38,562 nucleotides of DNA from Acidimicrobiales bacterium (GTDB lineage: Bacteria > Actinomycetota > Acidimicrobiia > Acidimicrobiales > Aldehydirespiratoraceae). Both the position numbers and the translations under genes were made by a program. The notes under the pieces were generated by a model that worked only from the letters and a program-made list of their open reading frames with translations, did not search any database and was not told where the DNA came from. The stretch covers positions 1 to 38,562 of the forward strand of contig JAQWLJ010000050.1 of assembly GCA_029247365.1 (NCBI GenBank). Direction: 5' to 3'. Shown piece by piece: positions 1 through 38,562 of the stretch (within the stretch, counting starts at the first letter, position 1; each line of letters starts with the position of its first letter).

Positions 1-1
1 C

Positions 2-403
2 GACTGCGTGCACAGCGGCCGCGACGCCGTGACCTTGGACCTCGAAGGCACCAGTGCGGATGGCACCTACGTGAGCGACTGGGTGTTCACCCCGGGATCC
101 GGGGATCTCGACGAGTGCAATGGGGCATTCGTCGACGGCGAGTACGTGTACTTCATCACCAACGACTACCCCTACATTCCTCCCTGCCTCATGGGTGAAG
201 CGACCGCCGGAGCTGGCGGCCCTAGCGGCGCGGCACCAGGTGCCGGCCCCAAGTTCAACGAACTCGCCGCCGCACTCGGTGTCACCGTCGACGAGTTGCA
301 AGCTGTTCTGCCGCCGCCCGGCGAGGCGCTCGACGACTCAGCCACAGCACTCGGAGTGACTGTCGAAGAACTCATCACCGCTCTCCCGACCCCGCCCCGC
401 TGA
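2..403 (+). CDS. YHYH-domain protein, C-terminal part (5' end outside window)
   Basis: The reading frame is open from the left edge, so only the C-terminal ~133 residues are visible. The stretch LDECNGAFVDGEYVYFITND followed by YPYIPPC resembles the end of YHYH-domain proteins, secreted proteins of unknown function whose domain ends in a similar L-D-x-C-N-G ... DxPYxxxC pattern. Here the histidines of the name-giving YHYH motif are replaced (YVYF). After the domain comes a Gly/Ala/Pro-rich linker and two imperfect repeats, each built on ALGVTV(D/E)EL followed by a Pro-rich turn. The repeats could be a small helical tail or adaptor; I do not know their role. A GTG at 8 is in frame but need not be the true start. 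Family assignment is moderately sure; function is unknown. Confidence 0.6.
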   Translation, partial: DCVHSGRDAVTLDLEGTSADGTYVSDWVFTPGSGDLDECNGAFVDGEYVYFITNDYPYIPPCLMGEATAGAGGPSGAAPGAGPKFNELAAALGVTVDELQAVLPPPGEALDDSATALGVTVEELITALPTPPR

Positions 404-857
404 TCCGCTGGCGGTGGGCCATGACAAGGATGCCTTCCCATTCAGGAACCAACCAATCTTCTCCTTGGCTCGATTCGCCGAAGATCAACACTCGCTCCCA
501 TGCCACGCGCCCCAGTTCGGCCACGAAAACCGTGTGATCAGATCGCCAAATCGGTGTGACCAACGGCCGTGCCACACCGACATACGCACCACGCCAGGCC
601 AAACGGATTTCTACTAATCCCCCTTCTTAGGCAAGTTACGTTTGGCGAGCACTGCGATCGGCCATCAGCGAGTAGCTGGGGCGATCATTCTCCTGGGTTG
701 GACGCCTGGGTCCCGGTGTTTTGCTGCAGACAAGTGGCGAGAACGCGCTTCAACCTCAAGGTCGACCGGAAAGGGCCGTGCCCGCTTCAACGGTAATAGA
801 GCGGCGTGAGTTGCTGCCCGGCGGGCGGTTGATTACCGAGTGTGGCAGGGTGGCGAT
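404..857. other. intergenic region without a convincing gene
   Basis: About 450 bp between the YHYH tail and the histidine phosphatase. Short open frames occur on both strands, but none has a ribosome binding site, recognisable protein pattern or sustained codon bias. The only structure I see is a perfect 8-bp inverted repeat at 551-580. The promoter of the downstream phosphatase presumably lies in the last ~100 bp. Confidence 0.5.
551..580. repeat. 8-bp perfect inverted repeat (hairpin or operator)
   Basis: TCGGTGTG at 551-558 is matched exactly by CACACCGA at 573-580, with a 14-nt loop that itself contains the palindrome ACGGCCGT. No T-run follows, so it is not a standard intrinsic terminator. 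It could be a transcript hairpin after the YHYH gene or a protein binding site; the sequence does not decide. Confidence 0.4.
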
Positions 858-1439
858 GTGTTGCTTCTCCTGCGCCATGGTCAGACGTCAGCGAACGCTG
901 AAGGCCGGCTTCAGGGTGGCTCCGACATTTCCCTTGATGAGATCGGTGAGGGTCAGGCCCGCTCGATCGGTCAACATATTTCTGACCGGTGGGCCATTGA
1001 TCGGGTTGTAACAAGCTCAAAGCGGCGTGCTCAGGAGACGGCAAACCTCGCCGGATTCGGGGAGCACGAAACAGTTATCGATAATCGTTGGACCGAAATT
1101 GACTTTGGTGAGTTTGAGGACGCAAGTGTTGGAGGAGCTGTCGCCACGCTGAGCACACTTTGGCGGTCAGACCTCGAGTATGTCCCACCGGGTGGGGAGT
1201 CACTTGCTGCCTTGCATCGGCGGGTTGCAGCGGCAACGGAGGAGCTGATCCAAGAGGCTCGGCACAGCAATATCCTGGTGGTGACACATGCAACGCCGAT
1301 TAAGTCGGCGATTATCTGGGCAACCCAGGGTCCGCCCTCAATGATTATGAATCTTTGGGTCACGCCAGGAGCTTTGTCAGTGCTGGGTCATCAGCACGAC
1401 AATGTTGTGCTTCGGCAATTCAACCGCAGCTCGAACTAG
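858..1439 (+). CDS. histidine phosphatase family protein (phosphoglycerate mutase-like)
   Basis: A 193-residue protein opening with LLLLRHGQT, the RHG motif carrying the phosphorylated histidine (H7) of the histidine phosphatase superfamily. Further family features are the Arg-rich TSSKRRAQETA region, a GGESLAALHRRV segment, and the second catalytic histidine in LVVTHATPIK near the C-terminus. Such enzymes remove phosphate from small molecules (phosphoglycerate, alpha-ribazole phosphate, sugar phosphates); the substrate cannot be told here. I chose GTG 858 because the motif then starts at residue 6, as usual, and a CAGGG lies about 7 nt upstream; the alternative GTG 840 adds six residues. The gene is convergent with the next VOC gene (8-bp gap), so it need not belong to the catabolic locus. 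Confidence 0.85.
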   Translation: MLLLLRHGQTSANAEGRLQGGSDISLDEIGEGQARSIGQHISDRWAIDRVVTSSKRRAQETANLAGFGEHETVIDNRWTEIDFGEFEDASVGGAVATLSTLWRSDLEYVPPGGESLAALHRRVAAATEELIQEARHSNILVVTHATPIKSAIIWATQGPPSMIMNLWVTPGALSVLGHQHDNVVLRQFNRSSN

Positions 1440-1447
1440 CGGGCCAT

Positions 1448-1921
1448 CTATTTTGCAGTCCACCGCTCTTGAAGCGTGGCAAAAACACCCTGGTCCCATG
1501 AGAATTCGACCATGTTCCCGTCGGGGTCGCGCAGCATCGTGATGAAGCCGATCGGCGGTGGCATCATCGTTGGAGGCATGCCCAGACATCCTCCGGCGGC
1601 TCCCTTTGCAGCAGCGTCTTCGACAGCTTCACGGGTGGGCAGCTCCATGCCGAGGTGTGCAAATGGCGCGAGTGTCGCCAAAGGACTCCCGGCAAAGGGG
1701 TCTGAACCTTCAAAGAATTGGGCGAGAACAAGGATGAACGGATTGTTGGTTTCGCCCTCCATTCCGAGCCAGGCGCCGTAACCCATCTCATCTTCGCGTC
1801 GATCAATGAGGCAGAGGGGGGTGTATTCGGTGTACCACGCAATAGTGGCATCAATGTCCTTGACCCGAAGCGCGATGTGGGTCCAGCGGGGTTCGGTTGG
1901 GTGGAGCTCATAGGTCGCCAT
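1448..1921 (-). CDS. VOC (glyoxalase/dioxygenase fold) family protein
   Basis: 157 residues with two beta-alpha-beta-beta-beta modules of the vicinal oxygen chelate fold. Candidate metal ligands are H15 (WTHIAL), H89 (FAHLGMEL) and E139 in RDPDGNMVEF, the usual C-terminal signature, so the site appears able to bind metal. VOC proteins include glyoxalase I, epimerases, extradiol dioxygenases and resistance proteins; the reaction cannot be assigned. The gene is transcribed away from the GntR regulator. The shared region 1922-2042 holds two copies of the locus operator, the nearest 27 bp from this start, so it is probably part of the regulon. The start ATG at 1921 places the first ligand at the usual distance from the N-terminus. 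Confidence 0.85.
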   Translation of the reverse strand: MATYELHPTEPRWTHIALRVKDIDATIAWYTEYTPLCLIDRREDEMGYGAWLGMEGETNNPFILVLAQFFEGSDPFAGSPLATLAPFAHLGMELPTREAVEDAAAKGAAGGCLGMPPTMMPPPIGFITMLRDPDGNMVEFSWDQGVFATLQERWTAK

Positions 1922-1947
1922 AGTCAGAAGGTAGCAGACTGGTCCGA

Positions 1948-1958
1948 TGGTCAGACCG
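1948..1958. promoter_or_regulatory. predicted GntR operator, copy 1 (one mismatch)
   Basis: TGGTCAGACCG matches the locus consensus TGGTCTKACCA except at the outer base of the right half-site and the central position. It lies upstream of the VOC gene on the minus strand, in the divergent region shared with the regulator gene. Another half-site, TGGTC, lies just to its left at 1940-1944. Confidence 0.6.
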
Positions 1959-1990
1959 CGAGTCAGCGTGTCCGAGCGCGTCTGGTATGT

Positions 1991-2001
1991 TGGTAGGACC
2001 A
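1991..2001. promoter_or_regulatory. predicted GntR operator, copy 2 (autoregulation)
   Basis: TGGTAGGACCA has perfect TGGT/ACCA arms around three bases. It overlaps a possible -10 element, TATGTT at 1986-1991 preceded by TGG, and sits 41 bp before the regulator's ATG. Binding here would block the regulator's own promoter, as is common for FadR-subfamily repressors. Confidence 0.7.
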
Positions 2002-2042
2002 GAACCCCATGTAGTCATCCACGCCGAGAGCGAGGAGTGTTG

Positions 2043-2756
2043 ATGTCTGAAGAGCCGTTTGCGCCAATTTCCCGAACCACGGTGAGTTCGCAAATCCGGG
2101 CCCAGCTTCTAGAACGCGTCACCACCGGCGAACTCGCCCCTGGCTCACCGATGCCCTCTGAGCGCGAACTGAGCGAACGGTTTGGAGTCGCTCGAACTTC
2201 GGTTCGTGAAGCAATGCAAGGACTTGTATCGATGGGGGTCGTGGAGCGGCGCGGGAATCGGTCCCATGTTGCCGAGCACTTGCCGGAAATTGTCTTCGAT
2301 CCTGCCGGTGAGGGAAAATCCTTTGTCTCTGGCCTGTTTGAGACGCGGCTCGTGCTCGAGGTCCCTCTGTTCGAGTTGGCCACCGAACGCGCCTCGGCCG
2401 AAGAGCGAGCGCACGTAGCGGTTCTAGCCAAGCGGTTCGACGATTTGCTCGACCTCGCCGGATTCCGACGACTGGATCGCGAATTCCACACGACCATTGC
2501 AGCGTGTTGTGGCAACCCGCTCCTCATTGAGCTGTACGGCAAGGTTCTTGATCGGCTTTTCCGCTCCGGGGAATTCTCGGCATTGCTTACGGCAGAAGAC
2601 AATCGGTCAGAAGTCGACCGAATTATCGAGAAATCGTCAGCAGCGCATCGTGAGATCGCCGACACGTTCGTTTCTGGCGACGTTAAAGCGATGGGCGAAG
2701 CAGCCCGCCGCCACCTCCGTGAGGTCGAACGATCGATGGTCTACGAGCTCGACTAG
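2043..2756 (+). CDS. GntR-family transcriptional regulator, FadR subfamily (FCD domain)
   Basis: 237 residues. Residues ~10-75 form a GntR winged helix (SSQIRAQLLERV, then GSPMPSERELSERFGVA and RTSVREAMQGL, then a wing around RGNRSHVAE). The remainder is an all-helical FCD ligand-binding domain with FHTTIAACCGNPLL, AHREIAD and AARRHL, whose histidines usually hold a metal near the effector pocket. FCD regulators are mostly repressors released by an acid or other metabolite of the pathway they control. The ATG at 2043 is preceded by GAGGAG (2032-2037) and excludes a 32-residue upstream extension that does not resemble the family. The end overlaps the stop of the convergent SnoaL-like gene by four bases. 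It is the only regulator gene in the catabolic locus, and FadR-type operators precede all its transcription units. Confidence 0.93.
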   Translation: MSEEPFAPISRTTVSSQIRAQLLERVTTGELAPGSPMPSERELSERFGVARTSVREAMQGLVSMGVVERRGNRSHVAEHLPEIVFDPAGEGKSFVSGLFETRLVLEVPLFELATERASAEERAHVAVLAKRFDDLLDLAGFRRLDREFHTTIAACCGNPLLIELYGKVLDRLFRSGEFSALLTAEDNRSEVDRIIEKSSAAHREIADTFVSGDVKAMGEAARRHLREVERSMVYELD

Positions 2757-3202
2757 CTAGCTGGTTGACCCGATACACCAAAGGCAGCGAGCGCCGTTTG
2801 CGCCTCGCCACTTACCTGGGTGAGAAATGCAGCACTGTCCCAATAGTCGGTGCGATGGGTGATGAGACCGTTAACGATCCGCAGGCGCTGAGCACCGCGG
2901 ATAACGAACGAGGCCGTGGATTTCCAGCTTGCGCGCATTGTGTAAAAGACGGCAACGTCGGAGCCATCAGTCACGAGATATTCAATCTCGTACTGAAGCC
3001 CCGCCATGTCGCTAAGGAAACCGACCAAGCGTGCTGCATACTCGGTTCGCCCTAAGCAGCCGGTGCCGAGCGCGGCTGTGTGTTCGTTGATGAAGTCTGG
3101 AGAAACGTGGGCAGAAATCATTTTGGGATCTGCGGTCGCAAAGGAGGCGAAATAGCTTTCGGCGACAGCCCGCGCTTGCGATTGTTGACTGGATTCGGCC
3201 AC
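2753..3202 (-). CDS. SnoaL-like / NTF2-fold protein
   Basis: 149 residues with the pattern of the SnoaL-like branch of the NTF2 fold: an N-terminal helix (VAESYFASFATAD), FINEHTA, then strands rich in aromatic and charged residues (YEIEYLVTDGSDVAVFYTMRA) and RLRIVNGLITHRTDYWD. Members act as isomerases, cyclases, hydratases or accessory proteins in catabolic clusters; the role here is unknown. The frame stays open far upstream, but that extension runs through the Rieske gene on the other strand and lacks protein character. I place the start at GTG 3202, because a TATAGT -10 (complement of 3210-3215) puts the transcript start at or next to this codon, suggesting a leaderless message. GTG 3211 is an alternative. 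Confidence 0.75.
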   Translation of the reverse strand: MAESSQQSQARAVAESYFASFATADPKMISAHVSPDFINEHTAALGTGCLGRTEYAARLVGFLSDMAGLQYEIEYLVTDGSDVAVFYTMRASWKSTASFVIRGAQRLRIVNGLITHRTDYWDSAAFLTQVSGEAQTALAAFGVSGQPAS

Positions 3203-3233
3203 GTCCCTCACTATAGAGTGCTCACTGGTCAGT

Positions 3234-3244
3234 TGGTCTGACCA
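3234..3244. promoter_or_regulatory. predicted GntR operator, copy 3 (divergent promoter)
   Basis: TGGTCTGACCA, identical in all positions to the copy at 4284. It lies between the divergent SnoaL-like and Rieske genes, with a further half-site (ACTGGTCAGT, itself palindromic) immediately to the left at 3224-3233. One bound regulator could control both directions. Confidence 0.8.
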
Positions 3245-3274
3245 CCTATGGCAGAGTGTTGTGAGGGCCTTTCG

Positions 3275-4270
3275 ATGACAAGCTTCGTGCACCGGCCGGC
3301 TCTGCAAGGCGCGTGGTTTCCCGTCGCCGAAGTCGCCGATCTTGGTGTGTCGCCTCTTGCAGTGACACTGCTCGGGGAGCGTTTGGTGATTTGGCGGGGG
3401 AGTGATGGTGTTCTTGTCGTTGCCCTCGATTCTTGCCCCCATCGTGAGGCGCCACTTTCGATCGGCACGCTCATTGATGGCGAGCTGAGCTGCGCGTATC
3501 ACGGCTGGAAGTTCAGCGCGGAGGGCCGATGTGTATTGGTCCCTTCGTCGGGCACGGATGCCCCGGTTGCGCGCGCCGCCCATCTTTCTTGTCGTCGTGT
3601 CGAGGAGCGCTACGGACTCATCTGGGTTTGTCCCGGACAACCGACTGGCGCGATCCCGAAGATCGTTCAGGACGACGACTCATCGTTTCGTCGGCTCAAT
3701 AGTGGTGTCGAGGAGTGGGAGGTCTCCACGCCACGACTTGTTGACAACTTCATGGATTTCAGTCACTTCCCGTGGGTTCACACCGGCACCTTTGGGGCCG
3801 GGCAGAATCCTGAGGTCCCGAAGCTAGATCTCGGCCAACTCGATGACGACTTCTTTGGCTACGTCTACGAGGTTGACGCAGCGAATCCTGATGAAGCGTC
3901 GGCGGTGAGTGGCAGCGACGACGACGTCGTGCACCGTGTAATGACCACTGGATTCTCGCTCCCATTCATTGTGCGTAGCACGATTCGGTATGACGATGGC
4001 CTCCAACACATACTTTTACTGTGCAGCACCCCAATCGACGATCTGCGGTCGTATTTCACATTCGTGGTATGGCGAAACGACGATCATTCTGTCGACCCGG
4101 AGGAGATCATTGCCTTCGATCGCGCCATCGGCGCCGAAGATAAAGCGATGCTCGAACAGGTGCCAGGCACGCTACCTCTGGAGCGGACGGGGCTCACTAG
4201 CGTGCAGTCCGACAAGCCGTCGGTTGAATGGCGGCGCCGCTTTGCTGAATTGATCGAGGTGAGAGACTGA
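3275..4270 (+). CDS. Rieske non-heme iron oxygenase, VanA/demethylase type
   Basis: 331 residues. The Rieske [2Fe-2S] ligands are C54-x-H56 and C73-x2-H76 (CPH ... CAYHGW). The catalytic iron site is D161-F-S-H164-x4-H169 in NFMDFSHFPWVH, with the bridging Asp in place. Length and the DFSHFPWVH motif fit the vanillate O-demethylase / caffeine N-demethylase branch, whose members remove O- or N-methyl groups or hydroxylate rings using electrons from a separate reductase. An ATG at 3248 is in frame, but ATG 3275 has GAGGG 8 nt upstream and makes every motif position coincide with its paralogue at 20946-21938. The gene has an operator 30 bp upstream. Substrate unknown; no reductase in the window. 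Confidence 0.9.
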   Translation: MTSFVHRPALQGAWFPVAEVADLGVSPLAVTLLGERLVIWRGSDGVLVVALDSCPHREAPLSIGTLIDGELSCAYHGWKFSAEGRCVLVPSSGTDAPVARAAHLSCRRVEERYGLIWVCPGQPTGAIPKIVQDDDSSFRRLNSGVEEWEVSTPRLVDNFMDFSHFPWVHTGTFGAGQNPEVPKLDLGQLDDDFFGYVYEVDAANPDEASAVSGSDDDVVHRVMTTGFSLPFIVRSTIRYDDGLQHILLLCSTPIDDLRSYFTFVVWRNDDHSVDPEEIIAFDRAIGAEDKAMLEQVPGTLPLERTGLTSVQSDKPSVEWRRRFAELIEVRD

Positions 4271-4283
4271 TGCCTTTCTGGTA

Positions 4284-4294
4284 TGGTCTGACCA
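4284..4294. promoter_or_regulatory. predicted GntR operator, copy 4 (main operon)
   Basis: TGGTCTGACCA, extended to the 13-bp palindrome ATGGTCTGACCAT (4283-4295). It lies in the 61-bp gap before the first gene of the long operon and, like copy 2, follows TCTGGTAT, which could serve as an extended -10. Confidence 0.8.
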
Positions 4295-4331
4295 TCAGTC
4301 CACGTAACTCATCCTTTGAAGAGAGCTACCA

Positions 4332-4820
4332 GTGAGCATTACCGGAATGAACCACGCGGTGCTCTACGTACGCGATAGCGACGCTCACAAAGCGTTCTAT
4401 GAGGACCTGCTTGGGTTTCGGACAATGATCCATGTCCCTGGCCAACTCGCCTTTCTCCAAGCGCCGAACTCCGAAAACCATCACGACATTGCCTTCTTTA
4501 CCGTAGGCAGCGGGGCGGGGCCGTCCGTGGCCGGCAAACAAACCGTTGGCATGTACCACCTCGCCTGGGAGGTCGCGACCCTGCCTGAGCTTGCCGAGAT
4601 GCGCGACCGACTTCAAGCCGCGGGGGTACTTAAGGGCGCCTCGGACCACGGTGTCAACAAAAGCCTCTACTGCATGGATCCTGACGGGTTGGAATTCGAG
4701 GTGATGTGGCTAGTGCCACCCGACCGTTGGGGGGCCGACGCCCACGAAGCGATCGTTCGTCCGCTTGACCTCGACGCTGACCTCGTTCGCTTCGCCGACC
4801 TTGTAGACAACCAATCATGA
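4332..4820 (+). CDS. VOC family protein, extradiol-dioxygenase-like single module pair
   Basis: 162 residues. Candidate metal triad H8 (MNHAVLYV), H76 (YHLAWEV) and E123 (DPDGLEFEVMW) matches the His-His-Glu arrangement of type I extradiol dioxygenases and related VOC enzymes. The short length argues against a classical two-domain catechol dioxygenase, so ring cleavage is only one option; lyase, isomerase or glyoxalase chemistry is equally possible. GTG 4332 is preceded by GAAGAGAG (4318-4325). It is the first gene of the long operon that follows operator copy 4, and 27 bp separate it from the cupin. Confidence 0.85.
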   Translation: MSITGMNHAVLYVRDSDAHKAFYEDLLGFRTMIHVPGQLAFLQAPNSENHHDIAFFTVGSGAGPSVAGKQTVGMYHLAWEVATLPELAEMRDRLQAAGVLKGASDHGVNKSLYCMDPDGLEFEVMWLVPPDRWGADAHEAIVRPLDLDADLVRFADLVDNQS

Positions 4821-4847
4821 TCCCCCATCTGCGTTGAAGGACTTACT

Positions 4848-5231
4848 ATGAATCTTGCCAATCAGTTCTGCCACTTCTTTGACGACGACGAATTCAACGA
4901 GACTGATCGTCCCGGCTTTCGTCGGCGGGTGATCACCGGTGAGAACTTACAATTGTGTTTTTGGCGAATTGCCGGTGGGGTAACTGGCTCGTTCATGCAT
5001 AAGCATGACGAACACGAGCAGCTTGGGGTTATTGTGCGCGGTGCCCTGGATTTCCGTATCAGTGAGAACATCGACACACCTGAACGTGAAGTCATCGGCA
5101 CTCATCAGGCGTACCTCGCCCCTGAGGGGGTCTGGCACGGAGACAGCATCTTCGTCGGTGACGACGAATTCAACGAATGCTGGATTCTCGACGTGTTTAG
5201 TCCCCCCCGTGATGACCTGAGGGAAGGCTGA
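4848..5231 (+). CDS. small cupin-domain protein
   Basis: 127 residues forming one beta-barrel cupin. Motif 1 is seen as H51-x-H53 ... E57 followed by GVIVRG, and motif 2 as PEGVWHG with H97, so a metal site of three His plus one Glu is likely. Single-domain cupins in catabolic operons can be dioxygenases, isomerases or metabolite sensors; nothing here separates these. GAAGGA (4836-4841) precedes the ATG. The stop codon shares its last base with the ATG of the hydantoinase A gene (TGATG), so the two are translationally coupled, which hints at a joint step, for example ring modification just before ring opening. Confidence 0.85.
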   Translation: MNLANQFCHFFDDDEFNETDRPGFRRRVITGENLQLCFWRIAGGVTGSFMHKHDEHEQLGVIVRGALDFRISENIDTPEREVIGTHQAYLAPEGVWHGDSIFVGDDEFNECWILDVFSPPRDDLREG

Positions 5232-7315
5232 TGGCTGACTGGAGACTCGCCGTCGATATCGGCGGAACGTTTACCGACGTTGTGCTTCTCGACGCAGAGT
5301 CGGGCCGGGTCGTGGTCGACAAGACGCTGACGACACCGAGCGAGCCCCTCGTCGGAGTCCGGACCGGAGTCACCCGACTCCTGGCCAAGGCCGGCGTGCA
5401 TCCGGGCGACATCACAGCCCCGATCGTGCACGCCACCACCTTGATTACGAACGCGCTTATCGAGGGCAAGACCGGTCGCGCCGCGCTGGTAACCACTAAA
5501 GGTTTCGGCGACACCTTGCTGATCCGCGATGAGCATCGTTACGACATGTACGACCTGCAGATCGAGTTTCCGGCCCCGCCAATTCCGCGAGATCTCACGT
5601 TCGAACTCGAGGAGCGGGTTGGCGCAAAAGGCAAGGTTCTTGCCGACCCGACCGAAGCCGATCTTGAGACGCTCACGGCGCAACTTCGGACCGCTGACGT
5701 CGAGGCAGTCGCCGTCTGTCTCCTAAATTCCTATGTGAACTCGGCCAATGAAGAGAAGGTTGCCTCACATTTGCGGGCGAACCTTGGCGTTCCGGTCTGC
5801 ATCTCTGCGGAGATCTCGCCCCAGATCCGCGAGTACCCCCGCATGGTCACCACCTCGTGCAACGCGGCAACGATGCCTGTCATTGGCCCATATCTTGACG
5901 AGCTTCAGAAGTGGCTTGCAGCAGAGGGCTTTGGCGGTGCTGTCCTCATGATGTTGTCTAACGGTGGAGTTGTTTCTGCGGACGACGCGGCGGTCGGTCC
6001 GATTCGTCTTGTGGAATCGGGTCCTGCGGCCGGTGCACTGGCGGGCAGCTGGTTCGCCAAACGTCTCAATATCGATCGTCTGTTGTGCTTTGACATGGGT
6101 GGGACCACCGCCAAGGCCTGCCTGATCGAGTTCGGCGAACCGGAACTTACCAACACCTTCGAAGTCGCCCGTGCGTATCGGTTCAAGAAAGGTTCTGGCT
6201 TCCCTGTGTCGGTTCCGTCCGTCGATCTTGTCGAAATCGGCGCCGGTGGTGGCAGTCTTGCCCGCGTCGATCAGTTCGGTCTGCTGAAGGTTGGGCCCGA
6301 GTCCGCAGGTGCTGACCCTGGACCGGCCAGTTATGGCCAGGGTGGCACCGTTCCCGCGGTTACCGATTCCGATGTCTTGCTCGGGCTGCTTGACCCAGCA
6401 GCTTTCCTTGGTGGCGATATGCCGCTCGATGCCTCGCTGGCCGCCGCAGCTGCCCAGACTGTGGCCGACGGACTTGGCCTTGAGATGATCGACACTGCGG
6501 CAGGCGTGCACGAGGTTGTGAATCAGAACATGGCGGCGGCTGCGAGTATGCACGGCGTTGAAATGGGCGTCGATCTGCGCGGGATCCCGCTCATTGCGTT
6601 TGGTGGAGCGGGTCCGGTTCACGCCTGTGGCGTCGCCGAACTGCTCGAATCCGATCAGGTCATCTTCCCGGTCAACGCCAGCGTCCTTTCGGCGTTCGGT
6701 ACACTGGTGTCTCCCGTACGCATCGACCTAGCCCGGTCCATGCCTCGGTTGATCAAGTCGGTTGAAGCGACCGAACGTGACGATCTTCTCGATTCCCTTC
6801 GAGCCGAGGGCCGCCGGGTCCTTCAAGCCGCCGGTGTCCCCAACGGGGCCATCGTGTTTCGGTACGGCGTCGACGCCCGTTACGCCGGTCAGGGCAACGA
6901 GATTACGATCTGGGTGGGGGAGGGCGACTCGTGGCCGTCGTCCGCCGCTGAGGTCACCGCAGCATTCGAGTCCGAGTACCGGCGCATTTACGGCATGGCG
7001 ATCCCCGACGTCGAGGTCGAAGCAATCACTTGGCGTCTGTCGGCATCGGCAACAACCTCCGTGGTGGAGCCCGACGATTCCATCGAGCCGGCCTCAGGTG
7101 AACTCAAACCAACGTCGACTCGACCCATGATCTTTGGTCGAGGTATGGCGCCAGTCGTTGCGCCGGTCTACGACCGCAGCACGCTCGGTGCAGGCTCGAC
7201 CTTCGACGGACCAGCTGTCGTAGAAGAAAGAGAAACGACATCGGTCATCCGCCCGGGATGGTCGGTCGAGGTGGCGCCGGACGGCAGCCTCATCGCAACG
7301 AGGGAGCAATCGTGA
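5231..7315 (+). CDS. hydantoinase/oxoprolinase family subunit A (HyuA-like)
   Basis: 694 residues, the usual length for HyuA-type subunits. The N-terminal ASKHA nucleotide-binding motif is clear (AVDIGGTFTDVVLLD), followed by VESGPAAGALAG, a second phosphate motif CFDMGGTTAKACLI, and the family signature IGAGGGSLARVD with GADPGPASYG. Together with subunit B these enzymes use ATP to open cyclic amides (N-methylhydantoin, 5-oxoproline, caprolactam); carboxylases for acetone or acetophenone belong to the same superfamily. The stop overlaps the HyuB start by four bases (GTGA), the typical coupling for stoichiometric subunits. In this operon it probably performs an ATP-driven lactam or ring opening; the exact substrate is not determined. 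Confidence 0.92.
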   Translation: MADWRLAVDIGGTFTDVVLLDAESGRVVVDKTLTTPSEPLVGVRTGVTRLLAKAGVHPGDITAPIVHATTLITNALIEGKTGRAALVTTKGFGDTLLIRDEHRYDMYDLQIEFPAPPIPRDLTFELEERVGAKGKVLADPTEADLETLTAQLRTADVEAVAVCLLNSYVNSANEEKVASHLRANLGVPVCISAEISPQIREYPRMVTTSCNAATMPVIGPYLDELQKWLAAEGFGGAVLMMLSNGGVVSADDAAVGPIRLVESGPAAGALAGSWFAKRLNIDRLLCFDMGGTTAKACLIEFGEPELTNTFEVARAYRFKKGSGFPVSVPSVDLVEIGAGGGSLARVDQFGLLKVGPESAGADPGPASYGQGGTVPAVTDSDVLLGLLDPAAFLGGDMPLDASLAAAAAQTVADGLGLEMIDTAAGVHEVVNQNMAAAASMHGVEMGVDLRGIPLIAFGGAGPVHACGVAELLESDQVIFPVNASVLSAFGTLVSPVRIDLARSMPRLIKSVEATERDDLLDSLRAEGRRVLQAAGVPNGAIVFRYGVDARYAGQGNEITIWVGEGDSWPSSAAEVTAAFESEYRRIYGMAIPDVEVEAITWRLSASATTSVVEPDDSIEPASGELKPTSTRPMIFGRGMAPVVAPVYDRSTLGAGSTFDGPAVVEERETTSVIRPGWSVEVAPDGSLIATREQS

Positions 7316-8892
7316 CTCTTGTGGAAACGGCCGATGCCGGCTTTGATCCAATCCAGCTCGAAATTCTCTGGCAGTCGCTTATTTCCACTGTCAACGAGCA
7401 GGCTCGAGCACTACAGCGTTCCGCCTTCTCGCCGATCGTTCGTGAGGCCGGTGATCTCGCCAATGCGGTGTTTGATCGTCGAGGTCGAATGGTTGCGCAG
7501 GCTGTCACCGGCACGCCGGGACATATCAACTCGCTTGCGATCGGCGCGTCGAAAATGCTCGACGAGTACCCAGTCGAAACGATCGAACCTGGCGATGTGC
7601 TCATCACGAATGATCCCTACAAGACCGCTGGCCAGCTGCTTGATGTCACGGTCTTGGTGCCGGCGTGGCGCAATGGGCAGATCATTGCCTTCTTTGGTTC
7701 AACCATTCACCACACCGACGTAGGCGGCTATGGCATCGGCGCCGGCGGACGCGACGTGTTCGAAGAGGGTCTCTGGATCCCGATCTGCAAGCTCATGAAG
7801 AAGGGCGAACGGAATGAGGATGTATGGAAGTTCATCCTCTGCAATGTCCGCCAACCCGACCATATGGCGGGTGACCTCCACGCTCAGATGGCTAGTGGCG
7901 AGGTGGGTGCTCAGCGGTTGTCGACCCTTTGCGACGCGCACGGACTGGCCGATATTGAAGGATTGGCTGACGAAATCATTACGCGCTCCGAGGAGGCAAC
8001 CCGAGAGAGCATTCGGGAGCTGCCAAGCGGGACCTACGACGCGAGCGCAGTCCTTGACCTCGCCGACGGCAGCAAGATTGACATTGTGTGCGCTCTTACT
8101 GTTGATGCAGACGCAGGTGAGATAACGGTCGACTACGACGGCACGTCGGAAGCCTCACCGTGGGGCATCAACGTAGTCATGAACTACACACACGCATACA
8201 CGACGTTCACCGTGCGCTCTGTCCTCAATCCCGATATCCCAAACAATCACGGGAGTCTTACGCCCATCTTGGTCAAAGCTCCTGAGGGTTCGATCGTTAA
8301 CGCCGTGAGCCCGCAGCCCGGCACCGCTCGACACGTGGTGGGAATGTTCCTTCCGAACGCCTTACTTAAGGCGCTCGCTCAGGTCCGGCCCGAAGCTGCG
8401 ATGGCGGAAGGCTCTGGAGCAGTCTGGACTATGCAGGTCAACGGCAACCACCCTGATGGCAGTCCGTTCATCACCGCGATGTTTACCTATGCCGGTGGTG
8501 TGGGCGCAAGGGCTAACAAGCCTGGGTTGAGTGCGTGTTCGTACCCCACGGGCGTCTCCGCAGTGCCCATCGAGGTGGTCGAAGCTTCCGCCCCGATCCG
8601 GTTCCATGAGAAATCGCTGCGGCTCGGATCTGGCGGAAACGGTGCGCAGATCGGTGGTTTGGGTCAGGCCATTGAGTTCTCCGTTGATACCGACCGCGCA
8701 TGGCAACTAAATGCGGTTACCAGTCGACTTGCGGATCCGCCCCTTGGGGTGTTTGGTGGCGAACCGGGCGAATCGGGCAGCTTCAAGGTCAATGGGGAAG
8801 CCGTCAAGACGCAGGCTCGGATCAGCTTGACCAACGATGACGTTGTCCGGCTAGAACTTCCCGGCGGCGGCGGATACGGATCGCCTGACTAG
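7312..8892 (+). CDS. hydantoinase B/oxoprolinase family subunit (HyuB-like)
   Basis: 526 residues. The N-terminus DPIQLEILWQSL, the segment LQRSAFSPIVREAGD, and GTPGHINSLAIGA followed by LITNDPYKTAG are characteristic of HyuB subunits, as is the glycine-rich end LPGGGGYGSP. It is the partner of the preceding HyuA protein in an ATP-dependent cyclic amide hydrolase or, less likely, a carboxylase. I chose GTG 7312 because GAGGGAG (7300-7306) precedes it and it overlaps the upstream stop by four bases; a longer in-frame reading from 7258 lies inside HyuA. A third, gamma-type subunit as found in acetone carboxylase is not present, which favours the hydrolase reading. The next gene starts two bases after the stop. 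Confidence 0.92.
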   Translation: MTLVETADAGFDPIQLEILWQSLISTVNEQARALQRSAFSPIVREAGDLANAVFDRRGRMVAQAVTGTPGHINSLAIGASKMLDEYPVETIEPGDVLITNDPYKTAGQLLDVTVLVPAWRNGQIIAFFGSTIHHTDVGGYGIGAGGRDVFEEGLWIPICKLMKKGERNEDVWKFILCNVRQPDHMAGDLHAQMASGEVGAQRLSTLCDAHGLADIEGLADEIITRSEEATRESIRELPSGTYDASAVLDLADGSKIDIVCALTVDADAGEITVDYDGTSEASPWGINVVMNYTHAYTTFTVRSVLNPDIPNNHGSLTPILVKAPEGSIVNAVSPQPGTARHVVGMFLPNALLKALAQVRPEAAMAEGSGAVWTMQVNGNHPDGSPFITAMFTYAGGVGARANKPGLSACSYPTGVSAVPIEVVEASAPIRFHEKSLRLGSGGNGAQIGGLGQAIEFSVDTDRAWQLNAVTSRLADPPLGVFGGEPGESGSFKVNGEAVKTQARISLTNDDVVRLELPGGGGYGSPD

Positions 8893-8894
8893 CG

Positions 8895-10415
8895 ATGGCT
8901 AGCTGGACCGACCCGACGACGTTTGCCCAGGTATGGGCCACCGCTGTCGCTTCGCGTCCTAACAAGACGTTTCTGATTTTCGAATCCCCCGAGGGGCATG
9001 TCACCACTTGGACGTACCGCGAGTTCGACTCTGTTGTTGCTCGGATGGCGACCGAACTCACACGTCATGAGGTTCGTCGGGGCGCTTCAGTCCATCTCGC
9101 GCTGACAAACTCGCCGACGTTCGTTGCTGTGTGGCTGGCGACGATGCGCCTTGGCGGTTGGATCGTTGCGTCCGACCCGATGGGCCGAGTCGATGAGTTG
9201 GCCGAGCACATCAAGCGGACTGCGCCAGTTGTGGGGTTTTTCGGCCACGAGCGCGTGGACGCGTATCCCGAGGCCAGTTGCGAGCACGCCCGCTTCTCAA
9301 TCGACGAGACCGACGCTGATTTTTCCTGGCTTCCCGCAGAGTCGTTCACCGACTGGCCGATTCTGGCCCCGCGCGACCGTGCCGCAGTGATGTTCACGAG
9401 CGGGACTACCGGGCGGCCAAAAGGGGTCGAGATCACCCAGGCCAACTATTCGTTTGCAGGCAAGATCATGGCCGAAGCATGCGAGCTCACCGCAGCCGAC
9501 CGTCATCTAGTGGTGCTCCCACTGTTCCACGCCAACGCTCAGTATTACTCGTTGGCCTCAACGGTTTGGGCTGGCGCGTCGGTTGCGCTCATGCCGAGTT
9601 TCTCGGCCAGCGGGTTCCTTCCGCAGGCGGCCCGCCACGGCGCGACGTGTGCATCGCTCTTTGCGGCCCCGATTCGGATGGTCTTGGCGCGCGGTGGCCC
9701 GGTCGATGGTTTGCGACTCCGACATTGCTGGTTCGCCCAAAACCTCGGTGCCGAGCAATACGCCACTGTCGTCGATTGGTTCGGCTGCCAGCCCCGTCAG
9801 CTCTACGGTATGACCGAGACGATCCCCGCCGTTCTTACTGACGAAGCCGACGCCCCGCTGCACGATGTGATGGGGTACGTCACTCGTGGCTGTGAGGTCG
9901 AACTGCACGACGCAGACGGACAGATCGTGCCTGATGGTGAGGTCGGTGAGGTCGTTGTGCGCGGCGAGCGCGGGATTACCCTCTTCGCTGGGTACCTTGA
10001 CGAGCCCGAGACCACCGCTGCCAACTTCCGAGACGGCTGGTTTCTCACCGGTGATAGGGCCTCGTGCGATGCGGGCCGCTTCGCCTTCGATGGCCGTCGA
10101 TCTGACGTACTGAAGGTAGCAGGCGAGAACGTCTCCACCGTGGAGGTTGAAGCCGTCCTGACTGCCCATCCTCAGGTATTAGAGGCGTCGGTGGTCGGTG
10201 CCCCCGACCTGATTCGCGACGAAGTGCCGATTGCATATGTGGTTGCCGCCGATACCGCCAACCCTCCAAACATCGACGATCTTGCTGATTGGTGCCGCGC
10301 TCGCCTGGCCAAGGCAAAGCAACCGCGGGAATTCAGCTTGCTCGAAGAACTCCCCCGCACAAGCGTGGGGAAAATCCGCAAATTCGTTCTGAAAGAAGAG
10401 GCCGCCACTCTATGA
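8895..10415 (+). CDS. AMP-forming acyl-CoA synthetase / acid-CoA ligase
   Basis: 506 residues of the adenylate-forming (ANL) superfamily. The phosphate-binding motif is MFTSGTTGRPKG from residue 166, the A5 motif is YGMTET, the hinge region DGWFLTGDRA is present, and the C-terminal catalytic lysine lies in RTSVGKIRKF. The enzyme should activate a carboxylic acid with ATP and CoA. In context that acid is probably the product of ring opening by HyuAB, which would bring the carbon skeleton toward beta-oxidation-like steps. The protein is somewhat shorter than fatty-acid ligases and fits the crotonobetaine/carnitine-CoA ligase-like group, but I cannot assign the acid. It starts 2 bp after HyuB and its stop overlaps the next Rieske gene by four bases. 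Confidence 0.9.
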   Translation: MASWTDPTTFAQVWATAVASRPNKTFLIFESPEGHVTTWTYREFDSVVARMATELTRHEVRRGASVHLALTNSPTFVAVWLATMRLGGWIVASDPMGRVDELAEHIKRTAPVVGFFGHERVDAYPEASCEHARFSIDETDADFSWLPAESFTDWPILAPRDRAAVMFTSGTTGRPKGVEITQANYSFAGKIMAEACELTAADRHLVVLPLFHANAQYYSLASTVWAGASVALMPSFSASGFLPQAARHGATCASLFAAPIRMVLARGGPVDGLRLRHCWFAQNLGAEQYATVVDWFGCQPRQLYGMTETIPAVLTDEADAPLHDVMGYVTRGCEVELHDADGQIVPDGEVGEVVVRGERGITLFAGYLDEPETTAANFRDGWFLTGDRASCDAGRFAFDGRRSDVLKVAGENVSTVEVEAVLTAHPQVLEASVVGAPDLIRDEVPIAYVVAADTANPPNIDDLADWCRARLAKAKQPREFSLLEELPRTSVGKIRKFVLKEEAATL

Positions 10416-11581
10416 GCAAGCTTCACGATGATCTCTTTTCGAGTCTCGATGCGTCGGTTGAGGATGTCGCCTACGCATCGACGTTGCCGCCGGAGATCTA
10501 CACGTCGCCTGAGTTTCTGAACTTCGAAGCGGAAGCCCTCTATATGAAGGAGTGGTTGTGTGTGGGTCGTTCGGAACGCATTCCCGAGGCCGGCGATTGG
10601 TTCACCGTCACGATGGTGGACGAGCCGATCATCGTTGCTCGCAATAAGGAGGGGGAGGTCCGGGCGATGTCGGCGGTTTGTCAGCACCGTGCGATGCAGG
10701 TCTGTGAGGGCGAGGGCAACAACACCACGTTCAAATGTCCTTATCACCACTGGATCTATGGACTAGACGGACGCCTGCTTGGTGCCCCAGCGATGGAGCG
10801 AACAGAGGCATTCAAAAAAGCCGACTTTGGACTACCTCAACTCCGGGTCGAGGAATGGCAAGGGTTTGTTTTCGTCAACTTCGATCCCGATGCCAAGGCG
10901 TTGGCGCCCACGCTCGAGCGCTACACGCCGTTTCTCAAGAACTACGACCTCGCTAATGCCGTGTGCCCCGGCACGTTCACGCTCGAGGACATGCCGTGGA
11001 ACTGGAAGGTGATGTTCGAGAACTTTAACGATGGGTATCACGCCAATCGACTGCATCAGTTCGTTCAGGACTTCTGTCCTTCGGACATGTCGGGCTTTCC
11101 CGTTCCCTGGGAGGATGACTCAAACGTCGTCTTCCGCACCGCTGGCTACACCCATATTGACGGTGGCTTCAATCCCACCCATCGCGTCATTATGGATGTT
11201 TTCCCTGAACTAACCGAGGAAGAACGAACCCGATCTACGTTCGCCCTCATGCCTCCTACGCTTTGTCTCGGGACTGCACCTGATCAGTGCTTCTTTTTCC
11301 TGATCCGGCCCACCGGTCCAGAGACAATTGACGTTGAGATCGGCTACATCTTTCACCCCTCAGCGCTTGAAGATCCCCTCTTTGAGGAGAAGATGGCCCT
11401 TTCTGATGCCGGCGTTCAGGTTTTCGTCCAGCAGGACCAAGACGCAACCACCAAAGTGCAGCAAGGGTTGCGTTCCCGCTTCGCCCCACGCGGCCGCTAC
11501 TCATGGCAAGAAGAAAGCCATATCCAGTTCAACCGCTGGCTTGTCCAGCGGTACCAGCGGCATTGGAAGGCAGCAGAATGA
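10412..11581 (+). CDS. Rieske oxygenase alpha subunit (quaternary-amine/aromatic type)
   Basis: 389 residues. Rieske ligands are C90-x-H92 and C109-x2-H112 with the standard 16-residue spacing. The mononuclear iron site is D207-G-Y-H210-x4-H215 (ENFNDGYHANRLH) and a distal Asp lies in QDQDATTKVQ. The size and the WLCVGR N-terminus fit the larger alpha-subunit class, which includes ring-hydroxylating dioxygenases and choline, carnitine or betaine monooxygenases. No beta subunit follows, which favours the homotrimeric amine-type enzymes. ATG 10412 has GAAAGAAGAGG upstream and a 4-bp overlap with the ligase stop; the longer open frame from 10289 is inside the ligase gene. It is a clear paralogue of the gene at 19754. 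The electron donor is not in the window. Confidence 0.9.
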   Translation: MSKLHDDLFSSLDASVEDVAYASTLPPEIYTSPEFLNFEAEALYMKEWLCVGRSERIPEAGDWFTVTMVDEPIIVARNKEGEVRAMSAVCQHRAMQVCEGEGNNTTFKCPYHHWIYGLDGRLLGAPAMERTEAFKKADFGLPQLRVEEWQGFVFVNFDPDAKALAPTLERYTPFLKNYDLANAVCPGTFTLEDMPWNWKVMFENFNDGYHANRLHQFVQDFCPSDMSGFPVPWEDDSNVVFRTAGYTHIDGGFNPTHRVIMDVFPELTEEERTRSTFALMPPTLCLGTAPDQCFFFLIRPTGPETIDVEIGYIFHPSALEDPLFEEKMALSDAGVQVFVQQDQDATTKVQQGLRSRFAPRGRYSWQEESHIQFNRWLVQRYQRHWKAAE

Positions 11582-11611
11582 GGCACCGCTGCGCCCAAGA
11601 TCTCATACAGC

Positions 11612-11644
11612 AAGACCACAATCATCAACTTGGTCTTCGGACCA
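11612..11644 (+). promoter_or_regulatory. intercistronic hairpin with UUCG loop and a competing pairing
   Basis: In the 78-bp gap before the transporter genes, TGGTC-TTCG-GACCA (11631-11644) forms a 5-bp stem closed by the very stable cUUCGg tetraloop. The left arm can instead pair with AAGACCA at 11612-11618 (7 bp). The two pairings exclude each other, and the ribosome binding site of the lipoprotein gene starts only 5 nt downstream. A role in RNA processing, stability or translation of the binding protein is plausible but inferred. Confidence 0.45.
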
Positions 11645-11659
11645 CACTGGAGGGACACC

Positions 11660-12871
11660 ATGAGTAAGAGACTGATCAGGATGCTGGCGTTATTGCTGGC
11701 TTTCTCGATGGTTGCCGCAGCATGCGGTGACGATGACGAACCGGTAGCTGCGGTCGCAAGTGACGACGTTGACGACGTTGACGACGCAGTTGAAGGCGAT
11801 GACGCTGACGACGCAGCTGGAAGCGAAGATACTGGCGATGCGCCTGAAGGCGATGACATGGCCGACGAAGAGCCTGAGCCCGAGGTTGATGCGATCGTTG
11901 AGGCGTTCGATAGCAACGGCGACGGCACCGTCACCATTGGTGTGGCCGCTGCCGGTCCCCGTGACGACAACGGCTACTACCAGTCGCTCGTCAACTTCGC
12001 CGAGGAGTACTCGGCCGAGAATGGCTTTGCCGCACCAATCGTGAGCGACAACATCGGCCCAGCCGAAGCTGCTCAGGCGCTTTCCGATCTCGCCCAGCAA
12101 GGGGTCGACATCTTGATGGTTGGCGCGAGTGAGATTGCCGAGCCTCTCGCTGATCTCACCGAGCAGTATCCGGACATCTTCTGGTATTGCAACTGTGGTG
12201 CTGGCTTCGCTGAACTTCCAGGCCTTGCACAGGCAACCGACTGGGGTGCGGCGATTCACTTCACCGCCGGTGTGGCGATGGGTGGCGTTCTCCAAGACCA
12301 AGGGAGCACCACGGCAGTGTTCCTTGGCTGCTGCGACATCAACTTCGAGCGTGAGGCGTACGACGCCGTGGTCTACGGTCTGCAGGCTGTCGACCCGTCA
12401 TTCACGATGGAATACGTGGGTACGGGTGACTTCCCGTTCGATTTCGATAACGCGGCGAACGCCACGGCGGCGCTCACCAACGCTCAGGCAAATGGTGCAA
12501 CGCTCGTCTATGCCTATTTGGGTGGCGCACTTGATCCGGTCGGACAGTTGGGGAGTGATGAGGGTATGGCTGTGTTTGCGGCCGGCCCCGCTGACGTCTG
12601 CGATCGCGACATTTCTTGGACGGGTGGCGTGGTGTTCGATGGCGGTGTCTACGCCTCGCAGGCGCTTCGCCTGATTATCGACGGTGAGCTTGCTGAAGGC
12701 TCGACTTACCAGTTCCCAACTGAAGTAGGCCTCAACGGCGGCGTTCTTTGCGATGGTTCTGCCGATGCCCAGGCGATGATCACGGAGGCCTTCGGTCTCC
12801 TGGCCTCCTTTGATGAGGATTTATATAACGACCTCGGCGCAATCTCTGGTGCGGCATACGCCGGCTCGTGA
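11660..12871 (+). CDS. BMP-family substrate-binding lipoprotein of an ABC importer
   Basis: 403 residues. The N-terminus is a lipoprotein signal peptide: Lys/Arg, a hydrophobic stretch and the acylated cysteine at C22 in MVAAAC. A strikingly acidic linker of about 60 residues, mostly Asp, Glu and Ala, follows. The rest is a BMP domain (VTIGVAAAGPRDDNGYYQSL, ALSDLAQQGVDILMVGASE, QATDWGAAIHFTAGVAMG), related to PnrA/Med-type purine nucleoside receptors. ATG 11660 is chosen because GGAGGG (11649-11654) precedes it and it begins the signal peptide. The ATPase gene overlaps the stop by four bases. BMP receptors often bind nucleosides, which fits a nitrogen heterocycle as substrate, but ligand specificity cannot be read from sequence. 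Confidence 0.93.
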   Translation: MSKRLIRMLALLLAFSMVAAACGDDDEPVAAVASDDVDDVDDAVEGDDADDAAGSEDTGDAPEGDDMADEEPEPEVDAIVEAFDSNGDGTVTIGVAAAGPRDDNGYYQSLVNFAEEYSAENGFAAPIVSDNIGPAEAAQALSDLAQQGVDILMVGASEIAEPLADLTEQYPDIFWYCNCGAGFAELPGLAQATDWGAAIHFTAGVAMGGVLQDQGSTTAVFLGCCDINFEREAYDAVVYGLQAVDPSFTMEYVGTGDFPFDFDNAANATAALTNAQANGATLVYAYLGGALDPVGQLGSDEGMAVFAAGPADVCDRDISWTGGVVFDGGVYASQALRLIIDGELAEGSTYQFPTEVGLNGGVLCDGSADAQAMITEAFGLLASFDEDLYNDLGAISGAAYAGS

Positions 12872-14463
12872 CAGGCGAGGAATTCGTTTCCGCAGGGGCG
12901 GGTGAGGCTTTGGCCTCGCCCGCCCCTGCGGTGCGTCTGTCGGGAATTACGAAACGGTTTGGTTCGGTTGTCGCCTGCGACGAGGTTGACCTCGCTCTTG
13001 AACGCGGCCGGATTCACGGCATTCTCGGTGAGAACGGCGCTGGCAAGTCAACCTTGATGAAGATCTTGATTGGGCTCGTCTTGCCCGATGCCGGATCGAT
13101 CTCGATCGATGGTGTCCATCAACAAATCCATGACCCGCTGGTGGCTGCTGATCTCGGTATCGGCATGGTGCACCAGCACTTCAGTCTGGTGGAGCCCCTC
13201 ACGGTGTGGGAGAACGTGACGCTCGGCGAAGTGGGGCGGCTCGACCCAGAGTCGGTAAGGAACCGGGTTGGCGAGATCGCAGAGCAGTACGGTTTGGTAA
13301 TCGATCCAGATGCGCGTGTCGGTGACCTTACTGCCGGTCTCCGACAGCGGGTTGAGATCATCAAATGCCTCCGTCGTGATCCCAGCATCGTCATCTTCGA
13401 CGAGCCGACCTCGGTACTCACCCCGGAAGAATCTGTGCAGCTCTTCGACTCACTTCGCAACGTTGTTGCGGCTGAGGGTCGCACCGTCGTGCTGGTCAGC
13501 CACAAACTTGACGAAGTGCTGCATGCCACCGACGACATTGCGATCATGCGACAAGGATCTGTCGTGGACCGACAGTCGGCCGCGGAAACCGACGCCCCCT
13601 CCCTCGCCCGAGCGATGGTGGGCCGGGAAGTCAGCTTGCGGTCCGAACGAGCTGCGCTTGGCCTGCTCGACGACGAACTGGCCGCGGCACGGATGAACCA
13701 GGCCACCATGAATCGTGCCGACCCTATCCTTCGCGTCCGGAACGTTTCGGCTTCGGGGGCGGGCGGCGTCACTCTGCTCAATGACCTGTCGCTTGATCTC
13801 GCTCCCGGCGAGATCGTCGGCATCGCCGGGGTTGAGGGGAACGGCCAGCGCCACCTGAGCGATCTGCTGTCGAGCCTGCTGCCTTTGGCGGAGGGTTCGG
13901 TGGAGATGAACGGCCAGACGATCCCGACCGGACGTTCTGGAGCGATGGCGCGGGCCGGGATTGCAGTCATTCCTGAGGACCGACACGACAGTGGCATCGT
14001 GCTAGAGATGACGGTCGCAGAGAACTTGGTCTTGTTTGATCAGTCACGGGTGGCTCGCCACCGCATGCTCGACCGCGGCGAGCTCGACAACTTTGCGCGA
14101 GAAGTGATCAAGAAGTTCAGTATTGCCTGCACGGGTCCCGATGCACCGATGTGGGCCCTGTCCGGTGGCAACCAGCAGCGCGTTGTTCTCGCCCGCGAAC
14201 TTGCCAAGCGGCCACAGGTGCTGGTGGCGGCGCAACCGACCAGAGGCCTTGATGTTGGGGCGATCGAGTACATGGGTGAAAGACTCGAAGAAGCAGCCGG
14301 TGATGGGGTCGGTGTGCTCTTGATCTCTAGTGAACTCGAAGAGATTCTCGACCTTTCGCACCGAATCCTTGTCATGCATTCCGGGCGGGTTGCCGGCGAA
14401 ATGGGTCGTGCCGATGTTGACATCGAACGTTTGGGCTTGCTTATGGGAGGCGCAGTCGCGTGA
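12868..14463 (+). CDS. ABC importer ATPase with two nucleotide-binding domains (BMP/sugar class)
   Basis: 531 residues containing two ABC domains. Domain 1 has Walker A GENGAGKSTLMK, a degenerate signature LTAGLRQRVEI and Walker B IVIFDEPTSVL. Domain 2 has a weakened Walker A (VEGNGQRHLSDLL), a full signature LSGGNQQRVVLA and a divergent Walker B ending in AAQPTRGLDVGA. This asymmetry is typical of the CUT2/BMP importer ATPases, so it is not a defect. It would power uptake together with the lipoprotein upstream and the two permeases downstream. It begins with GTG overlapping the lipoprotein stop (GTGA) and overlaps the first permease in the same way. Confidence 0.95.
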   Translation: MTGEEFVSAGAGEALASPAPAVRLSGITKRFGSVVACDEVDLALERGRIHGILGENGAGKSTLMKILIGLVLPDAGSISIDGVHQQIHDPLVAADLGIGMVHQHFSLVEPLTVWENVTLGEVGRLDPESVRNRVGEIAEQYGLVIDPDARVGDLTAGLRQRVEIIKCLRRDPSIVIFDEPTSVLTPEESVQLFDSLRNVVAAEGRTVVLVSHKLDEVLHATDDIAIMRQGSVVDRQSAAETDAPSLARAMVGREVSLRSERAALGLLDDELAAARMNQATMNRADPILRVRNVSASGAGGVTLLNDLSLDLAPGEIVGIAGVEGNGQRHLSDLLSSLLPLAEGSVEMNGQTIPTGRSGAMARAGIAVIPEDRHDSGIVLEMTVAENLVLFDQSRVARHRMLDRGELDNFAREVIKKFSIACTGPDAPMWALSGGNQQRVVLARELAKRPQVLVAAQPTRGLDVGAIEYMGERLEEAAGDGVGVLLISSELEEILDLSHRILVMHSGRVAGEMGRADVDIERLGLLMGGAVA

Positions 14464-15572
14464 CCGCTCCCTTTGCAACCCAAACCTCCCAAGCCCGAGC
14501 GGGCGAGTGGTTCGTCCTGTACGGCCTCAGCGTGCTTGGTGCACTCCTGCTGTCAGCCCTGCTGGTTGAGGCTACTGACGGAGACTGGCGCCCCGTCGTC
14601 AACGCACTGCTTGATGGCAGTGTGCGCGGTAAGGGCCGATGGGGCGAGACCCTCGGCGCCGCAGGGCCGCTGCTGATCGTTGCCCTCGGCACCGTCATCT
14701 CGGGCCGAGCAGGTTTGGTCAATATTGGTCAGGAAGGTCAGCTCTTCGTTGGTGCAGCGTTTGCGACGTACCTCGGTTTTGTCATTGGTGGGCCTGGGCC
14801 GCTGAATGTTGTGCTGATTTTGTTCTTTGGGGCAACCGGCGGGGCGCTGTGGGCTGGGATCGCAGCCCTGCTTCGCTACTGGCGTGGCGTGCCCGAGGTC
14901 CTGTCGACGCTCCTTCTGGTCACTGTCGGGGCCCAGCTCGTGGCGTATGGCCTCCGTTACGACTGGCTCCTCTTGGCCCCGGAAGGAGATCGCGGCAATC
15001 GAAACCAGGTTAGTGAGCAGCTAGCGGACGACAATCGACTCCCTCGTCCGGACCTCTTCGGCAACGAGTTTCCGATCACGGTGTACATAGCGATCTCCCT
15101 CGCAGTAGTTGTTTCGATTGTTATGGCCCGATCCGTGTGGGGCTTTCGCATCCGCATGTTGGGCCGCAACCCCCGCGTTGCTCAGGTCTCTGGCGTGTCG
15201 GGTACTCACTACGGGGCAACAGCGCTCATGCTGAGCGGCGGCTTCGCCGGACTTGCCGGAGCGTGCATGCTCACCGGTGGGGCGTTTGCCTTTGGTAACT
15301 ATCAACTGGTTCCGGGCTTCTCGGCCAACATTGGCTGGACGGGGCTTCTGGTTGCCCTCGTCGCTCGAGAGAAAGCCCTGATAGCGATCCCAATTGCGTT
15401 TGTGTTTGCTGGACTTCGCACTGGCTCGAGCTTCGTTGGCAGCACAGGAGTTGAGGGACGCGTCACAGATGTCATCCAGGGGTTGCTGGTGCTGGCATTG
15501 TTGGTTCCACCGGCCGTTATGTTCTTCCGAGATCGCCATCGTGCTCGCGTCGCAGCCATGGGGCGGGTGTAG
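14460..15572 (+). CDS. ABC importer permease, subunit 1 (BPD_transp_2 family)
   Basis: 370 residues with about nine to ten hydrophobic segments. Recognisable family segments are SGRAGLVNIGQEGQLFVGA (periplasmic/TM3 region), GALWAGIAALLRYWRGVPEVLSTL-like cytoplasmic coupling sequence, and RMLGRNPRVAQVSGV, the conserved loop that contacts the ATPase. It pairs with the following permease to form the membrane channel of the BMP-type importer. GTG 14460 overlaps the ATPase stop (GTGA), and 3 bp separate its stop from the next ATG. An N-terminal soluble-looking stretch of about 20 residues precedes the first membrane helix. Confidence 0.93.
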   Translation: MTAPFATQTSQARAGEWFVLYGLSVLGALLLSALLVEATDGDWRPVVNALLDGSVRGKGRWGETLGAAGPLLIVALGTVISGRAGLVNIGQEGQLFVGAAFATYLGFVIGGPGPLNVVLILFFGATGGALWAGIAALLRYWRGVPEVLSTLLLVTVGAQLVAYGLRYDWLLLAPEGDRGNRNQVSEQLADDNRLPRPDLFGNEFPITVYIAISLAVVVSIVMARSVWGFRIRMLGRNPRVAQVSGVSGTHYGATALMLSGGFAGLAGACMLTGGAFAFGNYQLVPGFSANIGWTGLLVALVAREKALIAIPIAFVFAGLRTGSSFVGSTGVEGRVTDVIQGLLVLALLVPPAVMFFRDRHRARVAAMGRV

Positions 15573-15575
15573 CCA

Positions 15576-16511
15576 ATGGATGCATTCTTCTCCGCGGCGT
15601 GGGACGTCATGTCGAGTGACTCCACCTATCTCAATACAGCGCTCTTTGCAGCGTTCTTGGCCTTTGCAGCATCGGGCGAATGGGTTGCTGAACGAGCTGG
15701 GACGCTCAACATCTCAGTCGAAGGCATGCTCTTGGCTGGCGCATTCACCAGCGCAGTGGGCTTCGACATCACGGGATCGATCGCGATCGGCATGGCGTCT
15801 GGGCTCGTCGGCGGTCTCGTCATTGCAGGGATTCAAGCCGAGATGAGTCACCGGCTGGCAGCGGACCAGTTTGTGGTCGGTCTCACGCTCAACATCTTGG
15901 TGTTTGGCCTCGCCGGGTTCCTCGACAACGAGATCCAGCCAGAAACGAAGCTGGCTCACCGATTCGATATCCCCCTACTCAGCGACCTTCCGCTGATTGG
16001 TCAAGCGCTCTTCGGGCAGCGTTGGCCGTTCTACATCCTTTATGTACTGCTCCCGTTCACTTGGTGGCTCGTGTTTCGCACGCGCTGGGGGCTAGAGCTA
16101 CGCGCCGCAGGTGAAAATCCCCAGTCCGCAGATGTCTCCGGTATCAACGTGAACCGGCGTCGCCGACAGAGTATTTACTACGCCGGTTTCACCGCCGGCC
16201 TTGGCGGTGGCTTCTTGATCCTGGCCCAGATTGGTCAATTCGAGGACTCGCACGTGGGTGGTCGGGGGTTTATTGCGATTGCTGCAGTGATCTTTGGTGG
16301 CTGGACGCTGCGCGGCACTATCGCCGGGTGTGTCTTATTTGCGTTCGCGCTTGCATCGCGTTTGTCGATTCAGGGTCTCGGCTACGACGTCAACAGCGAG
16401 TTACTGCAATCGGCGCCGTTCGTGGTCACGATCCTCGGAATGGCGATATTTGCCCATCGAGTGCGGCCTCCCGCTTCCTTGGCGCAACCGTTTGTGCGAG
16501 GGTTGAAGTAG
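15576..16511 (+). CDS. ABC importer permease, subunit 2 (BPD_transp_2 family)
   Basis: 311 residues, again with eight or more hydrophobic segments. The family segment GEWVAERAGTLNISVEGMLL is clear, followed by ADQFVVGLTLNILVFGLAGF and the ATPase-contact loop LRAAGENPQSADVSGINV. Shorter than its partner, which is usual for the second permease of BMP/nucleoside importers. It starts 3 bp after the first permease and is followed after 3 bp by the decayed aldo/keto reductase reading frame, so the transporter genes remain embedded in the catabolic operon. Confidence 0.93.
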   Translation: MDAFFSAAWDVMSSDSTYLNTALFAAFLAFAASGEWVAERAGTLNISVEGMLLAGAFTSAVGFDITGSIAIGMASGLVGGLVIAGIQAEMSHRLAADQFVVGLTLNILVFGLAGFLDNEIQPETKLAHRFDIPLLSDLPLIGQALFGQRWPFYILYVLLPFTWWLVFRTRWGLELRAAGENPQSADVSGINVNRRRRQSIYYAGFTAGLGGGFLILAQIGQFEDSHVGGRGFIAIAAVIFGGWTLRGTIAGCVLFAFALASRLSIQGLGYDVNSELLQSAPFVVTILGMAIFAHRVRPPASLAQPFVRGLK

Positions 16512-16514
16512 CCG

Positions 16515-16971
16515 ATGCAGTATCGCCCGCTCGGCCATACTGGTATCCAGATCAGCGCCTTCGGCCCGGGGTCGGTGGTCCGTGGTACGCGGGGTGCTGT
16601 TGGTATCGATGAATGCAAGCGGTTGGTGAGCAGGGCCCTTCACGAAGGAGTTAATCTTGTCGGCGCCGCCGAGGTGCTTGGAGGTGTCGACAACGAAATG
16701 CTCGTCGGCAGAGCGCTTGTTGCTCTTTGTGACGGATGCGGCAATGTCGCTGACCTCAACGGTCCTGGTCGGGAACAGTACCCGCCCCGAGATCTCCGGC
16801 ACTTCGTTGCAGCCTCGCACCGGAGAGCGGCGCAACAGCCTGGTCTTGGGGGTTGATGTGGTGCTTGAGGAGAACACGCTTGATGCCATCACCCAGGTTT
16901 TCGCGCCTGGCTTCATGCTCGATCAAACCGATGCCCGTTGGAAACCCCTTGGGCTGGCGGTAACCAAATGA
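16515..16971 (+). pseudogene. aldo/keto reductase remnant (frameshifted, internally deleted)
   Basis: The first frame (16515-16856) begins QYRPLGHTGIQISAFGPGS and continues to EMLVGRAL, an N-terminal aldo/keto reductase pattern. The usual FDTAEVYG, which carries the catalytic Asp and Tyr, is altered to LVGAAEVLG, so both catalytic residues are lost. After about residue 70 this frame no longer looks like the family. From about 16715 the +1 frame continues to 16971 and ends with TLDAITQVFAPG, which resembles an aldo/keto reductase C-terminus. At ~150 codons the whole is about half the family length, so the barrel cannot be complete. I call it a pseudogene. A rapidly evolved small protein from the first frame remains possible because the operon continues intact around it. 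Confidence 0.6.
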
Positions 16972-16987
16972 CGACGGAGGTAATCCA

Positions 16988-18022
16988 TTGAAAGCCATGC
17001 TTTACACCGAGACCGGCGGACCTGAGGTCTTGCAGCACATCGATATCGAAGATCCGGAGCCGGGTGCGGCTGACGTGGTCGTTGATGTCGTCGCGACCTC
17101 GTTGAATCGGCTCGACGTTGTCCAGCGCAACGGCTGGTTCCAGATGCCAGGGTTCACGTATCCACACATTGCCGGCATGGATGTCGCTGGGGTTATCTCC
17201 GCAGTTGGCTCAGCGGTAACTGATGTGGCGGTTGGTGATCGTGTTGTCGTGGATCCGTCGCTCGCTGGAGTCGATGAGGGTTCGAAGCTTGCTGGGATGG
17301 GAGACCTCTATGGAGACCTCGGAATTATCGGCGGTACCGTTGCGGGCGGCTATGCGGAGAAGTGCCTTGTGCCTGCCAGCCATGTTTATGCGGTGCCTGA
17401 CCACGTGTCGCTCGAACATGCAGCAGCGTTCCCGACATGCTTCCTTACTGCGGCACACGCGATCTTCGCGGTTGGACAGCTGACCGCAGGTGAAACGGTC
17501 ATGATCCACGCAGCTGGTTCTGGGGTTTCGACTGCGGGAATACAACTTGCGAAAAATGCTGGCGCTACCGTGGTGGCGACCGCAGGGACCGATGAGAAGT
17601 GCGAACGGGCCCTCGCCCTCGGCGCAGACCATGCGTGCAACAACCGAACCGAGGATGTGGCCGGATTCGCGCGTCAGGTAACACAAGGCCAGGGAGTCGA
17701 CATGGTTTTCGACCATGTCGGGACCGCCTTGTTCGGCCAGTCGTTATTTGGGATCGGCGTTCAGGGACGCCTCGTGAGTTGTGGAAATTCCTCGGGCGAT
17801 GAGGCCTCGATCCCATCGCTTGGCTACCTGTTCCACTCGGGGATCAAGATCTTGGGCTCTGACCCGTACCGACCTGAGGAGTTTGGGCCGGTGTGGGACA
17901 CCTTCTGCTCGGGTGCCTTTGATGTCGTGATCGACTCCGAGTTCGCGCTCGTTGATGCAGCCGAAGCCCAAAACAAGATGCTCTCAAACGACTTCTTCGG
18001 CAAGATCCTGTTGAGGCCTTAG
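16988..18022 (+). CDS. MDR-superfamily oxidoreductase (quinone oxidoreductase/alcohol dehydrogenase-like)
   Basis: 344 residues. The GroES-like N-terminal half contains TSLNRLDVVQRNGWF and the G-rich hinge AGMDVAGVISAVGSAV; the Rossmann half contains HAAGSGVSTAGIQLAKNAGATVVAT and GVDMVFDHVG. No catalytic zinc Cys/His set is apparent, and the sequence leans to the NADPH quinone oxidoreductase branch. The start is a TTG at 16988: GGAGGT (16976-16981 region) lies 6 nt upstream and the protein then begins KAMLYTETGGPEVLQ, a textbook N-terminus. It would reduce or oxidise an enone, ketone or alcohol intermediate. It follows the aldo/keto reductase remnant and may have replaced its role; that is speculation. 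Confidence 0.88.
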   Translation: MKAMLYTETGGPEVLQHIDIEDPEPGAADVVVDVVATSLNRLDVVQRNGWFQMPGFTYPHIAGMDVAGVISAVGSAVTDVAVGDRVVVDPSLAGVDEGSKLAGMGDLYGDLGIIGGTVAGGYAEKCLVPASHVYAVPDHVSLEHAAAFPTCFLTAAHAIFAVGQLTAGETVMIHAAGSGVSTAGIQLAKNAGATVVATAGTDEKCERALALGADHACNNRTEDVAGFARQVTQGQGVDMVFDHVGTALFGQSLFGIGVQGRLVSCGNSSGDEASIPSLGYLFHSGIKILGSDPYRPEEFGPVWDTFCSGAFDVVIDSEFALVDAAEAQNKMLSNDFFGKILLRP

Positions 18023-18026
18023 GTCG

Positions 18027-19106
18027 ATGTTTGAGCCGCGTGACGCTCCGTATCCGGAGCTCAAAAAGACCCACACCATGGCCCATACAGGGCGTCCCTG
18101 GACCGATTACAAACCGCCACCCGCTGCACCGGTCTGGGCTGCTATCGAGGGGCTTGGTCGCTATTACATCCTCGTGGCCGCGCTTGACCTCGACATTTTT
18201 GACACGTTGCAGCGGCTTGGTCCCTCGACAGTTGAATGTGTTGCGGCCGAGCTCGACGTCCCGATCAATCATCTGCGATCCCTGCTTGACGCAGTCGTCG
18301 CGCTCGATCTGCTGGACCAGTTCACCGATATCTACGAGCTCAACGACACCGCGGAGCGGTATCTCGTCTCCAATGGGCCGGCTACGATGGCTGAGCTGAT
18401 TGCCGTCGCGCCTGGGCCTCACGAAAACTGGACGCGGCTCGCCGACACCGTGCGGAACGGACGCCCGGGGAGCCCTATTGAGGACGACCCGACGGCGTTT
18501 TATGTGCCGCTTGTCGAGGGCACGTTCACGACGATGTTCCGGTGTGCGACCCGAGCAGATCTCAAGATTCGATACTCAGCGATGCGTTCGCCTCGGATCC
18601 TCGACCTTGGCGCGGGAGGCGCGCCGTGGGGCATAGCGCTTCTAAACGGCTGTCCTGAAGGCACTGCGGTGATCAACGACCTTCCTGGCGTTATCGAGGT
18701 GGCCGACCGTAAGACAACTGAGCACGGTGTAGCCGATCGGTGCGAGTTCCGGCCGGGCGACTTTCACACCGTCGAGATTGAGCCGGAATCCTACGACATT
18801 GTGGTGCTCGGTCATGTTTGCCGAACCGAGGGTGAGGCCGGTGCTCAGCACCTCATAGAGCGGGCATTCGCCGCGCTCAAACCGGAGGGCCGACTGATAT
18901 TGGCCGACTACTTCACGGACATCGAACGCAAGTTCAACCCTCACGCAGTCATCATGGGTGCAACGATGATGGCTAGTACCGAAAAGGGGTTCTGCTTCAC
19001 TCACCAGCAGTTCTCTGACTGGCTGCGCACCACCGGATTTGGAGCACTGCGTTTGATTGAGCCAATTGGGTTCCAGCAGAGTTTCGTCGCAACGAAACCC
19101 CGCTGA
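18027..19106 (+). CDS. class I SAM-dependent methyltransferase, O-methyltransferase (dimerising) type
   Basis: 359 residues. The N-terminal ~130 residues contain a helical winged dimerisation domain (ALDLDIFDTL, AAELDVPINHLRSLLDAVVALDLL), and the C-terminal half is a SAM-binding Rossmann fold with motif I ILDLGAGGAPWG, INDLPGVIE and LKPEGRLILADYF. This layout matches acetylserotonin/hydroxyindole-type O-methyltransferases and antibiotic O-methyltransferases. The GAGGAPWG motif departs slightly from the usual GGGxG. A methyltransferase at the end of an otherwise degradative operon is unexpected; it might detoxify an intermediate, pass a methyl group on, or have changed function. It starts 4 bp after the MDR gene. 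The alternative start ATG 18078 lacks a ribosome binding site. Confidence 0.85.
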   Translation: MFEPRDAPYPELKKTHTMAHTGRPWTDYKPPPAAPVWAAIEGLGRYYILVAALDLDIFDTLQRLGPSTVECVAAELDVPINHLRSLLDAVVALDLLDQFTDIYELNDTAERYLVSNGPATMAELIAVAPGPHENWTRLADTVRNGRPGSPIEDDPTAFYVPLVEGTFTTMFRCATRADLKIRYSAMRSPRILDLGAGGAPWGIALLNGCPEGTAVINDLPGVIEVADRKTTEHGVADRCEFRPGDFHTVEIEPESYDIVVLGHVCRTEGEAGAQHLIERAFAALKPEGRLILADYFTDIERKFNPHAVIMGATMMASTEKGFCFTHQQFSDWLRTTGFGALRLIEPIGFQQSFVATKPR

Positions 19107-19121
19107 ACCGTCGGCTCAGAT

Positions 19122-19649
19122 CTATTCGATCGTCCAGCCTTCGGGTAGTGGAATGTCACCCGTGGCCTGGTGGGTATCCTCGTCAGTTTCGGCATTGGGA
19201 AGGTGCTGCCAGAGCATGATCTGGTTACCCCAAGGATCGAGGAACGATGCGTTGCAGCCGCCGAACTCAGTCCAGTAATGCTCGCGCCACAGTTCCGTGC
19301 CGCCGAGGCGAGTAGCGGCTTCGAGGATCCGTTCGAAGGAGTCGTCTTCGCTGATAAGGATCCACGCGCGAATGGCACGTCCACCAGGGTTGAGATGGGT
19401 TGGCTCGGTGGGGTTGGGGTCCTTGCTGGGCCGCATGTTGGCGGCGTTGGAGATACCCATGTGGAGATTGCCGATTTCGCTTGGAGTGCCATCCTCGTTG
19501 AGGAAGTACTGGCCAGGAACGATTCGAGCGAACGTATCGGCGATGCGATCTTCTACCTCCCAGTTGAAGACCTCGGCGTAGAAGGCTCGAGCAGCATCGA
19601 CGTCGTCGGTTGGGAAATCAACAAAGACGAGCACGTTTGGGTGTGGCAT
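19122..19649 (-). CDS. VOC family protein
   Basis: 175 residues. The fold signature is visible in VFVDFPTDDVDAARAFYAEVFNW and FLDPWGNQIMLWQ, but the usual first His is replaced in the N-terminal strand (NVLVFVDF) and no clear His-His-Glu triad can be assembled. It may be a metal-free VOC protein, for example a binding or accessory protein. The ATG at 19649 follows a G-run (complement of 19652-19657) and gives a normal N-terminus; the open frame extends upstream through the promoter region but without family character. It is convergent with the methyltransferase (15-bp gap) and divergent from the next Rieske gene across a region holding operator copy 5. Confidence 0.8.
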   Translation of the reverse strand: MPHPNVLVFVDFPTDDVDAARAFYAEVFNWEVEDRIADTFARIVPGQYFLNEDGTPSEIGNLHMGISNAANMRPSKDPNPTEPTHLNPGGRAIRAWILISEDDSFERILEAATRLGGTELWREHYWTEFGGCNASFLDPWGNQIMLWQHLPNAETDEDTHQATGDIPLPEGWTIE

Positions 19650-19696
19650 GGGTCCCCCCGGTAGCGGATTGCAATGAGATAGTAGCCGTGGTCTGA

Positions 19697-19707
19697 TGGT
19701 CTTACCA
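19697..19707. promoter_or_regulatory. predicted GntR operator, copy 5 (divergent promoter)
   Basis: TGGTCTTACCA, extended to the 13-bp palindrome ATGGTCTTACCAT (19696-19708). It lies in the 104-bp divergent region between a VOC gene and the third Rieske gene and could control both. Confidence 0.8.
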
Positions 19708-19753
19708 TTCGTTGCGACTTCCCTGCTGCTTCGAGAGATTCTGAGGAGAGCTG

Positions 19754-20959
19754 ATGATTGAGAGCCCGATCCCACTTGACGCTCTTTTGCGGTCGAAGGG
19801 CGATCACTCGGAGTCGATTGGCTTACCGCCCGGAGTCTATTCCGACGCGAACTTCCATCTTTTCGAGATGGAGGCGGTCTTTGGTTCCGAGTGGCTCTGT
19901 GTCGGTCGCCAAGAGCAGATCCCTGAGCCCGGCGACTACCTCGCAGTCACCCGAGCGGGCGAGCCGCTCATCGTGGTACGCCTGGCCGACGGATCCATCA
20001 ATGTGATGTCGTCGGTGTGCCAGCACCGCGCAATGTGTATCACGGCATCGGTCGAGCGAACCGAAGACGACATGCTCGACCCACCCGACCATGAGTCTGG
20101 CTCAGCCCGTACCTTCCGCTGCCCCTATCACTACTGGGTTTATGACCTTGAGGGGCAGCTCATAGGTGCACCTGAGATGGGGAGAACCGAGGGCTTCGAC
20201 ACGGCCGACGTGCAGCTGCCATCCCTGGTTGTCGAAGAATGGCAGGGCTTTATCTTCGCAAACTTCGACCCCGACGCCGCACCGCTTACACCCCGGCTTG
20301 GAAAACTTGATTACGTCTTGGCCAACTACGACGTGGCGAATCTCGTTACTGTCGACCCGTTCACAATTCCTGACGTTCCGTTCAACTGGAAAATCATGGT
20401 CGAGAACTTTATGGAGATGTACCACCAGAGTCGACTTCACCATGGAATTCATGACTTTGCGCCGTCGTCAGCTGCGTCGTACGCCGACTATCAAGCGGGC
20501 GACGCGGCCATGTACGGGGTCTGTGACACGGTCGAGCCTGATGGTGGTTTCAACCCGACATCAAAGGCCCTGTTCCCACCGTTCCCTGGATTATCGATTC
20601 AGGAACGTCAGCGCATCGTATTTGCCCTAGTCGCCCCGTCGCTGTTGATGGGTTTTCAAGCAGATTCCGCGTTCTGGTTCTACGTCGATCCCACGGGTCC
20701 GACCACTCATAATCTGAGCATGTCGTATCTCTTTCCTGCGTCGACGGTTGAGATGGAGAACTTTGGTGAAAAGCTGGAGGAAGCAATCGCAGGCGTTTCA
20801 ACCTTCAACGTGCAGGACATGCCGACCAATGTTGCGACCCAGGTGGGAATGCAGTCACGATTCGCGCCGCGGGGACGCTATTCGTGGCAGGAGGGTGTTC
20901 TCGCCCAACTCAACACCTGGTTGGTCGAACGCTACGAAGCTGCCGTTATGTCGAACTAG
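19754..20959 (+). CDS. Rieske oxygenase alpha subunit with atypical iron-site and Rieske spacing
   Basis: 401 residues, paralogous to the gene at 10412. Two unusual features are visible. First, the Rieske ligands C89-x-H91 and C123-x2-H126 are separated by 31 residues instead of the usual 15-17, because of an acidic insert (ERTEDDMLDPPDHESGS). Second, the bridging residue before the iron ligands is Glu rather than Asp: E221-M-Y-H224-x4-H229. A bridging Glu is known from quaternary-amine oxygenases such as carnitine monooxygenase, so an amine-type substrate is possible. The distal Asp is in QDMPTNVATQ. GAGGAG (19743-19748) precedes the ATG. Its 3' end overlaps the convergent Rieske gene by 14 bp. 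No reductase nearby. Confidence 0.9.
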   Translation: MIESPIPLDALLRSKGDHSESIGLPPGVYSDANFHLFEMEAVFGSEWLCVGRQEQIPEPGDYLAVTRAGEPLIVVRLADGSINVMSSVCQHRAMCITASVERTEDDMLDPPDHESGSARTFRCPYHYWVYDLEGQLIGAPEMGRTEGFDTADVQLPSLVVEEWQGFIFANFDPDAAPLTPRLGKLDYVLANYDVANLVTVDPFTIPDVPFNWKIMVENFMEMYHQSRLHHGIHDFAPSSAASYADYQAGDAAMYGVCDTVEPDGGFNPTSKALFPPFPGLSIQERQRIVFALVAPSLLMGFQADSAFWFYVDPTGPTTHNLSMSYLFPASTVEMENFGEKLEEAIAGVSTFNVQDMPTNVATQVGMQSRFAPRGRYSWQEGVLAQLNTWLVERYEAAVMSN

Positions 20960-21938
20960 CGAGCTCGCGGTGCTGGCGGCGCCATTCAACCGAGGCCTTG
21001 TCCGATTGCACGTCGACTAGGCCGCCGCGATCGAGCGAAAGTACGCCAGGAATATTCTCGAGCATCGCCTGATCTTCGAGGGCAACTTGCAGCTCGAAGT
21101 CGACGATCGATTGTCCGGTTTCGCGGACGTCGTCATTTCGCCACAGGATGAATGTGAAGTAGCTCCGAGTCGGGGTCATCGGGGCGGCTGTCATAAAGAG
21201 AACTTGTTCGATGCCGTTCTCGTACCGCATGGTGCTGCGGACGGAGTAGGGAAGCGCGAATCCAGTCGACATGTCGAGCCGGATGACGTCGTCGTCTTCG
21301 CCGGACATCGCCTTGGCTTCACCTTCGTTGTTGACGACAACGGAGTACTCGTAGCCGTGGAAGTTGTCGTCGAGTTGGGTGAGGCTGAAGTTCGGCACTT
21401 CCTGTTCCTGCTCGCGGCCGAAGGAGCCAGCGTGGGTATATGGGAAGTGGGCGACATCAAGCATATTGTCGATCATCCGTGTGGCTGCGCAGTTCCAGGT
21501 CTGCATGCCGGTGTTGAGTCGGGTGAAACTCGAATCACCCTCGACGCCGAGATAGGGCACCGGACTGATGGGCTCGCCGGGGCTCATCCACACCAATCCA
21601 TAGTGCTCGGCAAGATGAAGAGACTGTAGGTGGGCGCCGGGTGGAATCGTGGCGTTCTTGCCCGACGAGGGAATGTCGACACACCGACCGTTGTCGCCAA
21701 ACGACCAGCCGTGATAGGGGCATCTCAGACAACCGCCGTCCAACGTGCCGCGAGAAAGTCTGGCTTCGCGGTGGCTGCATTGGTCGAGTGCGGCCACCAG
21801 ATTGCCATCGGGACCTCGCCACATGACGTAGTCCGTCTCGAGCAGCTGGATTGCTGCAGGACTGTCGCCGAGCTCGTCAACCGTGGCGACCGCATACCAG
21901 CAGTGCGCAAGCCCCGAAGTCGCTCTATTCTCTTGCAT
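20946..21938 (-). CDS. Rieske non-heme iron oxygenase, VanA/demethylase type
   Basis: 330 residues, collinear with the enzyme at 3275: ligands C54-x-H56, C73-x2-H76 (CSH ... CPYHGW) and D161-V-A-H164-x4-H169 fall at identical positions, and the C-terminal halves share RSYFTF(V/I)(V/L)WRNDD and QSDKxSVEWRR. The pair therefore arose by duplication within this pathway and may act on successive methyl groups or on isomeric substrates. The ATG at 21938 has no Shine-Dalgarno sequence and lies only 7 bp from operator copy 6, so the message may be leaderless and the operator would then overlap the core promoter. Substrate unknown; the electron-transfer partner is missing from the window. Confidence 0.9.
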   Translation of the reverse strand: MQENRATSGLAHCWYAVATVDELGDSPAAIQLLETDYVMWRGPDGNLVAALDQCSHREARLSRGTLDGGCLRCPYHGWSFGDNGRCVDIPSSGKNATIPPGAHLQSLHLAEHYGLVWMSPGEPISPVPYLGVEGDSSFTRLNTGMQTWNCAATRMIDNMLDVAHFPYTHAGSFGREQEQEVPNFSLTQLDDNFHGYEYSVVVNNEGEAKAMSGEDDDVIRLDMSTGFALPYSVRSTMRYENGIEQVLFMTAAPMTPTRSYFTFILWRNDDVRETGQSIVDFELQVALEDQAMLENIPGVLSLDRGGLVDVQSDKASVEWRRQHRELASST

Positions 21939-21945
21939 GGACTGA

Positions 21946-21956
21946 TGGTCTTACCA
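21946..21956. promoter_or_regulatory. predicted GntR operator, copy 6 (divergent promoter)
   Basis: TGGTCTTACCA, identical to copy 5. It lies in the 58-bp region between the fourth Rieske gene (minus) and the amidohydrolase gene (plus), immediately left of a GC-only palindrome at 21960-21975. Confidence 0.8.
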
Positions 21957-21959
21957 CAC

Positions 21960-21975
21960 GGCGGCGCGCGCCGCC
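21960..21975. repeat. 16-bp perfect GC-only palindrome in the amidohydrolase leader
   Basis: GGCGGCGCGCGCCGCC is a perfect palindrome made only of G and C. It lies between operator copy 6 and the ribosome binding site of the amidohydrolase gene. As RNA it could form a strong but tight hairpin or a self-pairing dimer; as DNA it could be a second binding site. Its presence argues for the downstream GTG 21997 as start rather than ATG 21976, which directly abuts it. Confidence 0.5.
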
Positions 21976-21996
21976 ATGAAGCATAAGGGAGTTCCA

Positions 21997-23382
21997 GTGC
22001 CCGAGAACGTCGATCGGATCATGAAGGGGTGGTACGTCGTCACGATGAACGCCACCCGCGACATCATTCGCAACGGTGCCGTCGCGACTCGCGGCAACAC
22101 GATCGTTGCGGTTGGGAAGGCTCGCGAAATCGAAGCGCAGTACACCGCGAAAGAGACCATTGGTGGCGACCGATTCGTGCTGACGCCCGGGATGATCAAC
22201 TCGCATATCCATGTCACCGGTGAGCCGCTCACTCGTGGCTATGTTCCGGACGACACGCCGTTCGAAGAGAACGTGTTCATGTGGCTGTGCCCGTTGTATT
22301 CGGTCTACACCGCAGCTGAGGAGCGATTGTCGGGCCAGCTTGCGGCGGTCGAGATGCTCAAATCTGGGACCACAACATTCCTCGAAGCAGGCACCATTCG
22401 TTTCTTGGACGATGTGGTCGATGGCCTTAGCGAGGTCGGTATTCGGGGCCGGGTCGGCAACTGGATCTGGGACTTACCGCCGGAACCTGACGTCTACAAG
22501 CAAGACACCGATCAGGCGCTGGCGACGTTGCAGCGCCAGCTTGAGCACTACCCCGAAGGCGACGATCGGATCAGCGCATGGTCGTTGCTGGTTGGACATA
22601 CCACCGCGTCAGACCCACTCTGGAAGGGAGCGCGCGAGCTTGCGACCGAACACGGGGTCGGCATGAGCTTTCACATGTCTCCCGCGAAACTCGACCCCGA
22701 AGGTTTTGTTGCAGAGTTCGGGCACCGGCCGATGGTCCACCTCGCCGAGCTCGGCGTGCTGGGTTCCGATGTCGCGATGACCCATTGTGTTCAGGTCGAC
22801 GACAACGAGGTTGCGATTATGGCGGAGACTGGGGCTCATGTCGCTCACTGCCCCACTACCGCGTTGAAGGTCAGCTACGGGGTGACGCAAGTCGGAAAGA
22901 TGCCGGAAATGGTGCAGGCCGGAATCAACCTCGGGATTGGGACCGACGGCAACAATGCGTCCAATTACTCCGACCTTATGCGGGCGTCGTATCTTGTCGC
23001 TGGCCTCTTCAAGGATGGGCGGCAGGATCCGCAGATGTTCCCTGCGGAGAAGGCCTTCGAGATGGCCACCGTTGGCGGCGCAGAACTTCTTCAAATGTCC
23101 GATCAGGTTGGTTCGCTTGAAGTAGGCAAGAAGGCCGACATCGTTATGCACGACACCGATCGGCCAGAATGGCGGCCCTTGCTAAACGTTATGAATCAGC
23201 TGGTGTGGTCAGCTGATGGCCGCGGTGTACACACGGTGGTTGTTGACGGAACCAAGGTGGTTGAGGCTGGTCGAATGCTTACCGTCGACGAGGACGCCAT
23301 GTGGGCGAACGCCCAACAATCAGGCGAATCGATTGTGGGCCGCTCTGGCCTCCCGGACAAGTCCAAGTACCCCGTCTTGTGA
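21997..23382 (+). CDS. amidohydrolase family protein, TRZ/ATZ-SAH deaminase-like
   Basis: 461 residues with the TIM-barrel amidohydrolase pattern: metal motif H70-I-H72 in INSHIH, third ligand H226, active-site H263 (MTHCVQV), HCPTTALK, and metal Asp D317 (IGTDGNN). The usual HxxE acid/base Glu three residues after H226 is replaced by Pro (FHMSP), so it is probably not a standard deaminase. Members hydrolyse C-N or C-Cl bonds of purines, triazines and other N-heterocycles. GTG 21997 is preferred: AAGGGAG (21985-21991) precedes it, whereas ATG 21976 has only the GC palindrome upstream. The stop overlaps the next gene by four bases. A paralogue lies at 24377-25708. Confidence 0.88.
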   Translation: MPENVDRIMKGWYVVTMNATRDIIRNGAVATRGNTIVAVGKAREIEAQYTAKETIGGDRFVLTPGMINSHIHVTGEPLTRGYVPDDTPFEENVFMWLCPLYSVYTAAEERLSGQLAAVEMLKSGTTTFLEAGTIRFLDDVVDGLSEVGIRGRVGNWIWDLPPEPDVYKQDTDQALATLQRQLEHYPEGDDRISAWSLLVGHTTASDPLWKGARELATEHGVGMSFHMSPAKLDPEGFVAEFGHRPMVHLAELGVLGSDVAMTHCVQVDDNEVAIMAETGAHVAHCPTTALKVSYGVTQVGKMPEMVQAGINLGIGTDGNNASNYSDLMRASYLVAGLFKDGRQDPQMFPAEKAFEMATVGGAELLQMSDQVGSLEVGKKADIVMHDTDRPEWRPLLNVMNQLVWSADGRGVHTVVVDGTKVVEAGRMLTVDEDAMWANAQQSGESIVGRSGLPDKSKYPVL

Positions 23383-24380
23383 CCTTTGAAGCCGAGATCA
23401 CGCCGGGCATGACGCCAGGTGAAGCGGTGGAGCTGGGCTGTCTGGTTGAGAGCGTTGGCTTTGACCGCTTGGGTATCTCTTGCGTGGCGGGCTGGCCCGA
23501 CACATATCAACTCCAGGTGCTGATTGCGGCTCGTACCGAGCGCATCCATATCGGCTCGATGGTGACCAACCCGTATACGAGACACCCTGCGGTGCACGCA
23601 GCAGCCCTCGCCACCTTGCAAGAACTGTCTGGCGGGCGCGCGTTCTGCGGAATCGGTGTTGGCGCTGGGCTTGAGGAACTCGGTATCGACTACCCACAGC
23701 CGGTGGCAACGCTGCGTGCGGCGATTCAAACCATCGACGATCTTCTGTCCGGGCGCGAAGCTATCGCTGGAGCAACCCTGATCCGCCCACCAGATGTTCG
23801 GGTACCGATTGCGATCGGGACCCGAAGCCCGGGTGTCATGAAGTTGGCCGGTGAGGTCGCCGAGATAGCGCTCGTCGGCGCACGGCATCTGACACCGGAG
23901 ATCGTTTCCCGGTACCGCGGCTGGCTGGCCGAAGGCGCGGGGCGCGTCGGGCGAGACCCAAGTCAAATCGAAGTGCTGCCTCGAGTGACGCTGTGTGTCT
24001 CCGATGACGAGGGCTTAGCGGTCGAGAGCGTGAAACGCTTCGCGGCCCACTATCTCGGTATTCTCGGCGACCATGGTCCACCCGTAGACCCGGCCCGTCG
24101 CGAGGCCATCGTCGCCACGCTCACTCACGCCTCTGGGTGGTATTTCGACCTTTCGCGCTACGACCCACCAGAAATGTTGCGCTTGATCGATGCTGATCTG
24201 GCCCGCCAGTTTGCGATTGTTGGGACGCCCGAGCAGTGCGCCGTCCAACTCGGCGAACTGCTGGACATGGGCTTCGACGGTGTGAGCTGCAACTTGGCCG
24301 CCGTCAATCGAGATTCGATGTTCGCAGGTCTTCGCGAGACGATTGAAGGGGCCGGCAAGATGCTTCGGCTCTTGGACTAG
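23379..24380 (+). CDS. LLM-class flavin/F420-dependent oxidoreductase
   Basis: 333 residues of the bacterial luciferase-like TIM barrel: GEAVELGCLVESVGFDRLGI, TERIHIGSMVTNPYTRHPAV, LQELSGGRAFCGIGVGAG, and PIAIGTRSPGVMKLAGEVAE. The TNPYTRHP segment resembles methylene-tetrahydromethanopterin reductase (Mer)-type enzymes, which in actinobacteria usually use F420; FMNH2 cannot be excluded. Possible chemistry includes reduction of a C=N or C=C bond or ring monooxygenation of the heterocycle. I chose GTG 23379, which overlaps the amidohydrolase stop (GTGA) and begins a normal family N-terminus; the open frame further upstream lies within the amidohydrolase. The stop overlaps that of the convergent second amidohydrolase by four bases. 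Confidence 0.85.
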   Translation: MTFEAEITPGMTPGEAVELGCLVESVGFDRLGISCVAGWPDTYQLQVLIAARTERIHIGSMVTNPYTRHPAVHAAALATLQELSGGRAFCGIGVGAGLEELGIDYPQPVATLRAAIQTIDDLLSGREAIAGATLIRPPDVRVPIAIGTRSPGVMKLAGEVAEIALVGARHLTPEIVSRYRGWLAEGAGRVGRDPSQIEVLPRVTLCVSDDEGLAVESVKRFAAHYLGILGDHGPPVDPARREAIVATLTHASGWYFDLSRYDPPEMLRLIDADLARQFAIVGTPEQCAVQLGELLDMGFDGVSCNLAAVNRDSMFAGLRETIEGAGKMLRLLD

Positions 24381-25708
24381 ATCCTTGCATCCCGTCGCAG
24401 TCGGACTGCCGCCGCCTTCGCTTCGGCTGTAGCAGCAGCCACATCGAAGGTCACCAACACCTCATCACGCACGACCTGTTGGCCAGCGACCCACACATCG
24501 CGGACCGATCGGCCGTCCGACCCCCAGACCAGTTGAAGGACCGGATCACTGCTCGGAGGAATCCACTCGGTGTGGGTTCGGTCGTGGACTACGATATCGG
24601 CCTCTTTCCCTGGTTCGAGCGAACCGATCCGGTCAGCCACGCCGAGTGCCTCGGCGCCGCGAATCGTAAGCAGTTCAAGTGCGTGCTGTGCGTTGAACAC
24701 TGTCGGGTCGATTGCTTGGTCTTTCGCTAGCCCAGCGAAGAGGGCAGCGGTCCTGATGCCATCGACCATGTCGCCGGCGTTTTCAGAATCGCAGCCAAGG
24801 GCGATACGACCTCCCTGTTGCCAAAGCTGACGATGTCGGAATTCCTGAGAAATGCCTTGCCCAAGCCGGAGATATGCCCACGGGCACGAAACCACCGCCG
24901 TCTGTGTCTCGACGAGGAGTTCGACTTCCTGATTGTCGAGATGAACTCCGTGCGCAATCGCCAGGTTTGGGCCGAGAACGCCGAGTTCGTGAAGATGGAC
25001 GACCGGTCGCTTCCCGGTACGGACGAGATAGCTCTCGGGGTCACTGGCCGTGGGGGAGAGGTGGAAGGTCAGCCCCGTCTGCCGTTCCTGAGCCAGTTCG
25101 GCTGCTCCGACTACCAACTCATCGGACATGAGGTCGTGGCCGACCAAGCTCACCCACTTGGAGACCCTGTCGCCCGTGGTCAAGTCGAGATTCTGTCGCT
25201 GTCGATCAAGAACCTCTGCTGTTGTCGCGGTGTACGGCCCTTCGTCAATGTCCCACCCCCAGGTGCCTACGGTGAGGCGAGCACCCGTCTTCTCTGCTGC
25301 GGTGGCCACGCGATCGGGGTAGGCGACCGTCCCAGCCTCGAACGTGGTCGTGATGCCGTTGGTAAGTGACTCAGCCAGGGTCAGGCTCGCCGACAGCTCG
25401 TCGTCGTCGGGAGTGTGAACGGCATGGATGGGAACGACCCACGAAAAGATCGCCTCACCGGGCGGAAGGTCGTCTGGGATTGACGACTGGATGAGACGGT
25501 CGCCAGTGAGATGTTGGTGGCCGTTGATATAGCCGGGCAGCACGAGATCAGACGCGCGGCCCGAGACTGGTGCGCCGGGATGTGCGTGTCGGAGCTCTTC
25601 GAACGGACCAACCGCGGCGATGGTTGAACCGTCTACGGCAATAGCTGCGTTGTCGAGGATTCGCCGCTCAGTGTCCATAGCGACGACAGTTCCGCGAATC
25701 AGCTGCAT
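24377..25708 (-). CDS. amidohydrolase family protein, paralogue of the one at 21997
   Basis: 443 residues with the same order of motifs: H64-Q-H66 (INGHQH), H216, H253 (IAHGVHL) and D307 (LGCDSEN). As in its paralogue, the residue three after the third metal ligand is Pro (FHLSP, P219) instead of the catalytic Glu, so the two form a distinct subgroup. In addition the HCP motif is changed to SCP (SCPWAYLR), unlike the paralogue, suggesting a different substrate or reaction step. The end matches the family's composite beta domain (LEPGKEADIVVHD). No copy of the locus operator is visible upstream of its ATG at 25708, so it may be expressed separately. Reaction unknown. Confidence 0.88.
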   Translation of the reverse strand: MQLIRGTVVAMDTERRILDNAAIAVDGSTIAAVGPFEELRHAHPGAPVSGRASDLVLPGYINGHQHLTGDRLIQSSIPDDLPPGEAIFSWVVPIHAVHTPDDDELSASLTLAESLTNGITTTFEAGTVAYPDRVATAAEKTGARLTVGTWGWDIDEGPYTATTAEVLDRQRQNLDLTTGDRVSKWVSLVGHDLMSDELVVGAAELAQERQTGLTFHLSPTASDPESYLVRTGKRPVVHLHELGVLGPNLAIAHGVHLDNQEVELLVETQTAVVSCPWAYLRLGQGISQEFRHRQLWQQGGRIALGCDSENAGDMVDGIRTAALFAGLAKDQAIDPTVFNAQHALELLTIRGAEALGVADRIGSLEPGKEADIVVHDRTHTEWIPPSSDPVLQLVWGSDGRSVRDVWVAGQQVVRDEVLVTFDVAAATAEAKAAAVRLRRDARI

Positions 25709-26182
25709 GCATCATTCTGGCGTGCGCCGAGCGCTGGGTGTTGTGTGGCGGATGATTTCACATCAGACCTGATCCCGGCCTTCCCTCACCGCCGACCTCG
25801 TTTTTGTCGCAAACCGGGTCGCAGTGTTCGTGGACGGATCCTGCTGGCACGGTCGCCTTGATTGCCGAACCGACCCCCTCATGAAGTCCGGCTGGTGCAC
25901 CGTAAATCTCGGCAGAAACCTTGAGTGAGGTTGGCGCGCCGACGACAGATGTGCGCGGCGTTGTTGGAGCGTCGTTGGACTCGGGAAGCACGAGGACGCT
26001 CGGTCTCTGCCCCACTGGGAGCGGCCGTTCTAGCGCTTCAAGAAGAGTTGCAGTCCTTCGAGAAGGGCTACCAGACTGGCCTCGCCTGGGGAGATTTGTG
26101 GCCGCGCTCTTTCGGTTGTTCCGACAGGATCACCGGCGCGAACCAGCGCGTCGACGTCGGCATCTCGTTCTGAGGTCGACCG
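25709..26182. other. 474-bp stretch without a confident gene; possible decayed coding sequence
   Basis: Short frames occur on both strands but none has a start signal or known pattern. On the minus strand, frame-shifted fragments such as DALVRAGDPVGTTERA (about 26155-26110) and PTSLKVSAEIYGAPAGLHEG (about 25940-25880) read like pieces of protein interrupted by frame changes and stops. This may be the remnant of a gene at the border of the catabolic locus. I could not assign a family. Confidence 0.35.
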
Positions 26183-26704
26183 TCAGCTGCCGGCTGAGTG
26201 GCGAGAGACCGTCGGTGGAGCCGAGTAGGGCGGATCTTCCGCTCGCAACAGGTCGAGTGCTTCGGCTCGGTCGGTGTCGGTGAACGGCTGGGTGACAATC
26301 GCGAACTCGACGACGTTGCCGTCAGGGTCCTCGGCATAGATCGACTGCACCCAGTTGTGGTCGATCTCGATGACATCGATGCCCTGGTCGCGCCATCGCT
26401 GCTTCTTCGATGCGAGGTCGTCGAGGCTTTCGGCCTGGAACGCCAAGTGGTTGACGAAGGGATCGAGCCCCAGTCCCCGGGAGATATCGGTCTCATAGTC
26501 GTTGACGCCAGGAACGTCCCGCAGATCCCAGAACGCGATCATCTGGTCGTCGGCTGAGCCGGTCGAATAGAACGCGTGGCGAGCCTTGCCGTTGCGCATG
26601 TTCGCGATCTCAACCTTCTCGAGCGTGAACCCCATCGCCTCGGTGTAGAAGCGGTGGGTGGCGTCCATGTCTTTCACAGCCAGTGCGATGTGGTTGATCC
26701 CCAT
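26183..26704 (-). CDS. VOC family protein
   Basis: 173 residues with complete VOC features: H5 (INHIALAVKDMDATHRFY), H86 (VNHLAFQAES) and E133 in AEDPDGNVVEF, a plausible His-His-Glu metal site. The C-terminal ~35 residues (TDTDRAEALDLLRAEDPP) form an extra helical tail. The ATG at 26704 gives the standard N-terminus; the frame extends upstream but there overlaps the divergent MBL gene. Only 28 bp separate the two divergent start codons, which leaves room for at most overlapping or leaderless promoters. Catalytic role unknown; it may be a glyoxalase, dioxygenase or lyase acting with the neighbouring hydrolase. Confidence 0.85.
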   Translation of the reverse strand: MGINHIALAVKDMDATHRFYTEAMGFTLEKVEIANMRNGKARHAFYSTGSADDQMIAFWDLRDVPGVNDYETDISRGLGLDPFVNHLAFQAESLDDLASKKQRWRDQGIDVIEIDHNWVQSIYAEDPDGNVVEFAIVTQPFTDTDRAEALDLLRAEDPPYSAPPTVSRHSAGS

Positions 26705-26732
26705 GCGCCGACCGTAGCTAGCCTGCTCGTCC

Positions 26733-27638
26733 ATGACGAATACCTGGGGTGAGGTCGCCCGCAAGCTGACTGACCACGTCACTGTCCTGACCACCGGGAG
26801 CAACGGCGCGTACCCCTCGGGTAATAGCCTGCTGGTGCAGGGTGCGGGTGAGACGGTGATCATCGACCCGTCCGTCACCGTGGCTGAGCAGGGAGGTGCC
26901 GGCTTGCCGGTCGACGCAGTGATTAACAGCCATGGGCACGAGGATCACATCGCCGGCAACGTCGCGTTTCCCGATGCTCGGATCCACATCCACGAAGCTG
27001 ATCTCAACGTTACCCGCAGTGTCGACGATCTGCTTGCCGTCACCGGTCACAATCGCCACGATCACCCCCAACTACTCAACGCCTATCTCACGACGTTTCA
27101 CTACACGCCTCGACCCGATGCGGTCGGCTATCACGACGGTGCGGTGTGGGACCTTGGCGGCGTCCAGGTTGAGGCGGTCCACCTGCCCGGGCACACGGTT
27201 GGCCATTGCGGGCTCCGCATTTCCGACCGCGTCTTCTTCCTCTCCGATATCGACCTCACCGGCTTTGGCCCGTACTACGGCGATGTCTTCAGCGATCTCG
27301 ACGACTTCGAGCACAGCATCGACCGAGTACGCGACGAGGACGCCGACTTCTACGTCACGTTCCATCACAAAGGCGTGGTGGAGGGACGTCCGAACTTCGT
27401 TGAAATGCTCGACAAGTTCAAGAGCGCCATCACTCGCCGTCATGAGGCGATGCTCGAGTTTCTGAAGGACCCACGCACCATCGACGAGATGGTCGCACAT
27501 CGGTTCATCTACCGACCCGGGGTCGAGGTGTTCATCGCCGACCATGTTGAGCGTCGCTCCGCCGTGCTGCACACCACACGCATGGTCGACCGCGGTGAAG
27601 CGGCTGAGGTCGAGCCCGGGCGCTTCCAAGTCGTGTGA
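26733..27638 (+). CDS. MBL-fold metallo-hydrolase
   Basis: 301 residues. The zinc motif HxHxDH is H67-G-H69-E-D71-H72 (NSHGHEDH), the next ligand is in LPGHTVGHCG, and the bridging Asp is in FLSDIDLTG. The C-terminal helical region (MLEFLKDPRTIDEMVAHRFIYRPG) resembles the extra domain of LACTB2/glyoxalase II-like hydrolases that act on thioesters or esters. Substrate unknown. ATG 26733 is used because it directly precedes the family N-terminus; no Shine-Dalgarno sequence is visible. It could belong to the catabolic locus, but no operator copy is present in the short divergent region. Confidence 0.87.
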   Translation: MTNTWGEVARKLTDHVTVLTTGSNGAYPSGNSLLVQGAGETVIIDPSVTVAEQGGAGLPVDAVINSHGHEDHIAGNVAFPDARIHIHEADLNVTRSVDDLLAVTGHNRHDHPQLLNAYLTTFHYTPRPDAVGYHDGAVWDLGGVQVEAVHLPGHTVGHCGLRISDRVFFLSDIDLTGFGPYYGDVFSDLDDFEHSIDRVRDEDADFYVTFHHKGVVEGRPNFVEMLDKFKSAITRRHEAMLEFLKDPRTIDEMVAHRFIYRPGVEVFIADHVERRSAVLHTTRMVDRGEAAEVEPGRFQVV

Positions 27639-27651
27639 GCGCGGCTGCGTT

Positions 27652-28482
27652 TCAGCGCTCGAAGCGGGCGCGGATCGCTGGGTTGGTGACGAAAACAGGT
27701 AGGTCGCGGGCGTCGAGCGCGCGCCGACTCGGGCCTCCGTCGACGTCGAGTGTCTGACCGGTGATGTACGACGCCAGGTTGCTGAGCAGAAACACGCATG
27801 CGTCGGCGATGTCGGTCGGCCGACCGCGACGGCCGAGGGTGATCGCCTCTGCCAGCGGATCGTCGGGGTCATCGACGGGGCGGCCCGAGCGGGGTGTGTT
27901 CACCGTGCCCGGGGCGACGTTATTGACCCGGATGCCGTGACGCCCCCATTCCATCGCCATCGTGCGGGTCAGTGAATCGAGTCCTGCCTTTGCGGCGCCG
28001 TACCCGGCGAGGAGCGGCTGGCCCTTCGATGCGATCGACGAGATGTTGACCATCGACCCGGGTTCCCCTCGTTCGATGAGGCGGCTGGCAACCGTCTGCC
28101 CAACCACGAACGCATAGCGGAGGTTGGTGGTCAGGAGGTGGTCGAACGAATCAATCGGGTACTCCTCGAGTCGGTGCCAATGATCGACGGCGACGCCACC
28201 GACGACGTTGACGACGAGGTCGATCGGCGCCGTCGTGTCGGCGGCCTCGATCGTGGAGCGCAGTCGCTCGAGGTCGGCTACGTCGACAACGTGGCCGCTG
28301 GCCTGGCGCCCTCGGTTGCGGACGTCAGCTACCGTCGCCTCGACATCGGCCGCCACGGCGCTGATTGTGACGATGTCGGCCCCCGCGTCGGCGAGTCGAT
28401 GGCACACGGCACTGCCGATGCCGCCACCACCACCGCCGACGACCAGCGCAGTCTGGTTCGCGAATGAGATCTCGATCGACAT
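27652..28482 (-). CDS. short-chain dehydrogenase/reductase (SDR)
   Basis: 276 residues, classical SDR. Cofactor motif TALVVGGGGGGIG at the N-terminus (Thr of the usual TGxxxGIG changed to Val-Gly), NVVGG, catalytic Ser in MVNISSIAS, YGAAK with the Tyr-Lys pair, and a C-terminal TGQTLDVDGG. The NAD(P)-dependent substrate cannot be assigned. The open frame extends to 28776, but the ATG at 28482 begins a standard SDR N-terminus, and further upstream lies the promoter region with an SOS box on the other side. Convergent with the MBL gene (13-bp gap). Confidence 0.9.
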   Translation of the reverse strand: MSIEISFANQTALVVGGGGGGIGSAVCHRLADAGADIVTISAVAADVEATVADVRNRGRQASGHVVDVADLERLRSTIEAADTTAPIDLVVNVVGGVAVDHWHRLEEYPIDSFDHLLTTNLRYAFVVGQTVASRLIERGEPGSMVNISSIASKGQPLLAGYGAAKAGLDSLTRTMAMEWGRHGIRVNNVAPGTVNTPRSGRPVDDPDDPLAEAITLGRRGRPTDIADACVFLLSNLASYITGQTLDVDGGPSRRALDARDLPVFVTNPAIRARFER

Positions 28483-28502
28483 GGCGGGGGAGCGTAGTCG
28501 TT

Positions 28503-28530
28503 TTGGTAAAGCGAACGTATGTTCGATACA
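28503..28530 (+). promoter_or_regulatory. predicted SOS (LexA) box within a promoter
   Basis: CGAACGTATGTTCG at 28512-28525 is a perfect CGAAC-N4-GTTCG palindrome, the LexA-binding consensus of actinobacteria and close to that of Bacillus. It fills the spacer of a possible promoter: -35 TTGGTA (28503-28508), 16-bp spacer, -10 GATACA (28525-28530). This points right, toward the 69-residue gene whose ATG is 13 bp further on. The box is also about 30 bp upstream of the SDR start on the other strand, so either or both genes could be damage-inducible. Confidence 0.7.
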
Positions 28531-28542
28531 GTCGAGTAGATT

Positions 28543-28752
28543 ATGAACTTCGACGGCGACCACGAGATCGAACACTTCCGGCGCTCCCTGGCCATGCTCC
28601 CGGCCGGTGCTGACGCGCTCAAGCGAGAGGAGGCAATGTCGCTGCTTGGCCGACTCCGCGATGCCACAGCGCGGCTTCGCCGCGTCGAATCGAGTCTCGA
28701 AGCGTTGCTCAATGCTGAACTGCGGCTCGGTGATCCTCGAAGCGAGCCGTGA
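28543..28752 (+). CDS. small helical protein behind a predicted SOS box
   Basis: 69 residues. I do not recognise a family. The sequence is dominated by amphipathic helix: EHFRRSLAMLPAG, then KREEAMSLLGRLRDATARL and RRVESSLEALLNAEL, many of them Arg/Glu/Leu heptad-like, suggesting a helical hairpin or coiled coil and a cytosolic location. There are no cysteines or membrane segments. The start ATG at 28543 has only a weak GAG upstream. The upstream promoter carries a perfect LexA-type site, so a role in the DNA damage response (for example a checkpoint or regulator peptide) is an inference. The 3' end overlaps the convergent hydrolase gene by 44 bp, which lowers confidence that it is real, but codon use is consistent. 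Confidence 0.6.
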   Translation: MNFDGDHEIEHFRRSLAMLPAGADALKREEAMSLLGRLRDATARLRRVESSLEALLNAELRLGDPRSEP

Positions 28753-29410
28753 GCCAGGCCGGCACGATCTCCTCAAGTTCGTCGGCCGCTTCAGCCATCA
28801 GGTGGTCGGTGTCGGGAAACGTCCGCACCTCGCCGTGCCCCGCAAGAGCCTGCACCATCATCGAGTTTTCCGGGCCAAGGATCGAGTCGCGTTCGCCGTG
28901 CAGCAACAGCAGCGGCACGTCGCCCATCCGGCCAGCCTCCTCACACCCTGCTGACTGGGTCGCGAACGTCACCACACCGGCGGTCTGAACCGGGAACGTG
29001 CCCGCGCCCTGGACCGCTACTGCACCGCCGAACGAATGGCCGAGCAGAGCGAACCGCTCAGCGCCATTTCGCAGCGCAAGGTCGGTCGCCGCACACACGT
29101 CGAGTAAGCAACGGCTCAGGTCGCCCGGTTTGCGGTAGCCCACGATCATCGCGGCCCGGCCGTCGGCCGCCAGTCGCTTGCCCAGGGTGGGGTACAGGGC
29201 CCGACCCGGCCCAGTCAGCCCACCCATCGCACCGCCGCCCATGATGGCGACGTCGGTCGCTCCCGGTAAGCCAAACCACCAGACCTGAAGCAGTCCTTCC
29301 ATGGTGTAGATCTCCACCAGTCGGTTTGTTTCATCCAACTCGGCGTCGGTCTTCGCGAGTGCGCCGAGCATCTCGAGCGGACTGCGTGCGGGACTGGTCT
29401 CGTCGGCCAC
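28709..29410 (-). CDS. alpha/beta hydrolase (dienelactone hydrolase-like)
   Basis: 233 residues. The nucleophile elbow is GHSFGG (LLGHSFGGAVA), the acid is likely Asp in HGERDSILG and the catalytic His in DTDHLM, so the triad is complete. The glycine-rich GGGAMGG loop near residue 60 can serve as the oxyanion loop. Substrate unknown; carboxylesterase or lipase-like activity is possible. The start is either GTG 29410 or the TTG directly before it. The 3' end overlaps the small gene on the other strand. Confidence 0.82.
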   Translation of the reverse strand: MADETSPARSPLEMLGALAKTDAELDETNRLVEIYTMEGLLQVWWFGLPGATDVAIMGGGAMGGLTGPGRALYPTLGKRLAADGRAAMIVGYRKPGDLSRCLLDVCAATDLALRNGAERFALLGHSFGGAVAVQGAGTFPVQTAGVVTFATQSAGCEEAGRMGDVPLLLLHGERDSILGPENSMMVQALAGHGEVRTFPDTDHLMAEAADELEEIVPAWLTARFEDHRAAVQH

Positions 29411-29460
29411 CAATCCATCGTCTCACGGGGTCTGGCCCCGGGTAGCATTGCGGTCCGCTG

Positions 29461-29535
29461 GCGCCGGTGCCCGAGCGGCCTAAGGGAACGGCCTGCAAAG
29501 CCGTACAGTCGCGGGTTCAAATCCCGCCCGGCGCT
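29461..29535 (+). tRNA. tRNA-Cys (anticodon GCA)
   Basis: Cloverleaf: acceptor GCGCCGG pairs fully with CCGGCGC and the discriminator is T (U73), the identity base for tRNA-Cys. The anticodon stem ACGGC/GCCGT encloses CTGCAAA, giving anticodon GCA at 29494-29496. The T arm is GCGGG-TTCAAAT-CCCGC. The 3' CCA is not encoded. Confidence 0.96.
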
Positions 29536-29543
29536 CGTCAGTG

Positions 29544-29579
29544 GACCGGTCCGCCTTCCGGCGGGCCGGTCGCCGTTTT
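29544..29579 (+). terminator. intrinsic terminator after tRNA-Cys
   Basis: A 12-bp stem (29544-29555 with 29560-29571, one G-T pair) with a TTCC loop is followed by GCCGTTTT. It begins 9 nt after the tRNA-Cys 3' end. The T-run is short, so termination may be partial. Confidence 0.7.
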
Positions 29580-29637
29580 CCGGCACCCGTATCGGCTGCG
29601 TCGTTTCTGGTGGGCGCTGCTACTATTTCGGTCTCTG

Positions 29638-29714
29638 GGGCCGTTAGCTCAGTTGGTTAGAGCGCCTGCTCGACACGCAGGAGGTCACAAGTTCGACTCT
29701 TGTACGGCCCACCA
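29638..29714 (+). tRNA. tRNA-Val (anticodon GAC), with encoded CCA
   Basis: Acceptor GGGCCGT pairs fully with ACGGCCC; D arm GCTC/GAGC; anticodon stem CCTGC/GCAGG around the loop TCGACAC, giving anticodon GAC; T arm ACAAG-TTCGACT-CTTGT; discriminator A followed by genomic CCA. Unusual: the loop base before the anticodon is C instead of the near-universal U33. The chorismate mutase gene starts 17 bp downstream, so both may share a transcript. Confidence 0.93.
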
Positions 29715-29731
29715 AACCCGCTCCCAGCACC

Positions 29732-30016
29732 ATGACAGATCCGCAGCTCGAAACCTTCCGATCTAGTATCGACAACATCGATGCGGCGCTGATCCTGCTT
29801 CTGGCTGAGCGGTTCAAGATCACCAAGGCGGTCGGCGAGTACAAGGCTGCTGCTGGACTGCCCGCTGCGGATTTGGGTCGTGAAGAGATCCAGATCGCAC
29901 GGCTGCGTCGGCTGGCCGAAGAAGCCAACCTCGACCCTGGCTTCAGCGAAAGCTTCCTGCGGTTCGTGATCGCCGAGGTCATCCGACACCACGAACGCGC
30001 CAGCGCCGAGAACTAA
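29732..30016 (+). CDS. chorismate mutase, AroQ class (type II)
   Basis: 94 residues, a single all-helical AroQ domain. Helix 1 carries FRSSIDNIDAALILLLAERF, followed by KITKAVGEYKA with the conserved Lys, then DLGREEIQIARLRRLAEEANLD and a last helix SFLRFVIAEVIRHHE with the Gln/Ile-rich face usual for the family. It converts chorismate to prephenate for Phe/Tyr synthesis. No ribosome binding site is visible before ATG 29732; since the tRNA-Val 3' end is 17 bp upstream, the mRNA may arise by tRNA processing and be read from a very short leader. It is not fused to a prephenate dehydratase or dehydrogenase. Confidence 0.9.
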   Translation: MTDPQLETFRSSIDNIDAALILLLAERFKITKAVGEYKAAAGLPAADLGREEIQIARLRRLAEEANLDPGFSESFLRFVIAEVIRHHERASAEN

Positions 30017-30019
30017 ACA

Positions 30020-30412
30020 TCAGGCGCCTGGCATCTCATCGGTCTGGTGGACCTCGAGGTGCCGTTCCGTGATCCGCCAACCGGCGCTGGTCTGGACGTA
30101 GGCGTCATGGTAGGTGATCACCATCACCCGGTCGGTTGCGCCGGCGCGATGGTGCGCTACGCACTCGATCTGGCCCGTCGCCGCCCCGGTTTCCACCCTG
30201 AACTCAACCGTCTCAATGATGTGTTCGGTCGAGTCGTAGCGGTGCAAGCGGTTCATCGCCGTCTGGATCGCGTCGAGACCCCGTCGTTCACCTTGCGGTG
30301 TGATGAGCACACCGGTGGGCACGAAGACCGATGCGAGGTGATCGAACGCACGACGGTCGACCACGGCTGCGTACCGCTCGACCAGTGCCCGGAGGTGTGG
30401 CTCGGCGTCCAT
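30020..30412 (-). CDS. SnoaL-like / NTF2-fold protein
   Basis: 130 residues of the SnoaL_4 type: LRALVERYAAVVDRRAFDHLASVF, TMNRLHRYDSTEHIIE-like core (AMNRLHRYDSTEHIIET), VECVAHH region (IECVAHHRAGATD), and GWRITERHLEVHQ at the end. Members bind hydrophobic ligands and may act as dehydratases, isomerases or have lost catalysis. Divergent from AceK with a 47-bp gap, and end-to-end with chorismate mutase (3-bp gap). Function not assignable. Confidence 0.82.
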   Translation of the reverse strand: MDAEPHLRALVERYAAVVDRRAFDHLASVFVPTGVLITPQGERRGLDAIQTAMNRLHRYDSTEHIIETVEFRVETGAATGQIECVAHHRAGATDRVMVITYHDAYVQTSAGWRITERHLEVHQTDEMPGA

Positions 30413-30459
30413 TCGATGAGCTTGGCATCGAGTACGCCGAAGTAGGGTGACCGCTGTCT

Positions 30460-32220
30460 ATGGCCGACGTCATCAATGCTTCTGAGAGCCAGCCGGCGAC
30501 CACCGACCCGCGGGTCGAGCGGGTCGCCCGGTTGCTCCACGACACCTTCGTGACCTTCCACGACGCCTTCCTCGAGGTTACCCACCGCGCCGCGACACGG
30601 TTTCTTGACCGCAACTGGGACGCCCACCAAGACGACAACACCGAGCGGCTCAACCTGCACAAGAAGGCGGTGTGGAGCGCCGTCGACTCGGCGCGAGTGA
30701 TGGTTCCGGCCGATGCGGACGAGGCTCGCCGGCTGTGGGTCGATGCCCGCCGGCGGTTCGTGTTACTTGTTGGCCACCGCATGGACTTCGAGTTGGCCGA
30801 GACCTTCTACAACTCGGTCACCCGTCGCCTATTTGAGGTCATTGGCCTCGACATCGACCTCGAGTTCCTCTGGCTCGGACCTACGGCCCTGCCGGCCGAC
30901 GACGGCAGCCGCGGCGAGTACCGCGCCTTCCCGGTCGACGAGTCGCTGACAGAGTCGGTCCTCCAGATTCTCGAGCACTCGCCGCTTGCAGCGCAGTTCC
31001 ACGCGATCGAGCGCGACGCTGAACGTGTGGCTGAGGTCGTCCAGGCCTGGTCGACCGAAAACTGGGATGGCTACATCGATGCGCTCGAGGTTCTTCGACC
31101 GGTCTTCTATCGCAACAAGGGCGCATATCTCGTCGGCCGTCTGCGGTGGCTGAATCGCATCAACCCGGTCATCTTGCCGATTACGGTCACCGATAACGGC
31201 GTGCGCGTCGATGCGGTGCTCCTGACCGAGCTCGCGGCCAGCCGGCTGTTCGGCTACACCCGCTCGTACTTCCACGTGCTGGCCCGGCGTCCTGCTGCGG
31301 TTGTGTCGTTTCTCAAGAGCTTGCTGCCGGTGAAGCCTGTGGCTGAGCTCTACACGTCGATCGGCTACAGCGCCCACGGCAAGACCAACCTTTTCCGGGC
31401 GCTCTACCGCCACATGGAGCACTCCAACACCCGCTTCGAGCGGGCGCGAGGCGCCCGCGGCATGGTGATGGCGGTCTTCACGCTGCCGTCGTTCGACGTG
31501 GTGTTCAAGCTGATCAAGGATCGGTTTCCGCCGTCGAAGCGAACCACGCCCGAAGACGTGCAGCGCCGCTACAAGCTGGTGTTCGACCACGACAAGGTCG
31601 GTCGGCTTGTCGACGCACAGGAGTTTCGCAAACTGTCGTTTCGGCGTGACCGCTTCGATGAAGAGCTCATCGAGGAGCTGCTTGAGGACTGCACACGCAC
31701 GGTCACGGTCACCGACGACGAAGTCATCCTCCATCACGTCTACACCGAGCGCCGGCTCTATCCCCTCGACCTCTACCTGCGTGAGATGGGGCCGGACCTC
31801 GCCCGAGCAGCGGCGATCGACTACGGCAATGCCATCAAGGATCTCGCCTCGGCCAACATTTTCCCGGGCGACCTGTTCCCGAAAAACTTCGGTGTGAGCC
31901 GCCACGGCGTCGTCGTGTTCTACGACTACGACGAGCTCGCGCTGCTTTCCGAGGTCAAGTTCCGCAAGATGCCGGTCAGTCAGTCGTACGACGACGAGAT
32001 GCTCGATCAGCCATGGTTCCCGGTCGAGTCCAACGACGTATTCCCCGAGGAGTTCAGCACCTACCTCCGGTCGCCGCGCATCGTGGGCGAGGTGTTCGAT
32101 GAGTTCCATCCCGAAATCTCCACGGTCGAGTTCTGGCAGGCGATGAAGGACGGTCACGAGGGCGGGCGTCGGCCCGACTTCTTCCCGTATCCCCACCAGT
32201 ACCGATTCCCCGACGACTGA
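30460..32220 (+). CDS. aceK: isocitrate dehydrogenase kinase/phosphatase
   Basis: 586 residues, the full length of AceK. N-terminal regulatory half, then the kinase-like half with SIGYSAHGKTNLFRALYRHM (from residue 300), ATP loop A329-RGARGM, the catalytic Lys region VFKLIKDRFPPSK, DLASANIFPGDLFPKNFGV and FYDYDE with the metal/catalytic Asp residues. AceK phosphorylates and dephosphorylates isocitrate dehydrogenase and so diverts carbon into the glyoxylate shunt during growth on acetate or fatty acids. It is best known from Proteobacteria, so its presence in an actinobacterium suggests transfer or an under-reported distribution. It sits two genes away from citrate synthase. AGGGTGA (about 30444-30450) precedes ATG 30460. 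Confidence 0.95.
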   Translation: MADVINASESQPATTDPRVERVARLLHDTFVTFHDAFLEVTHRAATRFLDRNWDAHQDDNTERLNLHKKAVWSAVDSARVMVPADADEARRLWVDARRRFVLLVGHRMDFELAETFYNSVTRRLFEVIGLDIDLEFLWLGPTALPADDGSRGEYRAFPVDESLTESVLQILEHSPLAAQFHAIERDAERVAEVVQAWSTENWDGYIDALEVLRPVFYRNKGAYLVGRLRWLNRINPVILPITVTDNGVRVDAVLLTELAASRLFGYTRSYFHVLARRPAAVVSFLKSLLPVKPVAELYTSIGYSAHGKTNLFRALYRHMEHSNTRFERARGARGMVMAVFTLPSFDVVFKLIKDRFPPSKRTTPEDVQRRYKLVFDHDKVGRLVDAQEFRKLSFRRDRFDEELIEELLEDCTRTVTVTDDEVILHHVYTERRLYPLDLYLREMGPDLARAAAIDYGNAIKDLASANIFPGDLFPKNFGVSRHGVVVFYDYDELALLSEVKFRKMPVSQSYDDEMLDQPWFPVESNDVFPEEFSTYLRSPRIVGEVFDEFHPEISTVEFWQAMKDGHEGGRRPDFFPYPHQYRFPDD

Positions 32221-32239
32221 GCCAGGAAGGCCACCGATC

Positions 32240-33223
32240 ATGCGTGCCATCGTGCTCGAAGAGAAGGGCGGGCCCGAGGTCCTCCAGATCAGGGAGGTCC
32301 CCGACCCAGTTCCTGGCCCCGAGGAACTGTTGGTCGATGTCGTGTCGACTGCGGTCAACCGGGCCGATCTGTTGCAGCGGATGGGGCTCTACCCAGGACC
32401 GCCGATGGTGTTTGAGATCCCCGGTCTTGAGTTCGCCGGCCGCGTTGTCGGCGCGGGAGACCGCGTCACCGAAACTGTAATTGGCGCTGTTGTTATGGGT
32501 ATCCAGAACGGTGGCTGCTACGCCGAGAAGCTCACGATCCATGAACGGCAGGCGATGGCGGTTCCTGACTCACTGCCGCTCGCCGATGCCGGGGCATTCC
32601 CCGAGGTGTTCATCACCGCATGGGATGCGCTGGTGCGACAGGGCGGCCTCACTAGCGGGCGCTGGGCCCTAGTCCATGCTGGCGCATCGGGGGTGGGCAC
32701 CGCCGCCATCCAGATCGCAAAGACCCTCGGCGCTCGTATCGCCGTCACCGCTTCGGCCGGCAAACACGAGGTCTGCCGAGCCTTGGGCGCTGATCTTGTT
32801 ATTGACTACGCGACCGAGGACTTTGTCGACAAGGTCCGCGCGGTGACCGATGGCGCCGGGGTCGACGTGGTACTCGACGTGGTTGGTGGTGAGTATTTGC
32901 CGGGCAACGTCGCCGCAGTGGCGATTGGGGGCCGAATCATCCAGGTTGGCGTGATGGCCGCCAAGCCGGTTCCGTTCGACGTCGGCAGCCTGCTGATGAA
33001 GCGGGCGTCGATTGCCGGGACAACGCTGCGAGCCCGGCCCATCGAGGAGAAGATCGCGATCACACAGGAGTTCGCTGCGCAGCTACTGCCGCACGTCGCG
33101 TCGGGCGTGCTGAGACCGGTGATCGATTCGCGCTACGCCCTCGATGAGGTCGCCGCTGCGCATACGCGCATGGGCCAGAACGCAAATGCGGGGAAGCTCG
33201 TGCTTGACGTGCAGCCCACCTAG
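32240..33223 (+). CDS. NAD(P)H quinone oxidoreductase, PIG3-like MDR family
   Basis: 327 residues. KGGPEVLQIREVPDPVPGPEELLV, STAVNRADLLQRMGLYPGPP, GLEFAGRVVGAG, VHAGASGVGTAAIQIAKTLGARIAVT and GVDVVLDVVGGEYL identify a zinc-free MDR quinone oxidoreductase close to the TP53I3/PIG3 group, which reduces quinones or enones with NADPH. AGGAAGG lies 10 nt before the ATG at 32240, and 19 bp separate it from aceK, so the two are probably co-transcribed. Its end converges on citrate synthase with a 13-bp gap. Confidence 0.92.
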   Translation: MRAIVLEEKGGPEVLQIREVPDPVPGPEELLVDVVSTAVNRADLLQRMGLYPGPPMVFEIPGLEFAGRVVGAGDRVTETVIGAVVMGIQNGGCYAEKLTIHERQAMAVPDSLPLADAGAFPEVFITAWDALVRQGGLTSGRWALVHAGASGVGTAAIQIAKTLGARIAVTASAGKHEVCRALGADLVIDYATEDFVDKVRAVTDGAGVDVVLDVVGGEYLPGNVAAVAIGGRIIQVGVMAAKPVPFDVGSLLMKRASIAGTTLRARPIEEKIAITQEFAAQLLPHVASGVLRPVIDSRYALDEVAAAHTRMGQNANAGKLVLDVQPT

Positions 33224-33236
33224 CGGCGGGTCGCAG

Positions 33237-34502
33237 TCACCGCCCGTCGATCGGGAGGTACGTGCGCTCTTCGGCGCCGATGTAGAGCTGACGCGGTCGC
33301 GCAATGCGGCTGTTCTGTGCGAGCATCTCATCCCAGTGGGCGAGCCAGCCCGGCGTGCGGCCGATGGCAAAGAGCACGGTGAACATGTCGCGGGGGAAGC
33401 CCATCGACTCGTAGATCAGTCCGCTGTAGAAGTCGACGTTCGGATAGAGGCGACGGCTGACGAAGTACTCGTCCTCGAGTGCAACCTCTTCGAGCTTGAG
33501 AGCAATGTCGAGCAGCGGGTTCGTGCCGGTGACAGCAAACACGTCGTGGGCCGCGTCCTTGATGATGCGGGCCCGCGGGTCGTAGTTCTTGTACACCCGG
33601 TGACCAAAGCCCATCAAGCGTTCTTTGCCGGCCTTGACGCCCTCGATGAACGGTTCGACATTGTCGTAGGTGCCGATGTTGTCGAGCATGTTGAGCACTG
33701 CCTCGTTGGCGCCGCCGTGGCGGGGACCGTAGAGGGCGCCGCATGCTGCGCCGATGGCGGTGTACGGATCGGTGTGCGACGAGCCGACGACACGAGCGGC
33801 GGTGGTGGAGCAATTCTGCTCGTGGTCGGCGTGGAGGATCAACAAGATCTCCATTGCCTTCTCGAACACCGGGTGCACCTCGTAAGGCGCGCCGATCTCG
33901 AACATCATCTTGAGGAAGTTCGCGGCGTAGCCGAGGTCGTTGTCGGGGTAGACGAACGGCTGGCCCCGGCGATGCCGGAATGCTGACGCAGCAAGTGTTG
34001 GCATCTTTGCGATCAGTCGGACCGCGCTCTGCATGCGCTCATCGGGGTTTTCGATATCCTTCGAGTCGGGATAGAAGGTCGAGAGGCCACTCACACCCGA
34101 CATCAGAAGGCCCATCGGGTGGGCGTCGTAGTGGTAGGCGTCGTACATGCGGCGACGGAACTTCTCGTGCACAAAGGTGTGATGGGTCACCTCGTGGACG
34201 AAGCCATCGAGCTCGGTCTGGGTGGGTAGCTCGCCGTTGAGAAGCAGGTAGCTCACCTCGAGGAACGTGCTCTGCTCCGCGAGTTGCTCGATCGGGTAGC
34301 CGCGGTAGCGCAGGATGCCGTTGTCGCCATCGAGTTCGGTGATAGCGCTTTCGGCCCCCGACGTTGTGGCCAAGCCCGGGTCATGGAACCAGATTCCGGG
34401 AAGCAGTTTGCGCCACTCGGCGGCATCAACGCCGCCGTTCTGGAGGGGGATCTCGAGCGACTCACCGGTCCTGTTATCGGTGATGGTGATGCTGTCTGCC
34501 AC
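33237..34502 (-). CDS. gltA: citrate synthase
   Basis: 421 residues, type I/II citrate synthase. Active-site segments: LHADHEQNCSTTAARVVGSS, GPRHGGANEAV, GFGHRVYKNYDPRA and the catalytic Asp in LYPNVDFYSG. The long N-terminal domain (ITDNRTGESLEIPLQNGGV) is that of the hexameric, NADH-type bacterial enzyme. It condenses acetyl-CoA and oxaloacetate. GTG 34502 is preceded by AGGAG (complement of 34513-34517), and a possible -10, TAGATT (complement of 34555-34560), lies further upstream. The link with aceK places two controls of isocitrate flux side by side. Confidence 0.97.
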   Translation of the reverse strand: MADSITITDNRTGESLEIPLQNGGVDAAEWRKLLPGIWFHDPGLATTSGAESAITELDGDNGILRYRGYPIEQLAEQSTFLEVSYLLLNGELPTQTELDGFVHEVTHHTFVHEKFRRRMYDAYHYDAHPMGLLMSGVSGLSTFYPDSKDIENPDERMQSAVRLIAKMPTLAASAFRHRRGQPFVYPDNDLGYAANFLKMMFEIGAPYEVHPVFEKAMEILLILHADHEQNCSTTAARVVGSSHTDPYTAIGAACGALYGPRHGGANEAVLNMLDNIGTYDNVEPFIEGVKAGKERLMGFGHRVYKNYDPRARIIKDAAHDVFAVTGTNPLLDIALKLEEVALEDEYFVSRRLYPNVDFYSGLIYESMGFPRDMFTVLFAIGRTPGWLAHWDEMLAQNSRIARPRQLYIGAEERTYLPIDGR

Positions 34503-34619
34503 GTCGCTCGCGCTCCTATCGCTGTGCGCCCGAAGTTCAGGGCACGACCACTTGAATCTAGTGGGAAAGACCGCCCGAGGCCTACTTGACGATGGAGCGG
34601 CGACATTCGCCCGCTGTTT

Positions 34620-35987
34620 TCAGAGTGGCGTGTTGTCGTGGCGTCGTCGGGGCAATTTCTCGCGCTTGGAGATGAGCATTTCGAGTGCAGCGTGAATCTC
34701 CGCGCGTGTGGTCTCCGGCTCGATCACAGCGTCGATCGTGCCGCGTTCGGCGGCGATGTAGGGGTTGAGCAGTCGGTCTTCATAGGCGAGTTCGAGTTCG
34801 GTCTGCTCGGCCGGGTCGGCGCGGCGATGCAGTATCTCGACCGCGCCCTTGGCGCCCATTACAGCGATCTCGGCCGACGGCCAGGCGAAGGCGAGGTCGT
34901 TGCCCATGTTCTTGGAGTCCATGACGATGTACGCGCCACCGTAGGACTTCCGTGTCGTGACGTTGACCCGCGGCACCGTCGCCCGGGCGTACGCGAAGGC
35001 CATTTGAGCGCCGTAGCGGATCATCCCGCGCCACTCGGTGTCCTTGCCGGGGTAGAAGCCGGACGTGTCGACGATAGTGACGAGCGGGATGTTGAATGCG
35101 TCGCAGAAGGCGACGAAACGGCCGCCTTTCTGGCTGGCGGGGATGTCGAGCGTGCCGGCCACCGTCTGGGGTTGGTTGGCGACGATACCGACTGTGTGGC
35201 CGCCGATCGCGGCGAACGCAGTAACGAGGTTCGCGGCCCACGAGGCGCGCGGTTCGAGCAGGTAGCCATCGTCGACAATCGCGGTGACGATCTCTCGGAC
35301 GTCGTAGGAGCCATTGGCTGACGCTGGCAGCACGTCGTAGGCCTCTGGGGTGAGACGATCGACCGGGTCGAGGCACTGTTGGGTAGGCGGTTGCTGGTCG
35401 GTGTGGTCGGGGAGGAACGTCAGCAGTTCGGCTGCGATCGCCCAGGCCTCGTCCTCGTCGGTAGCGGTGAATGAGGCGAGACCGGTGGTGCGGTCGTGAA
35501 CAGGTGTGCCCCCGAGTTCGGCCTTGCTGATTGGGACCCCGGTGAACTCCTCGACCATCATCGGGCCCGACATGAAGACGTAGGCCTCGGGGGTCATGAC
35601 GACATGGTCGGCGAGTCCGAGCAGGAGGGCAGGACCCGATACAGCGGGACCGGACGCGATGGCGATCGACGGCACGACGCCCGAGCAGGCGGTGAGTTCC
35701 TTTGCGGCAGCCGCCCAGCCGGCCAGCGCGGCGACGCCCTCGGCTGCGTTTGCGCCGCTCGAAGCAATACGCAGGAGAATCGGAAGCCGTTGTTCGCGGG
35801 CCGCTCGGAAGCCCGTAGCCATCGAGTGCCCGTCACTTTCGACCAGGGCACCAGCCTGTTCGGCGCCGCGTGCGTCGATCTCGAGCACCCGACGACCTCC
35901 GAGATCGGCGGTGCGGACCCGGACGAAGCCGCTGGTCTGGGCACGTAACTCCGTGGGTGGGAGGGAGGGCGGGTCAGCCACGGTCAT
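34620..35987 (-). CDS. acyl-CoA carboxylase carboxyltransferase subunit (beta type, short)
   Basis: 455 residues of the carboxyltransferase (ClpP/crotonase-like) fold. The two acyl-CoA/biotin-binding halves are seen in IASSGANAAEGVAALAGW, MSGPMMVEEFTG and, in the second half, GIVANQPQTVAGTLDIPAS, IVDTSGFYPGKDTEWRGMIRYGAQ, TRKSYGGAYIVMDSK and AVMGAKGAVEI. The last residues HDNTPL match the KHGNIPL end of propionyl/acetyl-CoA carboxylase beta subunits. It is about 60 residues shorter than AccD5-like proteins, mostly at the N-terminus, and the first oxyanion loop is SGANAAEG rather than the usual GGARIQEG, so specificity may differ. The biotin carboxylase subunit is not in the window. Confidence 0.88.
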   Translation of the reverse strand: MTVADPPSLPPTELRAQTSGFVRVRTADLGGRRVLEIDARGAEQAGALVESDGHSMATGFRAAREQRLPILLRIASSGANAAEGVAALAGWAAAAKELTACSGVVPSIAIASGPAVSGPALLLGLADHVVMTPEAYVFMSGPMMVEEFTGVPISKAELGGTPVHDRTTGLASFTATDEDEAWAIAAELLTFLPDHTDQQPPTQQCLDPVDRLTPEAYDVLPASANGSYDVREIVTAIVDDGYLLEPRASWAANLVTAFAAIGGHTVGIVANQPQTVAGTLDIPASQKGGRFVAFCDAFNIPLVTIVDTSGFYPGKDTEWRGMIRYGAQMAFAYARATVPRVNVTTRKSYGGAYIVMDSKNMGNDLAFAWPSAEIAVMGAKGAVEILHRRADPAEQTELELAYEDRLLNPYIAAERGTIDAVIEPETTRAEIHAALEMLISKREKLPRRRHDNTPL

Positions 35988-36021
35988 GAAGCAGCAACCT
36001 ACCGCACGCCCGCAGCGACAC

Positions 36022-36942
36022 TCACGACTCGGTGGCGAGGGGATGGATGCCAGCGTGATCGGGCCCGATTTCGGCGATCAACGTCCCCAGAGTGTCGATC
36101 ACCGCTCGAGTCGGCGCGGAGGGTGGAGAGCGGCGCGGCACGGCGACGCCGACCGCTCGGGGCGAGAGTCCGTCGACGCCGACGCGGGTCCAGTCGCCGT
36201 GGAGGTAGCGGGGCGCAGCGCTGGCAGGCAGGAGCGCAGCGCCGAAGCCCTGAAAGGCGAGCGAGGCGAGGAGGCGAAGTCCGTCGATCTCGGCGAGGGG
36301 TCGAAGCGTGACACGGGCTCGGCGGGCATCGGTATCGATCTCGTCGCGAAACGCCGTGCCGGTCGGAGGCAACAGGAGTTCGTGTCCGGCGGCCTCGGCC
36401 AGCGTCACCCGTTCCCTGGCGGCCAACGGATGCCCGGTGGGCGCGACGATGATTCGGTCCTCATCGAAGAGTGGGCGTGCGTCGACGTCAGGGTCATCGA
36501 CTGGGAGATTGATCACTGCGGCGTCGAGATGCTCGGTGATGATCTGGGGGAGCAGCGAGGTGGTGGTGGCTTCAATGAGAACCACGTCGATGCTGGGGTG
36601 GATCTCAGCGAGGTGGACGAGGAACGGTTGCACGAGCCAGCGGGCAGTAGTGCCGATCATTCCGAGTCGGACGTGGCCAGCGACATCGTCGCGCAGCGAC
36701 GTGAGGTCGTGTTCGATCGAGCGCAACTCGGCGAGGATGCGGTGAGCGCGGGCCGCGACGACCTCACCCTCGTGGGTGAGTTCACCCCGTGACCGTTCGA
36801 TCAGGGTCGCACCGACCTCTTGCTCGAGGCGAGCAACGTGGGTTGAGACGTTCGACTGCACCGTGTGCAGCGCCCGAGCAGCGGCGGAAAACGACCGATG
36901 TTCGGCTACAGCAAGCAGGGCGTGGAGCTGACGAAGATCCAT
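36022..36942 (-). CDS. LysR-family transcriptional regulator
   Basis: 306 residues. N-terminal winged helix: MDLRQLHALLAVAEHRSFSA, AARALHTVQSNVSTHVARLEQEVGATLIERSRG, followed by the periplasmic-binding-protein-like effector domain (GHVRLGMIGTTARWLVQPFL, HLDAAVINLPVDDPDV). The effector cannot be predicted. The ATG at 36942 gives the exact LysR N-terminus; the open frame upstream passes through the 6C RNA region and is not coding. No Shine-Dalgarno sequence is seen. The divergent neighbours are the 6C RNA and the membrane protein gene, but the gene beside it on the same strand is the carboxyltransferase. Confidence 0.92.
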   Translation of the reverse strand: MDLRQLHALLAVAEHRSFSAAARALHTVQSNVSTHVARLEQEVGATLIERSRGELTHEGEVVAARAHRILAELRSIEHDLTSLRDDVAGHVRLGMIGTTARWLVQPFLVHLAEIHPSIDVVLIEATTTSLLPQIITEHLDAAVINLPVDDPDVDARPLFDEDRIIVAPTGHPLAARERVTLAEAAGHELLLPPTGTAFRDEIDTDARRARVTLRPLAEIDGLRLLASLAFQGFGAALLPASAAPRYLHGDWTRVGVDGLSPRAVGVAVPRRSPPSAPTRAVIDTLGTLIAEIGPDHAGIHPLATES

Positions 36943-37010
36943 CGCTGTGAATGATGCCACATATCGGATGAAACTGTTGGAACGATAGATGCTTGTATGG
37001 TTTACTAAGT

Positions 37011-37137
37011 GCAGCGGGTTCCTCGGTTCCCCCCAAATGTTCCGAGTTGAACCCTGCGGCACGGATCCCCCTCCGGAGCCGCTGTGAAGAAGCGGCTGGC
37101 AGTCCCCCAAAAATTGGCCAGCCGCTTCTGCTTTTTT
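37011..37137 (+). ncRNA. 6C-type small RNA
   Basis: Three stem-loops, each exposing a run of cytosines. Hairpin 1: GGGTTC (37016-37021) with GAACCC (37049-37054) and inner CTCGG/CCGAG, loop with six C (37029-37034). Hairpin 2: GCGGC/GCCGC with inner CGGA/TCCG, loop TCCCCC. Hairpin 3 is the terminator, loop with five C. Two C-rich loops are the definition of the 6C RNA, conserved in actinobacteria (B11 in mycobacteria), where the C-runs pair with G-rich ribosome binding sites. A promoter fits: -35 TTGGAA (36977-36982), 18-bp spacer, -10 TTTACT (37001-37006). The 5' end is estimated. Confidence 0.8.
37088..37137 (+). terminator. intrinsic terminator of the 6C RNA
   Basis: A perfect 13-bp stem, AGAAGCGGCTGGC (37088-37100) with its complement (37117-37129), a 16-nt loop containing CCCCC, and six T at 37132-37137. 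It is one of the clearest terminators in the window and has no protein gene on its strand upstream. Confidence 0.92.
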
Positions 37138-37162
37138 GCTGGTCGCCCTACGCTCTGTCCCC

Positions 37163-38562
37163 GTGACCGAGACACTCGGGATTCATCTCGACGCTGACGG
37201 CATCTCGGCCGCGGTCGCGCCGTCTGACCCGTCGCAGCCGCCCACTGTGTTGTATCTCGGCATGACTCAGGAGGCTGCGGCGAGCGCAGTCGCCGCCGGT
37301 CCAGACGGCGCCGTGCTGGTCGGTGATGCCGCCCTCGACGCCGATGGTCCGATCGTCACCGACCCCCTCGAACGGGCGGTGCGCGGACGGACTGGAGCGC
37401 TCACTGCGGTCATCGCACACCTCGTCGCACGGTCAGCCGTTGCTGCCGAATCTGGCCGGTCACCGAACCGACTCGCAATCGTGATCCCTGACGACTTCGA
37501 CGCCGGAGCGCGGGACCAGGTCGTTGCCGCAGCGAATGCCGCCGGTATCACGGACGTCAGCCTCATCCCGTATGGGCTTGCGGTCGCACGTGGTCGCAGT
37601 GGCGGCGGTGGGTCGCTCGCATCCGGCGCCGCCCTCATCGGCTCGATGGACGCGCCACCCCCGATCATCACTGCTGAGGAGCTCGGTCAGGAGATCGAGG
37701 CCTCGGCCCCCTCGCCTCACCTGCCACCGGTTGCCGATGGGCCGGTTTCGGTGTTCGACGAGTCCGTTGGCTCTGGCCTGCCGCCGGTACGCGACAGCCC
37801 CCAGCCCGTGGCTGCGCAGCCCACTCGGCCTCGTCCTGCGGCTCCTGCGGCTGCACCAGCGGCGATGATCGACGCTCCACCGCTGCAGGCGTACCCTCAG
37901 CGCGGGATTCCCTGGGGGACGATCGTGGCCGCCATTGCGGCCATATCCGTGGTTCTCATGGCGATCGTGGTTCTGTCCGGTGGTGGCGATGACGACACTG
38001 CTACCGGACCGCCCAGCACCATCCAGGCCGTCGCGACGACGCAAATCACGAACACCACCGAGCCGGCGTTGACGACCGACATCTCAACTTCCACCTCATC
38101 GAGTACCAGCACGTCGTCCACCTCCACGTCGAGCACAAGCTCCACGAGTACGACTACCACGACAACCACGCCCGTGCGGGTCGCCGTCCCAGGACCCGTG
38201 ACGCTCATTGAGACTGGGCTGGAGTTCGATACCGGCATCGTTGTGCGCTTCGGTGACTCCGAAGACGACGTGATCGTCGCTACCGAATCGGTCCTGGGCC
38301 CTGCTGACAGCGACTCAGGACGCTCCAGTACCGACTTTTGCGACGGCACTTTCGTGCGTTTCGTCCGATGGGGCAGCCTGGAGTTGGTCTTCACGGGTGA
38401 CCCCGCCCCCATCGGCGAAGGCGAAGCTGAGGAAGACGAGGACGGCGACCCCAGCAGGGTGGTACTCGAATTCACCCAGTGGTACGCCGACGGTCATCGG
38501 ACCCCCACCGGCCTCGTCACCCCCGAAGGTATTGGTGAATCCGCCACCATCGGGCTCCTCCA
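37163..38562 (+). CDS. membrane-anchored protein with reduced Hsp70-like N-terminus (3' end outside window)
   Basis: Open from GTG 37163 to the right edge (466 codons, no stop). Residues ~1-145 resemble one lobe of an Hsp70/actin-like ATPase (LGIHLDADGISAAV, VLVGDAALDADGPIVTDPLE, LAIVIPDDFDAGARDQVV, GITDVSLIPYGLAVA), but the second phosphate motif and the other lobe are missing, so ATPase activity is unlikely. A Pro/Ala-rich linker precedes one membrane helix (~251-273, WGTIVAAIAAISVVLMAIVVL-type), then a Ser/Thr-only stretch of about 35 residues typical of cell-wall-spanning linkers, and an extracytoplasmic domain with an acidic patch. Topology: N-terminus inside, C-terminus outside. A -10-like TACGCT at 37149-37154 would make the message leaderless. 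Function unknown. Confidence 0.8.
   Translation, partial: MTETLGIHLDADGISAAVAPSDPSQPPTVLYLGMTQEAAASAVAAGPDGAVLVGDAALDADGPIVTDPLERAVRGRTGALTAVIAHLVARSAVAAESGRSPNRLAIVIPDDFDAGARDQVVAAANAAGITDVSLIPYGLAVARGRSGGGGSLASGAALIGSMDAPPPIITAEELGQEIEASAPSPHLPPVADGPVSVFDESVGSGLPPVRDSPQPVAAQPTRPRPAAPAAAPAAMIDAPPLQAYPQRGIPWGTIVAAIAAISVVLMAIVVLSGGGDDDTATGPPSTIQAVATTQITNTTEPALTTDISTSTSSSTSTSSTSTSSTSSTSTTTTTTTPVRVAVPGPVTLIETGLEFDTGIVVRFGDSEDDVIVATESVLGPADSDSGRSSTDFCDGTFVRFVRWGSLELVFTGDPAPIGEGEAEEDEDGDPSRVVLEFTQWYADGHRTPTGLVTPEGIGESATIGLL

Follow-up and report, generated by a model that had tools for sequence, protein, structure and literature searches.

The window, i.e. the whole 38,562-nucleotide stretch of Acidimicrobiales DNA analysed here (contig C68 of genome G000), contains on its forward strand the motif CGAACGTATGTTCG (28512..28525), flanked by promoter-like hexamers and followed after 17 nt by a 69-codon ORF (28543-28752). 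The order by direct reading is TTGGTA (−35-like, 28503..28508), AAG, CGAACGTATGTTCG, a single A, TACAGT (−10-like, 28527..28532, immediately 3' of the box), 10 nt, and ATG, with an 18-bp spacer between the hexamers. The ORF encodes 69 aa, starting with the ATG at 28543 and with a stop codon ending at 28752. The spacing between the −10-like element and the ATG suggests that the mRNA leader would be at most a few nt long. Upstream lies a divergent SDR gene (27652..28482, reverse strand, 276 aa, Pfam adh_short_C2 at 2.9e-49), a neighbour outside the conserved unit. Downstream, a convergent alpha/beta hydrolase-like ORF (28709..29413, reverse strand) overlaps the 3' end of the small gene, which is therefore a one-gene unit here. 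Beyond this neighbour, tRNA-Cys and tRNA-Val genes are found on the forward strand (29461-29714).

Probable LexA operators in the genome and upstream of homologs

The window alone gives the box no significance. With at most one mismatch, the motif occurs there four times against 2.88 expected, a number reached in 30 of 100 shuffles; the case rests on comparison. A second exact CGAACN4GTTCG (2193-2206), located within an ORF that we take to resemble a GntR-type regulator, is probably there by chance. In the whole genome, the exact motif occurs 20 times and the reversed pattern 6 times. In 17 stretches read around the 18 genomic sites outside the window, 8 sites stand at DNA-damage genes. Two of these precede lexA (L085), and there is one each at recA (L086), uvrA (L079), imuA'-imuB (L092), dnaE2 (L093), a DEDD-exonuclease/UvrC-like gene (L082) and a pcrA/uvrD-like helicase gene (L094), the exact starts of the last two being unsettled. 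One further site is upstream of mraZ (L087). As in the known actinobacterial LexA regulon, core targets in this genome are thus lexA, recA, imuA'-imuB, dnaE2 and uvrA, and CGAACN4GTTCG matches the LexA consensus tCGAAC-N4-GNNCGa of Streptomyces venezuelae (PMC9380542). Because the motif stands at lexA and repair genes and agrees with this consensus, it very probably serves as the genome's LexA operator. The operator form seen at lexA also sits in the promoter of the small gene, exactly and between TTGGTA and TACAGT, which bears out the LexA box proposed at this position by the sequence-only reading.

That reading had named lack of the box in relatives as one ground for refutation, but the box is conserved. 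When homologs were found by protein alone, GAACN4GTTC was present upstream at 65 of 76 homologous loci, a figure in which some sister-genome pairs (e.g. L029/L030) are counted separately. In the first set, 43 of 44 loci (all but L040) have the box no more than 150 nt before the start codon, and at 41 it takes the full form CGAACN4GTTCG. Among 14 loci of the second set with a recognisable core, 10 have it (not L140, L127, L129 and L135), as do 12 of 18 new loci in the third set, 10 with the full form (not L197-L200, L202 and L203). By comparison, 107,131 bp of DNA flanking the 44 loci contain one loose and no exact site. At 25 of these 44 loci (L035 onwards), the start codon was chosen with the box in view; measured from the profile start instead, the box is ≤120 nt away in all but L040, which has none, and L057, in which it is further away. 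Boxed members occur in 15 families of the order (f1, f10, f16, f18, f19, f25, f27, f28, f29, f30, f32, f44, f45, f55 and f59) and in one family outside it, f97, listed only as same phylum.

The 76 are retrieved loci, and some weak profile matches are not among them. The third set consisted of 20 fetched stretches including two repeats, L204 (of L053, at a contig edge) and L205 (of L066). Also outside the 76 are same-locus repeats (L005, L006, L008-L014, L041-L047, L052 and L098-L126), L007/L020 (a separate boxed locus with a protein equal to that of L021), L053/L204 at the contig edge, L061 (which lacks the first helix and has no box over the 81 nt covered), L097/L165 (viral contig, box present), and stretches judged non-members (L037, L039, L072-L078, L128 and L130-L132).

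The eleven unboxed loci comprise a second copy (L040), L140, five damaged or decayed loci, of which L127, L129 and L135 look decayed or truncated and L202 and L203 broken or partial, and the diverged f59 loci L197-L200. Related proteins can therefore exist unboxed. The f59 variant at L197-L200, EILRRSIAMxxPGxxVTVSxRLTREEALxMLDGYL, has no LexA box within 200 nt. Separately, the f30 loci L130, L131 and L132 encode a weakly related hairpin beside a CPYC zinc-ribbon-like stretch, without a LexA box.

Promoter elements around the box are also recognisable. Over 43 boxed loci, the TAnnnT element that follows it has the first T in 32, the A in 25 and the last T in 29, and in the window's family 10 of 18 loci have TTG within 10 nt before the box. 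In L015, L035, L049, L051 and L054, the start codon is only 4-6 nt past the box, and a TTGnnn-17-TATGTT promoter would place the −10 element inside it. LexA would block the promoter under either arrangement. Taking genome and homologs together, the small gene is almost certainly under LexA control.

The small protein and its distribution

As shown by comparison of homologs, the small ORF is a conserved coding gene. It is under purifying selection, with dN/dS of about 0.04-0.25 in pairs with computable dS (e.g. 0.097/0.45, 0.12/0.58 and 0.135/2.5; dS is saturated in several pairs), and differences by codon position also indicate a selected protein. Across 38 sequences, R13, S15, M18, L19 and R28 are invariant and E10, R14, A17, E29 and L38 nearly so; the predicted fold is built around RRSxAMLPPGxxALxREEAL. 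The window protein has a mass of 7.8 kDa and a pI of 5.6, and its homologs are about 50-75 residues long. AlphaFold2 models of the window protein (helices 4-17 and 25-62, mean pLDDT 84.7, pTM 0.62) and of an f18 member (helices 10-21 and 32-49, mean pLDDT 82.2, pTM 0.42) make a soluble helical hairpin likely. The length of the second helix varies, from long in the family to which the window belongs to short in many members of f18. The function is thus expected to reside in the core, and the conserved face E-x-x-R-R-S-x-A-M-L-P-P-G-x-x-A-L-x-R-E most likely serves to bind another protein.

The expectation of a small helical protein of unknown family was upheld by database searches as well as by the predicted hairpin. 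Against Pfam, the window protein has nothing over the curated cut-off (best DUF6231, E 0.26, 12.3 bits against a cut-off of 35) and, against NCBIfam, no match. The 38 members likewise have no curated match (best Pfam E 0.014, best NCBIfam E 0.022), and their best PHROG match has E 0.0038, with none below E 0.003. A Foldseek structure search gave 41 matches (best E 1.6) with no convincing PDB relative, and the best E in a PDB sequence search was 0.15. A fusion to a large SOS protein was considered and rejected, since none to a known SOS protein was recognised when weak matches in frames of 1119 and 1120 codons (G351 = L127, G323 = L128) were read.

Searches with the protein alone matched 24 of 100 genomes of relatives (E 0.01, a few doubtful) and 51 of 397 genomes (E 0.01), and a wider profile matched 57 of 395 genomes of the order at E 1e-4, a few of these being false or diverged. 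In a phylum-wide draw of 396 genomes, the first profile matched 9 at E 0.01. The wider profile matched 2 at E 0.001, the window's own genome and G512; this narrow distribution and the lack of a curated family set the protein apart from the known actinobacterial LexA regulon. No gene neighbour recurs across families in 25 loci listed, as judged by eye; neighbours differ between families, and gene context therefore gives no partner. Judged by these comparisons of sequence, the small protein is a new LexA-controlled family. Neither this family nor a LexA regulon of Acidimicrobiales was found described in the accessible literature searched, PMC9380542, PMC11791113, PMC6511836 and PMC3765255 included.

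Proposed role and its alternatives

The explanation that we consider rather probable as a whole is that of a stand-alone SOS gene. LexA bound at 28512-28525, between the promoter hexamers, would block transcription; DNA damage would lead to LexA cleavage and free the promoter; and the resulting mRNA, leaderless or nearly so, would then yield the 7.8-kDa soluble helical-hairpin protein. The protein may tune the induced repair/translesion machinery (ImuA'-ImuB-DnaE2, or RecA) rather than septation, and its action on the mutasome is a conjecture that we hold only tentatively.

Co-occurrence is compatible with an earlier idea of a polymerase regulator. ImuA' is over the cut-off in 44 of 45 carriers of the small gene against 37 of 49 non-carriers (Fisher p 0.0015, pooled), i.e. 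35/35 against 27/35 in one set and 9/10 against 10/14 in the window's family. The one carrier that lacks it is a draft genome of 81% completeness. Two non-carriers, G020 and G038, have a partial ImuA' match, read as a fragment (p 0.006 if both count as present). Of the 12 non-carriers in which ImuA' does not reach the cut-off, 9 belong to the window's family f1. DnaE2 is over the cut-off in 34 of 35 carriers, with a contig-edge fragment in G265, against 30 of 35 non-carriers (Fisher p 0.027, fragment counted). The small gene shares its operator with the mutasome genes, and nearly all tested carriers have ImuA' and DnaE2. On the other hand, it is patchy over the order (57 of 395 genomes matched), it lies outside the imuA'-imuB operon, and the 37 non-carriers above have ImuA' without it. 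Because the genomes are related and hand-picked, the test is confounded by kinship and co-occurrence is a lead only. Profile comparison showed no similarity to ImuB or to the RecA N terminus: hhalign gave 0.15% against 10 ImuB sequences, the frames of which were chosen by BLAST against the genome's own ImuB (10/10). Mimicry of the RecA N terminus, to whose motif the core bears a faint likeness, was rejected, as hhalign gave a probability of 1.35% to five RecA N termini (its own and 4 of 10 stretches where a pattern found the motif) and aligned them outside the motif.

A role as division inhibitor had also been raised from the sequence. In the form of a cytosolic, SulA-like protein that delays septation until DNA is repaired, this idea has weakened to an unlikely one. 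Small SOS proteins with family-specific sequences, such as SosA, are often division inhibitors. Like SulA, YneA, SosA, SidA and DivS/ChiZ, as these are generally described, the small gene is LexA-controlled, single and lineage-specific in sequence. YneA, SosA, SidA and DivS have a membrane segment, whereas the small protein has none (best 19-residue hydropathy 0.33), nor does it have a LysM match among the Pfam searches or a sequence link to these inhibitors. The place divergent to lexA is held by DivS/Rv2719c in other actinobacteria. Here it is occupied by a separate ORF (L085:917-1555, reverse strand) that adjoins the two lexA boxes, matches LysM in part and has an apparent membrane segment. 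This ORF is a candidate DivS/ChiZ-type division suppressor, so the role of division inhibitor may already be taken. The LexA motif upstream of mraZ, the first gene of the division cluster, speaks for a link between division and SOS. Of 16 readable loci (4 of 20 being unreadable by pattern), 11 have a perfect box 117-242 nt before mraZ, including 10 of 11 from genera g1, g7, g8 and g10 of the window's family; loci with such a box are L087 (G000:C31), L170, L171, L173-L176, L178-L181 and L183. This suggests SOS control of the division/cell-wall cluster in the group, and division may thus be tied to SOS.

Equally doubtful is a small DinI- or RecX-like protein that modulates RecA or the cleavage of LexA and so feeds back on the SOS response. 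Small size, hairpin fold and a one-gene unit would suit such a modulator, and all 35 carriers tested have LexA; however, LexA is nearly as common in non-carriers (34/35), and neither sequence nor profile comparison ties the protein to known families or to the RecA N-terminal motif. That the gene is cargo of a mobile element or phage exploiting host LexA is improbable. The patchy distribution over the order, the occurrence of at least two copies in some few genomes, and an IMG/VR contig (L097, classed as viral) in which a homolog carries its own LexA box would fit it; this was the only related viral contig. Against it, the window protein gave nothing better than E 6 among 50,697 phage records or E 8 among 72,556 plasmid records, and in the window's family the neighbouring genes are often kept, namely that of the hydrolase and two that we read as MBL-fold-like and chorismate-mutase-like.

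Least tenable, and already refuted as a general explanation, is that the box serves the divergent SDR gene, whose start codon (28482) is about 30 bp away, and that the small ORF is incidental. That ORF is under purifying selection, and box and ORF persist in families with other neighbours and at loci where tblastn found no SDR ortholog in the DNA covered (L005/L017, L018, L024, L026, L027, L028 and L034). In some genomes of g1 and g8, an SDR ortholog with 67-80% identity lies next to the small gene. Co-regulation of SDR had been suggested; its place as part of the unit is not supported, given the boxes kept at same-family loci in which no SDR was found, and yet SDR could still respond to LexA where present.

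Returning to the stand-alone SOS gene, we favour, tentatively, a soluble protein acting as an adaptor in repair or translesion synthesis, since a division role is disfavoured by the absence of a membrane segment and by the divergent LysM-domain ORF next to lexA. More speculatively, the protein might be a further soluble actinobacterial mutasome component or a RecA/mutasome adaptor, LexA-switched across Acidimicrobiales, of a family overlooked because its members have about 50-75 residues and almost no mRNA leader.

In other phyla, SOS genes of no known function have opened the way to mutagenic polymerases and division checkpoints. Genetics is scarce in the present group, for which the gene described here offers a small testable target, the regulation, boundaries and conserved surface of which have been set from sequence. 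Because many families of the order have retained its switch, the small protein is very probably a real, uncharacterised part of the DNA-damage response of Acidimicrobiales.
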